This document shows, one piece after another, positions 1 through 64,000 of a DNA stretch of 64,000 bases; the first letter of the stretch is position 1; every line of letters begins with the position of its first letter. The notes under the pieces were generated by a model. The model worked only from the letters and a program-made list of their open reading frames with translations. It had not been told where the DNA came from and did not search any database. This stretch comes from Synechococcus sp. PCC 7335 (GTDB taxonomy: Bacteria; Cyanobacteriota; Cyanobacteriia; Phormidesmidales; Phormidesmidaceae): contig NZ_DS989904.1 of assembly GCF_000155595.1 (NCBI RefSeq), positions 3,399,720-3,463,719 of the forward strand. The letters are read 5' to 3'. A program made the position numbers and the translations under genes.

Positions 1-225
1 AAGCCTGTTGATGCCTCTCGTATTTATGCATGGAAAGCGACTCTTTCCATGCACCAGCTCGCTGATTTTGAAGCTATTACAAGAGAATTATTAAACGAAC
101 TAAATTATGAAGTTACAGGCGCTAAAATTCCTTTTTGGCGAGCCTCTGTGAGAGAAGGAATAAAAAAAATGAGGATACTCGAAGCCGAGTCATATAAAGT
201 TCTACAAAAACTAGAGATTTACTAA
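1..225 (+). CDS. sulfotransferase family protein, C-terminal end (partial)
   Basis: The reading frame is open from the first base to a TAA at 223-225 and gives 74 residues; the start lies outside the window. The visible part (DASRIYAWKATLSMHQLADF, then LLNELNYEV) resembles the C-terminal end of PAPS-dependent sulfotransferases, where a conserved W-K/R-x-x-L-s segment is followed by a helix ending in LGYE. The catalytic part is not visible, so the family call rests on this tail only. It lies in front of a truncated glycosyltransferase and about 2.5 kb from a second, complete sulfotransferase, so a sulfated glycan locus is plausible. Base composition is AT-rich compared with the core genes further right. 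Confidence 0.5.
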   Translation, partial: KPVDASRIYAWKATLSMHQLADFEAITRELLNELNYEVTGAKIPFWRASVREGIKKMRILEAESYKVLQKLEIY

Positions 226-344
226 CATACTTGAATCTGAAATTTCGCTGTCAATATCGTTAAGGCGGGGAAAGCTGTATATAACAACTCAACAAATCAC
301 TTGCTTTCTTTTCTTTGGCTCTAATATTTGTTTAAGTATTTAGA

Positions 345-515
345 ATGAATATAAAAGAACCGTTAATTTCTGTTGTTATTACTACCTATAATCAACTACA
401 CTTCCTTAGAAAAGCTGTTAATAGCGTTAAAATACAAATGTTTAAAGATTGGGAACGGCTTTGTTGCATGACTCAGGAACAAGAGAAGGCTTCTTTCGTG
501 CAGTCGTTCGATTAG
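345..515 (+). pseudogene. glycosyltransferase family 2, N-terminal fragment cut by an IS
   Basis: An ATG at 345 opens a 56-codon frame. Its first 37 residues match the start of GT2 glycosyltransferases: the first strand ISVVITTYN, then a helix FLRKAVNSVKIQMFKDWE, after which the family continues with the nucleotide-binding strand and DDGS. Here the match stops at about position 456, exactly where a sequence starting GGCTTTGTTGC begins, which looks like an IS5-family terminal repeat. The remaining residues to the TAG at 513-515 are IS-derived. About 85% of a normal GT2 domain is missing, so the gene is dead. Confidence 0.7.
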
Positions 516-1010
516 TCCTCAACCCAAACAGTGTTAGGTTTGACCACCTGAATTATCTGATTCAAGACAGCACACTGTAGCAGTGTCCCGAATGCCTAGT
601 TATCGAGTTTTCTAGAGCGGACTCTACCATCAGACGCTCCTTTATGTCGAAACATCGTTGTTTTAGCTAGCGAACGACGATGATAGCCCACCAACTTCTT
701 CCAGTACTTACGCTCGTGCTTTAGTATCACTACCCTCAATCAGGCCTTTGAGGACAGCGCCGTCAATAAACATCATTCGTGGTCACTACGGCACTAAGGA
801 TCTAGCCTGTTGCTTCGTCTATGCCGAGGTGTAGCTTGCGCCAAGTCCGACGCTTGCTGATCTCATGCTGACGTGTCTTCCACTCACTATTAAATGACAG
901 TGGAGTAGTCGGCAACCTAATCACGCAATAATGCTGACCGCTGTGAGAGTAATATTAGACACCTTTACGAGTTGTTTCCTAAGGGAATTCACTGATGCTC
1001 TAGCGACAAG
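457..1010 (-). mobile_element. decayed IS5-family element (IS903-like)
   Basis: The left edge GGCTTTGTTGC at 457-467 resembles IS5/IS903-type terminal repeats. On the minus strand, around 813-885, the DNA translates as EWKTRQHEISKRRTWRKLHL followed by GID, which is the conserved segment after the first catalytic Asp of IS5-family DDE transposases. Further along it reads EATG, a stop, then ILSAVVTTNDV, again the family pattern. Many stops and frame changes interrupt the frame, so no active transposase can be made. The right edge is not clear; I place it near 1010. Its insertion destroyed the GT2 gene at 345. Confidence 0.65.
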
Positions 1011-1171
1011 TTGTTAGGAGTTCGTCCTTTCTAAACGCTATCTTTGCAAACCTGTAAACAAAACTATAGAAGTGAAGGCGAAAAGTAGGCAGCCAAGTCT
1101 TGAATGATAGATTTAATACATTGAAACCGAGAATACATTTATGCCTATTGATCTAAGTTAATAGAACAACC

Positions 1172-1309
1172 ATGTTATTCGATCCAGCTTCAAACCCATC
1201 TGACCTAGACGGCAGCAACGGCTTCGTAGTCAACGGCAGCAATGCCGTTGACTACTCCGGCCGTTCGGTGAGCGGCGCGGAAGACATCAACGGCGATGGC
1301 ATCATTGAA
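1172..1309 (+). other. FG-GAP (integrin-alpha type) repeat fragment in frame with the GT4 gene
   Basis: These 46 codons continue without a stop into the glycosyltransferase that starts at 1310. They encode an FG-GAP-like repeat: LDGSNGF, then SGRSVSGAEDINGDG, the calcium-binding D-x-N-G-D-G loop typical of such repeats. A real FG-GAP protein has several of these blades, so this is a single displaced fragment. No glycosyltransferase of the family needs it. The fragment is richer in GC than the flanking DNA and contains a perfect 13-bp hairpin. It may be a transferred scrap or a small palindromic element that happens to leave the frame open. Confidence 0.6.
1226..1255. repeat. perfect 13-bp inverted repeat with GCAA loop
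   Basis: GTAGTCAACGGCA (1226-1238) and TGCCGTTGACTAC (1243-1255) are exact reverse complements separated by GCAA. As RNA this is a 13-bp stem closed by a GNRA tetraloop, a very stable fold. It sits 55 bases before the likely GT4 start codon at 1310. It has no T-run, so it is not a standard terminator. Confidence 0.75.
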
Positions 1310-2542
1310 ATGCCTAAGCGAACCATTCTGATATATCGCGACCAGTTACTGCCTTATTCAGAGACATTTATTCCAGCTCAGGCCGAGAACTACACTCGGT
1401 ATCAGAGTTTTTATGCAGGCAGTTCGCGCTTGTCTAATATAGATACAATGTTGCCAGTAGAGCGATGTATTACTCTCGAACAGGAAAAAGGGCTGAAAAA
1501 ATTTTGGAAAGGAGCTTACTGGTTTTTTAATTTTCCTCGTCCGAGCTGGGTAGAACACTTGAAGGACATCGAACCTTGTTTAATCCACGCTCATTTTGGT
1601 TTAGATGGTGTAATGGCAATGCCCCTAGCTAAACGACTTCGGGTTCCTTTGTTTGTGACTTTCCACGCGCATTATGCTACCAAGCAACCCGATGCCGATT
1701 TCAACCCCAGAGAACCTCTTTATAAGCAGCTTTATTTTAGCGATCCTATTCAATACACCTGGCATTTATATCTCCGTAAGCGGGCGCAATTGTTTGAATC
1801 TTCTAATTGCATAATCGCAATATCAAACTACATTCGCCAACGGCTCATTGAACAGGGATGTCCAGAAGAAAAAGTCAATGTTCATTATATTGGTGTGGAT
1901 CTACAGCAATTCAATGCTGAAATTACTCGCGAAATTAAAGCTTCTAATACCCAGTTAGTTAATCATCAAACCACCATCTTATTTGTAGGGCGATTGGTGG
2001 AAAAGAAAGGATGTGAATACTTACTGAGATCAATGGCTCATGTACAGCAACTTATGCCGTATGTGAAATTGATCGTCATAGGGGACGGCGTATTGAGACA
2101 GCCCCTAGAAAACATGGCTTCTAAAACTCTTCGACACTGCCAATTTCTAGGACTGCAGTCTACAGAAATGGTCAAGAAATGGATGGCTCTATCAAGCGTT
2201 CTAGTGGTTCCAAGCGTTACTACTGAAACAGGAGAAACAGAGGGCTTGCCTATGGTTATTTTGGAAGCGATGGCGATGGGCTTGCCTGTAGTGGCTTCTT
2301 TTCATGCAGGTATTCCCGAGGCTATTTCTCATGGAGAGAATGGCTTTTTAGTACCAGAACGAAGTATTTCTGACTTGAGTCAGGCGATTCTTGATCTCTT
2401 GCGATACCCAAACATCAAGGAGCATTTTGCAAACAAAGGAATCGAAACCATTCAGGCCAATTATGATTTGCAGACGAATACTAAACACTTGGAAATGCTA
2501 TACGACACGGCAGTAAACCAGTATCAGAGCAGTTATAAGTAA
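1310..2542 (+). CDS. glycosyltransferase family 4
   Basis: A GT-B fold glycosyltransferase, most likely transferring a sugar from a nucleotide-sugar to a growing polysaccharide or lipid-linked glycan on the cytoplasmic side of the membrane. The N-terminal half has the acceptor-side pattern IYRDQLLPYSETFI and IHAHFG; the C-terminal half has FVGRLVEKKGCEYLLRS (GT4 donor domain) and the donor-binding segment EGLPMVILEAMAMGLPVVAS with the E-x7-E pattern. The frame is open from an ATG at 1172, but residues before Met47 of that frame are an FG-GAP fragment foreign to the family; homologous proteins begin near PKRTILIYRDQ, so I take ATG 1310. No clear ribosome binding site precedes either start. It stands alone between an IS5 remnant and a sulfotransferase. 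Confidence 0.8.
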   Translation: MPKRTILIYRDQLLPYSETFIPAQAENYTRYQSFYAGSSRLSNIDTMLPVERCITLEQEKGLKKFWKGAYWFFNFPRPSWVEHLKDIEPCLIHAHFGLDGVMAMPLAKRLRVPLFVTFHAHYATKQPDADFNPREPLYKQLYFSDPIQYTWHLYLRKRAQLFESSNCIIAISNYIRQRLIEQGCPEEKVNVHYIGVDLQQFNAEITREIKASNTQLVNHQTTILFVGRLVEKKGCEYLLRSMAHVQQLMPYVKLIVIGDGVLRQPLENMASKTLRHCQFLGLQSTEMVKKWMALSSVLVVPSVTTETGETEGLPMVILEAMAMGLPVVASFHAGIPEAISHGENGFLVPERSISDLSQAILDLLRYPNIKEHFANKGIETIQANYDLQTNTKHLEMLYDTAVNQYQSSYK

Positions 2543-2772
2543 TTATTGGTTAAACTCTGTGACGGGCTAAAGCCCAGGCTAAACTTTCATGGCGACTTAC
2601 TCTAGTAAACAGCTATGCCACCATGTAGGATACGGCTTATCGGTAGTCCTAAACAAGTAAGGACGCATTGTAGTGATGGATGAAGTGCCAGATAGCACCA
2701 ACGTGATTCTTCAACCTCTCAGAAAACGATAGGGACTTCCTCATCAGCCTCGAAACCCTCTGGCTAAGACTC

Positions 2773-3681
2773 TTAAAGTTTACTAGCATATTCGAGCCAA
2801 TTTGTTGTATACCTCCCAAATTGTCTTTCTAGTTTATTGATTTGGTCGAAATACATTTTAGCTAGGTACATAGCAAGATGATGAGGTATTTCTCCATCGT
2901 ATCTTTGTTGTCGGGAATTCACTTTATCCCTGATAATGCTATTAGAACAGTCAGGCAGTATTCTAATATCTAGAAAGTTACATATACGACTAATTAAAAC
3001 ATCCGGAGCTTCACTAATTTCCTCAAAAAAACAGATTAAGAACTGCTTGTCAGGATAATGAAATTTCCAGTTCTCAAGTGTGCGTAAATAGTTACCTCTT
3101 AAACGCGATCCTCGGCTTTCAAACTCAACAATGAATTCTTCATCTGAAATATCATTTAATTTTTCTGACTGAGTCTTTCTGATATCTTTCAGAGCATGAG
3201 ACCAAGCTCTTTGAATGGGATTTCGCATCAAAAAGATTATTTTTAAGTCTGGGATGGTTTGGTGAATATAACCAACCGATTCTTTCTCCAGTGTAGAATA
3301 TGATGGTGTTATTTCTCCTGCCAGCTTTTGGTGACCCAATTCGAAAGCAGATGAGTATAGTACATCAGAGTTATAAGTTAGATATTCAGTTGTGTATTGA
3401 AAAGTTTTAATTAAATTTAGCTGAAGAACACTTTCTCGGACTTTCTCTTTGAATATCTTGTCTCGCCAACCATTCGCCGACTTTAGCCAGCTAGGTCTTG
3501 TATCTTGTAACAAGAACAACCTTTGAAGAAGACTCTTTGAGAGAGTACTTTCTCTAGCATCAAAGTAATGTAGTTCTTTTTGAAAGGGAGGAAAATATAG
3601 ATCGGGATGCTTCTTTAAATTCTCATACAACCATGTTGAGCCTGATCTTTGCGTTCCTATACCTAGAAAATTTGGTAACAT
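2773..3681 (-). CDS. sulfotransferase family protein
   Basis: Likely PAPS-dependent sulfotransferase acting on a carbohydrate. The PAPS 5'-phosphosulfate loop is GIGTQRSGSTWLYENLKKHP near residue 6 (counting from the chosen start), followed by KELHYFD; the 3'-phosphate site is FLMRNPIQRAWSHALKD in the middle. About 302 residues, normal for the family. The frame extends a further 39 codons upstream, but those codons are the end of an IS element (its edge is at 3694 and its target duplication at 3685-3693), so I use the ATG at 3679-3681. An AGGA sits about ten bases before that ATG, right at the IS edge. The native promoter is now 2.6 kb away, on the other side of the IS. Confidence 0.8.
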   Translation of the reverse strand: MLPNFLGIGTQRSGSTWLYENLKKHPDLYFPPFQKELHYFDARESTLSKSLLQRLFLLQDTRPSWLKSANGWRDKIFKEKVRESVLQLNLIKTFQYTTEYLTYNSDVLYSSAFELGHQKLAGEITPSYSTLEKESVGYIHQTIPDLKIIFLMRNPIQRAWSHALKDIRKTQSEKLNDISDEEFIVEFESRGSRLRGNYLRTLENWKFHYPDKQFLICFFEEISEAPDVLISRICNFLDIRILPDCSNSIIRDKVNSRQQRYDGEIPHHLAMYLAKMYFDQINKLERQFGRYTTNWLEYASKL

Positions 3682-3957
3682 TATAAATTTTTCCTGAGAG
3701 GGTGACACAACAGACCAACCGCTGACGTAGCGTGTAGTTGGTCGTATGAAGAGAAGAAAAGATAGGCTGGTTTTGCGAACACACCCTATCGACTTCATGA
3801 TATCTCAAGACTATCAAGTGCCCCTCAAGACTCATCTGAGCGCTCGTGCCTATTTGTTGCTATCGCTACTGGTCACCGTCGTTCAAACCTGCCGAGATAT
3901 GCGATTGGAGAGCCTTGCCGAAGCGCTACCATTGCCTATCTTATTCGAGTCACGGCG

Positions 3958-3964
3958 AAAAAAG
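3958..3964 (+). other. possible -1 frameshift heptamer A_AAA_AAG
   Basis: In the frame of the transposase start the codons are cga-aaa-aag, which places the slippery heptamer A_AAA_AAG in the correct phase. A -1 slip changes the next codons to gtc-caa-cgg and restores the family sequence (KKVQRFLTLGAF). Without it the frame stops at 4000. Loss of one A from a seven-A run would look the same, so programmed frameshifting is not proven. Confidence 0.4.
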
Positions 3965-4150
3965 TCCAACGGTTCCTCACACTCGGTGCCTTCAGTCTGA
4001 ACCATCTATGGCAAGGCGTGCTATCGGTGTTTCTCGCTGAACAGGTAGGCAGCCAGGAGACCACAGTTTATGTTGCCATCGACCGGACGACCTGGCGCGA
4101 GGTGAACCTGCTGATGGTGAGCGTCATCTGGAAAGGGCGAGCCATTCCCC

Positions 4151-5474
4151 CTGATTGGCTGACAAAAGTTTAGTCAGGGAGAAACTTGACAGTGGTCACC
4201 ATGAAATTAAGGCGACCGGCCTTTCTATTGTGTTCTTTCCTAGAAGCCATGGCGGGTTCAAGGTCAATGTGAGAGGTCAAACAAACCTGTTTAATCAACT
4301 TCCAACCGTTGAGCAGAGCCGCCTTAGCTCACTCCAATCCGATGCGGAAATAGCTGTTGCCCCTAGCCCAATGGGTATCAATCCACCGTCTACGACCTGA
4401 TTGCACCACGTCTACCCCTTGAGCAGTAACGTAGAGGGTGGCCACTGCGAGTACGAACCATAGCCGAGAGAGGTCAATGACGCAGCGAATCTCAGAGCGT
4501 TGTAGATTCCAGCCACTGGACTGGTCGTCTAAAAATCCTTCTTCAATATCAAAGCGCAGTCCATATTCTACAAAGGTTTGCGGGCTAGTTGGCTGGTCAC
4601 TGACCACCGCCCAAAACTCACCATTGATGTTGTTGCGCCCGATGATGACATGCACTGGGCCGTATTTTTCCTGACGATGCAATCTGATGTGGTGAAAACC
4701 AAGTGCTTTGCCCCGCTCTAAGTGGAATGATTTGGGTTGACACCAACCGGAACCCGGTCGCCAAAGCCAGGTGTCACTTTTGATGCGGATTCGGTAATGC
4801 CAGCCGAGTTGTTGCATAAGCTTCATTGCACGGGTATGTACAAAGCCGCGGTCAGCCAACAGAATTACGGTTGCTTTTGAAGGCAGGTATTGAGCGGACT
4901 GCTTGAGTAGTTCTTCATATGCTTCAAACGCAACAGAGGCACTGTTGTGTTCTAGAACTCGCCAAGCCAGAGGAATAGAGCGGCCTCTATACACCACGGC
5001 TAGCCGGATTAAGCAGTACTGCTTCCAAAACAATGATGTATCTAAACAAAGATAAAGACTTTCCGCTTCCCAAGTCGATAAGGCTGCTTGAATCAGCGGT
5101 TTATACAATCGGTGAATGTTGATGCGGCTATTGCCCAGCCAGCGCCGCACCCGTCTTTGTTTACTTTGGGCATAGAAACCGCGACAGGGCAAATAGGTTG
5201 CCCATTTACTCAGGCTAACGCTGCCGGTTTGGATTAGGGCAAACACCATCCAACAGCAGGTTGTCAGATGGCCTAGATGGACCCAAGGGCAGTCTTGACC
5301 CAACCAGTCTTTCAAGGCATCGTAAGGGCGGGAGTTTTTTTCACAGCGTTCCTTTGGTTTTGAGTTGCATCTAAATCTTAGAACGCTGGCTCCCCCTCGC
5401 AACCTTTGCGGCTCTAAAGTCCCTGTATAACAAGCGATTCAACCTGGCTATTGCATCTTTTGTCAGCCAATCAG
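4151..5474 (-). mobile_element. second IS4-family element nested in the first
   Basis: The ends CTGATTGGCTGACAAAAG (4151-4168) and its exact reverse complement (5457-5474) are perfect 18-bp inverted repeats. The ten bases GCCATTCCCC occur on both sides (4141-4150 and 5475-5484), a target-site duplication inside the transposase gene of the outer element. Length is 1324 bp. The transposase is on the minus strand. Perfect repeats and duplication indicate a late insertion, after the outer element arrived. Confidence 0.92.
4329..5402 (-). pseudogene. IS4-family transposase of the inner element, shortened by an in-frame stop
   Basis: A DDE transposase of about 357 residues. The first catalytic Asp is in CLDTSLFW, the second in ILLADRGFVHTRAM, and the Glu in YGLRFDIEEGFLDDQ, where Y, R and E of the IS4 signature are present but the final Lys is Gln. 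The frame stops at TGA (4329-4331), but the same frame continues as AKAALLNGWKLIKQV to a TAA at 4170-4172 next to the terminal repeat. A Trp codon in place of TGA would give about 53 further residues, so the stop looks like a nonsense mutation. The only upstream start is a TTG at 5402; the true start is uncertain. Confidence 0.75.
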
Positions 5475-6453
5475 GCCATTCCCCTCTCCTGGCGGTTGAT
5501 GGAGAATTTAGGAAACTCTGACTACGTGGAACAAACACAGCTGCTGACCAAAGCGCTGCCGATGCTCTCGGCGAATAAAATTGTCGTGCTGGGTGACCGT
5601 GAGTTTTGCTCGGTTGACCTGGCCAGATGGCTGGGTGAAAAAGGTCATTACTTCTGTTTACGGCAAAAGCAATCCACTTGGATGAAGGCAGGCGAGACAG
5701 ACTGGCAAAAACTTACGACTCTAGGGCTGCGACCGGGTACGCAAGGCTTTTACAACGCTCTCACCTTGACCAAAAGTAAGGGCTTCGGTGCGGCTCATCT
5801 CGTTGGCAAGTGGAAACGGCGCTATCAAAGTTTCGCGCCCGCAGAACCCTGGTTTATCCTGACCAGTCTCGATACACTCGATGTGGCTATTTGGGCCTAC
5901 CAGAAGCGCTTCGATATTGAAGAAATGTTCCGCGATTTTAAGCTCGGCGGCTACTCGCTAGAGCGTTGTCGCGCACAGGATAAGCGGTTTCTGTCAATTG
6001 TTCTACTCGTTGCCATTGCCTACACCTGCGCCACTAGCCAAGGTCAAACCCTCAAGCAAAAGGCGCTACAAAAGTACATCGCAAGACCTGAGCGCTACGA
6101 CCAACCCAACAAAAGACACAGTGCTTTTTACATCGGGCTAGCGGCTCATCGATGGGTTCCTTTTTGGCCTCGTTGCCAGCAACAAGTCTTCGAGTTGTTA
6201 GTGCTCGACCGCAATAAACTGCCCTATCATTTAAAGGATCTTAAGGCTATGGACGCTGTCCTCTCTGCTTTCTAGACGTTGTGTCGCCCTTTCAGAAATT
6301 TTTCTAAAATATTGAACATCATAAACAACATTCGAATATTAACACCTTTTCACTAACTTAGTGGTGCGAAATCCGACCGGAATAGGCTTCAGTTATAGTT
6401 TCTAAACCCAAGATAAAGAGAGAGTTGTGAACTAGAGAAGTGTGTGATACGTA

Positions 6454-7147
6454 ATGAATGGTGTCGAAGGCAGCAGCTTACAAGGTATCAGCCGCATCGG
6501 GAAACGAGCCTACGGCACGGTTGTCGATATCGTTCGCACCGTAAGTTACAAAGCCCAACTCGTACACGACGAAGCAGTTCAGGATGTGGAGTGCAGCCAA
6601 ATCACAGTTGATGAAATGTGGTTATTTGTGAAAAAAGCGCACCGGCTGCGCTCCCGAAGGCTCGACTGCTGGTTAGGGGTGAGTCCTGCCGATGAGAGTA
6701 GATTAATTCTCAGTCTTCGGGTCGGGAAACACACGGATGAGTTTCTGACAGAATTGGTGGCGAGCACAGAAGGTAAAACAGATTGTAAGTTTGGTGTACA
6801 GATGATTAGGGTGGCTATGAGAGGGGCTTAGCGCCTGAGGTAGGCCATCTTATCAGCAAGAAAATACCCAACGTTTAGAACGGACCAACGGCATTATTCG
6901 ACAACAAACCGGACGTTGGCATAGACAACAGAACAAACTCGGAAAGCGATAGGAACAGACCGAGACCACCGCCCGCTTAATCGTCAGCTATTTCAATTGG
7001 ATACGGCAACATAGCCGAATAAGAAACAGTGCCGCTCAACGGGCTGGAAGCTACACAGCCTTTGGACTTGGCATGACGTTGCTACCTATCCCACGTTTTA
7101 TTCAGACACAATCAAAGAGAGCTAGAATTCCGAAGCATGAAGACTAG
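6454..7147 (+). pseudogene. IS1-like transposase, broken
   Basis: The first part (6454-6831, 125 codons) reads SRIGKRAYGTVVDIVR and SQITVDEMWLFVKKAHRLRS, which matches the start of the catalytic domain of cyanobacterial IS1-type transposases with the first Asp in VDEMW. A frame change around 6800-6840 is followed in another frame by QRLERTNGIIRQQTGRWHRQ and then, after a TAG within the frame where Trp is expected, ARLIVSYFNWIRQHSR to the TAG at 7145-7147. The N-terminal zinc-finger part of IS1 proteins is not seen upstream. With a frameshift and stops the gene is dead. I could not identify clear terminal repeats. Confidence 0.7.
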
Positions 7148-7799
7148 AGTTTTCCAGTTAGACATATAGAAAACGCTCCGTCGTGTAGTTATATATGGTC
7201 GCAGGACCATTTTATTTTGACAAAGTGAACTAGAGGAAGCTGTCAGAACTAAGTATACAAAATGGGGCGAAACCTTCTGCTAGCTTGGGAAGTAAGTTCC
7301 CGCTCGACTTCCGTTCGCCGCTCATGATTTGGCCCCCAACTGTCAGTCGTTCCATGCTGTACCGCTACGAAGACTTCGTCTGTTTTGGCAAGTTTAGAAA
7401 GCGATCTATGAAAGGTATTGGGAATTGAAAACCCTATTCCAGGCTGCTTAAACAGAGATAGAGCTAAGAGCAATCTCATTGATAGCGATTCGACGTAATC
7501 TGGCTACCCAGAGCTGACAATTTCGTCGAGGCTGTTCTTTAGGCTGTCGGCGTGTGATTGTTGAAATTTATATAAAATGGTGTATCAACTTTTCTATTCT
7601 TCAATGGATATCTTTCGCTAACAACTTCCCCTAAAAACCTTTAGAATAGGACATCTTTTGTAGCCAGTTTTTCTCTCCTTGGAGGCGCTCTGCGTTAGGC
7701 TTTTCTCATATCCTTATGTATATAGCAGATTCGGCAGATATACGGCCCTGTGCTGCCTGTTGCCCTTTAGCTACTTCCTTTCTCCCTAAACCCCTCTAC
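7148..7799. other. 650-bp stretch without a confident gene
   Basis: It holds no RNA gene that I recognise. A 76-codon minus-strand frame (7249-7479) has no resemblance to a family I know and may be chance or a remnant. The frame of the amidohydrolase runs upstream to 7716, but that part (rich in Cys, Ala and Pro) does not belong to the family. Old IS debris from the IS1-like element may make up the left part. Confidence 0.4.
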
Positions 7800-9005
7800 A
7801 TGCTCCCCACCATCCAAAAGCTTGCCCACAAACTTACCCCTCGTCTTGTCGAGATTCGCCGTCATATTCATGCTCACCCCGAGCTTAGTGGCCAAGAATA
7901 CAAAACGGCCGCCTACGTCTCTGGCGTCCTCTCCTCCTACGGCTATCATGTCCAGGAAATGGTAGGAAAAACGGGCGTAGTTGCTGAGTTAAAGGGTAAA
8001 ACCGCTCCAGATGACAATGTTCTTGCCATTCGCGCTGATATGGACGCACTGCCTATCCTGGAAAAGGCAGATATTTCCTTTATTTCCAAAAGTCCCGGCA
8101 TCATGCACGCTTGCGGACACGATGTTCACACTACCGTTGGCCTCGGAACGGCTATGCTGCTCTCTGAGCTGACCGATGCTGGCGATCGCCCGTTCCTTAG
8201 CACCACCCGCTTCCTATTTCAACCCGCTGAAGAAACTGCTCAGGGCGCAAAATGGATGATCGCAGATGGAGTGATGAAAGATGTTGCTGCTATTCTGGGT
8301 CTCCATACTTTTCCTAGTATTCCCGCAGGCAATATTGGGCTTCGCCAGGGCGCGCTCACTGCCGCCGCTGACGATCTTGAAATTATCATCAAGGGTGAAT
8401 CTGGTCACGGTGCCCGTCCCCATGAGGCCGTTGATGCTATCTGGATTGCAGCCCAGGTTATCACTCAGCTTCAGCAGTCGATTAGCCGCACTATCAATCC
8501 ACTTCATCCTGCCGTCATTACTATCGGCCAAATTTCCGGCGGTCGCGCTCCTAATGTCATTGCCGACCAGGTACGATTGACTGGAACCGTGCGATCGCTT
8601 CACGCTGATACTCATGCCTTACTCCCTGGCTGGATTACTAACATCGCTAAAGCGATCTGTTCTCTTCACGGCGCTACCTGCACTGTAAAATATACCCGCG
8701 GTTGCACCTCCGTGCTTAATGACATAGACCTCACGAATCTAATTGCGGCCTGTGCGACTGAAGCACTCGGGGGTGATCGCATTCAGTGGATACCGGATGC
8801 CTCTATGGGCGCAGAAGATTTTGCTAATTTTACTGATATGGTGCCGGGTACTATGTTTCGTCTTGGTGTTGGCTTCCCAGATCGGGACATCAACCATCCG
8901 CTTCATCACTCCCAATTTGAGGTTGATGAGAGCGCTTTGACTGCTGGTGTGATGACGATGGCCTATAGTGCTTATCGATATTGGAAAAGCAAAGAAAAGG
9001 AATAG
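7800..9005 (+). CDS. M20 family amidohydrolase (N-acyl-amino-acid hydrolase type)
   Basis: A cytoplasmic metal-dependent amidohydrolase of the M20D group, which removes acyl groups from N-acyl amino acids or related amides such as IAA conjugates. Visible metal-site motifs: RRHIHAHPELSGQEY near residue 20, DMDALPI, HACGHDVHT, and QPAEE with the catalytic Glu pair; then GLHTFPSIPAGNIG. The dimerisation domain has GHGARPHEAVDAI, and the C-terminal metal ligand region has MGAEDFA and HPLHHSQFEVDE. About 401 residues from ATG 7800, a normal length. The frame reaches back to 7716 but that part is not family-like, and Met-LPTIQKLAHKLTPRL matches the usual start. The true substrate cannot be told from sequence. 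Confidence 0.87.
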   Translation: MLPTIQKLAHKLTPRLVEIRRHIHAHPELSGQEYKTAAYVSGVLSSYGYHVQEMVGKTGVVAELKGKTAPDDNVLAIRADMDALPILEKADISFISKSPGIMHACGHDVHTTVGLGTAMLLSELTDAGDRPFLSTTRFLFQPAEETAQGAKWMIADGVMKDVAAILGLHTFPSIPAGNIGLRQGALTAAADDLEIIIKGESGHGARPHEAVDAIWIAAQVITQLQQSISRTINPLHPAVITIGQISGGRAPNVIADQVRLTGTVRSLHADTHALLPGWITNIAKAICSLHGATCTVKYTRGCTSVLNDIDLTNLIAACATEALGGDRIQWIPDASMGAEDFANFTDMVPGTMFRLGVGFPDRDINHPLHHSQFEVDESALTAGVMTMAYSAYRYWKSKEKE

Positions 9006-9022
9006 ACGGACTTATGTACGCA

Positions 9023-11188
9023 CTATATCGTACGATCTAGGCGGCTTAGTAGGATGATCGCACTGCGAGCCGCTACTGGAATTTTGTCACTTTTCTTGTA
9101 GGTTTTCCTGCGTTTCACAAAGCCTTCTGATTTAGTATCAATTAGCAGCCTCCATTTGCGGCTGGCCCAATCGGCATTTTCTGGATCGCGCAGCCTTTCT
9201 GGAATGGAAAATTCTAGTGTTTCATAGTGGGCATTAAACATTAGCAAAAAGCTATCGTCTATCACCTGCTCACCGCGATGATCGGGCGTGGCAATCTCCT
9301 CACCATTCAAGAAGACAGTAAGGGTTCTAACATATCCCGCGGTCCATTCGTCGCTCATGGCAATGCCATCTACATTGAACCAACCAATATCACGAATACC
9401 AGAGCCATGAATCTGTCGACCATAGAACCATTCCCGGCGACGGAAGATAGGGTGATCTTTTACAAGCTTGATGAGCTTTTGGGTATAGCGTAAAAGCTCT
9501 TTTTCGTCTTTCTCTAGCTCCCAGTTTAGCCAAGAGAGTTCGTTATCGTGACAGTAGGTGTTGTTATTGCCACGCTGCGATCGCCCCATCTCATCCCCAG
9601 CTAGCAGCATGGGTACGCCTTGAGAGAGCATTAGCGTCGCCAAAAAGTTTCGCTGTTGCTGTAATCGTAGACTTTGAATTTCAGGCTCATTTGTTGTTCC
9701 TTCGGCGCCGCAGTTCCAAGAACGGTTGTGATCTTCTCCGTCACGATTGTCCTCACCGTTCGCTTCGTTGTGCTTTTCGTTGTAGCTCACCAGATCACGT
9801 AGCGTGAAGCCATCATGCGCTGTAATAAAGTTGATACTGGCATGAGGCCGACGCCCTGTATGCTCGTAGAGATCAGAGCTACCCGTTAGCCGCGCGGCAA
9901 ATTCGCCTAATGCGCTATCTTCGCCCCGCCAGAAGTCGCGTACGGTATCGCGATACTTACCGTTCCACTCTGACCACAGTAGCGGAAACTTACCTACCTG
10001 ATAGCCTCCATCACCCACATCCCACGGCTCAGCGATTAGCTTCACCCTAGAGAGCACTGGGTCTTGGTGAATGATGTCAAAAAAGGTTGCTAGCGTTCCT
10101 ACCTCAAACAGCTCGCGTGCCAATGCAGAGGCTAAATCAAACCGAAAGCCGTCAACATGCATCTCTTGCACCCAATAGCGCAGACTGTCCATAATCAGCT
10201 TCAAAACCTGGGGATGGCTCATTCTCAAGGAATTACCACAGCCCGTGAAATCCATGTAGTAGCGCTCATTGCCTTCTACTAGGCGGTAGTAGGCAGCATT
10301 GTCAATTCCTCGAAAGCTCAGGGTAGGTCCCATGTGGTTGCCTTCACCTGTGTGGTTATAGACCACATCTAGGATCACTTCAATCCCAGCCGCATGTAGG
10401 GAACGCACCATCGCTTTGAATTCGTTTACCTGTTCTCCGCCCATGCCAGAGGCACTGTAGTTGGGATGTGGGGCAAAGTAGTTTAACGAGTCATATCCCC
10501 AGTAGTTGCTAAGTCCTTTACTAACGAGATAGCCAGGGGTAGCGTGAAAATGATGGATAGGCATCAATTCTACCGCGGTGATGCCGATAGATTTGAGATG
10601 CTTGATCGCTGCAGGATGACCTAACCCTGCATAAGTTCCTCTAAGCGCTTTGGGGACTTTGGGATGCCGTTGAGTAAATCCCTTTACATGCACTTCGTAG
10701 ATGATGGTTTGGTTCCAGGGCGTCTTCGGATGGGTATCTCCTTCCCAGTCAAAACTAGTATCAACCACGACACATTTGGGTACGGCTTCGGCACTATCTA
10801 TTGAATTGCAGCTAAGATCCTCATCACTATCGCCCCACTCATAGCCAAAGATAGATTGTCCTGGTGTGACATTGCCATCGATTGCTAGCGCATAAGGATC
10901 AATTAGCAGCTTGTTGGGATTAAACCGATGACCATGTTCGGGATCAAAAGGACCGTGAACCCTGTAACCATAACGCTGACCAGGCCTAATCCCTGGAAAG
11001 TATCCGTGCCAGACAAAGTTGTAGACCTCAGCAAGTTTGTAACGACTTTCCTCTCCTTTTTCATCAAAAAAGCACAGTTCTACTGCGGTGGCGTTCTCGG
11101 AAAAAAGGGCAAAGTTTGTACCGCTGCCATCCCAGGTAGCTCCCAAATGATTCGCTGTACCCGGTAATTGCAACTGTTGAGTAGTCAT
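9023..11188 (-). CDS. glgX: glycogen debranching enzyme GlgX (GH13)
   Basis: Isoamylase-type enzyme that hydrolyses alpha-1,6 branches of glycogen or limit dextrins in the cytoplasm. 721 residues, normal for GlgX. The N-terminal CBM48 domain starts LGATWDGSGTNFALFSENA. The GH13 barrel carries DVVYNHTGEGN (conserved region I), DGFRFDLASAL with the nucleophile Asp (region II), LIAEPWD with the acid/base Glu (region III) and INFITAHDGFTLRDLVSYN (region IV). The start ATG at 11186-11188 gives the family's usual N terminus; no strong ribosome binding site is visible. It ends 17 bases from the convergent amidohydrolase gene, so they share a short terminator region. Confidence 0.93.
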   Translation of the reverse strand: MTTQQLQLPGTANHLGATWDGSGTNFALFSENATAVELCFFDEKGEESRYKLAEVYNFVWHGYFPGIRPGQRYGYRVHGPFDPEHGHRFNPNKLLIDPYALAIDGNVTPGQSIFGYEWGDSDEDLSCNSIDSAEAVPKCVVVDTSFDWEGDTHPKTPWNQTIIYEVHVKGFTQRHPKVPKALRGTYAGLGHPAAIKHLKSIGITAVELMPIHHFHATPGYLVSKGLSNYWGYDSLNYFAPHPNYSASGMGGEQVNEFKAMVRSLHAAGIEVILDVVYNHTGEGNHMGPTLSFRGIDNAAYYRLVEGNERYYMDFTGCGNSLRMSHPQVLKLIMDSLRYWVQEMHVDGFRFDLASALARELFEVGTLATFFDIIHQDPVLSRVKLIAEPWDVGDGGYQVGKFPLLWSEWNGKYRDTVRDFWRGEDSALGEFAARLTGSSDLYEHTGRRPHASINFITAHDGFTLRDLVSYNEKHNEANGEDNRDGEDHNRSWNCGAEGTTNEPEIQSLRLQQQRNFLATLMLSQGVPMLLAGDEMGRSQRGNNNTYCHDNELSWLNWELEKDEKELLRYTQKLIKLVKDHPIFRRREWFYGRQIHGSGIRDIGWFNVDGIAMSDEWTAGYVRTLTVFLNGEEIATPDHRGEQVIDDSFLLMFNAHYETLEFSIPERLRDPENADWASRKWRLLIDTKSEGFVKRRKTYKKSDKIPVAARSAIILLSRLDRTI

Positions 11189-11527
11189 ATCGTTTGAAAG
11201 AGAACACTGATGATTTACTAAGAAAATTTAGTCTAGAAAAATATCGCGATACCTAGAAGTATCCAGGGATTGCAAGTGATCTTGGCTGTTGCTATCTGCA
11301 GCTTTTAGCCGATGAGCGGGTCTTAGCAACGTGATCGAATAGCAAAGTGACCTAAGCGATAAATAGGGATGCAGATCTTTATAGCACTGCTAAATCAAAA
11401 CCGCTACACCAGTAAGACAGCTCCATTAAGAGCAGCATCTTTTAGTCTTTTCAGGATCTATCTTTGTACCTAAATATTTTGTTCCTTGATATCTAGATCT
11501 GCTGTAGGCGTCACGTCTTGTTAATGG
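11189..11527. other. intergenic region between glgX and the DUF1822 gene
   Basis: About 340 bases. It should contain the promoter of glgX near its left end and the transcript end of the DUF1822 gene near its right end. I see no reading frame worth naming, no tRNA-like fold, and no long inverted repeat. Confidence 0.5.
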
Positions 11528-12733
11528 CTAGGCAACTGTTTCAAACCCAAAAACAGGCAGTGTAATTTCCAGGCCATCTGGCAAAGTTACACTCACTTTA
11601 AACTGTTCTTGCTGACTTCCTTGTACCTGTGTGTAGAGATAAGCCTCGCTTGAAGATTGAGCGAGCACTTCTCGAACAAGTACGTCTGTGCGATCGCTTA
11701 CTTGTAGTTGAATGCCCATTGGCAGCGTCTCGCCTATCTGAGGCCCTAGCAGCAAGAACAGCATCCATTCTAGCTCATCTGCTGTCTCTACTGGCCATAC
11801 CCAGGCATATAGTTGACAAATGCATGCGCCCACCGATATTGGACCACAAACACCTCTGGCCGCTTCTGGCAAGCGAATACCTTGAGTAGCGAGTGTCTGT
11901 AAAACGGTATCGACAGACTCTCTAACAGGTCTCATTGCAGCAGATAAAGGAGGCAGAAGTGTCCACTGAAGCAGTTCTGTTGCGGCATCTAGCTGACCTT
12001 GTAGCCAAGCGCCCGTGTTGATCAGATTGTCAGTGATTATGGCCCCTGGTCGCCTAAGCGTTTCACCAATCGGGTTTACTTGTTCTGCTACTCTAATCGC
12101 TTCTTCAGCTGTTACTTCAACAGGTTCTAAGCAGCTTAGATACAACAGAATTTGTTCGGGTTCTACATCGAAGTATGAGATAGGAACTACCAACGGTTCT
12201 GCACTGATATGGGCCTGCTGCAGCCTCTGGATATCAATTCTTTGCAAAAGCTGCTCGCGCCTCAAGCCAGCTAATATACAGACCTGATTGATTTCTTCTT
12301 GGACTTCAACCATTACGTATAGGTGAGCGATCGCATCTATCACAGTATCTGCTCTAGCTGTATCTGCTTCGGCTAAGAAGATCTCAACTTGATCATCGCT
12401 AAGGCTACCCATAGCCAGTATGCAGAGTCGGTAGCTACCGACAACTAGGTCTGCTGAGAGGTCAACTTCTGGTTCCGTAGATGTTGTATTAATTGGAGGG
12501 TGGGTAATGGCTAGAGAGGTCGCTCCTTCTTTTAACCACTGCTCAAACCCTGCGATCGCCAGTGCTTTTAATGTTGCATCCCATTCTGTTCTAGGTTGTG
12601 TACTTTGCCCAGTTACGGTTTGTGCGAGTTGATTAGCTAAGGCAATTGAAGTATCTAAAAGTTCTACGGTATTAGTGTTTAAAGGCATCATGTCATCAAA
12701 ACAATCGCCCGAATTAAGGAATGCATCTGTCAT
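11528..12733 (-). CDS. DUF1822 family protein
   Basis: A 401-residue protein of a family known mainly from cyanobacteria; its function is not established. It is acidic and has no signal peptide or membrane segment. Recognisable parts: a segment after the middle, VVPISYFDVEPEQILLYLS, and the C-terminal half with QGIRLPEAARGVCG and LGPQIGETLPMGIQLQVSD, followed by a beta-rich end (VSVTLPDGLEITLPVFGFE). It lies 138 bases downstream of, and on the same strand as, a sigma-70-like protein. Such pairs are known to me from other cyanobacteria, which suggests a functional link, for example control of the sigma-like protein; that role is inference. Confidence 0.75.
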   Translation of the reverse strand: MTDAFLNSGDCFDDMMPLNTNTVELLDTSIALANQLAQTVTGQSTQPRTEWDATLKALAIAGFEQWLKEGATSLAITHPPINTTSTEPEVDLSADLVVGSYRLCILAMGSLSDDQVEIFLAEADTARADTVIDAIAHLYVMVEVQEEINQVCILAGLRREQLLQRIDIQRLQQAHISAEPLVVPISYFDVEPEQILLYLSCLEPVEVTAEEAIRVAEQVNPIGETLRRPGAIITDNLINTGAWLQGQLDAATELLQWTLLPPLSAAMRPVRESVDTVLQTLATQGIRLPEAARGVCGPISVGACICQLYAWVWPVETADELEWMLFLLLGPQIGETLPMGIQLQVSDRTDVLVREVLAQSSSEAYLYTQVQGSQQEQFKVSVTLPDGLEITLPVFGFETVA

Positions 12734-12871
12734 ATCTATTAAGGGCCTTTTTGGAGAAGAGCCTTGGCAAACGTTTAACGATCAGTGAAAATAATGGAAA
12801 CAGAACAATACTAGAAAATGGATGATAGTAATGTGAGAAAGCTAGTAGCCAGCAAAACTTTCAGCTCTCAC

Positions 12872-14320
12872 TTACGGTGAAGCTTCTATCGTGGAGAAAA
12901 TAGTCGGCAGCCTAGCACATAGCTGCCGAGCGAACGTGCTTTTTATCGCTCTGTTTTTTGAGATTTGAGCTTCAGCGGCAGCCTCGGTCATGACCGAGGA
13001 TGTTTCTTCTGACAAAATCGTCTCTAGCTGTTCGGTGATGGTAGATAGTCTTTCTGGAGCGATGAACTGAAGAGCTTCTGCTTTGATTTGTTGCTTAAGC
13101 CGATTGAACCAGTGGGCACAGACTTCTGTTCTAAATCGCTTAAGCTTCAGCAGCCGAGTCACTTGTACTTGAGATGAGAGGCCGATTTTCTGGGCGATCA
13201 CTCCCATAGAAAGTCCTTCACAGTGGAACAAATTTAGTGCTGATAGAAATAGTCGCCCTTTAGATCGCTGACGTTTTTCGTAGCCTGAGGCATAGCTTTT
13301 TGCTACCGCTGTAATCGCCTCGTCTAAACTCTCAAGAAAATGGCTACGATAGCGCTGCACAAACTCATCTTGTACTGTTTTTGATTCGGCTTCTCCTTCT
13401 GTCTGTGACGCAGAAGCTGGCTGTAGATAGGGCTGATTATCAATCGTTGCATCCAGCGATTGGGTTATTGGCATTCCCCGGCGCATGGCAATTCGGTGTT
13501 CTCTGAGCTGCTCGGCCAGTTCGCACAGTTGCTGCAAGACTAAGGCAGGCGGACTGTTAGGCCGTATCTCTAGCAGCTGTGCGTCAGTAGGCTCTAGGCA
13601 GCGGCTGGCTCGCCCGGACTGCTGGCGTTGAATGATGCGATCGCGGCGATACACCTGATGGTAGGCCGTCAGTAGGGCTACCTTTTGCTTGAGGGCCGCT
13701 GGACTGAGCCCCGGGAGTGCCCTAGATAGGCGGCCCACAGAGGTATCATTTAGCAAGGCCCAATCGCTGATTCGATACAGTCCTCTGTCTAGGCAAAACC
13801 GATTAATTTCAGGATGCGCCTTTGTCATCCGGCTTGTCCAGGTGCTCAAGGCTGCCTGGCTAGGATCATAGCGCTCTAAAATCTTGACCGATAAGGGCTG
13901 ATAGACCAGCGATAGGCGACCGTCATCATCAAGCACTAGCGGCAGCAGATCGTCAGTTACAAAGCCGTAGTGTCTTCCAAATTGACTGGCAAGCTGGGAA
14001 CAGGTCGCCACAATTTGATGAGAAAGCCAACAGCGCAAGCATAGCAAGGCTAGAGGGGCGCTTTCGTCTCTTGCTTGCCATCGCTGCCACAGGTAGGTTT
14101 GTACTGTGCGATCATTACTTACGCGATCATCACCTAAGTGATCATTTACTAGAAGGTGACTACTCGCGCGATCGCCAGCGTCATTGCTGTCACTGGTTCC
14201 CTTCAAAGCTTTTTCTAAATAAGTTTGGCACCAGCGTTTGGCCGAGGGCATGGCCTTAATTTTCCGCTGGCCAGCGCTAGTGAGCGTCACCATCTGCCAA
14301 TACCGAGAAGTCAAGGTCAT
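12872..14320 (-). CDS. sigma-70-like protein of a cyanobacterial family
   Basis: 482 residues. Around residue 150 the segment YDPSQAALSTWTSRMTKAHP followed by FCLDRGLYRISDWALLND resembles a diverged sigma region 2, where family members have a 'F-P-x-x-A-x-L-x-T-W' pattern. Near residue 370 the segment FHCEGLSMGVIAQKIGLSSQ followed by VTRLLKLKRFRTEVC looks like a region-4 helix-turn-helix. The role would be promoter recognition with RNA polymerase, but the divergence makes direct sigma activity uncertain. The first ATG is at 14320; a second Met at residue 24 (MPSAKRWCQTYL) is another candidate start. The DUF1822 gene follows on the same strand. Confidence 0.65.
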   Translation of the reverse strand: MTLTSRYWQMVTLTSAGQRKIKAMPSAKRWCQTYLEKALKGTSDSNDAGDRASSHLLVNDHLGDDRVSNDRTVQTYLWQRWQARDESAPLALLCLRCWLSHQIVATCSQLASQFGRHYGFVTDDLLPLVLDDDGRLSLVYQPLSVKILERYDPSQAALSTWTSRMTKAHPEINRFCLDRGLYRISDWALLNDTSVGRLSRALPGLSPAALKQKVALLTAYHQVYRRDRIIQRQQSGRASRCLEPTDAQLLEIRPNSPPALVLQQLCELAEQLREHRIAMRRGMPITQSLDATIDNQPYLQPASASQTEGEAESKTVQDEFVQRYRSHFLESLDEAITAVAKSYASGYEKRQRSKGRLFLSALNLFHCEGLSMGVIAQKIGLSSQVQVTRLLKLKRFRTEVCAHWFNRLKQQIKAEALQFIAPERLSTITEQLETILSEETSSVMTEAAAEAQISKNRAIKSTFARQLCARLPTIFSTIEASP

Positions 14321-14594
14321 AAGTCAAGTAATAAAACAATTCGTCGTTACCATTATTGAAACCAGCTACTCAGCCATACTTCTAAGCGTTATTAGCCTAT
14401 TCATTTGTGCGTCCACACCTTTTACAAACACTTAGGTTCTGAAGAAGACTAGTTTTAGAGAAATCCTGGTCAGCTATCCACCCCAATCTTTAGATCAAGC
14501 GTTGTAGATTCGCAAATGATGTTACGAAAACTGAGGTTTTGTCAGTTTTTACCGTAATAATGGGCAGGTTGCTTTCGCATGTCTTAACTAATCC

Positions 14595-15344
14595 ATGATC
14601 GATACCTCTTTAGACAACCAAAAGCTATATGAAGGCAAAGCCAAGATCATCTATGCCACCGCCGATCCAGAGGTGTTAATCACCTACTTCAAAGATGATG
14701 CCACCGCTTTTAACGCTCAGAAGAAAGGGCAAATTACTAATAAGGGAGTCGTTAATTGTAAAGTAACCACTTATCTATATACACTGCTAGAAAAGCAAGG
14801 CATAGCCACTCATCTGATCAGGCAGACTAGCGATCGCGAGCTTGAAGTTAAACGCGTAGACATCGTGCCGCTAGAGGTTGTCGTTCGGAATATCGCGGCA
14901 GGCAGTCTTTGCAGACAAACCGGGATAGCGCTAGGTACTCGGCTATCCCCCTTTTTAGTTGAGTTTTACTACAAAAATGACGACCTAGGGGATCCTTTGC
15001 TGACACGCGATCGCATTGCCGCTATGCATATCACCTCACCGGCTCAGCTTGATCAGCTAGTAGACAAAGCACAAACCGTCAACGCTGTTCTTACTGAATT
15101 TTTTGACGCTTGTGGTATCACTTTAGTTGATTTTAAGCTTGAGTTTGGCGTTGATGCTAACGGCACTCTACTGCTAGCCGATGAGATTAGTCCAGATACC
15201 TGTCGTCTATGGGACAAAGCCGAATCCGATCAGCGTAAGCGAGTTATGGACAAAGATCGCTTTCGTCAAGATCTTGGTGGCGTCGCCGAAGGCTACCAGG
15301 CAGTGCTAGAGAGAATTCTAGAGAAAGCGATACATAGTGACTGA
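14595..15344 (+). CDS. purC: phosphoribosylaminoimidazole-succinocarboxamide synthase (SAICAR synthetase)
   Basis: Catalyses the ATP-dependent ligation of aspartate to CAIR in purine synthesis. 249 residues, typical for the short bacterial PurC. It begins with the ATP-binding strand LYEGKAKIIYAT, followed by KDDATAFNAQKKGQITNKGV, the substrate region VDIVPLEVVVRNIAAGSL, and the C-terminal motif LVDFKLEFG with LADEISPDTCRLWD, which binds the substrate and metal. The ATG at 14595 gives the usual N terminus. It stands upstream of the BamA/lipid A genes on the same strand with 232 bases between, so separate transcription is likely. Confidence 0.96.
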   Translation: MIDTSLDNQKLYEGKAKIIYATADPEVLITYFKDDATAFNAQKKGQITNKGVVNCKVTTYLYTLLEKQGIATHLIRQTSDRELEVKRVDIVPLEVVVRNIAAGSLCRQTGIALGTRLSPFLVEFYYKNDDLGDPLLTRDRIAAMHITSPAQLDQLVDKAQTVNAVLTEFFDACGITLVDFKLEFGVDANGTLLLADEISPDTCRLWDKAESDQRKRVMDKDRFRQDLGGVAEGYQAVLERILEKAIHSD

Positions 15345-15576
15345 TGAAGGGAACAAATACATCGCCTTTTATCATTCCTAACGTGTACTCCGAACATAAG
15401 CGAAGGAGCTATAGGCATCGTCAACTGCTTCTAGTTTGTTACTTTCTTCTTTCCACCTCCACTTCTGTCACAGCGGAATAAATTCCTATACTTGACGGCA
15501 GTGTAATATCGTCGGACATTGATTAATCAGGGAAAAACAACCCTGAGCCTGTCGATACATTGTTTGTCGCCAGGGT

Positions 15577-18042
15577 GTGAGGAATGAACATCTACATTGG
15601 AATTCACTGGTTATGCGCGTCTCCCCAACTCTTTTGGCCTGTTTTAGCCTGGTAGCGATTTTGGGCCTTCCAGGTCGTGCCGAGGCTTCTACCCAGGGTA
15701 TTGAAAACGAGATCGCTCAACCCCCCTTGTCAGAAACCTCAACCACGCCTGCGAAGACCTTACATGCTCATCTACTAGATGGTGTTCTTCAGCCCTCGGA
15801 CTCTAAGCTTTTAGCGATTACACCTGCTGCTATATCTAGCGCTTCTACAACGGCAGACCCCCAGCCGGCTCTCAAGCAACTTGAATCGCCAGATCCTATT
15901 AATGATGCTCTACCAGATGCAGATGAGCCTACGCCAGCTGAGCCTATAATCATCTTTGATGAAGATGGCGCCGAGATAGAAGATATTGATATAGACAACG
16001 CTGATGAAGAACCTATCGAAGAAACCGTTGACGAGGCAATTGAAGAGGCTACCGAGGACCCATCGATAGAGTCAGATCCTGAGCCAGACGAACCGTCACC
16101 CCCCTCATTAGAAGATCTACTACAAGGCGTTTCGGAAGAAGCGCCAGCAGCAGAACCAGAAGAATCAGAAGAACCTGTTTCAGAAGAAATACCGGAAGAA
16201 ACGCCAGCAGAAGAACCGGAAGAAACGCCAGCAGCAGAACCAGAAGAAACTGTTCAGGAGGAAACGCGTGTTCTCGTCGCCGAAGTAGATGTCGTTTCTT
16301 CCAATCCACAGCGCCCCCTAAACGCCGAGTTAATTGACGCAGTATACAGTGCGGTTGAAACGGTGCCTGGTCGGACAACCACTCGCAGCCAGCTTCAAGA
16401 AGATATCAATAGCGTCTTCTCTACAGGCTTCTTTTCAAATGTGCAAGCTGAGCCAGAGGATACGCCTCTAGGTGTAAGGGTTACGTTTGCCGTAGAACCA
16501 AACCCCGTCTTAAGTCAGGTTAATGTACGCAATCGTATCGTGCTACCAGATGAGACGATCGATGACATTTTTAGTGACCAGTATGGTCAAATATTGAACC
16601 TCAGGGATTTGCAGAATAGTATTCTTGATCTGAATGATTGGTATCAAGACAATGGTTATGTTCTCGCTCAAGTGACTGCCTCACCTCAGATTTCTGACCA
16701 GGGCGTGGTTACCTTGATCGTCGCCGAGGGCGAAATCGAAGAGATTGCCGTTCGCTATCTCACTTCCGATGGTGAGACTACAGACGAAGAAGGTAACCCT
16801 GTCGATGGTAAGACCAGAGCTTTTATTATCACCCGTGAATTTGAATCAGAGCCTGGCGATGTTTTTCAAGAGGATGCTATTCAGCAGGATATTGCGCAGG
16901 TGTTTGGGCTGGGCATTTTCGAAGATATTCGTCTATCTCTAGATCCAGGCGACGAAGATCCTCGAAAAGTCAAAGTTGTCGTCAACGTCGCTGAGCGGGA
17001 TACCGGCTCAATTGGTGCTTCATTAGGCTTCAATTTGCGTGGCGATCTGTTCGGTCAGCTTAGCTACAACGAAGATAACCTCGGCGGTAATAACCAAAAG
17101 CTGCGGACCGAAGGCCGATTAACCACTCGCGGCGACTTTCTCTTCGATGTGAGCTTTACCGATCCTTGGATTGCGGGCGATCCTTTTAGAACCTCCTACA
17201 CAGTCAGTCTATTCAACCGCCGCGCCACTTCACTAATTTTTGATAACGGCCCAATCGATGTTGATCTGCCTAATGGAGACACGCCCCGACTCAACCGACT
17301 GGGTACAGGGATTAGCTTTAGTCGCCCTTTGGACAACGGACTATCGCTGTCTTTAGGAGGACAGTATGAGCGGGTGGCGATACTAGATAGCGACGGTGAT
17401 GTTTTTGATCAGGACGAACTAGGAAACGAACTTACTGAGAGCGGAACTGGTAGGGATGACCTATTTACGCTGCAGTTTGGAGCTGTTTTAGATCGTCGTA
17501 ACGATCCTGGTTTGCCTACTAGCGGCAATCTTTTCAGAGTCGGAACTGAACAATCCATACCTATTGGCAGCGGTAACGTCTTCTTTAATAAAATTAGGGG
17601 CAGCTACAGTCAGTACGTTCCGCTCAGACTGCTAGGTGGTGATAGTGGCCGTGAAACCATAGCTTTCAATGTTCAAGGTGGCTTAGCCGTAGGAGACTTG
17701 CCGCCATATGAAGAGTTTCCACTTGGTGGCGGCAACTCGGTTCGGGGATTTGAAGAAGGCGGTGTTGGCTCTGGAGAAGCATTCCTATTAGGAACAGTAG
17801 AATACCGTTTTCCACTATTTACTCAATTTTTGAATGGTGCATTGTTTGCAGACTATGGAACAGATTTAGGGTCAGGAAGAGGTGCAAACGATCCGGCTGC
17901 TGTCAGAGGAAAGCCTGGAAGCGGCTTTGGATATGGCGCGGGGGTTCGAGTGCAAACGCCTTTAGGGGCTTTACGGTTGGATTATGGGATAGGCAGTGAG
18001 GGTGATAGTCGCTTTCACTTCGGTTTTGGAGAACGCTTTTAA
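15577..18042 (+). CDS. bamA: Omp85/BamA outer membrane assembly protein
   Basis: Inserts beta-barrel proteins into the outer membrane. From the GTG start at 15577 the N terminus is followed by a signal peptide (MRVSPTLLACFSLVAILGLP and an A-x-A site); ATG 15613 is an equally good start. A long acidic, Pro/Glu-rich region (residues about 60-225, with repeats like PEETPAAEPEE) precedes three POTRA domains (about 228-310, 312-382, 385-475), the cyanobacterial number. The C-terminal barrel contains the VRGF motif at about residue 721-724 (loop 6) and ends in Phe, as required for barrel recognition. 821 residues. It heads the set bamA-lpxC-fabZ-lpxA-lpxB, linking outer membrane protein assembly with lipid A synthesis. 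Confidence 0.92.
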   Translation: MRNEHLHWNSLVMRVSPTLLACFSLVAILGLPGRAEASTQGIENEIAQPPLSETSTTPAKTLHAHLLDGVLQPSDSKLLAITPAAISSASTTADPQPALKQLESPDPINDALPDADEPTPAEPIIIFDEDGAEIEDIDIDNADEEPIEETVDEAIEEATEDPSIESDPEPDEPSPPSLEDLLQGVSEEAPAAEPEESEEPVSEEIPEETPAEEPEETPAAEPEETVQEETRVLVAEVDVVSSNPQRPLNAELIDAVYSAVETVPGRTTTRSQLQEDINSVFSTGFFSNVQAEPEDTPLGVRVTFAVEPNPVLSQVNVRNRIVLPDETIDDIFSDQYGQILNLRDLQNSILDLNDWYQDNGYVLAQVTASPQISDQGVVTLIVAEGEIEEIAVRYLTSDGETTDEEGNPVDGKTRAFIITREFESEPGDVFQEDAIQQDIAQVFGLGIFEDIRLSLDPGDEDPRKVKVVVNVAERDTGSIGASLGFNLRGDLFGQLSYNEDNLGGNNQKLRTEGRLTTRGDFLFDVSFTDPWIAGDPFRTSYTVSLFNRRATSLIFDNGPIDVDLPNGDTPRLNRLGTGISFSRPLDNGLSLSLGGQYERVAILDSDGDVFDQDELGNELTESGTGRDDLFTLQFGAVLDRRNDPGLPTSGNLFRVGTEQSIPIGSGNVFFNKIRGSYSQYVPLRLLGGDSGRETIAFNVQGGLAVGDLPPYEEFPLGGGNSVRGFEEGGVGSGEAFLLGTVEYRFPLFTQFLNGALFADYGTDLGSGRGANDPAAVRGKPGSGFGYGAGVRVQTPLGALRLDYGIGSEGDSRFHFGFGERF

Positions 18043-18044
18043 TA

Positions 18045-19043
18045 TTGAGCTATGTAGATGATCAGGTCTTAGCGTCTCGTACCCCCGTGCCCATGCCTAA
18101 TACAAACGCTCAGAAAGTATCTCAGGACAAAGTAATCTCTCAGAACAAAGTGATCTCCCAGAACTTAGTGGCGCAAAGTCTAGCAGCTCGCATAGAAGCA
18201 GACCAAGACTCAAAGCAGCAAACATTGAGTTCGTCTGTTTCTATCGAAGGGGTAGGCTTGCATCTAGGTCAACAAACCACAGTCAAGCTATCACCAGCAG
18301 AGCCGAACGCTGGCCGATATTTTGTCAGGACTGATATCGCAGAGGATCTTCCGGTTGCTGCCACGGTTGGTAACGTGATACAGACCCAACTTTCTACAGA
18401 GCTAGGGGTCAATAGCAGCACCGTACGGACAGTTGAACATTTGCTGTCGACGTTAGCTGCACTAGATATTGACAACGTTCGCATAGAGATAGATGGACCG
18501 GAGCTGCCCTTGCTAGACGGCTCTGCCAAGAACTGGGTTGAGGCGATCGCCGCTATCCCTATCCAAGCTCAATCTGCTCAGCGACAGGTGCGATCGCCGC
18601 TTAGCCAACCTATCTTTGTTCAATCGGAAGATGCTTGGGTTGCTGCCTTTCCTAGCCATGAGCTACGTTTCACCTACGGTATAGACTTTGAGCTTGCCGC
18701 GATTGGCAACCAGTGGCATAGCTGGAGCAAGGCTGCTGGAGGTTTTGCCAGTGATATTGCCCCTGCTCGCACCTTTGGCCTAGCCCACCAGATCGAATAC
18801 TTACGACAGCAAGGTCTGATAAAAGGCGGAACTCTAGATAACGCCTTAGTCTGTGGTGAGAAGGGTTGGTTAAATCCGCCGCTACGGTTTGAAAACGAAC
18901 CGGCTCGTCATAAGTTATTAGATCTGATAGGAGATTTAGCCCTGCTAGGAGATATTCCGACGGCTCACTATGTGGCCTATAAAGCAAGTCATAGTCTGCA
19001 TGTAGAACTCGCTAGGCAACTAGAGACTAGCTACTTGTTGTAG
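18045..19043 (+). CDS. lpxC: UDP-3-O-acyl-N-acetylglucosamine deacetylase
   Basis: Zinc deacetylase, the committed step of lipid A synthesis. The catalytic part starts at about residue 60 (SVSIEGVGLHLGQQTTVKLSP); the zinc and catalytic segments are STVRTVEHLLSTLAALDIDN, IDGPELPLLDGSA, RTFGLAHQIEYLRQQGLIKG and RHKLLDLIGDLALLG with the second zinc His and the Asp. The first 60 residues are an extension with a short repeat (SQDKVISQNKVISQN), not found in the core enzyme. The frame opens with TTG at 18045, only two bases after the bamA stop; ATG at 18093 is an alternative start. Translational coupling to bamA is likely. Confidence 0.92.
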   Translation: MSYVDDQVLASRTPVPMPNTNAQKVSQDKVISQNKVISQNLVAQSLAARIEADQDSKQQTLSSSVSIEGVGLHLGQQTTVKLSPAEPNAGRYFVRTDIAEDLPVAATVGNVIQTQLSTELGVNSSTVRTVEHLLSTLAALDIDNVRIEIDGPELPLLDGSAKNWVEAIAAIPIQAQSAQRQVRSPLSQPIFVQSEDAWVAAFPSHELRFTYGIDFELAAIGNQWHSWSKAAGGFASDIAPARTFGLAHQIEYLRQQGLIKGGTLDNALVCGEKGWLNPPLRFENEPARHKLLDLIGDLALLGDIPTAHYVAYKASHSLHVELARQLETSYLL

Positions 19044-19130
19044 CGCTTGGCTCCGTCTAGTGGCAGAATCGTTGAGGGCTTTAACAAGCTTCGCTATGCT
19101 TTTAGCTTTTGTCTTACGATTTGATGCCTT

Positions 19131-19679
19131 ATGCCAACTAGTGCCCCTGCTTCCACCTCAGCAACCCCGCCGGCTGCTGCTAGTAGTCGCCATAACGACT
19201 CGCAAAACAATCCCAGCAAGGAGAATAGTACCGCCAGCAGCGAAAAAAAGACCTTCACGCTTGAAGAAATTCAGCAGCTATTACCTCACCGCTACCCATT
19301 TGCCCTGATTGATCGCATCATCGATTACACGCCAGGCGAAAGTGCAGTTGGCCTGAAGAACGTCACCTTCAATGAACCTCACTTTCAAGGACACTTTCCT
19401 AACAGACCGCTAATGCCGGGTGTGCTCATTGTTGAAGCTATGGCTCAAGTAGGCGGTATTGTCCTTAGCCAGATGCCTGGTGTAGACGACCGCCTTTGTG
19501 TTTTTGCGGGTATTGACAAAGTCAAGTTCCGTCGTCCGGTGGTGCCAGGTGACCAGCTGATCATCACCACTACTTTGCTGGCGCTAAAGGCGAAGCGATT
19601 TGGCAAAATGAAGTCAGTAGCCAAAGTGGATGGGCAGCTTGCTTGTGAAGGCACACTGATGTTCTCGATCCTTGACTGA
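19131..19679 (+). CDS. fabZ: 3-hydroxyacyl-[acyl-carrier-protein] dehydratase FabZ
   Basis: Dehydrates 3-hydroxyacyl-ACP in fatty acid elongation; it competes with LpxA for hydroxyacyl-ACP, which explains the neighbours. Hot-dog fold enzyme: [14 protein letters not shown] with the catalytic His, [20 protein letters not shown] with the catalytic Glu, and [14 protein letters not shown]. 182 residues; the first 40 are a low-complexity Ala/Ser/Asn-rich extension, whereas typical FabZ is about 145-150 residues. No better start exists within the extension, and the ATG at 19131 is used. Confidence 0.93.
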
Positions 19680-19745
19680 GTTTAGATTTTGGATTTTCCT
19701 ATGTGCTCTACTCGTTTGGCGGCTTTGCTGGAGGCATGGCTTTAG

Positions 19746-20558
19746 ATGGCTACTTTGATTCATCCGACGGCGGTTATCCATCCTGATGCTCAAATTCATG
19801 CCAGTGTCAGCGTTGGTCCCTACGCTGTCATCGGAGAAAAAGTCTCAGTCGGCGCTCAGACGGTGATCGGCGCTCATGCCGTGATTGAAGGCTATACCAA
19901 AATAGGCGATCGCAATCGCATTTTCCCACATGCGGCCATCGGCCTAGAGCCCCAAGATCTAAAATATGATGGTTCCGTCAGCCTAGTAGATATTGGTGAT
20001 GACAACGCCATTCGCGAATGTGTCACTATCAATCGCCCTACACGTCTTGGGGAAGTGACGCGGCTGGGTAATCACAATCTAGTTATGGCCTATGCCCATG
20101 TCGCCCATAACTGCGAGCTAGGCGATCATGTCATCATTGCAAACTCGGTGGCCTTAGCGGGTCATGTCAAAATAGAATCTCATGCTCGCATTAGTGGGCT
20201 TGTGGGCGTTCATCAGTTTGTCCATATCGGTCGCTATGCCATGATTGGGGGCATGAGCCGGATAGAAAGGGATGTACCGCCTTATACGATGGTCGAAGGC
20301 AACCCTTCGCGAGTACGTGGGCTCAATCAAGTTTTACTTCGACGCTCCGGTATTGCTGATGAGAACGATGGACAAATATATAAAGGACTGACGCAGGCTT
20401 TCCGTATTTTGTATCGTTCGGGGCTGACTCTTGAAGAAGCTATCAGCAAGTTAGAAACCCTTTGTGATAACGAGCGCGTTCGGCACCTATACGAGTTTTT
20501 GCAAGCCTCGGCCCACGGTGAAGGTAGGCGTGGCCCTGTCCCCGGACGAAAACATTAA
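19746..20558 (+). CDS. lpxA: UDP-N-acetylglucosamine acyltransferase
   Basis: First enzyme of lipid A synthesis: moves a hydroxyacyl chain from ACP to UDP-GlcNAc. 270 residues, normal. The left-handed beta-helix hexapeptide repeats start at once (LIHPTAVIHPDAQIHASVSV) and run to about residue 190; the catalytic His lies in AYAHVAHNCELGDHVI. The C-terminal helical domain (GLTQAFRILYRSGLTLEEAI) completes the trimeric enzyme. Start ATG at 19746; 66 bases after fabZ. Confidence 0.95.
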   Translation: MATLIHPTAVIHPDAQIHASVSVGPYAVIGEKVSVGAQTVIGAHAVIEGYTKIGDRNRIFPHAAIGLEPQDLKYDGSVSLVDIGDDNAIRECVTINRPTRLGEVTRLGNHNLVMAYAHVAHNCELGDHVIIANSVALAGHVKIESHARISGLVGVHQFVHIGRYAMIGGMSRIERDVPPYTMVEGNPSRVRGLNQVLLRRSGIADENDGQIYKGLTQAFRILYRSGLTLEEAISKLETLCDNERVRHLYEFLQASAHGEGRRGPVPGRKH

Positions 20559-20589
20559 CTATTAGAATTAACTATTGGAATTGTGAGCA

Positions 20590-21771
20590 TTGATAGTCAG
20601 CAGTTTGCAAGCGCCTAAGAAGATATTTATTCATACCGGAGAAGTCTCAGGTGACTTGCAAGGTGGCTTGTTAGTCAAAGCGCTGCATCGGCAGGCCAAA
20701 AAGCGGGGAATCCATATTGAGATTACTGGGGTAGGCGGACACCAGATGGAGGCTGCTGGGACCACTATCTTAATTAATACATTAAAACTTAGCGCCATTG
20801 GTCTTTTAGAAGCACTGCCTTACTACCTACAGGGACGCGGCTTGCAAAAGCAGGTAGAACAATACCTCTTACAGCATCCACCTGATTTGATGGTGCTGTT
20901 AGACTACAAGGGTCCAAACTTAGCGGTGGGCAAGTTTGTTCGAAAGCAGCTGCCCGATGTGTCGATGGTTTACTATATCGCACCGCAAGAGTGGGTTTTT
21001 TCTACCCCTAGCACTCAAGCAATTGTCAATGTCTGTGATAAGCTGCTTGCAATTTTTCCCGAAGAAGCTACTTACTATCAGCAAGCCGGCGCAAATGTAG
21101 AGTGGGTTGGTCACCCGCTAGTTGATATTTTGGCAGATCCCATTACAAAGGCCGAAGCTCGCATAGCCTTAGGGATTGGCGAAGATGCTCAGATAGTGAC
21201 GCTGCTACCAGCTTCTCGTCAGCAGGAGCTACGCTATATTATGCCGGTTATGTTTGAAGCGGCGGCGCTTATACAGAGCCAGCAGCCGAGTGTGAGTTTT
21301 TTAATCCCGATATCGCTGCCGGATTTTAGAGATGAGATAGCACTTGCGGCTAAGGGCTTCGATTTAAACGCGCGTTTGGTTGATAAAGCTGATGGTCAGC
21401 GGGCGATCGCTGCAGCGGACGTGGTTATTAACAAATCAGGCACTGCCAACTTAGAAGTTGCGCTGCTAAATGTCCCTCAAGTGGTTATGTATCGCCTTAG
21501 CAATCTGACGGCGATAGTTGCTAAGTATATTGTTCGCTTCACTGGAGACTACGTTTCACCTGTCAATCTGATGGAAAATCAGTCGATTGTACCCGAGTTT
21601 TTGCAGTGGTCAGCTACGCCAAAGGCTGTTGGTGAAGCAGCCTTAGCGCTTCTGGTAGACAACCACAAGCGAATGCAAATGATCGAGGGCTACGCACAGA
21701 TGAAGCAAGCGATGGGCAAACCTGGTGTGTGTGATCGAGCTGCTAACGAAATTTTGGATATGCTGCCTTAG
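20590..21771 (+). CDS. lpxB: lipid-A-disaccharide synthase
   Basis: GT19 enzyme that joins UDP-diacylglucosamine and lipid X into the lipid A disaccharide at the inner membrane. Family motifs: IFIHTGEVSGDLQGGLLVKA at the N terminus, GVGGHQMEAAG, LLDYKGPNLAV, VYYIAPQEWVFS, EWVGHPLVD, and LLPASRQQELRYIMPV, with NKSGTANLEVALLNVPQVV near the C terminus. 393 residues, normal length. The best start is TTG at 20590; no ATG occurs before the conserved region. The gene lies 31 bases after lpxA and ends the lipid A set. Confidence 0.93.
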   Translation: MIVSSLQAPKKIFIHTGEVSGDLQGGLLVKALHRQAKKRGIHIEITGVGGHQMEAAGTTILINTLKLSAIGLLEALPYYLQGRGLQKQVEQYLLQHPPDLMVLLDYKGPNLAVGKFVRKQLPDVSMVYYIAPQEWVFSTPSTQAIVNVCDKLLAIFPEEATYYQQAGANVEWVGHPLVDILADPITKAEARIALGIGEDAQIVTLLPASRQQELRYIMPVMFEAAALIQSQQPSVSFLIPISLPDFRDEIALAAKGFDLNARLVDKADGQRAIAAADVVINKSGTANLEVALLNVPQVVMYRLSNLTAIVAKYIVRFTGDYVSPVNLMENQSIVPEFLQWSATPKAVGEAALALLVDNHKRMQMIEGYAQMKQAMGKPGVCDRAANEILDMLP

Positions 21772-21895
21772 CCGCAGTGAACCAAGCACCGCGATGGACT
21801 ACACTAGGTCAGAAAATATGGCTGAGCAGCAAGAAAACTGTAGGGTAGTGATAAGAGCACTGCGCTAAAGCAAGTGGAGTGGTTAGGAGGCGAGC

Positions 21896-22630
21896 GTGGA
21901 ATTCTCGGAATTATTTAGACAGGGTGGGATTGCCATGTGGCCCCTGCTCTTTTTATCTATTTTGGCCCTTGGCACCATTATGGAGCGCATCTGGTTTTGG
22001 TCTAGAATCCTAACTCGTGAAAGGGAAGTGGCGGGCCGTGTCTTAGAATCGGCCCGTCGAGAATGGACCAACGCCACACAGATTGCCCAGGCGGCTAGTC
22101 GTCTGCCTATGGGCCGCTTTCTGTTTGCTGCGCTTAAGCTGAAAGATCCCGCTCCAGAAGTGTTTAAGCTAGCGCTTGAAACCTCTGCGAATGAAGAACT
22201 TGCTAGTATGCGCCGAGGTGAAAAAGTCCTTGAGGCTGTGATTGCGATCGCCCCGTTGCTTGGTTTATTGGGCACCGTTGTTGGTCTGATTAACTCTTTG
22301 GGATCTATCGATCTCAACGCGCTAGGTGTCGGAGATGCTACTGCCGGGACTGCCCTCGGCATTGGTGAAGCCTTAATCAGCACTGCGGCTGGATTAATCA
22401 TTGCCATCATTAGCCTGGCTTTCTATCGTCTGTTTCAAGGCTTTGTCTTCGGGCAGGCAAAAGTATTTCAGCTATCTGGCAATGAACTAGAGCTGCTCTA
22501 TCGACAAGCTTGGGCCTATACTGATGGCCGACCTAGTTCGCTGAGCGAGAATCTATCTGGTCTACCGCCCTCTCCTACCGTCGATCTGCCCGAGCCTCCT
22601 CCTTCGCAGACAGCACCTCCTACTTTTTAA
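21896..22630 (+). CDS. exbB: ExbB/TolQ/MotA-type proton channel protein
   Basis: Inner membrane protein that with ExbD uses the proton gradient to power outer membrane transport or envelope processes. Three membrane segments: PLLFLSILALGTIMERIWF near the N terminus, IAPLLGLLGTVVGLINSLG, and GEALISTAAGLIIAIISLAF. A cytoplasmic domain lies between the first two, as usual, and the tail is Pro-rich. 244 residues. GTG start at 21896 preceded by an AGGAGGCGAGC stretch, a good ribosome binding site. It is followed by exbD. No tonB gene is seen in the window, so the driven partner is unknown. Confidence 0.88.
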   Translation: MEFSELFRQGGIAMWPLLFLSILALGTIMERIWFWSRILTREREVAGRVLESARREWTNATQIAQAASRLPMGRFLFAALKLKDPAPEVFKLALETSANEELASMRRGEKVLEAVIAIAPLLGLLGTVVGLINSLGSIDLNALGVGDATAGTALGIGEALISTAAGLIIAIISLAFYRLFQGFVFGQAKVFQLSGNELELLYRQAWAYTDGRPSSLSENLSGLPPSPTVDLPEPPPSQTAPPTF

Positions 22631-22708
22631 AACTGTTCAAAACTGTCTATTAGAACTCAGTTCAGCCATCTTGTTTAAAACTTCTAACTTCTAGAAGTTT
22701 CCTATCCT

Positions 22709-23332
22709 ATGAAAGTCGACTTTAACAATCGCGAGTCAGATGTGCAGATCAATATTCTGCCGATGATTGATGTGATTTTCTGCATCCTCACCTTCTTCGT
22801 CTTGGCGGCTGTGGGTCTTACTCGCCAACAAGTGATCGATTTGACGCTTCCTTCAGTTGATAATAGCGTCCCGATTGCGGGCACCAGTAGCGATCGCCTG
22901 TACGTTAGCATCGACAGCATTGGACAGATTTATATTGATGCGACTCCTGTGCAGCTTCAAGATCTCTACAGCAGTCTATTGGAGCATCAGCGAAGCGCTC
23001 CTACGGGTACTATTGTTCTATTCGCTTCTAGCAGCGCTCGCTACGAATCTGTGATCAAAGTCCTTGATCTGCTACGTTCCGTCGGCGGCGATCGCGTGGC
23101 CCTAGCTACCCTGCCTAACGATGCCTCTCTCGATCCAACCCAGGGTAGAGATCCTAACAATCCTTTAGGCGTCCCTACTCCGCAGACACCCACCAATAAC
23201 CCGAATCAGCTACCTGAGACTGTCCCGAACACACCTGGTATTGGCGACGATATCCAGATCATTCCCGATCCTACCGCCCCTGTTCCTGGTAGCGATCTTC
23301 CGCCTATTACTCCTGAGTCAGCCAATCCTTAG
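22709..23332 (+). CDS. exbD: ExbD/TolR-type energy transducer component
   Basis: Partner of ExbB. A single membrane segment (INILPMIDVIFCILTFFVLA) near residue 13 carries the conserved Asp that binds the proton. The periplasmic domain follows (DRLYVSIDSIGQIYIDATPV and YESVIKVLDLLRSVG). The last 60 residues are rich in Pro, Asn and Asp (PNNPLGVPTPQTPTNNPNQL), longer than in the E. coli protein. 207 residues. It lies 78 bases after exbB; an operon is likely. Confidence 0.88.
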   Translation: MKVDFNNRESDVQINILPMIDVIFCILTFFVLAAVGLTRQQVIDLTLPSVDNSVPIAGTSSDRLYVSIDSIGQIYIDATPVQLQDLYSSLLEHQRSAPTGTIVLFASSSARYESVIKVLDLLRSVGGDRVALATLPNDASLDPTQGRDPNNPLGVPTPQTPTNNPNQLPETVPNTPGIGDDIQIIPDPTAPVPGSDLPPITPESANP

Positions 23333-23419
23333 GCTGTCCATCTTCAGGTTATAGACGAGTTCTGCACTCGCTATTATCCACCGTCCACTTTTTTATCGCT
23401 CATCATCTATCCCTTTGCT

Positions 23420-23938
23420 ATGAAGCACACGCTTTCTGTTCTAGTCGAAGACGAATCAGGTGTTCTGACTCGTATTGCTGGTTTATTTGCCCGGCGCGGT
23501 TTCAATATCGAGAGCCTAGCGGTAGGCCCGGCTGAGGAGGCAGGCATTTCTCGGATCACGATGGTTGTCCCTGGTGACGATCTTGTGATTGAGCAGCTTG
23601 CTAAGCAGTTATATAAGCTAATCAATGTGCTAAAGGTTCAAGATATCACTGAGACGCCAAGCGTTGAGCGAGAGCTGATGCTGATCAAGGTGAACGCAAA
23701 TAGCGAAAACCGAGCAGAAGTAGTCGGCTTGGCTCAGATATTTAGAGCGCGCGTTGTCGACGTTTCTAAAGAGTCGGTAACACTAGAGGTCGTGGGCGAT
23801 CCGGGTAAGCTCGTTGCCATCGAACAAATGCTAAAGCCCTTTGGCGTTCAAGAGATTGCTCGAACTGGGAAAATTGCACTGATTCGCGAATCTGGCGTTA
23901 ATACAGAATATCTGAAGTCATTAGAGAGCAAACTCTAA
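23420..23938 (+). CDS. ilvN: acetolactate synthase small (regulatory) subunit
   Basis: Regulatory subunit of acetohydroxyacid synthase, which gives feedback inhibition by valine in branched-chain amino acid synthesis. The ACT domain is at the N terminus ([35 protein letters not shown] and [12 protein letters not shown]). The C-terminal domain begins at [19 protein letters not shown]. 172 residues, typical. ATG at 23420. The large subunit gene is not in the window. Confidence 0.95.
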
Positions 23939-23990
23939 GTCGCGAAAAGAAGGTAGCTTTTAGAGAGTAAACGACTGGCAAAGCGCATCT

Positions 23991-24680
23991 ATGCTTCAAA
24001 TATCTACGCAGACGACTGATGCGGCAGAGACAAAACAGACCATTACCGAGATTGCAGAGCGTAGAGCGGCTTTGATTACGTTTGTCGATCGGCAGGGACT
24101 GCCGTTTAGCTGGGTTCAAATCGCCAAGGCTTTAATTGAAGAAGCTGCCTTTAGGGAGCTGTGGAACCAGTGCTGGGGTTCACTCGATTTCGATTTCGAA
24201 TGGAAGCCTGTCCCTATCCATCCTTATACTGCGCAGAGCCACCCTTTCTTTGCGATCGCCTTCCCTGCAACCTTTCGCCCCGCCGATCCAACAGATTTCC
24301 AGCCCTATCTACAGGCACTAGCTCCTAACGAGGAAACTGCTCTATTTTCAAACTTCTCAGGCGACGCTCAGCTATTGACCCCTAAACCAACCGGTGATTA
24401 TGGTCATATTGCGGCTTTTTGTAGAACTGCAGAAGCGTCATTGCAGCACGCACTTTGGCAGCGGGTTGGCGAACTTTGCACGGAGGCGATCGCTGAGCAA
24501 AAATCAGTGTGGTGTAACACGCACGGTCATGGCGTACCTTGGCTACACGTTCGCTTCGATAGTCGGTTGAAATATGCGTCCTTTCCCCCTAGAGGCAGCA
24601 TCAGCGCTAATAGTCAGGCTATTTGGTATCAGCAGATCTACCAGCCTGTCTTAGGAATTGAGGAGTCCGATGAAGCGTGA
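23991..24680 (+). CDS. conserved cyanobacterial protein of unknown function
   Basis: 229 residues, no signal peptide or membrane segment. The C-terminal part SVWCNTHGHGVPWLHVRFDS with RLKYASFP resembles the end of proteins grouped as DUF6940, in which a G-V-x-W-L-H-V-R-x-D motif recurs, preceded by a helix such as LQHALWQRVGEL; I recall this pattern but cannot check it. No reaction is known. Its stop overlaps the start of the next gene by four bases (24677-24680), so the two are translationally coupled. Confidence 0.6.
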   Translation: MLQISTQTTDAAETKQTITEIAERRAALITFVDRQGLPFSWVQIAKALIEEAAFRELWNQCWGSLDFDFEWKPVPIHPYTAQSHPFFAIAFPATFRPADPTDFQPYLQALAPNEETALFSNFSGDAQLLTPKPTGDYGHIAAFCRTAEASLQHALWQRVGELCTEAIAEQKSVWCNTHGHGVPWLHVRFDSRLKYASFPPRGSISANSQAIWYQQIYQPVLGIEESDEA

Positions 24681-25546
24681 CTAAAGCTGTCAGCGCATGG
24701 CAAAGCTTCAAGCGTGATCGCGCTGCAATTATTGGTAGTGGGGTGCTATTCGCTTTTATCCTAGCGGTGAGCATTGGTCCGCTGATATATCCAGCTTCTT
24801 ATAGCGAGATTGATTTTGCTAGAGCGACTAGCGCACCTAGCTGGCAGTATCCTTTAGGCACGAACGATTTGGGACAAGACCAGCTAGCCCGATTACTTTG
24901 GGGTGGGCGAGTAAGCGTAGCCGTAGGCATCACAGCGATGCTGGTATCCGTTTCATTAGGAACCTTAATCGGTACGCTCGCAGGTTTCTGTGGTGGTTTG
25001 GTTGATACTGTTTTAATGCGAGTAACCGATCTGTTTTTATCTTTGCCACAGCTACCGCTGCTGCTGCTAATTATCTATTTGTTTCGCGAGCCCATGCGTC
25101 AGCTAGTGGGACCAGAAGCAGGGATCTTCGTCTTAATCATCTTAGTGATTGGCGGCTTAACATGGATGTCTACGGCCCGATTAGTGCGTGCTGGATTTCT
25201 AGCGATGAAAGAACAGGCATTTGTACAGGCAGCGCGATCGCTAGGTGCTCATCCTGTAGAGATTGTGTGGCGACATATCTTACCGAACGTAGTCGGTCCT
25301 GTGATTGTTGCAGCAACCTTGGGCGTAGGCAATGCCATCATTACTGAGTCAACTTTGAGCTTCTTGGGAATTGGCTTCCCTCCTGATGTTCCTACTTGGG
25401 GCCGAATGCTTTTCGATGCTCAAAACTATGTGGCTAGCGCTCCCTATTTAGTCGTTGCGCCGGGCTTAGCAATTTTTCTGACCGTATTGAGTGTGAATTA
25501 TCTAGGCGATGGATTAAGGGACGCCTTGGATGTGCGTTCACGTTGA
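24677..25546 (+). CDS. ABC transporter permease, DppC/OppC type
   Basis: Inner membrane permease of a peptide or nickel type ABC importer. The N-terminal part has FKRDRAAIIGSGVLFAFIL (the OppC_N region), then GTNDLGQDQLARLLWGGRVS. The permease loop that contacts the ATPase is in AARSLGAHPVEIVWRHILPN. ITESTLSFLGIGFPPDVPTW is also typical. 289 residues with about six membrane segments. GTG start overlaps the preceding gene. No substrate-binding protein, second permease or ATPase gene is nearby, so it must work with parts encoded elsewhere, common in cyanobacteria. Confidence 0.85.
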   Translation: MTKAVSAWQSFKRDRAAIIGSGVLFAFILAVSIGPLIYPASYSEIDFARATSAPSWQYPLGTNDLGQDQLARLLWGGRVSVAVGITAMLVSVSLGTLIGTLAGFCGGLVDTVLMRVTDLFLSLPQLPLLLLIIYLFREPMRQLVGPEAGIFVLIILVIGGLTWMSTARLVRAGFLAMKEQAFVQAARSLGAHPVEIVWRHILPNVVGPVIVAATLGVGNAIITESTLSFLGIGFPPDVPTWGRMLFDAQNYVASAPYLVVAPGLAIFLTVLSVNYLGDGLRDALDVRSR

Positions 25547-25597
25547 TCTACCAATTATGCATAGCCACTGTCTAATTTGGCATAGCCACCTGATGTA

Positions 25598-25627
25598 GAC
25601 GAGCTTTTCCTATGTAAAAAGCTCGTC
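25598..25627 (+). terminator. hairpin after the permease gene
   Basis: GACGAGCTTTT (25598-25608) pairs perfectly with AAAAGCTCGTC (25617-25627) across an eight-base loop. It lies about 50 bases after the permease stop. The T-run is part of the stem and no clean T-tract follows, so it may be a weak or bidirectional terminator. Confidence 0.55.
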
Positions 25628-25715
25628 CAATAAACTTATTTTGCGCTAATTTTTGATTTGAGCGAAAAAACTACACTATTCGCGTCCTTGTAACTCACAT
25701 CAACGGAACGTTGTC

Positions 25716-26081
25716 ATGCAGTACTTACCTTTAGCTGCCCGAATATGCTTAGCATTAATTTTTCTAAATTCGAGTATCAATAAGCTCTTAGATTTTCCTG
25801 GGCTCGTCAATACAATCGGCCAAATACTACCTTTAGCAGGGCTTTTAGCAGTAGGTACAGTTGCCTTCCAGTTAATTGGTGCTATCTTTTTAGTTCTTGG
25901 CTACAAGGTTCAGATTGGTGCAACGCTATTGATTCTGTTTTTAATTCCGGCTTCTCTGGTCTTCCATAACTTTCTAGCAGACCCTAGCCAGCTCAATAGC
26001 TTTCTTAAGAACGTGGGTCTTATCGGTGGGCTGCTGCTGCTGATATATACGGGACCGGGAAAAGTCAGTATCGATAAATGA
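25716..26081 (+). CDS. DoxX family membrane protein
   Basis: 121 residues with four predicted membrane segments. The N-terminal ARICLALIFLNSSINKLLDF matches the first helix of DoxX/DoxD-like proteins. The others are LAGLLAVGTVAFQLIGAIFL, GATLLILFLIPASLVFHNFL and the C-terminal VGLIGGLLLLIYTGPG. Role in redox processes at the membrane is only suggested by the family. It is 45 bases upstream of an NADH dehydrogenase gene on the same strand, consistent with co-transcription. Confidence 0.8.
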   Translation: MQYLPLAARICLALIFLNSSINKLLDFPGLVNTIGQILPLAGLLAVGTVAFQLIGAIFLVLGYKVQIGATLLILFLIPASLVFHNFLADPSQLNSFLKNVGLIGGLLLLIYTGPGKVSIDK

Positions 26082-26125
26082 CTACCGATGTAGCACTGAC
26101 AAACAGAGAATAGTAAAAGAACAAC

Positions 26126-27412
26126 GTGAAGAACAGTTTGATTAAACCAGATCGATCATCAAGAAAGCGCCCTAAGGTAATGATTGTAGGATCAGGTTTT
26201 GGTGGGATGCAGGCAGCGCAGTCTTTAGCGAGAAGCGGCGCTGATGTGCTGATAGTTGATCGAAATAACTACAATACTTTTGTGCCGTTACTTTACCAGG
26301 TGGCGACGGCTCAAATAGCCCCAGAGATGATTGCTTACCCAATTCGGACTATCCTGCGAGGGCGCGGCAGGATGAATTTTTTGAAAGCTGAAGTTCAACA
26401 GGTTGATTTCGAAAATCAGGTAGTTAAAACTGAGGATGCGGTGATTGACTATGACTATCTAGTTTTATCAACAGGTAGTCGTCCACGGTCTTTGGGGGTT
26501 GAAGGGGCGATCGCTCATACGCTACCGCTGATGAGTCTCAATGATGCGATTACAATTCGGAATCATCTTTTTCAGTGCTTTGAGCTAGCAAGCCGACTGT
26601 CCGATAGCCAGCGCCGGAAAGCGCTGCTGACATTTGTGATTGTTGGAGGTGGGCCTACAGGTGTAGAGGTAGCTGGAGCGCTAGTGGAGCTAATACAATC
26701 TCTTAGAAGAGACTATTCCAGATTGAATCGGCGAGAAGTGAAGATTGTGCTTGTACAGTCTGGAGATACTTTGTTAGCAAACCTGCCTACTCGACTGGGC
26801 CGATATGCTAGCCGAAAGCTATCTAAGCTGGGTGTAGAAGTTCTGTTTGATACTAAAGTTAGCAGTGTGAGCGATCATTCTGTTGTCTTTGAAAATGGCA
26901 GTACCCATGCTAAATGGGAGAGAATGACAGAGACGGTAATCTGGGCAGCGGGGCTAGAGGCTGCGGTAGTTGAAGGTGCAGATAGGAGTGAAACAGCGCC
27001 CAAACAGAAGCTGAAGGTACGCTCTACGCTACAGCTATGTGACTATGATAACGTGTATGCTATTGGCGATCTATCGTATGTAGAACAGAATGGGAAGCCA
27101 TTGAGTGGCGTTGCACCAGAGGCATTGCAACAGGGCGTGACCGTAGCAAAGAATTTACATAGGCAGTTACAGGGCCGATCTCCTAAAGGGTTTAGCTATT
27201 TCAATAAGGGGAGGTTGGCAATTATTGGTGGATATAGCGGTGTAGGGAAGATTGGACCGGTGCTGCTGACTGGTTTTATTCCTTGGCTGATGTGGCTTGG
27301 GGTGCATGGTGTGTATCTACCGGGCTTTCGCAATAGGTTGATGGTATTGATGAGCTGGATACACAACTATGTATTGCGCGATCGCCCAATACGGGTAATC
27401 ATACGTTCGTAG
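26126..27412 (+). CDS. ndh: type II NADH dehydrogenase (NDH-2)
   Basis: A membrane-associated FAD enzyme that oxidises NAD(P)H with quinone and does not pump protons. 428 residues. FAD-binding motif MIVGSGFGGMQAAQSLARSG near residue 15; the quinone-site-like VPLLYQVATAQIAPEMIAYP; NADH-binding motif FVIVGGGPTGVEVAGAL in the middle; second FAD motif DNVYAIGDLSYV; C-terminal amphipathic part GFIPWLMWLGVHGVYLPGFR for membrane attachment. GTG start at 26126. It converges with the next gene. Confidence 0.9.
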   Translation: MKNSLIKPDRSSRKRPKVMIVGSGFGGMQAAQSLARSGADVLIVDRNNYNTFVPLLYQVATAQIAPEMIAYPIRTILRGRGRMNFLKAEVQQVDFENQVVKTEDAVIDYDYLVLSTGSRPRSLGVEGAIAHTLPLMSLNDAITIRNHLFQCFELASRLSDSQRRKALLTFVIVGGGPTGVEVAGALVELIQSLRRDYSRLNRREVKIVLVQSGDTLLANLPTRLGRYASRKLSKLGVEVLFDTKVSSVSDHSVVFENGSTHAKWERMTETVIWAAGLEAAVVEGADRSETAPKQKLKVRSTLQLCDYDNVYAIGDLSYVEQNGKPLSGVAPEALQQGVTVAKNLHRQLQGRSPKGFSYFNKGRLAIIGGYSGVGKIGPVLLTGFIPWLMWLGVHGVYLPGFRNRLMVLMSWIHNYVLRDRPIRVIIRS

Positions 27413-27453
27413 GTCTTGGCATCGATCAGTGGCATAGTCTGGCTACGAACTAC

Positions 27454-28251
27454 TCACGAATGATTTGGCTGAGAACAGCTTCCTGATGTGGTATCTGTTA
27501 GTGTCTCTTGATCAATAAGTGCTTTTTGTTCGGCGATCGCTTCTTGATGAGATCTCTCGCCTGATACTCCTCTGGCACGAGCATCTAGATTTTTTAACGT
27601 ACGATTGCGTCCGTACAGCGTTAGTAGATCTCCTGGGACCACTAGTGTTTTACCCTGTGGCGCACCGACATAGATTCCATCTTGTCGCTGGATACCTAGA
27701 ATCACGACCCCTTCAGCTTTAAGCTGAAGTTCTTTTAACTGCTTGTTTGCTAACCAAGTCCCTTCTTCTACCTGCAGCTCAGACACCGTGTAGTCTTTAC
27801 TTAGGCGCAGTAAGCTAGCATAGTCGCGTATATCTAGCCGGGTCCAGCGCTTTAGAGCTACTAGCTGTACAAAGCGAGTAAGGAACTTATCGAAGGCTTT
27901 ATCAGTGGCGATCGCCCATAGAACAAAGAAGCCTAGTGCCAACAAACCCAATCGAGAAAATGTCTGCCCAGAACCCGTGGATGATACAAACGTCAGTACT
28001 AAGGAAGAAACAACGGTTACGATACCTGCATTCCCTAGTAGCATCAGCCACATGATAATGCGCCGACGAACCGGGTGGTTCGTTGCTTGTTCTGACTCTT
28101 TAGTAGTGAATCCTGCTCCGGTAAAAGCAGAACGTGCTTGAAACTGTGCAGCCTGTGCTGAGAGACCGGTAAGCACCAGCGCTTCGCTTGCAATTCGCGT
28201 GATCAGCAGAGAAAGCGTAACGGTTGCCAGCACAGAGATCAAAGCTGCCAA
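27454..28251 (-). CDS. membrane protein with TrkA-C (RCK-C) domain
   Basis: 265 residues. The N-terminal half has three likely membrane segments (MAALISVLATVTLSLLITRI; IIMWLMLLGNAGIVTVVSSL; LGLLALGFFVLWAIATDKAF). Between the first two lies SAFTGAGFTTKESE, which looks like the pore-loop signature of TrkH/Ktr-type channels. The C-terminal half is a TrkA-C fold (LRLSKDYTVSELQVEEGTWL, then KAEGVVILGIQRQDGIYVGA and VVPGDLLTLYGR), a ligand-binding domain of potassium and other ion systems. A role in ion transport or in sensing nucleotides is inferred. No ATP- or NAD-binding Rossmann domain is present. Confidence 0.65.
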   Translation of the reverse strand: MAALISVLATVTLSLLITRIASEALVLTGLSAQAAQFQARSAFTGAGFTTKESEQATNHPVRRRIIMWLMLLGNAGIVTVVSSLVLTFVSSTGSGQTFSRLGLLALGFFVLWAIATDKAFDKFLTRFVQLVALKRWTRLDIRDYASLLRLSKDYTVSELQVEEGTWLANKQLKELQLKAEGVVILGIQRQDGIYVGAPQGKTLVVPGDLLTLYGRNRTLKNLDARARGVSGERSHQEAIAEQKALIDQETLTDTTSGSCSQPNHS

Positions 28252-28315
28252 GAGTATGCCTCCAAGAAACTAAGTTTCATCACTTTTTATACAGGTTTGT
28301 CTATTGAAGATTGGC

Positions 28316-28346
28316 GTCTGTGCGGAGCCGTCTAGTCCGCACAGAC
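28316..28346. repeat. 11-bp perfect inverted repeat
   Basis: GTCTGTGCGGA (28316-28326) and TCCGCACAGAC (28336-28346) are exact reverse complements with a nine-base spacer. It lies between the end of the Hsp20 gene and the start of the TrkA-C gene, both on the minus strand. No T-run follows on either strand, so an operator or RNA structure is as likely as a terminator. Confidence 0.6.
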
Positions 28347-28446
28347 TAGAGAGCTGGGTGAGGAAGCGGATATGAAGTAGGCCGCTGAAACTGGATTTTA
28401 GCCGATAGGCGGTCTTGATAACCTCCTGGCGGCGTCCTAACACTCA

Positions 28447-29001
28447 CTATGCTGTCTGTTCTTCTGTCTGGGCCTGGCCTACAGCATCAGAGTTGCCCTG
28501 GTTAGAAGCCGATGATATTTGCTGAGTATTACTAGAGCGTCCATTGAGGCTGACTTTGACCGCTTTGTTAGAAGTGTCTTCTATCTTAGGTAGGTCTAGC
28601 ATGAGAATGCCATCTTTGTATTCTGCCTGTACATTGCTGTTATCTACAGGCTCTGGTAGAGGAATACTGCGGCTAAAGCTACCGTAGCGAAATTCAGAGC
28701 GACGCTGGCCGTCCTTTTCGGAGGTTGATTCGGTCTTGCGTTCGCCACTAATCATGACCGCTTCTTTGGTTACTCGAATATCAATGTCGTCTGCATTCAT
28801 ACCGGGTACTTCTAGCTTCAGATGGATCTTATCTTCGCTTTCTTCCATTTCTGCTAGGGGCAACATACCCATAGAGCCCATAGAGCGGCCGGACATAGAA
28901 GATTGATTATTTTCATGGGCAGAGATATCGTCAAACAGACGATTCATCTCGCGCTGCAAAGACATTACTTCCCTAAAAGGATCCCATCGTACAATCGCCA
29001 T
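28447..29001 (-). CDS. Hsp20/alpha-crystallin small heat shock protein
   Basis: ATP-independent holdase chaperone that binds unfolding proteins. 184 residues. N terminus MAIVRWDPFREVMSLQREMN, as in class A bacterial Hsp20. The alpha-crystallin domain runs from about residue 50 (EMEESEDKIHLKLEVPGMNA) to 150 and holds RYGSFSRSIPLPEPVD and YKDGILMLDLPK (the A-x-x-x-n-G-v-L motif). The C-terminal tail is rich in Ser, Gln and Asn, and no clear I-x-I anchor is seen. ATG at 29001 preceded by AGGAGAAG, a good ribosome binding site. Confidence 0.93.
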   Translation of the reverse strand: MAIVRWDPFREVMSLQREMNRLFDDISAHENNQSSMSGRSMGSMGMLPLAEMEESEDKIHLKLEVPGMNADDIDIRVTKEAVMISGERKTESTSEKDGQRRSEFRYGSFSRSIPLPEPVDNSNVQAEYKDGILMLDLPKIEDTSNKAVKVSLNGRSSNTQQISSASNQGNSDAVGQAQTEEQTA

Positions 29002-29304
29002 AATGTGTCTTCTCCTTCTCAGTTTGATGAGTACTAACTACTAAAGAAATCTACTTTGGTGAAGCGCCTAGAAGTCTTGTATTTCTTAAGCCCTTCTAGA
29101 AAAATATTGTCTTTTCGTAGAAGAAGTAGAATCTATCTAAGGCTATAAAGAGTATTAAGTTTCTTTTTCAGCAGATAGACGGTGTATTTGTGCTCGCTGA
29201 TAGGAAGAGTAGATCGGCTAATCGAAAATATTATGGTTTGTGATGGGATATTCCCCTTTAGGTAACTGAGAGATACGCCCAAGGATGTGAAGGGTTTGAG
29301 TTTT
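29002..29304. other. leader region of the Hsp20 gene
   Basis: About 300 bases upstream of the Hsp20 start and downstream of the TenA-like stop. It is AT-rich. I looked for a CIRCE element (TTAGCACTC-N9-GAGTGCTAA) and did not find one; a short ACTAACTACTAA segment and TTCTAGAAAAATATT are present but do not fit a known heat-shock element. A promoter must be here; its position is not clear. Confidence 0.4.
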
Positions 29305-29934
29305 CTAACCATCGGTGGAGAAGGCCATCTGCCAAAAGTCTTCTTCGAGCTTAGCAACCTTCAAGAAGTTCTGTTCTGCTTGCTCTTGTTCTGTTGGGCT
29401 AGCAGCGGCTAACGCACTATCGGCTTGCTGTTCGAGCAGTCTGACGTATTTAGTAAAGTCGGGACTGCCCCAGCGATCGGCGAACTCGGTATAAGGTTCG
29501 GGCATGGGGCGATGAGTCTGCCAGCCCTGGTTGTAGGCAAGCTCGATCGCCCAAAAGGTGACAGCTTGGATAGCGTAGGGCTGGGTAGCTTGCGATCGCA
29601 TGAACTGACAATAAGTCTGACAAGTAGGCTGACGGGCAACAGATAATGAGAGCGATCGCTCGGTAGCCTTGGCCTGAAACCATAGTAGTTCGTCTTTGAT
29701 GGCTGTTAGGCCACTAAGGAGAGTGTCAAAATGGGGAACGGGCGCAGCGGCGAGGAGCTGGGCGGCCATGCGGGTAAATTCTGTAACAAACAGATAGTCC
29801 TGAACGAGCCAGGTATTAAACTGATTGGGTGTGATGGTCCCCTGCTGGCAGTTTTGCAAGAAGGGATGGACTGTTGCTGATTGCCACGCTTGTGGATGAT
29901 TCGAGAGAAGCGTTGCGCAGGTAAGGGGAGTCAT
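29305..29934 (-). CDS. TenA/THI-4 family protein
   Basis: Helical protein of the thiaminase II family, which salvages thiamin pyrimidines. 209 residues. Typical segments: HPFLQNCQQGTITPNQFNTW, YLFVTEFTRMAAQLLAAAP, LWFQAKATERSLSL, and the helix AIQAVTFWAIELAYNQGW. The nucleophilic Cys that lies in an l-P-C-x-W-x-Y segment of TenA_C enzymes is absent here, so this is a TenA_E-like protein, in which a Glu pair is thought to act. The substrate may be an amino-pyrimidine or another compound. ATG at 29934. Confidence 0.75.
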   Translation of the reverse strand: MTPLTCATLLSNHPQAWQSATVHPFLQNCQQGTITPNQFNTWLVQDYLFVTEFTRMAAQLLAAAPVPHFDTLLSGLTAIKDELLWFQAKATERSLSLSVARQPTCQTYCQFMRSQATQPYAIQAVTFWAIELAYNQGWQTHRPMPEPYTEFADRWGSPDFTKYVRLLEQQADSALAAASPTEQEQAEQNFLKVAKLEEDFWQMAFSTDG

Positions 29935-30023
29935 GTAGGTAAGAGCGAGTGCGTAATCGCCTAGCTTTTACGCAAGGCTTGAATATTGTATAGCAAACGT
30001 TGATAGCAACTACTGTAGGTATC

Positions 30024-30848
30024 ATGGACTCTTTGCAGCTGATTCTTTTAGGGCCACCGGGTACGGATGTAGGAGCGCAAGCGGTCACCCTCTCTGAGCG
30101 CTGGCAAGTTCCCTGTATCTCAGCGGATAGTCTTCTAGATGGGAGTGATCTTGAGGAGAATTTAGGGAGACTGCGTCGGAGGTTTGAGCAGCCAGATGTG
30201 ATGCTTAATGGATTTGTGCTAGAGGGATTTCCTCGAACGCTTTCGGAGGCGAAAGCTTTTGACGAGATGATATCCAAGTTTGGCTTGGCTGAGACAGAAG
30301 TGGCCTACATCATGGCGTCGACTGGAATTTTAATCAATCGGCTGCTGCCTAGGAAAGAGGCTGGAGAGTCGGTATCGAGTATCCGTGAGCGAATTATGGA
30401 TTACAAAGAACATAGCTCAGCTTTGTTGGACTATTATCAAGAGCGATCGCGTCTCCACATGATCAACGGCAATCGCTCTGCGGCTGAAGTGACAAACGAT
30501 CTCGTTCAGCTAGGGCGGGAAGAAACCGGGTCAGCTAGTTTTATTAAAGACGAGGTGGCTTTAGATAGGCTAATTGAGAAGGAGTCTTTGCTGGTGGTCG
30601 ACTGTATAGCATCCTGGTGTGGACCTTGTAAGCTGGTGTCACCATTAATCGATCAGTTAGCGGAAGAGTATGGCGATCAGGCTACGGTGGTAAAGCTGGA
30701 TTTTGATAGTAATCGGCAGGTGGCTAAACGATTTGGACTGAAGGGAATGCCGTCAGTGATGTTTTTTCAAAAGGGCCAGTTAGTAGAGACTTTAAGAGGG
30801 GTAAAGCCTTACAAGGTATACAGCGATACGATGTGTCAGTTTTTGTAA
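30024..30848 (+). CDS. pseudo-adenylate kinase domain fused to thioredoxin
   Basis: About 274 residues from ATG 30024. The first 170 residues follow the adenylate kinase fold: LILLGPPGTDVGAQAVTLSE where the P-loop is expected, LNGFVLEGFPRTLSEAKAFD (the substrate-binding G-F-P-R motif) and the last helix region SVSSIRERIMDYKEHSSALL. The catalytic P-loop Lys is missing (D-V in place of G-K), so kinase activity is doubtful. Residues 170-274 are a thioredoxin: VVDCIASWCGPCKLVSPLID with the WCGPC active site, then KRFGLKGMPSVMFFQKGQLV with the cis-Pro. A TTG start at 30000 is possible, but a GTAGGT precedes ATG 30024. The kinase-like part may sense nucleotides. Confidence 0.8.
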   Translation: MDSLQLILLGPPGTDVGAQAVTLSERWQVPCISADSLLDGSDLEENLGRLRRRFEQPDVMLNGFVLEGFPRTLSEAKAFDEMISKFGLAETEVAYIMASTGILINRLLPRKEAGESVSSIRERIMDYKEHSSALLDYYQERSRLHMINGNRSAAEVTNDLVQLGREETGSASFIKDEVALDRLIEKESLLVVDCIASWCGPCKLVSPLIDQLAEEYGDQATVVKLDFDSNRQVAKRFGLKGMPSVMFFQKGQLVETLRGVKPYKVYSDTMCQFL

Positions 30849-30916
30849 GTTGTAATTTTTCGATAGCGTGAAATGAGAGCGGAGAAGGATTTGGGAGCGT
30901 GGGTGAGATTTCTCAG

Positions 30917-30932
30917 CTTAGAATTATCTAAG
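30917..30932. promoter_or_regulatory. possible operator upstream of the imelysin gene
   Basis: CTTAGA at 30917 and TCTAAG at 30927-30932 form an inverted repeat around ATTA, about 85 bases before the imelysin start. An AT-rich stretch (ACTTTTAAATAATAGCTATA) follows that could hold the promoter. Iron-related genes are often controlled by Fur, but this does not fit the Fur box well. Confidence 0.3.
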
Positions 30933-31017
30933 TAAGCTTTACTTTTAAATAATAGCTATAGTGCTTTTCTTTACATAGACTGTTTTGAATACAGCGTGTA
31001 TCTATCTATAGCGTCGA

Positions 31018-32265
31018 ATGCCTATTGAACGATTTTTCGCAGGTCTTGTCAGATCTGCTTTTACAAAGTTCTTTCTTTTTTTAATCTCAGCTAGTATTTG
31101 TTTAATCTCAGCCGGGATAGGAGGAGCTTCGCAAGAAGTCACTGCTTTCGAGAATGTCCAGAAGTCTACTGGTGGGTTGGGTGAGCTGGTACATAAGGCG
31201 TTAGGGGCTGATTCAAGTCAATTGGCTTCTGGTGAAGTGAAGCGTCTAAACCAGCAGTTTTCTGCGGCGGTGATTTTGCCGGTTTACCGATCGCTAGCGG
31301 AGCGAACTAGGCAACTAGCCGTTGCCGGCCAAACCTTTGAGCAAGCGCCGAGTGAAGCGTCGCTAGAAATCTTCCGGGCTGCCTGGCTAGAAGCTGCCTC
31401 TGCTTGGGCGCGTAGTCAGGCAGTTGCATTTGGTCCAGTGCATTCTTTAGGGCATAGCGTTGCACTTGATTTCCCTTTGGATCAGGCGGGGATTGATGGG
31501 CTGCTAGCAGATATCCCAAAGGCAAAGGGGACAATCGATTTGGAATCGGTGACTTTGCAGCCCTCTCTACAGGGCTTTGAGGCAATGGCCTATCTCCTAT
31601 ATGGAGATGAGAGAAATAAGATTGCAAGTGATTTTTCGGTGCGAGAGCGACAGTATCTGCGCCGGTTGGCAGTGACGGCTGCCAATGTTTCGTCGGAGTT
31701 GCTGAGCGCTTGGCAAGTCGGGTGGAATGGGTACGCCGCATACGATACGTTGCTAGCCACAGCAGGTCAGCCTGACAACGGTGCCTACATGACAGTGGAA
31801 TCTGGAACAGAAGAGATTGTTCGCAGCGCAATCAACGCTCTAGATAAAACTGTGAGTGAAATCATTCCTTCCCTCCTAGAAACCTCTGAACAGCTTAACG
31901 GTTCGTCTGGAAGAATTGCTTTACAGCTATTGATCAGCACTGTCCAAGGTATTCAGATCGCCTATGAAGGTGCGACTGAAAGATTGGCTGTCAAGTCTGT
32001 TCAACTGGTGAGAACAGAGAAAGAACAGAAAGAGTTTAAGCGCGCAGGCGGCATCGGTCAGTGGGTCGAAGCTGAAGATCAGGAAATCGATCGCCAAATT
32101 AGGCAAAGTCTTGAAGTTACGTTAGAGCAACTAGAAGAGGCAGCCATTAATCCTGTTGATATAGAGGCTTTGAGCCACGCTCAACTAGCTTTGACTGCCG
32201 TCAAATCACGTTTAGAACAAAATATGCTGCCTTTGGTTCAAATTCAGACGATTGCTTTTCGATAA
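31018..32265 (+). CDS. imelysin family protein (IrpA-like, periplasmic)
   Basis: Imelysin-fold (M75 family) protein thought to bind iron or a related ligand in the periplasm. 415 residues. The N terminus has an export signal (FFLFLISASICLISAGIGGA). The first repeat contains LPVYRSLAERTRQLAVAGQT and FRAAWLEAASAWARSQAVAF; the motif GPVHSLGHSVALDFPLDQAG corresponds to the family's G-x-x-H region; LQPSLQGFEAMAYLLYGDE corresponds to the 'G-x-x-A-x-E-y-L-L' motif, here with Ala-Tyr in place of the usual Glu-position residue. The next gene encodes a di-heme oxidoreductase, a known combination in iron-regulated loci. ATG at 31018. Confidence 0.85.
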   Translation: MPIERFFAGLVRSAFTKFFLFLISASICLISAGIGGASQEVTAFENVQKSTGGLGELVHKALGADSSQLASGEVKRLNQQFSAAVILPVYRSLAERTRQLAVAGQTFEQAPSEASLEIFRAAWLEAASAWARSQAVAFGPVHSLGHSVALDFPLDQAGIDGLLADIPKAKGTIDLESVTLQPSLQGFEAMAYLLYGDERNKIASDFSVRERQYLRRLAVTAANVSSELLSAWQVGWNGYAAYDTLLATAGQPDNGAYMTVESGTEEIVRSAINALDKTVSEIIPSLLETSEQLNGSSGRIALQLLISTVQGIQIAYEGATERLAVKSVQLVRTEKEQKEFKRAGGIGQWVEAEDQEIDRQIRQSLEVTLEQLEEAAINPVDIEALSHAQLALTAVKSRLEQNMLPLVQIQTIAFR

Positions 32266-32335
32266 AAGCATTCAGTAGAACTTCTGCTGCCGAAGCGCTT
32301 TATTGGTTCATCTTGCTGTTTTCTTAACTTTGTTG

Positions 32336-33760
32336 ATGATGAAACTCTCTCAGTTCTGGGGTGCTCTTTTTCGGTCTTTTGATACATTTCTGCAGCGTTG
32401 GCAACTGACTTTGCCGTTTTTGGGGAGCGCGATCACAGCATCTTTTACCGGAGTGCTACTTTCAACCGCGGTTACTGCGCAGCAGTTGCCTGCGGCAAGC
32501 GCGATCGCTTCTGCAGGTGAGGCAACTGTTTACAATCGTACATCTAGCGCCTATGAAGAAGTGGTCCCAATCCTGACTGCGCAGGGCGTGATCGATCATG
32601 AGCTAGGAGACGAGGCGTTTGAAGAAGCGTTTGTGCTGACACCGGGACTGCGAAATTCTGGACTAGGACCCGTCTTTAACAATACCTCTTGCGTAAGCTG
32701 TCATATTCGTAACGGACGCGGCATGCCTGAACCAGGGCAGCTACTGTTAAGGGTGAGCGATCCTAATTCGGTAGATGTAGAAGATTTAACCGATGCAGAA
32801 TTTTACGATAATGCGCCGCCGGTATGGGGAATAGGAAAACAAATTCAGGATTTTAGCGTTGTTGGTTCGCAGCCTGAAGCCACTGTGGAAATTAACTGGG
32901 AAACATCAGTTGGTACCTACGCAGACGGGGAGAAGTACGAGCTGCGATCGCCTAAGTTCAATGTCACGCTAGCTGATGGTGAACCTTTGCCAGAAGGCGT
33001 TCTAATTTCGCCGCGTCTGCCACCTCATGTCTACGGTCTAGGTTTATTAGAGGCGATTCCTCAGGAGGATTTACTGGCTTTGAGCGATGTAAACGATGCC
33101 AATGGCGATGGGATTTCGGGACGACTTAACTATGTCTGGGATGTGCAGAAAGGAGAGATTGCTTTGGGTCGCTTTGGCTGGAAAGCAAACAGTCCGACGC
33201 TGTTGCAGCAGAGCGCCGATGCCTACTTGAATGATATGGGTATCCACAGCTCCTTTTTTCCAGCAGCAGATGGCTCGGTAGAAGTTGATGATGCGACGCT
33301 AATTGCGTCAGCGGCCTATGCGCAAACGCTGGCGGTTCCTACTAGGGCAGCTATAGCCGATCTTCAGGTTCAGCGCGGTGAGCAATTGTTCAACGATGCG
33401 AGCTGTCAGGCTTGTCATGTTTCAAGTTTTAAAACAGGCAGGCATAAGTATCCGTCGTTAGAGAACCAGTTAATTCACCCTTATACCGACTTGCTTTTGC
33501 ATAATATGGGTGAGCAGCTAGCTGACAACCGCCCCGATTTTGAAGCAGATGGTCAGGAATGGCGAACGCCTTCGCTATGGGGTATTGGACTGGCCCAGAC
33601 AGTTCTGCCCTATTCTGGCTATTTACACGATGGCCGCGCACGTAGTTTTGAAGAGGCGATCCTTTGGCACGGTGGCGAGGCCGAGGCTTCAAAGGTGGCA
33701 TTCGAGAAAATGCCGAGAGAGGATCGAACTGCGCTGGTAAGGTTCTTACAGTCTTTGTAA
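32336..33760 (+). CDS. di-heme oxidoreductase (cytochrome c family)
   Basis: Periplasmic enzyme with two covalently bound hemes, of the family often labelled thiol oxidoreductase (DUF1111). Heme sites: CVSCHIRNGRGMPEPGQL about 125 residues in, and CQACHVSSFKTGRH about 360 in. YVWDVQKGEIALGRFGWKAN and SYLH-like SGYLHDGRARSFEEAILWHG are family segments. A signal anchor (LTLPFLGSAITASFTGVLLS) precedes. The frame opens at TTG 32303, but tandem ATG codons at 32336 and 32339 are better. It lies 70 bases after the imelysin gene on the same strand. The two may act together in iron uptake or oxidation; that is inferred from the pairing. Confidence 0.87.
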   Translation: MMKLSQFWGALFRSFDTFLQRWQLTLPFLGSAITASFTGVLLSTAVTAQQLPAASAIASAGEATVYNRTSSAYEEVVPILTAQGVIDHELGDEAFEEAFVLTPGLRNSGLGPVFNNTSCVSCHIRNGRGMPEPGQLLLRVSDPNSVDVEDLTDAEFYDNAPPVWGIGKQIQDFSVVGSQPEATVEINWETSVGTYADGEKYELRSPKFNVTLADGEPLPEGVLISPRLPPHVYGLGLLEAIPQEDLLALSDVNDANGDGISGRLNYVWDVQKGEIALGRFGWKANSPTLLQQSADAYLNDMGIHSSFFPAADGSVEVDDATLIASAAYAQTLAVPTRAAIADLQVQRGEQLFNDASCQACHVSSFKTGRHKYPSLENQLIHPYTDLLLHNMGEQLADNRPDFEADGQEWRTPSLWGIGLAQTVLPYSGYLHDGRARSFEEAILWHGGEAEASKVAFEKMPREDRTALVRFLQSL

Positions 33761-34209
33761 GCAGATAGGCGAAAGTAGATTCGCTGTACAGAGCAAGGCT
33801 ATAGCTTTTTGCATACTTACTACACTATGAAAACTACACTATGAAAAGCTACAGTCTTCGTCATACCAAGCAAAGGTATAGCAACTGTATAGCTTTTGCC
33901 ACTTAGCTCTATACATTGCTCTATACATTTTCTAGGGCTGAAACTCCTGATGCATATAGAGCTAAGTGGTCAATAATGGCCGTAGGCTTTGCCTTCTCGC
34001 AGAGTATGCATCCGGCCATTGCTATACATAGGCGCAGTCTGCTCTGTGCGTATACGTCTGTGCACTGCTTGATTCCTCACAGTTTCGTGAGTGAATTGGA
34101 AGTCTCATAACGGAAAGAGCTTGATTACGTCTCGACGCTATGTTGGGTAAGTGAAGGTTGCTCGACGGCAACTGCATAGGATTTGGCTACTCAGCTCTGA
34201 TATCTTTAC
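33761..34209. repeat. intergenic region with nested short repeats and a 15-bp inverted repeat
   Basis: CCACTTAGCTCTATA (33899-33913) and TATAGAGCTAAGTGG (33955-33969) are exact reverse complements, 41 bases apart. Just before, ACTACACTATGAAA occurs twice in tandem (from 33819), and CTCTATACATT occurs twice inside the loop. TATAGCTTTT also recurs. I see no convincing gene; a 64-codon frame at 33916 is likely chance. The region may be a structured RNA, a small repeat element or a remnant of a mobile element. Confidence 0.6.
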
Positions 34210-34680
34210 TCAAACAGGAGAGTTAATCAGGCCAGGATGGTCGTTGGGTCTAGGTTCAGAAGCGGGCCAGTGAAAACGGCGATCGGTTTCCTGAATAGGC
34301 AAGTCATTAATGCTAGCTTCTCTACGGGCCATTAAGCCTTCTGCGTCAAATTCCCAGTTTTCGTTACCATAGGCTCGATACCATTGACCAGAGTCATCAT
34401 GCCATTCGTATTGAAAGCGAACGGCAATTCGGTTTTCTCCATAGGCCCAAAGCTCTTTGACGAGGCGATAGTCTAATTCTTTGTTCCATTTGCGCTCTAG
34501 GAAAGCGCGGATGGCTTCTCTACCTTGGATGATTTCGGCACGGTTACGCCAATGGCTATCTTCAGAGTAAGCCATTGATACTCGCTTTGGATCTCGGCTG
34601 TTCCAGGCGTTTTCAGCCATTCTCACTTTCTTTGTGGCGATATCTAGAGTGAAGGGTGGTACGAGTTTTGGAGATGACAT
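34210..34680 (-). CDS. NTF2-like / DUF1348 family protein
   Basis: 156 residues with the cone-shaped NTF2/SnoaL fold. Family motifs: [20 protein letters not shown] near residue 20, [60 protein letters not shown] and [18 protein letters not shown]. The family is widespread and conserved but no reaction is assigned. No signal peptide. ATG at 34680. It lies alone between an intergenic repeat region and the histidine kinase gene. Confidence 0.88.
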
Positions 34681-34836
34681 GGCGGAAGATTTTTGTTCAG
34701 GCTGGCCTAATTTCTTACTTGTGCAGATCTATATTATGCAGGTCACCTAGCTGTGACCGTAGGACTATCTTTTGAAGAAATAGGACTTTTGATGGGAGGC
34801 TGAATAATTAGCTCATGGTTAAGTTAGTAGCAGGTT

Positions 34837-36027
34837 TTAAGATTTTTGAGGGGATAGTGGCAATCTGATCTTAAAGGTGGTGCCGATACCGGGCTGGCTT
34901 TCTACTTTGATATCTCCTTGCTGTAGGGCAACGAACTGTTTGACAATACTAAGCCCTAGCCCTGTACCTGGAATATTACTGACGTTTCTGCCGCGATGGA
35001 AAGGCTCAAAGAGATAGGGATAGTCTTCTGGCAAGATGCCAAGCCCCTGATCTTTGATTTGAAAGATAGCCTGATGCTTTCGCTGATAGAGCGATAGCTG
35101 AACTAGGCTGCCAGCGCTGCTGTAGCGAATTGCATTGGATAGAATGTTCGTCAAGATAGAGCGCAATAGCGTTTGATCTATTTCGGCTACCAAAGATCTA
35201 AACCTGCCGGTGAATTCTAGTCGTCTGTTATTAGGCTGAATCTCTAGTAGTAGCTGGTGGCAGAAGTCTGCTAGGTCAATTGGTCGCGGGCTCAGTGAGA
35301 GCCGCTTGGCTTCAAGCTTACCGAGAACCAAAATATCGTCAATCATGTGGGTCATGCGCTCGACGTTGGTAGCAATGCCTAGCAGGTATTTTTGCTTTTG
35401 GGTCTGAGTCAGTTTCTCATCGTAGCGACCCAAGGAAGAGACGGATAGAGCAATGTTGTTCAATGGGTTGCGAAATTCGTGGCAGACCATTGAAACAAAG
35501 CGAGATTTTAAGGCGCTGAGTTCTCGTAGGTGGGCATTGGCGGTGTATAGCTCAGCCGCGCGCGATCGCACTTTCTCTTCTAGATCCTCGTTGGTTTGCT
35601 GCAAGACAGTTTCAGCCCATTTTCGCTGGGTAATATCACGAAAGGTAACGACTGCTCCGATCACCTGCTTTTGCTCATCGCGCATGGGGGTGCTGATATA
35701 TTCCACTGGAAAGTTGGTACCGTCTTTGCGCCAGAAGACTTCGTTGGTGACGCGGTGGGTACTGCCATCGTGTAAGGCAGCATAGATAGGGCAGCTTTCT
35801 CGGTGATAATGAGTACCGTCAAGATACGAGTGGTGTAAAACGCGGTGCATTGACTGCCCGATGAGATCTTCTATATCCCAATCGATCATGGCTGCGGCGG
35901 CAGGGTTTACGAAGGTGACATTGCCCTCTAGGTCAAGGCCGTAGACCCCTTCGCCGACTGAATTGAGAATAAGCTGATACTGGCGTCTGAGTGTGACTAG
36001 CTCAGTCTGTTCTGAGTTATTGGGCAT
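34837..36027 (-). CDS. PAS domain sensor histidine kinase
   Basis: 396 residues, cytoplasmic (no membrane segment). A PAS domain from about residue 10 to 130 starts LILNSVGEGVYGLDLEGNVT and contains a His/Cys-rich stretch (GTHYHRESCPIYAALHDG) that might bind a cofactor or metal. A short coiled region follows (LEEKVRSRAAELYTANAHLR). The phosphoacceptor is in FVSMVCHEFRNPLNNIALS; the ATPase domain has LTNILSNAIRYSS (N box), DQGLGILPEDYPYLFEPF and GTGLGLSIVKQFVALQQGDI (G boxes). It is divergent from the response regulator gene 186 bases away, so the two are probably a pair. Confidence 0.88.
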   Translation of the reverse strand: MPNNSEQTELVTLRRQYQLILNSVGEGVYGLDLEGNVTFVNPAAAAMIDWDIEDLIGQSMHRVLHHSYLDGTHYHRESCPIYAALHDGSTHRVTNEVFWRKDGTNFPVEYISTPMRDEQKQVIGAVVTFRDITQRKWAETVLQQTNEDLEEKVRSRAAELYTANAHLRELSALKSRFVSMVCHEFRNPLNNIALSVSSLGRYDEKLTQTQKQKYLLGIATNVERMTHMIDDILVLGKLEAKRLSLSPRPIDLADFCHQLLLEIQPNNRRLEFTGRFRSLVAEIDQTLLRSILTNILSNAIRYSSAGSLVQLSLYQRKHQAIFQIKDQGLGILPEDYPYLFEPFHRGRNVSNIPGTGLGLSIVKQFVALQQGDIKVESQPGIGTTFKIRLPLSPQKS

Positions 36028-36212
36028 AGATTAGTTTTTGGGATTTGATTACTGAATTGGTATCACAAGTGCGAACGATACTGTGATGAGTTACACCACA
36101 GACTACGCAGACGGAGATCTATATAGAGATAGAAGTATAGATACAGGAGTTACGCGATATCTCTGGTTAGATTGGGCGGCTTCTAACAGCGAGGTTGACG
36201 TAGGTGGAAGGC

Positions 36213-36989
36213 ATGAGCGCTAGCATTCTTGTGATCGAAGATGAAGATGAAACTAGAGAGATCTTTTTGCGCTGTTTGGCCTTTGAAAATTTTAATGCGA
36301 TCGGGGCCAAAGATGGAGAAACTGGAATTGAGCTAGCGATCCAGCAGGTGCCCGATCTGATCGTGTGCGATATTATGATGCCAGCTATGGACGGCTATGG
36401 CGTACTTACTGCGCTAAGAAAGCATGAGTTCTTGCTGTCGATTCCGTTCATCTTTTTAACTGCGAAGGTGACAATGACCGACTTGCGTCAGGGGATGGCG
36501 CTAGGAGCGGATGATTATTTAACGAAGCCCTGCACAGTCGAACAGTTTTTGAGCGCGATCGCTACAAGACTTCAGCGCAGTGAAGAGATTCGCAATAGCG
36601 AGATTAAACAAAGCCCTTTTGGTAGTGAGTCAACTGCTATGAGACCTTCTCGGTTCTCTAGCATATTCCCTGATTGTCCTAAACTTCTACCTGTTTTTGA
36701 ATTCATCGACAGCCACTATCAGCAACCCATCAATCTGAGCGATGTTGCCCGGGCCGCAGGATACACACCTGCCTACTTGACGAGTCTGGCCCAAAGTCAC
36801 ACGGGCAAAACGGTGAAAAATTGGATAACTGAACGACGAATGACACAAGCTCGTCAGATGCTGAAAAATACTGCGCACTCGATTAAACAGATTGCGGAAG
36901 AGAGTGGGTACGGCGATCCTGGATACTTTACTCGGCAATTTAGAAAACTGCATGGGATGACACCTAAAGCCTGGCGAAGTCATCTATAG
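36213..36989 (+). CDS. response regulator with AraC-type DNA-binding domain
   Basis: About 258 residues. The receiver domain starts ILVIEDEDETREIFLRCLA; the phosphoacceptor Asp is in LIVCDIMMPAMDGYG, and FLTAKVTMTDLRQGMALGAD with YLTKP completes the site. The C-terminal AraC-type domain has two helix-turn-helix units: INLSDVARAAGYTPAYLTSL and IKQIAEESGYGDPGYFTRQF, ending KLHGMTPKAWR. The frame opens at GTG 36204, but ATG 36213 has AGGTGG six bases before it. It is next to the cyanate operon, so it could control that operon in response to the divergent kinase. Confidence 0.88.
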   Translation: MSASILVIEDEDETREIFLRCLAFENFNAIGAKDGETGIELAIQQVPDLIVCDIMMPAMDGYGVLTALRKHEFLLSIPFIFLTAKVTMTDLRQGMALGADDYLTKPCTVEQFLSAIATRLQRSEEIRNSEIKQSPFGSESTAMRPSRFSSIFPDCPKLLPVFEFIDSHYQQPINLSDVARAAGYTPAYLTSLAQSHTGKTVKNWITERRMTQARQMLKNTAHSIKQIAEESGYGDPGYFTRQFRKLHGMTPKAWRSHL

Positions 36990-37003
36990 CATCTAGCCTG
37001 AGA

Positions 37004-37025
37004 TGTCACAGCTGAAGTTGTGACA
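37004..37025. promoter_or_regulatory. palindromic candidate operator upstream of the cyanate operon
   Basis: TGTCACA (37004-37010) and TGTGACA (37019-37025) are exact reverse complements separated by eight bases. Overlapping this, GTG-N8-TAC (37020-37033) is one base away from the NtcA consensus GTA-N8-TAC, and a second GTAACA follows at 37052. The site lies between the response regulator stop and cynA, 180-200 bases before the cynA start. Which protein binds is not known; NtcA, a CRP-type factor or the AraC-type regulator are candidates. Confidence 0.4.
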
Positions 37026-37203
37026 GTTGTTACAACTTAGAGACTGATTTAGTAACAACGGCGACATAAAGGTTCAAATGCGTTTGAGAGCCCATGAAAA
37101 AGTCCTATTTTTATACCGATATCGTCCTATTTTGTTTCTGCTTTTGACCTATATATTACTCTCATCAATTGAAGAATAACAGACCTGAAAGGCTAGCTTT
37201 CGC

Positions 37204-38868
37204 TTGTCTCAGGTAAATCAACTTATGGCTTTGTCTCATACACAACAAACATTACATAGTCTAAATCGCGGTAGTCTTTTGACAAATGGTCTCTCTGACG
37301 GGTCTTCTAGCTGTAGCGTCTGTGGCGAGACTCACTTATCTACGAGCCACTGGGAGTTCATGCAAACGATGCCCACCGATCCTTTGGATATGGTGGATGA
37401 TCTAGTAAGGATGGGTCTCTATAAAGATCAGCAGCTCAATGTAGCGGACAAACTGAATACCTATGAGCTGCGCAAAGCACTGCTATTAAAGTCGGCAGGC
37501 AAAGGAAGTCTGAAGCGGGAAAAGCTAGTGCTGGCGCTCGCGCAGCAGGCAGGTGGCATCGAAAATGCCTTTGCGGCTGCTTTTGGACCACAGGCTGGAT
37601 TGTTCTTTGCGGACACTGTTCGCACGAGTAGTGCAACTCGTAGAGAGTTTTTGCGCAATGTGGCTATTGGTGCGGCAATGGTGACTTTGACTAACTGCGC
37701 TAGCCCTGAGGACCCTGATCCGGTAGCTAATGATGATGCTGAACCCGTGGATACTTCTGGCTTGGAGAAAACTGATCTAAAGATTGGCTTTATTCCGATT
37801 ACCTGTGCAACGCCGATCATTATGTCGGAGCCGTTGGGTTTTTATCAAAAATATGGTTTCAATGCGGAAGTGGTAAAAATGCCTAGCTGGGGGGCAGTTA
37901 GAGATAGTGCGATCGCCGGTGAACTTGATGCCTATCACATGCTAGCGCCGATGCCGATTGCGATGACGCTAGGACTAGGTTCAGGTGCTTTTGGGGTCAA
38001 GCTTGCCAGCATTGAAAATATTAACGGCCAAGCGATTACCGTCGCTAATAAGTACCAAGGCCAGGTCAACGGCCCAGCTGACTTTAAAGGCTTTACCATT
38101 GGGGTTCCCTTCCCGTATTCTATGCACAACCTGCTGCTTCGCTATTATCTGGCGACTGGCGGCATCGATCCAGATGTAGATGTCAAGATTCGTCCGGTTC
38201 CGCCTCCAGATAGTATTGCGCAGCTAGTTGCAGGAGATATTGACGCCTATCTCATGCCCGATCCTTTTAATCAAAGAGCTGTCTATGAAGAGGCTGGATT
38301 CATCTTTAAGCTAACAAAGGACATTTGGCCAGGACATCCCTGCTGTGCCTTTGCAGCTAGTGATCAGTGGATTAACGATAATCCCAACACGTTTAGAGCT
38401 TTGAACAAGTCTATTATTGAAGCTGCAGGGTACGCTAGCGATCCTGCAAATCGGGTAGAGATTGCAGAAGCAATCTCTGAGCGGGCTTTCCTTAATCAAC
38501 CTGTTGAAGTAGTTGAAGCTGTATTGACGGGTCAGTTTGATGATGGTTTAGGTAATACGCTAGATATTCCTGATCGGATCGATTTCGATCCCTATCCCTG
38601 GCAGAGTTTTGCCAACTGGATTTCTTCGCAGCTAGTTCGTTGGGACTTGCAAGGTGATGGCAAAGCTGCACAAGAGATTACCGATGAAAGCTATAACACA
38701 GTAGGTGAAGAGGTTTTTCTAACGGATCTAGCTAGAGAACTGGCTGAGGAAGTAGGGCTCAATCCACCTTCTGATATCTATCGGACAGAAGAGCTGGAGT
38801 TTGATACCTTCGATCCGGCGAAGCCTGGAGAGTACGTCAAGGAACAGATTGAGAAAAATGGCGTCTAG
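37204..38868 (+). CDS. cynA: cyanate ABC transporter substrate-binding protein with long N-terminal extension
   Basis: Binds cyanate (or a similar anion) outside the cell membrane for import by CynBD. From about residue 190 it follows the NrtA/CmpA/CynA family: LKIGFIPITCATPIIMSEPL, YGFNAEVVKMPSWGAVRDSA and NLLLRYYLATGGIDPDVDVK. An export signal with a twin-arginine and lipobox look is internal: RREFLRNVAIGAAMVTLTNC at residues 146-165. In front lie about 140 residues with CSVC at 37-40 and helical segments (DPLDMVDDLVRMGLYKDQ). There is no Met between residues 70 and 159, so the extension is real unless translation starts elsewhere. The start is TTG 37204; ATG 37225 is an alternative. First gene of cynABDS. 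Confidence 0.8.
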   Translation: MSQVNQLMALSHTQQTLHSLNRGSLLTNGLSDGSSSCSVCGETHLSTSHWEFMQTMPTDPLDMVDDLVRMGLYKDQQLNVADKLNTYELRKALLLKSAGKGSLKREKLVLALAQQAGGIENAFAAAFGPQAGLFFADTVRTSSATRREFLRNVAIGAAMVTLTNCASPEDPDPVANDDAEPVDTSGLEKTDLKIGFIPITCATPIIMSEPLGFYQKYGFNAEVVKMPSWGAVRDSAIAGELDAYHMLAPMPIAMTLGLGSGAFGVKLASIENINGQAITVANKYQGQVNGPADFKGFTIGVPFPYSMHNLLLRYYLATGGIDPDVDVKIRPVPPPDSIAQLVAGDIDAYLMPDPFNQRAVYEEAGFIFKLTKDIWPGHPCCAFAASDQWINDNPNTFRALNKSIIEAAGYASDPANRVEIAEAISERAFLNQPVEVVEAVLTGQFDDGLGNTLDIPDRIDFDPYPWQSFANWISSQLVRWDLQGDGKAAQEITDESYNTVGEEVFLTDLARELAEEVGLNPPSDIYRTEELEFDTFDPAKPGEYVKEQIEKNGV

Positions 38869-38925
38869 CTATACGCCTTTATCAAAGCTGTATCTACTGA
38901 CGATAGTAATGGGGGGTCTAAGCTC

Positions 38926-39765
38926 GTGACTACAAGTAAAGCAACGATAGGTAGCCTTAGCACAGCCAAGAAAGAGACTTTTTGGCAAAACCAAAATGTT
39001 CAAGCGATTGGACTGTTCCTTCTCTCTTTGATCTTGTTTCTAGGATTCTGGGAGTTTGGCGCGAATATGAAGTGGTTTGCTAGAGGCATGCCAACTGCTT
39101 CAAAGACCTTGCAAGAACTATGGTGGTGGTCTACACACCCATTTTTTGATAATGGTCCTAATGATTTAGGAATTGGTTGGAATTTGTTGATTAGCCTACG
39201 ACGAGTTGCCATTGGTTACACGCTAGCTTCTTTGATTGCAGTTCCACTAGGAATTTTGATTGGCATTTCACCGATTGCCTACAAAGCGTTTAATCCCTAT
39301 GTTCAGCTGTTGAAGCCAGTTTCTCCACTGGCCTGGTTACCACTAGGACTGTATATCTTTCGAGATTCGGAGATAACTGGAATTTTCATTATCTTGATCT
39401 CTAGCATTTGGCCAACGCTAACTAACACTGCGTTTGGAGTGGCGAATGTCAGTCCTGAGTATCTTGATGTTTCTAAAACGCTGGGAGCTTCTAGACTACG
39501 GACAATTTTTAAGATTATCATTCCGGCGGCTCTGCCCAATATCGTTTCTGGCTTACGTATTAGTATGGGCATCTCATGGCTGGTAATTGTAGCGGCTGAG
39601 ATGCTTTTGGGAACGGGTTTAGGCTACTTTATTTGGAACGAGTGGAACAATCTCTACATCCCAAATATTCTGGTAGCTATCTTTATTATTGGTCTAGTTG
39701 GTTTGATTCTTGATAGCGTTTTTGCTGCGCTTGAAAAATTTGTTGAATTTGGTCGAAAATCATGA
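38926..39765 (+). CDS. cynB: cyanate/nitrate-type ABC transporter permease
   Basis: Inner membrane permease of the NrtB/CmpB/CynB type. 279 residues with about six membrane segments, beginning [20 protein letters not shown]. The loop that contacts the ATPase is [20 protein letters not shown] followed by [38 protein letters not shown] is also typical. GTG start at 38926, 57 bases after cynA. Its end overlaps the start of cynD by four bases (39762-39765), so translation is coupled. Confidence 0.87.
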
Positions 39766-40667
39766 GTAGGACTGTTGATTCTCTTCGTTCAGCTAATCTA
39801 TCAACTCATACTACCGTGTCTCTTGAACCCGAAGTCCCATCGGCACAGCTTTCTATTCGCAATGTGACTAAGGTGTTTGAAGGAAAGCAGGACATCTTTA
39901 GCAAGCTGTCGCGCAAGACTACGCGAGACTTTACGGCTATCGAAGATATCAGTATTGACATCGAGCCGAATACGTTTGTTTCGATTATTGGACCTTCGGG
40001 CTGCGGTAAGTCGACTCTGTTGAACATGATTGCAGGGCTTTCCGATATTACTGGCGGAGAGATTCTACTCAATAATCGGCCGATTCATGGACCAGGCCCG
40101 GATCGAGGAATGGTGTTTCAGAACTATGCGCTGATGCCTTGGATGAGCGTGGAGGAGAATATTCGCTTTGCAGTGGAGACGGTGTATCCAAAGCTGCCAT
40201 CGAAGCAGATGACTCGTCGGATCAAGGAAAATATTCAGCTGGTTGGATTAGAAGGTGCTGAAAAGAAGCATCCTCACCAGCTTTCGGGTGGAATGCGACA
40301 GCGAGTGGGAATTGCCCGGGCATTAGCGATCGATCCGCAAATTTTGCTGATGGACGAGCCGTTTGGGGCGCTAGATGCGTTGACTAGGGGCTTTTTGCAG
40401 AGTGAGGTAGAGCGAATATGGGAACAGCAGCGCAAGACGGTGATTATGATTACACACAGTATTGAGGAAGCTCTGTTGCTTTCTGATCGAATTGTGATGA
40501 TGACTAGAGGCCCAGCGGCAAGGGTTGATGAAGTTTTAGAAGTGCCTTTTCCGCGTCCGCGCGATCGCGAAACCATCGATCAGCATCCGGCTTATCACGC
40601 GCTCAAAACGGAGATGGAACGGCATTTGTTTCGAGAGACGCAGGCGGTAGAGGCATCGCGGATCTAA
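39762..40667 (+). CDS. cynD: cyanate/nitrate-type ABC transporter ATP-binding protein
   Basis: ATPase of the importer, of the NrtD/CmpD/CynD type (about 300 residues, without the extra substrate-binding domain of NrtC). Walker [22 protein letters not shown]-loop: [22 protein letters not shown] signature: [20 protein letters not shown]; Walker [18 protein letters not shown]; switch His: [20 protein letters not shown]. The first 30 residues are a short variable lead. It overlaps cynB and is followed after 113 bases by cynS. Confidence 0.9.
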
Positions 40668-40780
40668 AAGAGACTCTGAGACTACTTACTAGGAAGATTT
40701 ATTTTAGGCCTAAAAGACTAAGTGCTGCGCTCGGGCTAGCTATCAATTGACTAATTTACTAACTTTAAGAGGTGTTTGGC

Positions 40781-41224
40781 ATGACGACTCCAGAAATAAC
40801 AAAGAAGCTTCTGGCTGCGAAGAAAGAGAAAGGTTTAAGCTTCGCGGATTTAGAAGCTAAGCTAGGCTTCGACGAGGTTTGGATCGCGTCGGTGTTTTAT
40901 CGGCAGGCGAGTGCTTCTGAAGAGGAGGCTAGTCAGATGGTGGAGATGCTGGAGTTAGGGCCAGATGTGGCGGAAGCGCTAACTGAGTGTCCGGTAAAGG
41001 GTGGGCTAGATCCCCTGGTGCCGACTGATCCGCTAATCTATCGCTTCTACGAGATTATGCAGGTGTATGGTATGCCGGTGAAAGCGGTGGTGCATGAGAA
41101 GTTTGGCGATGGAATTATGAGCGCAATTGATTTTTCGATTGATGTAGAGAGAGAAGAAGATCCGAAGGGCGATCGAGTGAAGGTGATTATGTGCGGTAAG
41201 TTTTTACCTTATAAGAAGTGGTAG
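40781..41224 (+). CDS. cynS: cyanate lyase (cyanase)
   Basis: Converts cyanate and bicarbonate into ammonia and CO2 (through carbamate). 147 residues, the usual length. The N-terminal helical domain starts [20 protein letters not shown]. The active site residues Arg, Glu and Ser are in [13 protein letters not shown] (Arg and Glu) and [11 protein letters not shown] (Ser); the C terminus GKFLPYKKW is typical. The frame extends to 40772, but ATG 40781 has GAGGTG six bases before it. As last gene of cynABDS it uses the cyanate brought in by the transporter, supplying nitrogen and carbon. Confidence 0.95.
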
Positions 41225-41254
41225 ATGCGCGAAACATCAAAGTACATAGAAAAA

Positions 41255-41306
41255 CGACGTTCTGAGATGTTGAGTGTTATCTAAATCTCAGAACGTCGGT
41301 CTTTTT
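41255..41306 (+). terminator. Rho-independent terminator after cynS
   Basis: CGACGTTCTGAGAT (41255-41268) and ATCTCAGAACGTCG (41285-41298) form a perfect 14-bp stem with a 16-base loop, followed by GGTCTTTTTAT. It lies 30 bases after the cynS stop and closes the cyn operon. Confidence 0.85.
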
Positions 41307-41364
41307 ATACTTTGCATGAGATTATCCAGGCAAAGGCTGGCAAACAATGACAAAGGTACGACAA

Positions 41365-42228
41365 TTAAAATAAGGAGTATTTATCAAACTTAAGACGTCC
41401 GTATTGATCCTCGCTGAGCCTACCTAATGCTACTAATACCCAAAAGCGAGCAGAGAGAATTCTATTTTGGAGTAGAAGATTACAGCGTACTTCATTGAAA
41501 AAAGATGAGATTTTCCAATACTTCCTTAGAATTAAACTATTCTGTAAGTATTCCTCATTTGTTACCCAGTTAGGAGGAGGATTTAAATCACTATGAATTT
41601 TTCTTCGTAGCTTCTCCTTTGCTTCATTGATGTCGCCAATGTTGTAGGTTTTTCCAAACTTTTTCTGCCAGTTTCCTTTAAGTAAATCATCAAGGTAATT
41701 ACTTCGGCAAAGAAGAATTGGCGTTATTCTCTGTTGAATAGCTTCAGTATTTCCATCTCGGCATAAAGAAACTATGGTAATAGAAAGAGCTTGGTAAGAA
41801 AAGATCAAGTTGCCGTTTTCAAGAGCCCAACAATCAATAGGAGGAACTACAGACAAGGGGCTACACCTTGAATTAAAACCTACGTCGCGAAAAATCAGTC
41901 TTTCTTCAACTGTATTGTATTTCTGAATTCCATCGAAGACGCCCTCAGCGTCGACTAATAGTTCGACTGTCTCAAAAACTTTCTCTGAATGAGTTCTTAT
42001 TGCAATCTTCGGCGTGGACTCACAAAAGCGGGTTGGAATTTCCAAAGAAACCTCTAAGTCTTCATGTATTTTCATCCAGGAGCTTCCAAGTGAAGTTCTC
42101 CTTCTATATTCAGCATGAGCCTCTTCATACAAGGGCATGATGTGCTTTTGGTCGATATGTTTATTGATATATTTGACAAGTTCTTTGCGAGCAAAGCGAA
42201 AAACTACAGCTTGAAAGAGCTCTTCCAT
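41365..42228 (-). CDS. hypothetical protein
   Basis: 287 residues; I do not recognise a family. There is no signal peptide and no clear membrane segment. The sequence is rich in charged and aromatic residues, with a start MEELFQAVVFRFARKELVKY, a central part LVVPP-like SVVPPIDCWALENGNLIFSY, and a helical C-terminal half (DINEAKEKLRRKIHSDLNPP). Codon use is more AT-rich than in the cyn operon, which suggests transfer. It is convergent with cynS across the terminator. ATG at 42228; no strong ribosome binding site seen. The long clean frame and its amino acid composition support a real gene. Confidence 0.55.
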   Translation of the reverse strand: MEELFQAVVFRFARKELVKYINKHIDQKHIMPLYEEAHAEYRRRTSLGSSWMKIHEDLEVSLEIPTRFCESTPKIAIRTHSEKVFETVELLVDAEGVFDGIQKYNTVEERLIFRDVGFNSRCSPLSVVPPIDCWALENGNLIFSYQALSITIVSLCRDGNTEAIQQRITPILLCRSNYLDDLLKGNWQKKFGKTYNIGDINEAKEKLRRKIHSDLNPPPNWVTNEEYLQNSLILRKYWKISSFFNEVRCNLLLQNRILSARFWVLVALGRLSEDQYGRLKFDKYSLF

Positions 42229-42623
42229 TTGTCAACTTGATTAATGGACTAATTCGTCAATATACAATATAGCGTTTATCAAATTTATGTGGCCTAACGA
42301 CCTGGTTCGCTTAGGTCGGGGACTTTTCAACTCCGACTGAGAATTCCTGTTTCATTGCCAGCAAACCAATAATTCAGTAGAGAATGCAAGGGCAGAAGAA
42401 ACTATGACGATCCTACACAGCGTAATGCTAAGCGCAGGTCATTCTCTCGATGAGTCTTAAATGTTTTTTAAATGGACTCGTTGGTGAACACATGAGTCTC
42501 AACGCAAGAACTCAATCTATGGCTTACGAGCCTCTTACATCGCTTTAGAATAAAATACGAACAAGTTCTTTCTATCTACTGGTAGCGATTACGAACAAGT
42601 TCTTTCTATCTACTGGTAGCGAT
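42229..42623. repeat. upstream region of the Uma2 gene with a 34-bp tandem duplication
   Basis: A 34-base unit is present twice with no gap and no mismatch: 42556-42589 and 42590-42623. The second copy ends directly before the ATG of the Uma2 gene. The unit begins TACGAACAAG and ends GGTAGCGAT. The duplication therefore changes the spacing of any upstream promoter. The rest of the region holds no gene that I recognise. Confidence 0.8.
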
Positions 42624-43277
42624 ATGGTAAGCGCGTCACCTATTGTTTCGCAGCCCGTTCCTCAACCGGTGGGTGAAAAGCGTCTTGTCTTTCGCTCGCT
42701 CAACTGGCAACGATATCAAACACTACGGGAAGTGCTGGAGAGCGATCGAAATATTCGATTTACCTATTCTCAAGGAACTCTAGAAGTCACGATGTCGCTT
42801 GAGATTCACGAGTTCTCAGTCAGGATGCTTGAGCTGTTTATTCGTGTGTTGACCGTGGAATCTGGAATGGATCTCAAAACAATGGGGTCGACTACGCTAG
42901 ATCGTGAAGCGCTGGAGCGCTCGGCTGAGCCTGACAATGCCTATTACATTCGAAATCAAGCCTTGGTTGCTGGGCGGAATGTTGATCTCGAAAAAGACCC
43001 ACCGCCTGATCTGGTGGTAGAAGTTGATATTACGCACACTGATATTGATAAGCTACGGCTTTATGAGGCGATGGCTATCCCAGAGTTTTGGCGATACAAC
43101 GGCGCGGTCTGGCAAATCTATTGCTTACAAGGCGACCAGTACCAAGAAGCGGAGGTGAGTCCTACTTTTCCTTTGGTAGAAAAATCTAAGCTATATGATT
43201 TTCTGGCGACGGCGCGGGAAAGTGAGGCGACTGCGGAACGGGCTTTGCGGCAGTGGATGCAATCGCTTTCCAGTTGA
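42624..43277 (+). CDS. Uma2 family (DUF820) endonuclease-like protein
   Basis: 217 residues. Uma2 proteins have a PD-(D/E)xK nuclease-like fold and are very numerous in cyanobacteria; function in the cell is not known. Visible family segments: FRSLNWQRYQTLREVLESDR, ITYSQGTLEV-like FTYSQGTLEVTMSLEIHE (with the Glu of the fold), YYIRNQALVAGRNVDLEKDP, PPDLVVEVDITHTDIDKLRL (the Asp-x-Glu-like strand) and YEAMAIPEFWRYNG. ATG at 42624 directly follows a 34-bp tandem duplication; no ribosome binding site is clear. Confidence 0.87.
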   Translation: MVSASPIVSQPVPQPVGEKRLVFRSLNWQRYQTLREVLESDRNIRFTYSQGTLEVTMSLEIHEFSVRMLELFIRVLTVESGMDLKTMGSTTLDREALERSAEPDNAYYIRNQALVAGRNVDLEKDPPPDLVVEVDITHTDIDKLRLYEAMAIPEFWRYNGAVWQIYCLQGDQYQEAEVSPTFPLVEKSKLYDFLATARESEATAERALRQWMQSLSS

Positions 43278-43683
43278 AATCTGACCTTGCTCCTGACGTC
43301 CAATAATTGAGCTATAGCACTTTTGACTAGTTGCGTATACCGCAAACGGTCAGATGGCTACGACTGACGCAGTCAGGTAGTTTTCGACCGTTATATATTT
43401 TCAAGGACTAAAATTGGACTAAATATTTCGTGCTTTCTTAGTCCTGCATGACCTTATCCAAACGGCTGTTACCACCGGCATATGAGAATAATACCGGCAA
43501 AATGAGCATCGAGCATTCGCCTTTGGCAGTCATGTTTAGCCATTGTTCAAACACCGTGTAGACACCTGCTATACATTTCTTAACCATAGTAGTTTTAAGA
43601 TAGACTAGTCATTCGCCAATGTAACCACAAAGCGTGTCAGAAGAAATGCGCCCTGTAGTTCTGATTAAGAAGGGAACACTTTA
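43278..43683. other. intergenic region before the desaturase gene
   Basis: About 400 bases. It should contain the desaturase promoter. A GAAGGGAAC stretch near 43668 may serve as the ribosome binding site. A short palindrome CTGACGCAGTCAG lies near 43358. I see no gene or RNA in it. Confidence 0.45.
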
Positions 43684-44613
43684 ATGCTGTCAAAGAGCCT
43701 ACATCGTCCGTCTTCATCGTCTAATCAAGCCGATTCTGAGCAGTCACAACATCAAAAACAGCACTACTCTAGGGCTCTTCTAGCCACATACTGGACAGGA
43801 CCTGTTTTTATCATCACTTGTCATATTGGGGTGGTGATGGCACTATTCACCGGACTCAGTTTAGGTGCATGGCTATGGATTGCCTTTCTCTACTGGATTA
43901 GGATGTTGGCTATTACAGGCATCTATCATCGTCTTCTTACTCACAAATCGTATAGTGCTCATAATTTAGTCAGATGGATTGGAAGTGCGATTGCATGCTC
44001 TGCTGGTCAGATGGGCCCTAGCTGGTGGAAAGGTCATCACGATGAGCATCATCTATTTTCCGATCAACCTAGAGATCCTCATAATTCCACTAAAGGCTTT
44101 TGGTGGTCTCACTATCAGTGGTTACTTCGTGGCAACTTTCTACCCTCCAAACTTCCCACTGATATAGAAAATGATACCGTGCTTCGACTGCTCGATCGCT
44201 TTCATATATTCCCAGCCATAGCACTTGGGTTACTGTCTTTTGCTATAGGCGGAAGCGAATATTTAGCTGCCTTCTTTATTAGCACCACACTTCTCTTTCA
44301 CGGAGTGGCAACAGTCAACTCGCTCTGTCACCAATTTGGCTCTCAACCGTTCCACTCAGACGATCATAGCCGTAACAATAGCTTTGTTGCCTTCCTGACA
44401 CTAGGCGAAGGCTGGCATAACTGTCATCATGCCTTTCCTTGGTCAGCCCGTCAGGGAATAACTAAAGTCGATGGGCAGATCAAGTATCTCCTAGATCCTA
44501 CCTTTCTTTTCATTCAAGGGCTACAACAAATCGGTTTAGCGTCAAAGATAAAACTCCCTTTCACGGAAGGTACAACAGAATTAACTTTACAAGTAAAAGA
44601 TATTGCGACATAG
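43684..44613 (+). CDS. acyl-lipid/acyl-CoA fatty acid desaturase
   Basis: Membrane di-iron enzyme that introduces a double bond into fatty acyl chains (delta-9 type). 309 residues. Three His boxes: YHRLLTHKSY (first), KGHHDEHHLFSDQPRDPHN (second) and GEGWHNCHHAFPWSARQG (third). Membrane segments include FIITCHIGVVMALFTGLSLG and LWIAFLYWIRMLAITGI. The first 30 residues are a Ser/Gln-rich lead. ATG at 43684. The sequence places it with DesC-like or similar enzymes; exact regiospecificity is not deducible. Confidence 0.9.
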   Translation: MLSKSLHRPSSSSNQADSEQSQHQKQHYSRALLATYWTGPVFIITCHIGVVMALFTGLSLGAWLWIAFLYWIRMLAITGIYHRLLTHKSYSAHNLVRWIGSAIACSAGQMGPSWWKGHHDEHHLFSDQPRDPHNSTKGFWWSHYQWLLRGNFLPSKLPTDIENDTVLRLLDRFHIFPAIALGLLSFAIGGSEYLAAFFISTTLLFHGVATVNSLCHQFGSQPFHSDDHSRNNSFVAFLTLGEGWHNCHHAFPWSARQGITKVDGQIKYLLDPTFLFIQGLQQIGLASKIKLPFTEGTTELTLQVKDIAT

Positions 44614-45513
44614 GTCTAAGCAACTTTTGCAATCACCTATTCCCTACTTAAATCTTATTCTCAACTCATTTACTACTAGGGAGTAGACAGAATCTACTAT
44701 CAATCCTTTTAGACAAGGGCATTCCTGAATATCCTATCTACCCTCGGAGAATCGCAGCTCCGCCGGAAGAGTGGGCCATCGGTGCAACCTGTGTAGGCCA
44801 GAAACCTGCCCTACCGTCGAAACTGCCGAAGCGGCCACAGCTTATATTGCCCGCTCATACGCAATTGAATATCTCCGTCCCCCTTTCAAAAGCAAATTTT
44901 GACTTAAATAGCGATGCTCTCCTACTTGGGGAATTAGAGATGCTAATAAGCAGAACACTTATTTTTGTCTCATCATGGGACTCATTGATGAATCTATAAG
45001 TCCCATGATGAGATCCTATAGACCCAGAGAGATACGATAGGAAGGTAAAGTGAGTAGTCTCGTAAGTCAATACTCAACCATTTGAATTTCCGGTGGTCTC
45101 TTTAGGCTATAAGAGGTACTTGAAAGATCTCAACGGAGACGACTATTCCAGGAATTGTTTGAACAATTTCACGCGTTGATAACTTTTTCTGATATTTATC
45201 TCTATCAGCTTCGAAGATTGCAATAAGTTGATAGAACCATTTGGAGATGACCCAGGCTAGTATCGGCTTGTCCATTTCTCCTTCACGCGCTAGTTTTTCT
45301 AGATATTGGTTTGCGATGTATCTGTTGCGACTGTTAATCGATAACCGCTTGCTAGTTTTGCGTATCCACTTATCTGATTAAAGGCAGCAAGATCTATCAA
45401 GACTAATTAAAGTCGTTTAAAGCGGTGAGTAACGGACCTCAAAGACTAAGAACTTGAATTGTCTAAGCAACTGCTATGGACTGTCCTCTCTATAACAACT
45501 ACTGGGTTTTCGG
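44614..45513. other. 900-bp region with a strong palindrome and a possible gene fragment
   Basis: TCTCATCATGGGACT (44968-44982) and AGTCCCATGATGAGA (44999-45013) form a perfect 15-bp inverted repeat with a 16-base loop. On the minus strand the frame 45377-45102 is open for 91 codons and reads like protein (YIANQYLEKLAREGEMDKPI and KWFYQLIAIFEADRDKYQKK) but has no ATG before its middle, so it could be a decayed gene. Nothing else is recognisable. Confidence 0.5.
45102..45377 (-). pseudogene. possible gene fragment without a start codon
   Basis: An open frame of 91 codons from a preceding stop (45378-45380) to TAA at 45102-45104. It has an even mix of helix-forming and charged residues, e.g. 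LEKLAREGEMDKPILAWVI, SKWFYQLIAIFEADRDKYQK and REIVQTIPGIVVSVEIF. The only Met lies in its middle. I do not recognise the family. It may be the remnant of a gene whose start was lost. Confidence 0.3.
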
Positions 45514-47730
45514 ATGAGCTTCATTACGGTGACAACTACAGCTGACAAAGGTAACGGCTCATTACGTGCGGCGATCGCATCGGCCAAATCCGGAGATACC
45601 ATCCGTTTTGCTGAGCGTCTAGGAGGTAAAACAATTGCGTTAACCAGCGGACAGCTTACGCTAGATAAAGATCTGGTGATTGATGGCAGCGCTGCGCCTG
45701 GACTGACAGTAAGTGGTAGCAAGAAGAGTCGAGTTTTCTTCCTCGATAAAAAGCGTAAGGTAACGCTAAAAAATCTCACAATTGCCAATGGTAAAACGCT
45801 AGGTGCTGGCGGTGGAATTGATACGCGCCACGAAAGTACTCTGGTCCTAGATAACGTCAAGATTAACAACAATACCTCAGAATTAGGAGGTGGATTGAGA
45901 GTAGGCCATCTCGCGAAGGCAACTATCATCAACAGCAGTTTTGAGGGCAACAATGGAACTTTAACAGATAAATTTAGGGGATTTAGTGGGGGTGCGATCG
46001 CTCATAACGAGTCGCGCGGACAGATCATTATCGAAGGCAGCCGCTTTGAAAACAATATTGGCTCTTTAGGTGGTGCAATCTATAGCCTTAGCAGTGTCAC
46101 TTTCACTGTTGAAGACTCTGTGTTCCGTAAAAATGTAGCCAAGAATGACAAAGGGGGTGCGATATTCACCGATGGTGTCAGTGCTCGCAGATACAACTCT
46201 GGGTTGCCTGACGACGGCAAAATCATTATTCGCGGCAGCCGAATCGAAGAAAATAAAGCAAAAGGAGCAGGCGGTGGCCTTTACCTATGGGGCTACAACC
46301 AAACTCGAGGCTACAAAGATGATCGCGCCATCATAGAAGATACCGTAATTGCAGGCAACGTCGTCGAGAAAGATTCGAATGGAAAGGCAAAAGGAGGTGG
46401 GCTCTGGGCCAAACTAGGTCTCGATATTCGTAATGTTACATTTGCCGACAATACGGCAGCTCAGCAAGGCGGAGGACTATGGTTAGAATCAAAATTTCCT
46501 GCCAATATCACCAACAGCACGTTTTCAAACAATCAGGTTTTGGACGACGCAGGCGGCGCGATGTTTCTCAACAACGGCTCTGTGCCCGTCAACATCACTA
46601 ATTCAACAATCGCATACAACCGGGCAGGCCGAGCGAATGGAGCACTTTGGTACAACAAGAGCCACAACGTAACCCTAAAAAACTCGATTGTTGCTTTTAA
46701 CACTGCTAAAGACCGTGCCCGAGACCACGTAGGTTTTCAAGCTAAAGATGGTGGTGGTAATCTCGAGTTTAGTACTTCTACGCGAGCGATTAAAGTAACC
46801 AAGAACAGTCGGATCGCCGATCCACTTCTAAAGCCCTTAACCTTAGTAAACGGAGATTTAGTCCATTTGCTAAAGTCAGGAAGTCCGGCCATTAATGCAG
46901 GTGTTTCAAAAGGTGCGCCCAGAACAGACCAGCGCGGTATCCAGCGTGACAGCAGAATTGACATCGGGTCCATCGAATCTGGAAAGGATGGTCCAAAGCC
47001 AGTAGTCACTCCACCTACAGTAAACGACCCTTCATTCACTCCAAGTAACAAGCAACCAGTAGTCTATCTAAATTTGAATGAAGGGAAAGGAAAAACAGCC
47101 AAGGACACCTCACTGAGTGGTCGTGATAATGCAGGCGCTCTAGTTGGAAATGCTCGCTGGACAAAGGGAGTAAAAGGTAGCGCGATCGCATTCGATGGTA
47201 AAGGCGATTCAGTCAAACTCGAAAACTCCAGCGATATCAATCTAGGAACACATGGCGAAAGAACAGTTTCCCTTTGGTTCAAAGCCGATAGAGTTAGCGG
47301 CAATCAGCGGCAGGTACTGTATGAAGAAGGGGGAAGTACACGCGGTCTAAACATCTATATCAACCAAGATAGGCTTTACGTTGGCGGATGGAATACACCC
47401 CGCCAAGAGAGCGGATGGTCAGGTACCTGGCTTAGCACCGACAACATATCAGCCAACAAGTGGCACCATGTTGATCTGGTCCTAGATGGAGGCCGCAAAG
47501 TTACTCAGAATGCCTTACGTGGTTATCTGGACGGTCAGCAGTTTGGCAGCGGTGTGGGCTCTCAAGTATGGGATCATTCTGGTGGTATTGGTCTTGGCAG
47601 TATCAATCAAGGTACACGCTTCCACGATGGGGTTACACCCAAAAGCAATAGCGGATTTGATGGAAAGATAGACGAAGTGATGATCTTCAACGACGCTCTA
47701 AGCGGCGCCGAAGTTACGAGATTTCTCTGA
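45514..47730 (+). CDS. right-handed beta-helix protein with C-terminal LamG domain
   Basis: 738 residues, probably on the cell surface or in the matrix. Residues 1-100 (TVTTTADKGNGSLRAAIASA) have the start typical of polymorphic outer membrane and CSLREA-type beta-helix proteins. To about residue 450 there are GGG-I/L-type turns (LGAGGGIDTRH, LGGGLRVGHL, SGGAIAHNES, LGGAIYSLSS, QQGGGLWLES), a parallel beta-helix with N-rich coils. The C-terminal 230 residues form a LamG/concanavalin-like domain (INLGTHGERTVSLWFKADR, LYEEGGSTRGLNIYI, GTRFHDG) that recurs in the G8 protein at 49183. There is no N-terminal signal peptide, so secretion by a C-terminal signal is possible. Confidence 0.75.
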   Translation: MSFITVTTTADKGNGSLRAAIASAKSGDTIRFAERLGGKTIALTSGQLTLDKDLVIDGSAAPGLTVSGSKKSRVFFLDKKRKVTLKNLTIANGKTLGAGGGIDTRHESTLVLDNVKINNNTSELGGGLRVGHLAKATIINSSFEGNNGTLTDKFRGFSGGAIAHNESRGQIIIEGSRFENNIGSLGGAIYSLSSVTFTVEDSVFRKNVAKNDKGGAIFTDGVSARRYNSGLPDDGKIIIRGSRIEENKAKGAGGGLYLWGYNQTRGYKDDRAIIEDTVIAGNVVEKDSNGKAKGGGLWAKLGLDIRNVTFADNTAAQQGGGLWLESKFPANITNSTFSNNQVLDDAGGAMFLNNGSVPVNITNSTIAYNRAGRANGALWYNKSHNVTLKNSIVAFNTAKDRARDHVGFQAKDGGGNLEFSTSTRAIKVTKNSRIADPLLKPLTLVNGDLVHLLKSGSPAINAGVSKGAPRTDQRGIQRDSRIDIGSIESGKDGPKPVVTPPTVNDPSFTPSNKQPVVYLNLNEGKGKTAKDTSLSGRDNAGALVGNARWTKGVKGSAIAFDGKGDSVKLENSSDINLGTHGERTVSLWFKADRVSGNQRQVLYEEGGSTRGLNIYINQDRLYVGGWNTPRQESGWSGTWLSTDNISANKWHHVDLVLDGGRKVTQNALRGYLDGQQFGSGVGSQVWDHSGGIGLGSINQGTRFHDGVTPKSNSGFDGKIDEVMIFNDALSGAEVTRFL

Positions 47731-48004
47731 AGGAGTAACATACTAGTTATAAGGATTGTAAGACGGCCTCTATAGCTTTCTACCGCTTCAGATAATTACG
47801 CAATTGCGACGAGCAAGACGATAGCCATAAAGCGTTTCTGACTCGCCCAACAGCCCTCTAATCGATAGCTTCCAAGCTTAAAATCATGAAATATCTTCCC
47901 TCTTTTGAATTGACCGGCTCTTCAACTGGCTTCAAGAAGTGCCACTGGCTAAAGCGAGAGTGCCCCGATTTGAGGCGCTAGAGACTGCGGCTTAGTTACT
48001 GTAA

Positions 48005-48981
48005 CGTGAGTTCGGGATAAGCCAAAGCCGACAAACTAAGAACTACAGCTCAAACGAAGGCTTCTTCGGTTGATGACAGTAGGCAATCAGTCCACACAAA
48101 ATGTTCACCCAACAGTTGACGGGACTGCGATGCCTAGAATGCTCAATCTGCGAGATGTTCTTCAACTGGTCGATAATCGTCTCGACGATAGAGCGCTGAC
48201 GCGCGAGTAGTTTGTCGTTTAAGCTCATCAGATGGTTTTTCATGTTGCGCCTCGGTTTAGCAAAGAAGGCAATATCGAAGTCTTCGCGTAGTTGTTTAGC
48301 AAGGTCTTTCGAGACGTAGCCCTTATCGGCAAAGACCTTGCCATGCAGCTCACTGAGTAAGTCAACGACAGGCTGACGGTCGTCGGTATTGCCGGGTGTT
48401 AGCGTAGCACCGAGCAGCTCACCGCAGTCACTGACGACTAGATGTAGCTTGAAGCCGTAGAACCAGCCGACTGAAGTCTTGCCGCGAGCTGCCGTGTCGC
48501 GACAGACACGGTGCTGATAGATGCGACGGTTGTGGCAAACTTTGAGACTGGTCGCATCGATGAAGCTGATGCCGCTACAACGGCCGAAGCAGTGCTTTAA
48601 GTAGCAACATAGAGGCAGTAGAGAAGCGGGCGTCCATTCGACAAAGCGGTTGTAGCTAACAAGCTTAGGGAAAGCACTGCGTAGATGTTCTTGCACTTCG
48701 TTGAGGTAGTAGTGCTTGAAGTTGCGATAGTGGCTTTGATGAAAGCGAATCAGAATAGTTAGGATTTCGCTTAGCGTCAAAGAACGCGCTCGTAGCCGAC
48801 TGGTCGCGCCGCTGGTTAGCAGTTGCTGGTGCCAGCGAGGTTCGAACCACTTGCAGCAGTCATCGACGTGGCAAAAGAGTTCTTCTAGACTAGACATAGC
48901 GAAGGATAGGGCTGGATTGGTTTTGATAATCTCAGCGTACCTATCCTTCTTTTTTTCTGCGAATCTTATCCCGAACTGACG
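48005..48981 (-). mobile_element. complete IS982-family element
   Basis: The ends CGTGAGTTCGGGATAAG (48005-48021) and, on the other strand, CGTCAGTTCGGGATAAG (48965-48981) are 17-bp inverted repeats with one mismatch. TTACTGTAA occurs on both sides (47996-48004 and 48982-48990), a nine-base target duplication. Length is 977 bp. The single transposase gene is complete, so the element may still be able to move. Confidence 0.92.
48043..48897 (-). CDS. IS982-family transposase
   Basis: DDE transposase of 284 residues, the usual length. The N-terminal helix-turn-helix region contains [20 protein letters not shown] and [17 protein letters not shown]; catalytic Asp in [15 protein letters not shown]; then [20 protein letters not shown]; second Asp in [16 protein letters not shown]; Glu in [16 protein letters not shown] followed by [11 protein letters not shown]. 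No stop or frame change is visible. ATG at 48897. Confidence 0.93.
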
Positions 48982-49042
48982 TTACTGTAATTTTTCAGTT
49001 CGACATCAGTGTCCTATACATAGGCAGACCACAAAGAGCCAC

Positions 49043-49091
49043 AAATCCTGCCAGTTTTTCCAGGCTCTAGTCTGAAGAACTGACAGGATTT
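49043..49091 (-). terminator. hairpin after the G8/LamG gene
   Basis: AAATCCTGCCAGTTT (49043-49057) pairs with GAACTGACAGGATTT (49077-49091), 13 of 15 bases matching, about 90 bases after the stop of the G8 gene. GGCAGA and TCTGCC outside it may lengthen the stem. It is the likely transcript end of that gene. Confidence 0.6.
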
Positions 49092-49182
49092 ATCTGCCGT
49101 TTTGCAACCACTCTACGCAGGATCAAATTCACTCAGACAGAAGTCCATACTCTGTTTGGGTAAATTATAGTTTTGACAACAG

Positions 49183-52100
49183 CTATATACTTGCTAATTT
49201 CTGCACCTGACTAGCATCTAATACAGTGTTAAACAACTCAAACTCATCAATACCGCCAGAAAAACCAGCACTTCCGTTAGCGCCTGACCCATCCTTAAAT
49301 CGAGTCCCACCGTCGATGTTACCAAGACTAATCCGCCCATGATTCCACAGCTGGGAACCTTTGGTTTGCCCCACCTGAGTACCATTTAAGTAAGCCGTTA
49401 GTGCATCTTCTTTCACCATTTCATCTCCATCTAGCACTAAGGCAACATGGTTCCACTGGCCTGCTCGGATTCTACCCATCGATTCCCAGTCTCCGGACCA
49501 CTTTGACTCGGGCCGATTCCATCCACCGAAATTCAGCAGCCCGTCTTCCAGATACAGGTTCATCCCCCGGGTGCCATGACCCTCTTCATAAATCACCTGC
49601 TTACCTGAAGCCATCGGTTTATCTGACTTGAACCAGAGGGAAATCGTGCGATCGCCATGAGTTCCAAGGTTAATATCTTTAGAATTTTTCAGCCTGACCA
49701 TCGCGTCTTTTCCGTTGAAACCTGCAGCCGCGCCAACTTTGCCCTCGATACGATTAGTACCACCTGTGAGCGTCCCGAAATTGTTCAGTCCTTTCGTCGA
49801 GACATCGAGAGCCCGATTACCGCCCTTCTCTTCAAAACTGAGCTTGGAGATAGAAAGCGGGGTAGAAGGATTTGGATTGGGGTTCGTTATTGGGAATGTC
49901 GACTTTACCTTCTCTGATAAAGAAACATCATCAATCGCGATATCGTCACCCGCGTCTCTAGAGGCTGTCGTATTTACCTGAAAAAGTAGATACTCATAGC
50001 CCTTACCTAGATCGACTTCGAGGCTAATATTCTTCCAGTTAAAAAATTCGCCGTCTCTACCACCGTATTCTTGGCTGATGAGTTGAGTGCGCTGCATAGG
50101 TAGTGTTCCTACCTGTTCAGGGCCATATTGCTCCCAGCCCTTGTTGTTGAACTGACCGTTTACCCCCCACAGCTTCACAGTAATTTCGTTGTTGTTCCAA
50201 TACTCTCTCTCGGTTGAACCTTCAATATTCTTCAATCTAAAGTTCAGCTTTTGTGCGCCCTTATGAACACCTTCATTTCGTACTATCTGGCCAAGGTGGC
50301 TCTCCCACTTGCCAGGTTTAGAAAGTTTAGCCACCCCATCTGCAATCTGTGCGATTCCGTACCAGCCGCCACCGGCCCACTGCGTACTACTCATCCAAAA
50401 TTTCTCTTGAACAGGTGTACCCGCCTCAAAGTTACCGCCGAGAAAAGCATTAGCGTAGTTAGTGGGCTGGACGTTAATCGTCCGTGCGGTGGTAGTTGCT
50501 TTACCTTGCGCATCTAATACTGTCAGCCTTACCTTTTGGTCGCCAGCTTGTTGGAAGGTGTGTTTTAGAGTTTGACCAAAGTAGTCTGGGGTGCCGTTGT
50601 TATCCACGTCCCAGATATATCCAGCAATGCCTTTGCTAGCTACCGCAGGTGCTTTTCCATCGCTAGGTACGTAGGGGTCAATATCATACGACGCACTAGC
50701 GTCTAGCTTCACGCTGAGTCCGCCGATACCTTTACTAGAAAACTTGGCGACAGGCGCTCGGTTATTGATGTTAGCCCTGTCTTCGAACCGATTGTTTCTA
50801 AATTTGACAAAGGCACTAAAATCGTCTGGTCGGTTATTTTCTAGCACTTCGTCAGCAATCTTGCTTAGACTGTAAGTATTGTTGCGAAAACTACTGTTCT
50901 GTAGAGTATTGTTGTTGTAGTTTTTATCGCTGTTGAGTTTTTCAAAGTGGGCACCTTGCTTAAAGCCATCTACCAGCACACCATCAACAACTGAATCGAA
51001 GGTGGCGTGATTTACGAAAACGCCTCTACCACCGTTGACTTTGTCATCGCTACGGTCCTGCCCTACGATAATGCCATCTTTGATATCAATATTGCTGCTA
51101 TAGCGCACCCGCAGTCCATCCCAGCGATTGCCCCATATCTTAAAGTCTTTAACGAGCGATCGCCCTTCGTGGGCCGTTTCAAACGCTTCTTCTCTCGTCG
51201 CATCGCCACTAAACGCTAGCTCACCATCAAAGTTTGTTTTATGTCCCCAAATATCTAGACCGTGAGTGTTGTTATAACCTTCAAATCCAACCACATCCGC
51301 CATTGGAACCAGACGAATATCAATCTCTTTTTGATCTTTTACAAAAAGCTTTTGTACTTTTGGAGGTAGTGTATCTACTGCAATCGTTTTAATTGGACGA
51401 AAATCAGTTGTGTCGAGTGAGCCACTAAAGAGAGACATGCCAGTACTGTTCGAGCTGAACGCTTTATTGCCTCGATTTGCGATCTGCGCCGCACCCTGAA
51501 TCCAAAAGCCGTCGCCTTCAAAACCAAAGTCAAATTTTTTCTCACGATTATCCATCTGAGCCCCGGCCATGCGCCAACTGATCCCAGTGGACTTAATTGA
51601 CATATTATCTGTCCACCAACCAGTTTCATTCCCTGATTCTGCAGCAAAACCAGAACCGACCGTGTCAAAGACCACATTGTCTTCTAACCCAGCACGACTC
51701 TCGTGCTGAACGATGCCCCAACCCGGCGAGCCTGAAATGACATTCCCTTTGAGTAAAATCGTTTTATCAGGATCGAGACCGGTTTGATGCAAGTGAAGAC
51801 TATAGCGTCCACGAATGTTAGTACCGTAACCCTTAGTTCCATCAGCATTCTTGCCAACATCGTCTACAATCTTCGACTTGTCAGAACGGCCTAGATCATA
51901 AAACCCTGCGTTAAATATTTTTACATTTGGGTTGTGCATCAGCATAACGTGAGCTCGGTGGCTGATGGGCACGTTTTTACCGTTCTCAGTCTCAAAGCTG
52001 ACATTGCGAGATAGATTAGCCGCGTACAAGTCAATTTTGCTAGCGTCTAACCTTGAATGGCGTTGGTGATCAAATCTGAGAACGTTGCTACTGCCACCCA

Positions 52101-52803
52101 AAACGTCGTTGTTAGTGAATTTAACCTGCCGGCCGTTGATTTCAGTGATTGTTAGAACTTCGTCTTGCGTACGGCTGTTGTCTTTGTCGTTGCCGTTATA
52201 GCCATAGCCAGTACCTGCGACTACAATCTCATCGCCGACTCGCCAGCCAGCCAGATCGTCTTTAAAGGTCAATACGCTATCGCCTGCCGACACATCTTTA
52301 GCCAGACGTACATGATCTCGTTTATCTGCGCCGTATATATTAACAGCACCATGGCTGACGAGACCTTTAGTTAGCTGTTTAGGGTCCCACTTGGTGTCTA
52401 CAGCGCGATCGCTCGTAAAGATAATTCTCGCTCGTTTATCAGCCTTGACTGACTGCTGGGCCGAACCGATGTTAATTTGACCCGTTGGGGCATTGATGAT
52501 CGTTTCGACTTTCAGCTGGGTGTCTTTACCCGTCGCAAACTTCAGATTACCTTTAATGGCAAGTGTTTTAATCTCTTCATCGCTTACTTGATCGTAAGTA
52601 ACGGTAGTGCCTTCTTCAATCAGTACCGTTGCGCCCTCAGTAGGTACTCTACCATTTCGCCAGGTGCTCTGGTTTGACCAAGCACCGCTTTTGATTGCAG
52701 TGTGCGTTGGCTTCGTGCTATCGATTAACGTTTCAATTGCCATCATGCCAGTATCATTCATCCCAGCCTGGAATGTCATATTTGACGAGGATGCATTGTC
52801 CAT
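49183..52803 (-). CDS. G8-domain / beta-helix / PKD / LamG surface protein
   Basis: 1206 residues. A G8 domain is near the N terminus (about 40-165; WSNQSTWRNGRVPTEGATVL and an extended beta region), a domain known from the CEMIP/TMEM2 hyaluronan proteins and from bacterial surface proteins. Then a right-handed beta-helix (about 240-690, with RYSLHLHQTGLDPDKTILLK and SPGWGIVQHESRAGLEDNVV), a PKD-like domain (about 700-790, YIWDVDNNGTPDYFGQTLKH), a jelly-roll module (about 795-985) and a C-terminal LamG domain (INLGTHGDRTISLWFKSDK, YEEGHGTRGMNLYLED) paralogous to that of the protein at 45514. There is no signal peptide. A carbohydrate-binding or matrix role is inferred. Confidence 0.8.
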   Translation of the reverse strand: MDNASSSNMTFQAGMNDTGMMAIETLIDSTKPTHTAIKSGAWSNQSTWRNGRVPTEGATVLIEEGTTVTYDQVSDEEIKTLAIKGNLKFATGKDTQLKVETIINAPTGQINIGSAQQSVKADKRARIIFTSDRAVDTKWDPKQLTKGLVSHGAVNIYGADKRDHVRLAKDVSAGDSVLTFKDDLAGWRVGDEIVVAGTGYGYNGNDKDNSRTQDEVLTITEINGRQVKFTNNDVLGGSSNVLRFDHQRHSRLDASKIDLYAANLSRNVSFETENGKNVPISHRAHVMLMHNPNVKIFNAGFYDLGRSDKSKIVDDVGKNADGTKGYGTNIRGRYSLHLHQTGLDPDKTILLKGNVISGSPGWGIVQHESRAGLEDNVVFDTVGSGFAAESGNETGWWTDNMSIKSTGISWRMAGAQMDNREKKFDFGFEGDGFWIQGAAQIANRGNKAFSSNSTGMSLFSGSLDTTDFRPIKTIAVDTLPPKVQKLFVKDQKEIDIRLVPMADVVGFEGYNNTHGLDIWGHKTNFDGELAFSGDATREEAFETAHEGRSLVKDFKIWGNRWDGLRVRYSSNIDIKDGIIVGQDRSDDKVNGGRGVFVNHATFDSVVDGVLVDGFKQGAHFEKLNSDKNYNNNTLQNSSFRNNTYSLSKIADEVLENNRPDDFSAFVKFRNNRFEDRANINNRAPVAKFSSKGIGGLSVKLDASASYDIDPYVPSDGKAPAVASKGIAGYIWDVDNNGTPDYFGQTLKHTFQQAGDQKVRLTVLDAQGKATTTARTINVQPTNYANAFLGGNFEAGTPVQEKFWMSSTQWAGGGWYGIAQIADGVAKLSKPGKWESHLGQIVRNEGVHKGAQKLNFRLKNIEGSTEREYWNNNEITVKLWGVNGQFNNKGWEQYGPEQVGTLPMQRTQLISQEYGGRDGEFFNWKNISLEVDLGKGYEYLLFQVNTTASRDAGDDIAIDDVSLSEKVKSTFPITNPNPNPSTPLSISKLSFEEKGGNRALDVSTKGLNNFGTLTGGTNRIEGKVGAAAGFNGKDAMVRLKNSKDINLGTHGDRTISLWFKSDKPMASGKQVIYEEGHGTRGMNLYLEDGLLNFGGWNRPESKWSGDWESMGRIRAGQWNHVALVLDGDEMVKEDALTAYLNGTQVGQTKGSQLWNHGRISLGNIDGGTRFKDGSGANGSAGFSGGIDEFELFNTVLDASQVQKLASI

Positions 52804-53015
52804 AGTTTATAGTTCTTAATTTCGGTTTCAGCAAAAACTGCAGGAAGTTCAACCTAAAAGTAGCTCTAAAGCAGGCAAAATCTGTCAATTGCTTTTGGTA
52901 GTTAGGACAGTATTAGGTGAACAAATCAGCTATCATAACTTTCCCAGAATGCAATGAACGTACCTACTGCAGACCTGGTGATGTAGGCAGTCGAACCATA
53001 GCTGCAATGGATAAG

Positions 53016-53049
53016 GGGAAGTGCTGTCTTTGTAGCGACAGCACTTCCC
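53016..53049 (-). terminator. 13-bp perfect hairpin between xylanase and G8 genes
   Basis: GGGAAGTGCTGTC (53016-53028) and GACAGCACTTCCC (53037-53049) match exactly across an eight-base loop, 37 bases after the xylanase stop on the minus strand. It can end the glycan cluster transcript before the G8 gene. No long T-tract follows. Confidence 0.7.
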
Positions 53050-53085
53050 TTAAATCAGCCGCCACTCAATAGAAGTCAGCGAAAC

Positions 53086-54333
53086 CTAAATGATTGTTCT
53101 ACTAGGTGCATTATCAAAAGCACGAGCGATCGCATTCCATGCCAGTTTTCGATTTAAATCTGAATCTAAAGGTAATGGACGTACCGGCAAGCCATCGGAT
53201 CTAGGGAAAAATTCCGATAGCCAAGTATAGCGATCGCTCAGGCCCCAGGTAGTAACCGTTGTAACTCTAGGTTCGTCAAGAACAATGGATAAAAAGTCCT
53301 CGTAAACGCCAGCAATTACGCGATCACGCGTTGCAGCATCGGCTGGCAAAGACCGATCCGTCACGTCCAACTCCGTAATGAATATCTCTAATCCTAAAGC
53401 AGCGACATCTGCCAAAAAATTCCGAAGTTTGCTGCTATTAATCGGACGGGTAGTATCTAAGTGTCCTTGAACCCCAAGCGCATGAACTGGTGTACCTTTA
53501 CTCATTAACTTCGACAAGAGCTGTAGAACGGACTCGCGCTTAGCATCACTCTTCCTTGAGCCGAATTCCAGTCCAAAATCGTTGTAAACTAACTTCGCGT
53601 TAGGATCCATCTCCGCCGTTATCCGGAAGGCTAATTCAACGTAGTCAGGTCCCATAAACTCTAACCAAGGAGACTTTCGAAGACCATCCGACCGACCATC
53701 TTGTACCCGAATCGCTTCGTTCACAACATCCCAGGAATGCATTTGGCCCCGATAACGCCCCGCTACCGTTCGAATATGGCTATGCATCACTTGTTCAGCA
53801 TTTCTGTTGTTAACAGTCTCTTCAAACCAGGGCGGCAGTGACTGGTGCCAAACTAAGGTATGTCCTCGCATCTTGACTTGATTAGTTTGAGAGAACCTCA
53901 GCATCCAGTCTGCTGCGGTAAAGTCAAAAGTGTTTGGAGCAGGACGTAGGGGGGACGGTGTCAAAAACCATTTTAAGCCACCGCCTTCTACTAAAAGAGC
54001 ACACTCTTGAATAAACTGAGCAGCAAGATCGGAATCTGCGGAAAGCTGCTGGTGATTGATTTCTGCGCCATAGAGAATACCCTTAGCAGCAGCGCGGTCC
54101 TTAAGCGCCCTCTGGCCGTCTACGACAAACTCTCGATTGTTATAGACACTGCTTCGTCGTTGAACAACCAAAGGCATCTTCCTTTGAATGACTGCCCCCG
54201 ACAAACAGGCAGCTGTGCCTAAACAAAGGTGAAGCGCTCGTCGGCGTGAGAGCAATCGATTATGGGAAGAAGAACCAGGAGCCATAGTGAAGATTGAGCG
54301 TAGGAAACTATCAAGTGGGAAAGAAAGTCTCAA
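53086..54333 (-). CDS. GH10 family endo-1,4-beta-xylanase-like enzyme
   Basis: Hydrolyses beta-1,4 bonds in xylan or similar chains. 415 residues from the first ATG (54333); ATG 54285 is likely closer to the true start. A weak twin-arginine signal is seen (SRRRALHLCLGTAACLSGAV, with Arg30-Arg31), suggesting export. The TIM barrel starts near residue 78. Acid/base Glu206 lies in MHSWDVVNEAIRV and nucleophile Glu321 in LEIFITELDVTD; MRGHTLVWHQSLPPWF is the conserved GH10 segment. It is the last enzyme gene of an exopolysaccharide cluster, so its substrate is more likely the cell's own polymer than plant xylan; that is inference. Confidence 0.88.
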   Translation of the reverse strand: MRLSFPLDSFLRSIFTMAPGSSSHNRLLSRRRALHLCLGTAACLSGAVIQRKMPLVVQRRSSVYNNREFVVDGQRALKDRAAAKGILYGAEINHQQLSADSDLAAQFIQECALLVEGGGLKWFLTPSPLRPAPNTFDFTAADWMLRFSQTNQVKMRGHTLVWHQSLPPWFEETVNNRNAEQVMHSHIRTVAGRYRGQMHSWDVVNEAIRVQDGRSDGLRKSPWLEFMGPDYVELAFRITAEMDPNAKLVYNDFGLEFGSRKSDAKRESVLQLLSKLMSKGTPVHALGVQGHLDTTRPINSSKLRNFLADVAALGLEIFITELDVTDRSLPADAATRDRVIAGVYEDFLSIVLDEPRVTTVTTWGLSDRYTWLSEFFPRSDGLPVRPLPLDSDLNRKLAWNAIARAFDNAPSRTII

Positions 54334-54348
54334 ATAGGAGATAGAAAA

Positions 54349-54914
54349 CTATGCTTTTGAAACCAAGTGCTGACTACGCTGGTGCAAATTAGAATTAACC
54401 TGAATACAGACTATTAAATCAGCCCCAAATGCTAGGATCGAAACAGGCAACAACAGTAGTTTTTTCAATAGCCCGACATAGCGAAAGCTTTGGAATCGCC
54501 GCAGCAATAGCTCTTTAGGAATTATCCACCAGCCTTTTTGGGCTACTCTCGCTTGAATTAAACGATCTATCCAGATTGGATCCGCTTGATTTCGAAGCCT
54601 AATCAACACGTCGGCGTCCTGCCCATGATTGCAAACTCATGTACAAAGTAGTCCCATGCATTAGGTTTGCCAGCTTGAGCTACCTCACAGATCTGCCAGC
54701 TAAGATAGTTATCAGGAATAGAGCTTGTTAGTTTGGTTAAAGCTTGATATGAAACAGTAGAAGTATCGTCAGTGCATCCATTAGGAACTACGATAATTTC
54801 AAACGTACAATCAAGATAGGGAGGCTGAAAAACACTTTGTGCTAACAGGGATCGAATAGTCGCTTCAATGCAATCAGCTTCGTTGTAGGCTAGGATACCA
54901 ACGCTAATTTTCAT
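54349..54914 (-). pseudogene. glycosyltransferase family 2, broken by a deletion and frame change
   Basis: The N-terminal part (54914-54603) begins ISVGILAYNEADCIEATIRS, then FEIIVVPNGCTDDTS (the DDxS position of GT2) and AGKPNAWDYFVHEFA, after which the frame ends. A second frame (54609-54349) resumes as QDADVLIRLRNQADPIWID and ends in a hydrophobic tail (LLKKLLLLPVSILAFGADLI). Shifting the frame around 54615 joins the two, but about 100 residues that hold the DxD and acceptor parts are missing. It is most likely inactive. Confidence 0.75.
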
Positions 54915-55003
54915 AACAGTCTCATTCCCTTATTTATGAGAACTTCTAGAGAGCTTCTAAAGATAGATTATGAAGATAAACACTGTAACGAATAAACAAT
55001 TAA

Positions 55004-55765
55004 TCACATCAGTTTGCGAACGAAGCCCCACCGCTGCCGTAATATTAGCCAGATAAACCGAGTATTGCAAACTACGTAGCGCCGCCATAATCGCTGTGGT
55101 TCCATAATCAGGCGAAACAACCATTCTAAACCAGCTTTCTGCATCCAAACTGGAGCACGTTTAACCAAACCACTAACTAACTCAAAGCTAACTCCAATAC
55201 CCAGGGAAACCGGGACTCTTAGTATCTGATAGTTTGCATAAATCCATTTTTCTTGCTTAGGGGCACCTAGGCCAACAAATAGCAGATGAGGATCTGCCGC
55301 GATGATTTTGGAGTTGATTAAAGCTAACTCACCAGCATTCGACTCAAATCCATAGGGTGGACAATGGGTTCCAACAACTTGCAGGCTGGGGTGCCGAGCC
55401 TGTAGTACTGCGCTTGCACGCTCGGCAGCTCCCGGACGTCCACCTAGTAAAAAAATCCGTAGATGACGTTCGGCGGCCACCTCGCAGAGACGCTCAAACA
55501 AATCAGTACCGTTAACGCGGCTTTCTAGAGGCGTCTCCAAAAATCTTGCAGCCCATAGTAGAGGGACACCATCCGGCACCTTGAGAAAGGCTTGCCGATA
55601 AATTTGACGAAACTTGAGATCTTGTTGCAAAAGCACAATATGTTGTGCATTAGGCGTGACTACATAGGCAGGTTCACTATTTCTTTGAGCATGATCAACA
55701 ATACGCTCAACTACCTCATCAAAGGAATAGGGATCAATTTCGACATCAGCAATCGTAGCTCTCAT
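55004..55765 (-). CDS. WecG/TagA/CpsF family glycosyltransferase
   Basis: GT26 family enzyme that adds N-acetylmannosamine or a similar sugar to a lipid-linked intermediate in polysaccharide synthesis. 253 residues. Family segments: YVVTPNAQHIVLLQQDLKFR (T-x-N-A-x-H motif), VPDGVPLLWAARFLETPLES, RVNGTDLFERLCEVAAERHL (catalytic region), RIFLLGGRPGAAERA, VGLGAPKQEKWI and PVSLGIGVSFELVSGLVKRAPVW; the C terminus RLWRRYVVCNTRFIWLIL suits membrane attachment. ATG at 55765. Confidence 0.9.
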   Translation of the reverse strand: MRATIADVEIDPYSFDEVVERIVDHAQRNSEPAYVVTPNAQHIVLLQQDLKFRQIYRQAFLKVPDGVPLLWAARFLETPLESRVNGTDLFERLCEVAAERHLRIFLLGGRPGAAERASAVLQARHPSLQVVGTHCPPYGFESNAGELALINSKIIAADPHLLFVGLGAPKQEKWIYANYQILRVPVSLGIGVSFELVSGLVKRAPVWMQKAGLEWLFRLIMEPQRLWRRYVVCNTRFIWLILRQRWGFVRKLM

Positions 55766-55799
55766 GATATACCTCTAATAAACAACGGAGTCACTAAAT

Positions 55800-56870
55800 C
55801 TAAACGAGCGCAGCATAGAGGGCGCTAAGGCGATCGCAATAGACATGAATGTCATAGAGCGAAGCAGTAGAACGTGCTGCCTTTCCTAATTCCAATCGCT
55901 GCTGAGGGTGGTCAACTAGGGTTTGCATGGCTGCTGTCAGTCTCGTTACATCCCCTGCATTGATCAAAAGACCATTCTGCTCAGATTGAATTACCTCTGG
56001 AATACCGCCTACAGGCGTAACAATCGTTGGTAGTCCCCAGCCCATAGCCTCTAATAGAGCCATAGGTAGGCCTTCGTTGTAGGACGGGAGAACAAAAACG
56101 TCAGCATCAGATAATAGGGTTTCACGCTGCTGTGCGCCTATCCATCCAAGTAGCGTGACCCGATCGCTAATTTCAAGCTGGGCAACAAGCTCCTTTGCTT
56201 GAACCAAATCGCCATCACCAGCAATCAAAAGCTGTGCTTGGGCTTGAGCATCGGCTGACAGTTTCGAAAAGGCTTTGATCAGATCAAACGTCCCTTTTCG
56301 AGCACCTACCCGCCCTAAAAAGACAAACCGAACAAGCGGCGATTGGGAACGATCCGGTATTTCTAAAGGAAGCTTGGTAGGATTAGGCAATACAACCATC
56401 TGCTTTTCTTTCAACCCTAGCTGGCTCATATAGAATTCTTTCCAGGTGTTTGATAGCACAATAAAGCTAGAACACTGTCGAAAAACTATACCCAACAGCC
56501 TTTGCAACCTATGGGGAAGCTGAAAGTAGGTAGTATGAAACTCCGCGCCGTGAGCGTGAACAATAACAGGTTTACGAAACCATCTGACTATAGAAGCAAT
56601 CAGCGCTTTACGCAAAAGGCTGCCGCCATCAGAAAGGTGGATATGGACAAGATCAACTTTTCCGCGAAATAGGAGAAGCGCCAGTTGACTAGCTGCCCTA
56701 CTAAAGACAAGAATTCGATGGGTGATCGTTCCTTCATCATGACTCGTAATATGCTGAATTTCGATCTCTGAAATATTTTCTAGGATGAGTTTTTCAACAG
56801 TGGCTATTCCCCCATTTTGCTCAAGGCTAGCACCGACCATCACAATATTTAGACCCTTCAAGTTTGTCAT
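55800..56870 (-). CDS. glycosyltransferase family 4
   Basis: GT-B enzyme of 356 residues for a cytoplasmic step of polysaccharide assembly. N-terminal: LNIVMVGASLEQNGGIATVE and VDLVHIHLSDGGSLLRKALI. C-terminal donor domain: RFVFLGRVGARKGTFDLIKA, RVTLLGWIGAQQRETLLSDA and VFVLPSYNEGLPMALLEAMG with the E-x7-E motif, then GLPTIVTPVGGIPEVIQSEQ. ATG at 56870. It lies 35 bases from the WecG-type gene in the same direction. Confidence 0.9.
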   Translation of the reverse strand: MTNLKGLNIVMVGASLEQNGGIATVEKLILENISEIEIQHITSHDEGTITHRILVFSRAASQLALLLFRGKVDLVHIHLSDGGSLLRKALIASIVRWFRKPVIVHAHGAEFHTTYFQLPHRLQRLLGIVFRQCSSFIVLSNTWKEFYMSQLGLKEKQMVVLPNPTKLPLEIPDRSQSPLVRFVFLGRVGARKGTFDLIKAFSKLSADAQAQAQLLIAGDGDLVQAKELVAQLEISDRVTLLGWIGAQQRETLLSDADVFVLPSYNEGLPMALLEAMGWGLPTIVTPVGGIPEVIQSEQNGLLINAGDVTRLTAAMQTLVDHPQQRLELGKAARSTASLYDIHVYCDRLSALYAALV

Positions 56871-57000
56871 AATTAGATGATATAGAAAGCTAGGAGCCGA
56901 AGTCAGAAATTAGAAAACTAATATAGAGAACAAACGGTATGAGGAATAAAGCATTAGAGTCTCTCTCTCGCTGAATGCCTCTTCCAAAATGGAAGATATG

Positions 57001-58272
57001 TTATGCATGTACAGCTAACAAAGATGTCTCTGTTTTAGAAGATTTAACAAAGGCCAATTCTTTAGGAATTGCTATAGTTAGAAAAACATAGATTGAGCAA
57101 GCTAAATCGGAGGAAAGCAAAGACGATTCAGCTAGATTGGAAGTTAAGAAAAGCAGTAAGCTGATGACTGGATAGAAAGCTACAGAAGAGCTGCTCAAGC
57201 GTACGAGAGCCAAAGCACGAGATAAGTTCTGAACAAAGGAAAAGAGAAAGATAAGAAATCCTAAGAGCCCTAATTCCAAACAAACTTCTATAAAACCGTT
57301 ATGAGCGTGGGTCATCTTCCACCCAGTCACTACCCAAATATAGGCAGATTCGCCGTCCATTCCGTGCCAGAAGCCATCATAACCGTATCCCAACAGCGGT
57401 CTTCTTTGAATCATCTCCCAGGCTGCTGCCCATAGTGTGGAGCGGCCTGAGAAAGTTAGATCTTTACCCAATAACTTAGCAATAGGTTCAAGGTTGTTGC
57501 CTAGATATATCATCAGCAGCATAGATATGGAAGTTATCATAGCTAGAGATGAAACCATGAGTCGATAATTCCATCGCAGCGTCTGCAATATCCAAAAGAA
57601 AGCTATGCAAAAAACGCCGTTAAGCAAAGAAGCCGTTGATTTGCTTAGCAGCAGTAATATCACCGCTAGGGTAATACCTAGCCAGGGAATCCACCTATAC
57701 CGTCGATTGGCAAAAATAAGGATTAAGAAGACTGTAATGCTAATCACCATTCGACTTCCAAGAATATTTTTATGCATAAACACCCCGCGCCACGTACCTG
57801 CATGGACACCCCCCATAACACCATACTGAGGAAGCAGAATTGCAAACAAGAAACTCAATACAATCGTAATACCAGAAACCCAAGCGAGTATTAGCACTAA
57901 TTGCTTTATGCTGTAGCGGGTGCTTAGATAGAGGCCGAATAAACCGGAACCAATTAGCTTGATAGAGGCTCTAAAAGTCGACTCAGGAGCGAATGACCAA
58001 AGTATAGAAGTAATGGCAAAGAGAATAAAACCAAGAACAAAATTTGCCTTTGTAAGTTTGTAGAGAGACTTCTTCCACCGCAGTGCTAAAAGTAGGACGG
58101 TAGTTAGATAAATAAGTAGAAAAGCAAGCTGATAAAGCGATGTATCGTAGTTGACTTCTACATCACCTTCATTTGCTCCATTAGAAAGAATGAGTAGTAG
58201 CGCCGCACCAGAAAAAATGAAGAGCGCCATCCCTGAGAATCCATATTCAATGGTGCGTAAGATCCTATTCAT
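57001..58272 (-). CDS. O-antigen ligase / Wzy polymerase-like membrane protein
   Basis: 423 residues with about ten membrane segments. The conserved periplasmic loop of the Wzy_C/O-antigen ligase family holds RSTLWAAAWEMIQRRPLLGY, GYDGFWHGMDGESAYIW and THAHNGFIEVCLELGLLG (H-x-H-N motif). In a Wzx/Wzy pathway this protein joins repeat units. Also typical is the hydrophobic N terminus SGMALFIFSGAALLLILSNG. It is in line with the other cluster genes. The distinction between polymerase and ligase cannot be made from sequence. Confidence 0.85.
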   Translation of the reverse strand: MNRILRTIEYGFSGMALFIFSGAALLLILSNGANEGDVEVNYDTSLYQLAFLLIYLTTVLLLALRWKKSLYKLTKANFVLGFILFAITSILWSFAPESTFRASIKLIGSGLFGLYLSTRYSIKQLVLILAWVSGITIVLSFLFAILLPQYGVMGGVHAGTWRGVFMHKNILGSRMVISITVFLILIFANRRYRWIPWLGITLAVILLLLSKSTASLLNGVFCIAFFWILQTLRWNYRLMVSSLAMITSISMLLMIYLGNNLEPIAKLLGKDLTFSGRSTLWAAAWEMIQRRPLLGYGYDGFWHGMDGESAYIWVVTGWKMTHAHNGFIEVCLELGLLGFLIFLFSFVQNLSRALALVRLSSSSVAFYPVISLLLFLTSNLAESSLLSSDLACSIYVFLTIAIPKELAFVKSSKTETSLLAVHA

Positions 58273-58295
58273 ACTGAAAGATTCTGTGAATAAAC

Positions 58296-59444
58296 TTAGT
58301 AAGCGGAAGAATACATTGAACTCTTAGCAGCTATCTTTTGATACAGATGCACCGTTTGAAAGGCAATTTTTGACCAGTTCAAATCATTTTGACAGCGTGC
58401 TAAAGCGGCAGCTTGCATCCGCTGTTGTAAGTCAAGATCGCTTAATAATTGTATGATTGTATCGGCAAGTGCTTGAGAATCGCGAGGAGGTACTAAAAAG
58501 CCATCCTTTTGGTGATGAACAATTTCACTGAGTCCGCCTACATTAGAAGCAATTACAGGAGTCCCCATTCCGTATGAAATAGCGGCTACTCCACTTTGTG
58601 AAGATTCAATATAAGGTAGGACAGTGACAGTTGCTCGCTGAAACAGCCTAACAACATCTTCGTCCTCAATAAAATCGTTGAATACTTCAAGGTGTTCATC
58701 GTCATACCCGTCCGGAAAATAGTTGGAGAGACTCTCACCGCGTCCAGCAATGATGAGTTTTACCTTGGGGATTTTCTCAATGACAGCAGGTAATGTCTCT
58801 AATAAATATCGTAGGCCTTTATAGGGCCAGATGCGACCAAAAAATATCAGGGTATAGGGTTCTTTAGCGGGGGGGGTATTAGGGTGTTGTTCTCTAGGAG
58901 AAACGGCTCCTGCTCTTTTTCGATATAAGCTACCTAGTTCCCCGTGGGGTAAAACATCAATGCGGTTGTCTTCGATACGAAACTTTTCAATTAATACCTG
59001 CTTGAGAGACTGCGTGTGAACAATGAGCCGTTGAGAACGGTAAAAAGCGATTCTTCTAGTGAGTTGAGAGGCGAATACTGTATCGCGATCGCCAGGGTGA
59101 GGCAGTACATCATGAATTGTCGTTATTAGCGGTGGCATTTTTTTGAGTAAAAGTGCCATCAGATACCACACATCGTTGATTTCTTGTACGTGCAGCACAT
59201 CAGGCTTTACTTCTCTAAGCATCCTCATCAGCACCTGCATAGATAAAAGGTTTCTAGGATCACGCATTTTAGGTTTATCAAAACTGAGCAGGTGAATCCG
59301 TGGATCTAGAACGCTCTGACAAGCTTTAGTACAGTTTTGCGGATGTATCAAAGTAAGATCTACATACTCTGCCAAGCCGTTAGCTAGCTCAACCGAGTAA
59401 TCTTCAAAGCAAAAATGTAAAAGAGCAACTTTCATTTCTTTCAA
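58296..59444 (-). CDS. glycosyltransferase family 4
   Basis: GT-B enzyme of 382 residues. The N-terminal acceptor domain begins MKVALLHFCFEDYSVELANG; the middle holds PDVLHVQEINDVWYLMALLL and TTIHDVLPHPGDRDTVF. Donor domain: YTLIFFGRIWPYKGLRYLLE, VKLIIAGRGESL and VTVLPYIESSQSGVAAISYG, then GTPVIASNVGGLSEIVHHQK. The usual first Glu of the E-x7-E motif is in YIESSQSGV. ATG at 59444; a second Met at codon 4 is possible. Confidence 0.88.
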   Translation of the reverse strand: MKEMKVALLHFCFEDYSVELANGLAEYVDLTLIHPQNCTKACQSVLDPRIHLLSFDKPKMRDPRNLLSMQVLMRMLREVKPDVLHVQEINDVWYLMALLLKKMPPLITTIHDVLPHPGDRDTVFASQLTRRIAFYRSQRLIVHTQSLKQVLIEKFRIEDNRIDVLPHGELGSLYRKRAGAVSPREQHPNTPPAKEPYTLIFFGRIWPYKGLRYLLETLPAVIEKIPKVKLIIAGRGESLSNYFPDGYDDEHLEVFNDFIEDEDVVRLFQRATVTVLPYIESSQSGVAAISYGMGTPVIASNVGGLSEIVHHQKDGFLVPPRDSQALADTIIQLLSDLDLQQRMQAAALARCQNDLNWSKIAFQTVHLYQKIAAKSSMYSSAY

Positions 59445-59563
59445 TATTTTCTGGATTCCTGGAGCTCATCTAGAAGCGATAAGGGTAGTCGTCATAAAAT
59501 TTACTAACTTCGTCCGCAGCTTTAGTTACAGCAGCAAATAAATCTTCTAGCTAGTTTCTTGAT

Positions 59564-60553
59564 CTAGCTAATCCCTTCCCATAAGTCTGTTTTAAAGATA
59601 GCACGTCGCCATCTACGGTAGAGGATTCCAGGCGTTCTAGAGACAAGATGGGTAATGAAGGAAGGATACTTAATCGCTTCTGTAACTGCTGAGCGAAAGT
59701 CTTTCTGCTTGAGCGGTTCTACCACGCTGTAATAGTTTCGATATCTCGTCAAGACCTTAGCATTGTTGAGTAGCGCTCTGACTAAAGGGGGGCTATCTTT
59801 GACAACTTCCTTCTCAAGAAAATTATGTGTTGTAGCGAGTTCGTTTTCCAACCGTTCTAACGAGCTTTGGCGGATTAAAGAGTTAGGCCGTGATCGGTAA
59901 TAGTAATAGGGTTCTGGAATTAAGCAAAATCGTGCCTTATGTACCAGGCAGTCGAGTAGAAACCAGAAATCTCCAGCGTTTCGAAGAGTAGGATCATACC
60001 AAATGTTGTGCTCAGTCAAGAAACTTTTCTTGAACAACGGTTTAGAATATCCAAGATGCAAACCTGGCTGACCATATGTGTCTGTTTCAAGGAAATAGAC
60101 AGGAGAAATTTGCTTAAGTGAACTAAACTGCGCTTTCCCCTGACAAAGTAGCGTTGACCAAGGAGAATTTTCGCCATCTCGAATCAAATGCAAGTCATCT
60201 GCGACAATATCTGCATTTTCTGCTTTTGCCACCCAAAGTATCTTCTCTAGTCTTTTTTGGTCATACCAATCATCTGAATCTAGTACAGCAATCCAGTCCC
60301 CCTGCGCTGCTGCCAACGCTCGGTTTCGGGTCTTACTGACACCCATATTTTGTTCATTGATCAGCAATTTCAGTCGCTCATCTTGAGCTTGAATCTGTTG
60401 AATAACGCTCACAGTATTATCTGTAGAACCATCATCAACTACGATTATCTCAATATTTGAAATAGACTGATTTAGCGCTGATGCGATCGCGCGCCCTATG
60501 TACTTTTCAGTGTTGTAAGCAGGAAGGATGACAGATATTTCTGGTAGACGCAT
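59564..60553 (-). CDS. glycosyltransferase family 2
   Basis: GT-A inverting enzyme of 329 residues. ISVILPAYNTEKYIGRAIAS at the N terminus, NIEIIVVDDGSTDNTVSVIQ (metal and nucleotide binding), RNRALAAAQGDWIAVLDSDD with the D-x-D region, then the acceptor part DPTLRNAGDFWFLLDCLVHK. The C-terminal region is amphipathic. ATG at 60553. It lies between the flippase and a GT4 gene in the same direction. Confidence 0.9.
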   Translation of the reverse strand: MRLPEISVILPAYNTEKYIGRAIASALNQSISNIEIIVVDDGSTDNTVSVIQQIQAQDERLKLLINEQNMGVSKTRNRALAAAQGDWIAVLDSDDWYDQKRLEKILWVAKAENADIVADDLHLIRDGENSPWSTLLCQGKAQFSSLKQISPVYFLETDTYGQPGLHLGYSKPLFKKSFLTEHNIWYDPTLRNAGDFWFLLDCLVHKARFCLIPEPYYYYRSRPNSLIRQSSLERLENELATTHNFLEKEVVKDSPPLVRALLNNAKVLTRYRNYYSVVEPLKQKDFRSAVTEAIKYPSFITHLVSRTPGILYRRWRRAIFKTDLWEGIS

Positions 60554-60617
60554 TTATTTTTTCTTCACCTAGATTGTTGCCTTTACTAAGAGCCAGACTG
60601 CTCTTTACTGATTGTTG

Positions 60618-62051
60618 CTACCCTTTGTTTGAAAGCTTGGCGTACACGACGCGAGGACCTCCTAGTAACAAAATTCCGATTGTGCTTACTATTGCCACAT
60701 ATGCACCAATGGAGACTATCAGAACAATCCAAAACTCAAGATTCGACTGCTTTAGAAGCCAAAGTGGTGGAACCATCAGCAGACTCACGAGAAGAGGACG
60801 TACAAAAATTCGTCTCAGGTCTAGAGCAAACAACCGACTGTAGGTTGCATAGATGTACTGGCTGCCTGAGATCACCGACTTACTAACCTGCATAGCAGGT
60901 GCACCCAACAGCTGAAACTGCGCTACTAGAAAGACGCCGATTGTTCCTGCTAAGGGAGTTGTCACAGTCAGCTCCCTTAAATTCACTTTTTCAAATCCAT
61001 TTGCGACTAGTAAATAGCTCAATACCCGGATAAAGGGTAGTATGACCAGCGTTAACGATGCAATCTTAAATGCTAAAGCTGCCTCAGCAAAGCTAGGACC
61101 ATATACAAAAATCAGTAAACCTCGCCCTAATAGCAGGATACCTACCATAAACGGTAAGGCCATGATCATAAGAAACTCGATTAAATTTTCTGCTATTCGC
61201 CGCTGCTCATTTTTTTCTCGACCTACGCTTCTCGACATAGCCGGAAAAATGGCCATTATCACACTATTAGCGACAATAAGGAATGGTTGAAGTAACTGAA
61301 CGACGGCTCCATAGAGCCCTAGAAGTAGCTCACTACCCAAAATAGAAAGAATGACGATTTCCATACGAGTACTAATCACTGCCGCGCCTTCTATGACAAA
61401 AAAGGTACGCGCTTCAAGCAGAATCTCACGAAGGAAATCACTCTTAATTTTCCACGTAGGTTTAATAAATCGAAGAATGCACAACCATTGAATTACAAGA
61501 ATTAGTGCCTCCGAAGCAACTAGAATTAAGACCACACTTCGAATGCCATATTCCAATTGCATTGCAGCTAGAATTATGAACAGACGTATGATGTAAATTG
61601 GTACCGTTGTCACTGCAATTAAATGCATTTTCTCAAGTGCTTGGAAAATGGCTTCAGTGACATTTGATAAGGCAAAAGGAAAAATAGCTAAGCCCATGAG
61701 GTAGCACACGGCTGATGCATCCTCACCGTAGGGCATAATAAATACAACAGCGACAAGACTAATGTAGGCAACCAAACTCAAAAGCGTTTGAAGAAAAGTC
61801 CCGTTTGTAAGATAGATAGAAATCTCTTCTGGATTGCGAGCAAGCTCGCGAGTAAAAAAGACTCTTAGTCCTTGCGATGCTAGCGTGACGAATATGTAAT
61901 AAAGACTAAACGCTAATAGATATTGTCCTAACGCATCGGCGCCTAGTGAGCGGGCGATCGCAGCAGACAGCATAAACGTAGCAATGCTCTGCGTTACCCG
62001 GTTGATCAGCATCGCCAGCGAGTTACCGATAAATTTTCGCTTTCCTAGCAT
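60618..62051 (-). CDS. polysaccharide flippase (Wzx/oligosaccharide transporter)
   Basis: 477 residues with 12-14 membrane segments, of the MOP exporter superfamily. It begins IGNSLAMLINRVTQSIATFM and contains ARSLGADALGQYLLAFSLYY, typical of the first part of Wzx proteins. It moves lipid-linked repeat units across the cytoplasmic membrane for the polymerase. ATG at 62051. No strong ribosome binding site is seen. Confidence 0.88.
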   Translation of the reverse strand: MLGKRKFIGNSLAMLINRVTQSIATFMLSAAIARSLGADALGQYLLAFSLYYIFVTLASQGLRVFFTRELARNPEEISIYLTNGTFLQTLLSLVAYISLVAVVFIMPYGEDASAVCYLMGLAIFPFALSNVTEAIFQALEKMHLIAVTTVPIYIIRLFIILAAMQLEYGIRSVVLILVASEALILVIQWLCILRFIKPTWKIKSDFLREILLEARTFFVIEGAAVISTRMEIVILSILGSELLLGLYGAVVQLLQPFLIVANSVIMAIFPAMSRSVGREKNEQRRIAENLIEFLMIMALPFMVGILLLGRGLLIFVYGPSFAEAALAFKIASLTLVILPFIRVLSYLLVANGFEKVNLRELTVTTPLAGTIGVFLVAQFQLLGAPAMQVSKSVISGSQYIYATYSRLFALDLRRIFVRPLLVSLLMVPPLWLLKQSNLEFWIVLIVSIGAYVAIVSTIGILLLGGPRVVYAKLSNKG

Positions 62052-62252
62052 GAATGACTAAGCCTGCTTGTTAAAACAACCGTATCTGTAGAAAATCTGT
62101 CGATGCTGCCTGCACACAATCTCAGTTCAAAATGCATTTGAAGTAACCTTTTCTCCCAGCCAACGTTAGGATTTTCTCTGTCTGATTTTGTTCCTGATAA
62201 GATATTTCTCCCGCAGAACGTTGTCTAGCCCTGCAATCTTGATCCTAATAAA

Positions 62253-63305
62253 TTAAAATATGCCAAATAGAAATCTAAGCGGATTGAGTAGTCGGTCTGC
62301 CCAATCTAGCGCCGAAGCAGCCGCCAGCTCGGGCACAATCACAACATCACCATCTCGAACCTGATAGGTATCGGTTAGATTGCGTAGATCAATGGTCTGC
62401 CGCTTAATTTCGCCATCTTCATTCATCCGCACAAAGTCTACTTCTGCTAGTTTTGCTTCTTCGGTTGGTCCTCCGGCGATCGCAACTGCACTAGACAATG
62501 AGCTACCGGGTGGTACTTGTACTTCGCCGGGCTGTTTCACTTCCCCGACGACCCGTACCCTTACCGTCCCTGGAGATAGGCTCGATCGATCAACTAAACG
62601 ACGATCAAATGACTCATTATCGCTCAAGCGGGGAACATAAACTGAATCACCATCCTGTAATATGACAAGACCTGGCGAAGTATCTCCAAACGCTAAAGTA
62701 TCCCAAAGATTGACCGTTGAGGTTATAGAATTTCCGTTAGGTAATCCACGGCGGACGACAACTTGGCGAATATCTGCAGATTGGGTAATCCCTCCAGCTT
62801 GAATCAACGCAAAACTCACAGTTGGCTTACTACCCGACGAAGATTCTTCATATCTAGAAGTATCTGTTAATCCCTGAAGGCTGACGGGACCGGGTCGCTG
62901 AACCTCTCCAGCTACATTGACTACAACTGGACGTAGCGTATTTAGCGTAACTGTGACGGCAGGATCAATTAAATACGCTTGCAGCTGCGTTGTCAGTTGC
63001 TCAGTTAGCTGTTCCGGAGTACGACCAGCCGCAGGAACAACTCCGATTACAGGCAACGTAATAGTCCCATCTGACAGAATGGTTTTTGCGCCTGTATATT
63101 CTTCAAAGCCGAACACCGTAATTTCAACTTGATCCCCAGGACCTAGAACGTAGGTAGATTCAGTGGATTGAACAAATGAATCCCCAGGCAATGCCGATTG
63201 GGGAGACAGCGTTGGTAGTTGAGCAAGCGCAGGCGACAATGCCGTGAGGCAAAAGGCTGGAAGCATGAGCCAGGATAGGGTTGAGTAGTAACGATTTGCG
63301 ATCAT
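62253..63305 (-). CDS. polysaccharide export protein (Wza-like, SLBB domains)
   Basis: Outer membrane channel component for exopolysaccharide export. 350 residues. A signal peptide (WLMLPAFCLTALSPALA) is followed by the export domain at about residue 50 (STYVLGPGDQVEITVFGFEE, then GTITLPVIGVVPAAGRTPEQ) and SLBB-type domains (TVTLNTLRPVVVNVAGEVQR and VRVRVVGEVKQPGEVQVPPG). No lipobox Cys is present after the signal, unlike E. coli Wza. ATG at 63305. The kinase gene follows upstream on the same strand. Confidence 0.9.
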   Translation of the reverse strand: MIANRYYSTLSWLMLPAFCLTALSPALAQLPTLSPQSALPGDSFVQSTESTYVLGPGDQVEITVFGFEEYTGAKTILSDGTITLPVIGVVPAAGRTPEQLTEQLTTQLQAYLIDPAVTVTLNTLRPVVVNVAGEVQRPGPVSLQGLTDTSRYEESSSGSKPTVSFALIQAGGITQSADIRQVVVRRGLPNGNSITSTVNLWDTLAFGDTSPGLVILQDGDSVYVPRLSDNESFDRRLVDRSSLSPGTVRVRVVGEVKQPGEVQVPPGSSLSSAVAIAGGPTEEAKLAEVDFVRMNEDGEIKRQTIDLRNLTDTYQVRDGDVVIVPELAAASALDWADRLLNPLRFLFGIF

Positions 63306-63373
63306 AAGGAACAGGTGGATAGCTCTAATAAGATCTAGCTAAAGATGAAAGTCGGAACATTAAGATTGAAATA

Positions 63374-64000
63374 TCACAGTCGAAATATTCCTTGGTTGGA
63401 CACAACTGTGTCGGGAACTACAGAACGGTCCCTAGAATTTATTTCATCGACTCGGGTGTAGTACGTAGAGTAGAAGTAACTATCGGGATCATTCTTGACA
63501 TCCAAGGCATTGACGACCATACCAACAACTCTTTGCTCGGTACTCATCAAGTGTTCTCTAGCAGCGTTTGCAGCTTTAGCGTTTAGTACTCCAGGTCGTA
63601 CAACTAAGACAACGCCATCAGCTACTTTTCCTAAAATGGATGGATCGGCACAGCCAACGAAAGGAGACGAATCCAAAATAATGAAATCGTAATACTCTGA
63701 AAGTTCGGCGATCAGCCTTTCCATACTAGAAGCATCTAATAAGTCGACCGGATTAGAGGAGATCCATCCTGAGGGCAGGACATGTAGACGAGGCATCACG
63801 CTTTGAATAGTATCTTGCGCACTGCTCTGTCCTACGAGGAAGGAACTTAACCCAACTCGGTTAGAAATATTCCAGGTTTTGTGAAGAGAGGGGTGACGCA
63901 TATCAGCATCTATAAGCAAGACCCGCTGTCCGGACTGAGCGATCGTAGTAGCCAAATTGACAGAAACTTCCGACTTACCCTCCCCGGCTGCAGCACTTGT
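63374..64000 (-). CDS. polysaccharide biosynthesis tyrosine kinase, C-terminal domain (partial)
   Basis: BY-kinase (CpsD/Wzc type) that controls polymerisation and export. The start lies beyond the window; 208 residues are visible. Walker A: AAGEGKSEVSVNLATTIA at the window edge; Walker A': VLLIDADMRHPSLHKTWNIS; Walker B: YDFIILDSSPFVGCADPSIL. The C terminus holds a Tyr cluster (SYFYSTYYTRVDE) that could be the autophosphorylated tail. Next to a Wza-like gene, the usual arrangement. Confidence 0.9.
   Translation of the reverse strand, partial: TSAAAGEGKSEVSVNLATTIAQSGQRVLLIDADMRHPSLHKTWNISNRVGLSSFLVGQSSAQDTIQSVMPRLHVLPSGWISSNPVDLLDASSMERLIAELSEYYDFIILDSSPFVGCADPSILGKVADGVVLVVRPGVLNAKAANAAREHLMSTEQRVVGMVVNALDVKNDPDSYFYSTYYTRVDEINSRDRSVVPDTVVSNQGIFRL

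Follow-up and report, generated by a model that had tools for sequence, protein, structure and literature searches.

The cyn locus

The window, i.e. the complete stretch of 64,000 nucleotides of Synechococcus sp. PCC 7335 DNA that was analysed, contains an open frame of 554 aa starting with TTG 37204, in which the twin-arginine/lipobox-like segment RREFLRNVAIGAAMVTLTNC occupies residues 146-165. The original prediction that this segment is internal and not N-terminal was therefore correct. Since the alignment of the homologs begins at approximately ATG 37225 and not at TTG 37204, residues are counted from ATG 37225 throughout (TTG-based numbers minus seven). The genes of the locus are:

37225..38868, + strand: cynA, encoding the precursor (547 aa from the assumed start ATG 37225) of the binding protein of a cyanate-type ABC transporter (Pfam NMT1_2, PF13379)
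38926..39765, + strand: cynB, permease (NCBIfam TIGR01183 ntrB, 210.5 bits, cut-off 209.05)
39762..40667, + strand: cynD, ATPase, 301 aa (NCBIfam TIGR01184 ntrCD, 311.9 bits, cut-off 291.8)
40772..41224, + strand: cynS, cyanase (NCBIfam TIGR00673, 208.5 bits, cut-off 113.3)

CynB, CynD and CynS scored above the curated NCBIfam cut-offs and their genes lie directly downstream of cynA. Judged by sequence, the gene under study is cynA of a cynA-cynB-cynD-cynS operon, and CynABDS is here a putative cyanate uptake system. Some cyanobacteria use cyanate as a source of nitrogen, and its transport is functional in S. elongatus PCC 7942, of which PCC 6301 is a close relative. Of 98 scanned loci, 76 had the complete set of four genes; among the 78 named loci this number was 59. 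The remainder are orphans or loci cut by contig ends.

The cynA precursor comprises a 137-residue extension, followed by a Tat signal and a binding protein with the NrtA/CmpA fold. This architecture, a domain ahead of a Tat signal and then the binding protein, is very probably correct. Its parts are:

37225..37635, + strand: pre-signal extension, residues 1-137, predicted to be cytoplasmic, matching no family in the libraries searched (family searches, distribution)
37312..37350, + strand: C-x2-C-x3-H-x4-H motif (C30, C33, H37, H42), metal-site-like (column conservation, tallies)
37342..37623, + strand: residues 40-133 of the extension, a core with seven predicted helices (AlphaFold2)
37636..37698, + strand: Tat signal with lipobox, residues 138-158, TRREFLRNVAIGAAMVTLTNC (TIGR01409 at 138-158; AlphaFold2 helix 139-157; homolog counts)
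37696..38865, + strand: predicted mature binding protein, residues 158-547, NrtA/CmpA fold (Foldseek)

Genes for a PAS histidine kinase (34837-36027, minus strand) and an AraC-type response regulator (36204-36989) are located directly upstream of cynA. The same pair was found upstream at locus L074, a PAS kinase and a response regulator precede the cyn genes of a Pseudanabaena plasmid, and a sigma-54- or PAS-type regulator lies upstream in four proteobacterial cyn operons. A DUF1348 (SnoaL-like) protein is encoded near the cyn operon (window positions 34213-34680) and also near the operon of L074. Approximately 0.2 Mb from the cyn operon, the genome harbors a nitrile hydratase alpha gene, around which three matches to distant binding proteins are located (G000:C1:3625862-3641952).

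Translation of the extension

Methionines of the precursor are located at positions 1, 46, 49, 56 and 63, the next one at 152, confirming the gap before the signal that had been noticed originally. The related statement that no normal start lies near the signal holds for ATG, but GTG codon 102 and TTG codon 126, the latter 13 codons ahead of RR, are in frame and nearer to RR. Internal starts of this kind are not shared among the 84 named homologs, a set leaning toward close relatives as the search was for the best 80. Forty of the 84 homologous frames contain no ATG, GTG or TTG within 30 codons before RR, and within 45 codons the commonest start-codon position is common to at most 19. A possible start seven codons before RR exists in 18 of the 84 and thirteen codons before it in 11, while an ATG within 45 codons occurs in 13.

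In a comparison with 13 homologs from among the nearest, dN of the extension was 0.06-0.21 at saturated synonymous sites. The values for the binding domain were 0.03-0.09 in the same comparison, so the extension evolves faster. The low dN in conjunction with saturated synonymous sites indicates that the extension is under protein-level constraint, which is looser than that on the binding domain. In the Pseudanabaena plasmid record, the gene is annotated with the extension included. The extension is not a mis-called start.

Sequence and predicted structure of the extension

The CSVC motif described in the original prediction corresponds to C30 and C33. The pattern C-x(1,2)-C-x3-H-x4-H is complete in 82 of the 84 named homologs, the exceptions being L105, which lacks the first His, and L089, which begins at a contig edge. 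The distance between motif and RR amounts to 108-111 residues in the 82 homologs of this set that were measured. Alignment of 30 diverse members disclosed, among others, invariant C4, H16, P24, P27, D33, M37, an AGG triplet and FG. The variant C-x-C-x2-C-x6-H is found in three rows whose genomes are small and, judging from their size, picocyanobacterium-like, and C-x-C-x2-C in two proteobacterial rows. Cys and His, the possible metal ligands, appear to swap among the rows, and their pattern suggests that a metal may be bound.

The helices anticipated for this region were borne out by AlphaFold2 at modest confidence. About seven helices were predicted (mean pLDDT 68, pTM 0.38), with block means of 43-73 across the helical core in the full-length model. 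At a pTM of 0.38, the model is too weak for naming a fold. When the extension alone was searched against family and structure databases, no known relative was found there. Pfam and NCBIfam yielded no relative, and the best Pfam matches of the 30 diverse members had E-values of 0.04-0.2, each family being hit by one or two of the 30. No zinc-binding family (zinc ribbon or zinc knuckle) was among the Pfam matches of these members up to an E-value of 1. Comparisons with the PDB by sequence and profile gave nothing below E 0.4, and Foldseek searches with the model nothing below E 5.6. Similarly, the extension is not described in the titles, abstracts or passages covered by the literature search, whose scope did not extend to most subscription papers. 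The binding protein and the operon are of known kinds, and the pre-signal domain is new to the libraries and literature searched.

Tat signal and topology

The signal contains RR at positions 139-140 and the lipobox Cys158. Its sequence TRREFL...LTNC fits the consensus S/T-RR-x-F-L, a moderately hydrophobic stretch and a lipobox Cys. With TIGR01409, the signal reached 16.0 bits compared to a curated cut-off of 16.7, while the Pseudanabaena ortholog scored above it (22.2 bits). RR is present in 83 of the 84 named homologs and replaced by RK in one. A lipobox-like Cys was found in all 84 named cyanobacterial copies, and is missing in five of 33 rows of a more diverse set (34 rows including the window, of which the frame-broken L044 was not scored). 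In 11 proteobacterial rows, the signals end in an Ala-x-Ala-type site, as judged by eye. Both TatC and a lipoprotein signal peptidase are encoded in the genome of PCC 7335.

Unlike in the usual Tat-exported lipoprotein, the signal is not located at or near the N-terminus. The topology of signal peptides implies that sequence preceding RR stays inside the cell and is cut off at maturation. From this topology, we infer that the extension is cytoplasmic and removed together with the signal peptide.

Distribution in cyanobacteria

Searched by itself, the extension was detected in 142 of 388 cyanobacterial genomes. In a phylum-wide draw, its profile was detected in 30 of 386 genomes, all belonging to the window's own class. 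Searches of 242 genomes of this class with the binding domain gave 109 CynA-type matches of at least 54% identity in 94 genomes. The next relatives among the matches listed were at most 43% identical and had frames of 482-523 or 594-768 aa. Six of them were examined; by length, three are of the NrtA type and three of the NrtC/CmpC type. The extension profile matched 97 genomes in a draw of 242 with the same genome labels, namely all 94 with a CynA-type protein and additionally G048, G066 and G099, in which only remnants exist. Each of the 109 CynA-type matches has an extension match in the same genome; genome and copy number, rather than coordinates, were used for the pairing. For 104 full matches the copy numbers are in agreement, while the extension matches of the other five are weak, diverged or frame-broken. 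A frame of at least 512 aa is present in 104 of the 109 cases, the remaining five measuring 446, 463, 373, 479 and 499 aa.

Among these five, extension and binding protein are encoded in different frames in three genomes (G031, G128, G185), the gene is split over contigs in one (G056), and the last possesses a diverged extension with a CWCG-containing start (G114). The frame-broken copies suggest that an entire domain on the same chain may not be required in every case, so that complete fusion may be dispensable unless the frame breaks are sequencing errors. Candidates for a stand-alone domain were discarded as they turned out to be frame-broken (G048, G128) or cut by a contig end (G056). One of the frame-broken copies is that at L196:3533-5168; if its frame break is real, this strain has no continuous extension.

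A scan of the genome collection with a single pattern, by which other cases could be missed, confirmed 101 stretches. Of these, 78 loci were kept, all cyanobacterial by title, and the long form of the extension was not seen outside cyanobacteria in this one-pattern scan. One plasmid copy was found, in Pseudanabaena, while viral contigs gave no extension match.

Orphan paralogs without a permease of their own keep both extension and signal, from which it follows that the extension travels with the binding protein and not with the operon. The orphan L040 lies beside genes for a nitrile hydratase, a carbon-nitrogen hydrolase and an isochorismatase-type protein, and L106 has a similar-looking setting, judged by sequence starts. 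The L074 paralog is located upstream of the main operon, together with OsmC and acyl-CoA dehydrogenase genes. The position of extension-bearing orphans beside nitrile hydratase/amidase-like genes (L040:2529-8004 by Pfam, L106:2939-7920 by sequence starts) hints that they might be binding proteins for nitrile- or cyanide-related nitrogen.

Relatives outside cyanobacteria

In eleven plasmid-borne proteobacterial CynA-type proteins, RR is preceded by a shorter stretch. The proteins are from Methylobacterium, Loktanella, two Bosea, Caballeronia, Moraxella, two Bradyrhizobium, Variovorax, Acetobacter and a Rhodobacteraceae strain. All 11 contain C-x-C in this stretch, often with a further His or Cys after it. 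They derive from 14 of 34 records, the other three being Pseudanabaena, Pantoea and Corynebacterium; the remaining 20 records largely represent additional strains of these genera. An annotated cynS adjoins the gene in five of the 11 rows. It is not adjoining in four, some of which lie near aldoxime- or nitrile-type genes, and the records of two have no gene table. With cynS annotated beside just five, some of these rows may not represent cyanate proteins. Alignment of the cyanobacterial and proteobacterial extensions by hhalign brought the motifs into register, yet the match was weak (probability 19.5%, E 0.0012). The proteobacterial stretch is a possible homolog of the cyanobacterial domain. 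In a tree calculated by a quick method with no bootstrap, the 40 cyanobacterial rows (the frame-broken L196 and L197 counted as extension-bearing) and the 11 proteobacterial rows fell on either side of a branch with an SH-aLRT of 95, the placement of the long branches L231 and L232 being uncertain.

As foreseen, the NrtA-type relatives examined begin with the signal. Three cyanobacterial NrtA-type proteins and the Pantoea nitrate-type protein start at RR. Orthologs starting at the twin-arginine, which would argue against an extension as part of CynA, were not seen among the cyanobacterial CynA-type copies. Outside cyanobacteria one such case came to light, a distant Corynebacterium relative (L232) with the three CynA-type cysteines and a Tat-like signal, which starts at RR without extension. 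It is the clearest case against a strict coupling.

The mature binding protein

CynA residues 180-418 matched Pfam NMT1_2 (PF13379) with an E-value of 1.9e-76, and the model of the binding protein was similar to NrtA (2g29, TMt 0.86) and CmpA (2i48, TMt 0.81) in Foldseek. CynA is thus predicted to have an NMT1_2 domain and an NrtA-type fold. A CynA structure was not found in the structure searches. Three cysteines distinguish the CynA-type rows:

37804..37806, + strand: Cys194 (ITCATP), Cys in CynA-type rows, Asp in NrtA/NrtC-type rows (alignment)
38341..38346, + strand: Cys373-Cys374 (GHPCC), Cys in CynA-type rows, Glu-Lys in NrtA/NrtC-type rows (alignment)

All 51 CynA-type rows (40 cyanobacterial, 11 proteobacterial) contain Cys194, Cys373 and Cys374, and so does the Corynebacterium row. 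Seven outgroup rows, three NrtA-type, three NrtC-type and Pantoea, have Asp, Glu and Lys at these positions. The presumed nitrate-site lysine is absent from CynA, where Cys374 occupies the column; Lys occurs in seven of the eight outgroup rows, the eighth being Corynebacterium. The solved CmpC regulatory domain shows Ala and Gly at the first two cysteine positions and keeps Lys at the third. According to passages of PMC13204499 and PMC8786288, Lys269 and His196 of NrtA contact nitrate. The alignments share an offset of four residues, according to which Lys269 would correspond to Cys374 and His196 to His301. The three cysteines may therefore line the ligand pocket, the register of Lys269 having been taken from the alignment and not from superposed structures. 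These replacements suggest that the ligand chemistry of the CynA type differs from that of the nitrate type. The three-cysteine signature can also serve as a simple annotation marker separating both types.

Possible functions of the extension

The original prediction had offered two possibilities, a cytoplasmic domain that controls export or a protein permanently anchored in the membrane with a cytoplasmic head. A real domain ahead of the Tat signal, cytoplasmic by topology, indeed accompanies every CynA-type copy in 242 cyanobacterial genomes, but control of export is only possible. The permanent anchor is less favoured because the cleavage site is usually kept, as a Cys in all 84 named copies and as Ala-x-Ala in the 11 proteobacterial rows.

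The near-fixed distance to RR and the occurrence of the domain only on Tat-signal proteins with three conserved cysteines are best explained by a maturation or export gate acting in cis. The cynA gene would give rise to a two-part precursor, starting with a small domain (residues 1-137) that is mainly helical and displays a metal-site-like motif of the Cys2His2 type. This domain would sit on the N-terminal, cytoplasmic side of the Tat signal and be parted from the mature lipoprotein by cleavage before Cys158. Prior to export, it would act in cis by recognizing or stabilizing the folding precursor, whose release to the Tat translocase would have to wait until the three-cysteine binding domain has folded and reached its proper state, either reduced or loaded with metal. 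The cysteines conserved in all CynA-type rows might provide such a state, one that an export route for folded proteins could proofread. C-x-C ahead of RR in all 11 proteobacterial CynA-type rows speaks for the gate, compared to the three NrtA-type rows and Pantoea, which start at RR. On the other hand, the Corynebacterium protein has the cysteines and a Tat-like signal without the domain, and in three genomes the domain is out of frame with the binding protein. The faster evolution of the extension, a model too weak for a fold, the weak hhalign match of the proteobacterial stretch and an annotated cynS beside just five of the 11 proteobacterial rows likewise count against it. Owing to the frame-broken copies and the Corynebacterium case, our confidence in the favoured function stays somewhat below one half, namely that CynA is proofread or matured prior to export by a domain lying in the cytoplasm ahead of the signal and lost together with the signal peptide. 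Metal binding and a role in export or maturation are put forward more cautiously than the location and removal of the domain.

In falling order of probability, the rivals see the extension as a regulator of CynB/CynD, as a leftover that is tolerated, as the inner part of an anchor that stays uncleaved, or as the result of a wrongly assigned start. As a cytoplasmic regulator of uptake, the extension, freed or still attached, would bind CynD/CynB or a signalling protein, e.g. PII, and gate transport, thereby taking over the job of the C-terminal regulatory domain of NrtC/CmpC. CynD is in fact too short for an NrtC-type domain. In addition, passages of PMC6603209 state that PII acts on NrtC and NrtD and refer to previous studies in which PII was suggested to control cyanate transport by S. 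elongatus. However, the domain is kept on orphan paralogs without an adjoining permease, the mostly conserved cleavage sites argue against its remaining attached to the mature protein, and a link between PII and CynA did not appear in the literature passages searched. We consider this function unlikely.

It is conceivable, but improbable, that the extension is a built-in metallochaperone. C-x(1,2)-C-x3-H-x4-H would take up a cytoplasmic metal and load a site made of C194, C373 and C374 in its own binding domain, whereupon Tat would export the loaded protein and the signal peptidase cut off the chaperone. This would make the CynA type a group of metal-thiolate binding proteins, in contrast to NrtA with its lysine and CmpA with its calcium.

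There is likewise a small chance that the extension is a tolerated leftover, i.e. a long n-region whose sole job is to keep the signal exposed. The open frame of the binding protein in the three genomes with a broken extension, the extension-only remnants in G048, G066 and G099, and the faster evolution relative to the binding domain would fit such a relic. Conservation at the protein level with invariant residues and the presence of the extension with all 109 copies do not. Hardly probable is a signal that stays uncleaved in the membrane, making the outer binding protein and the inner extension one bitopic protein: the signal helix is predicted whole and five diverse rows lack the lipobox Cys, yet the Cys is found in every named copy and the proteobacterial signals end in an Ala-x-Ala-like site by eye. 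Translation from an internal non-ATG codon near RR, leaving the upstream frame unmade, is extremely improbable, for GTG codon 102, TTG codon 126 and the possible start seven codons before RR in 18 homologs are outweighed by the lack of a shared internal start (none within 30 codons in 40 of 84), by purifying selection on the upstream sequence and by the annotated Pseudanabaena record.

Comparison with known systems

A conserved domain ahead of a Tat signal is an unusual design, which could show proofreading in cis or control of uptake from the inside. As in long Tat signals with extended n-regions, the CynA sequence before RR lies on the cytoplasmic side. Tat signals of Pseudomonas aeruginosa comprise 23-60 residues, as reported in passages of PMC6085387; by contrast, CynA has 157 residues before the predicted lipidated Cys, including a conserved domain.

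In gene content and order, the locus resembles CynABD plus CynS of the cynABDS operon, which is placed under NtcA in a review table (passages of PMC13421787). Another review, also seen in passages, notes that marine cyanate transporters are not yet functionally validated (PMC8786288). The passages of the CynABDS literature that were searched do not mention a pre-signal domain of CynA, and those on redox labelling in PCC 7002 name CynS, not CynA (PMC4080843). With NrtA and CmpA (PF13379; PDB 2g29, 2i48), CynA shares the fold, the mature length and the type of permease and ATPase, and with the three NrtA-type rows the RR signal. What separates it from NrtA is the pre-signal domain, which the three NrtA-type rows lack, and Cys in place of Asp, Glu and Lys. 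As an idea, a cytoplasmic regulatory part is reminiscent of the C-terminal regulatory domain of NrtC/CmpC (PDB 8wm7, 9uak). However, that domain is a homolog of the binding protein carried on the ATPase, whereas the CynA extension has no sequence relation to it and is carried on the binding protein itself.
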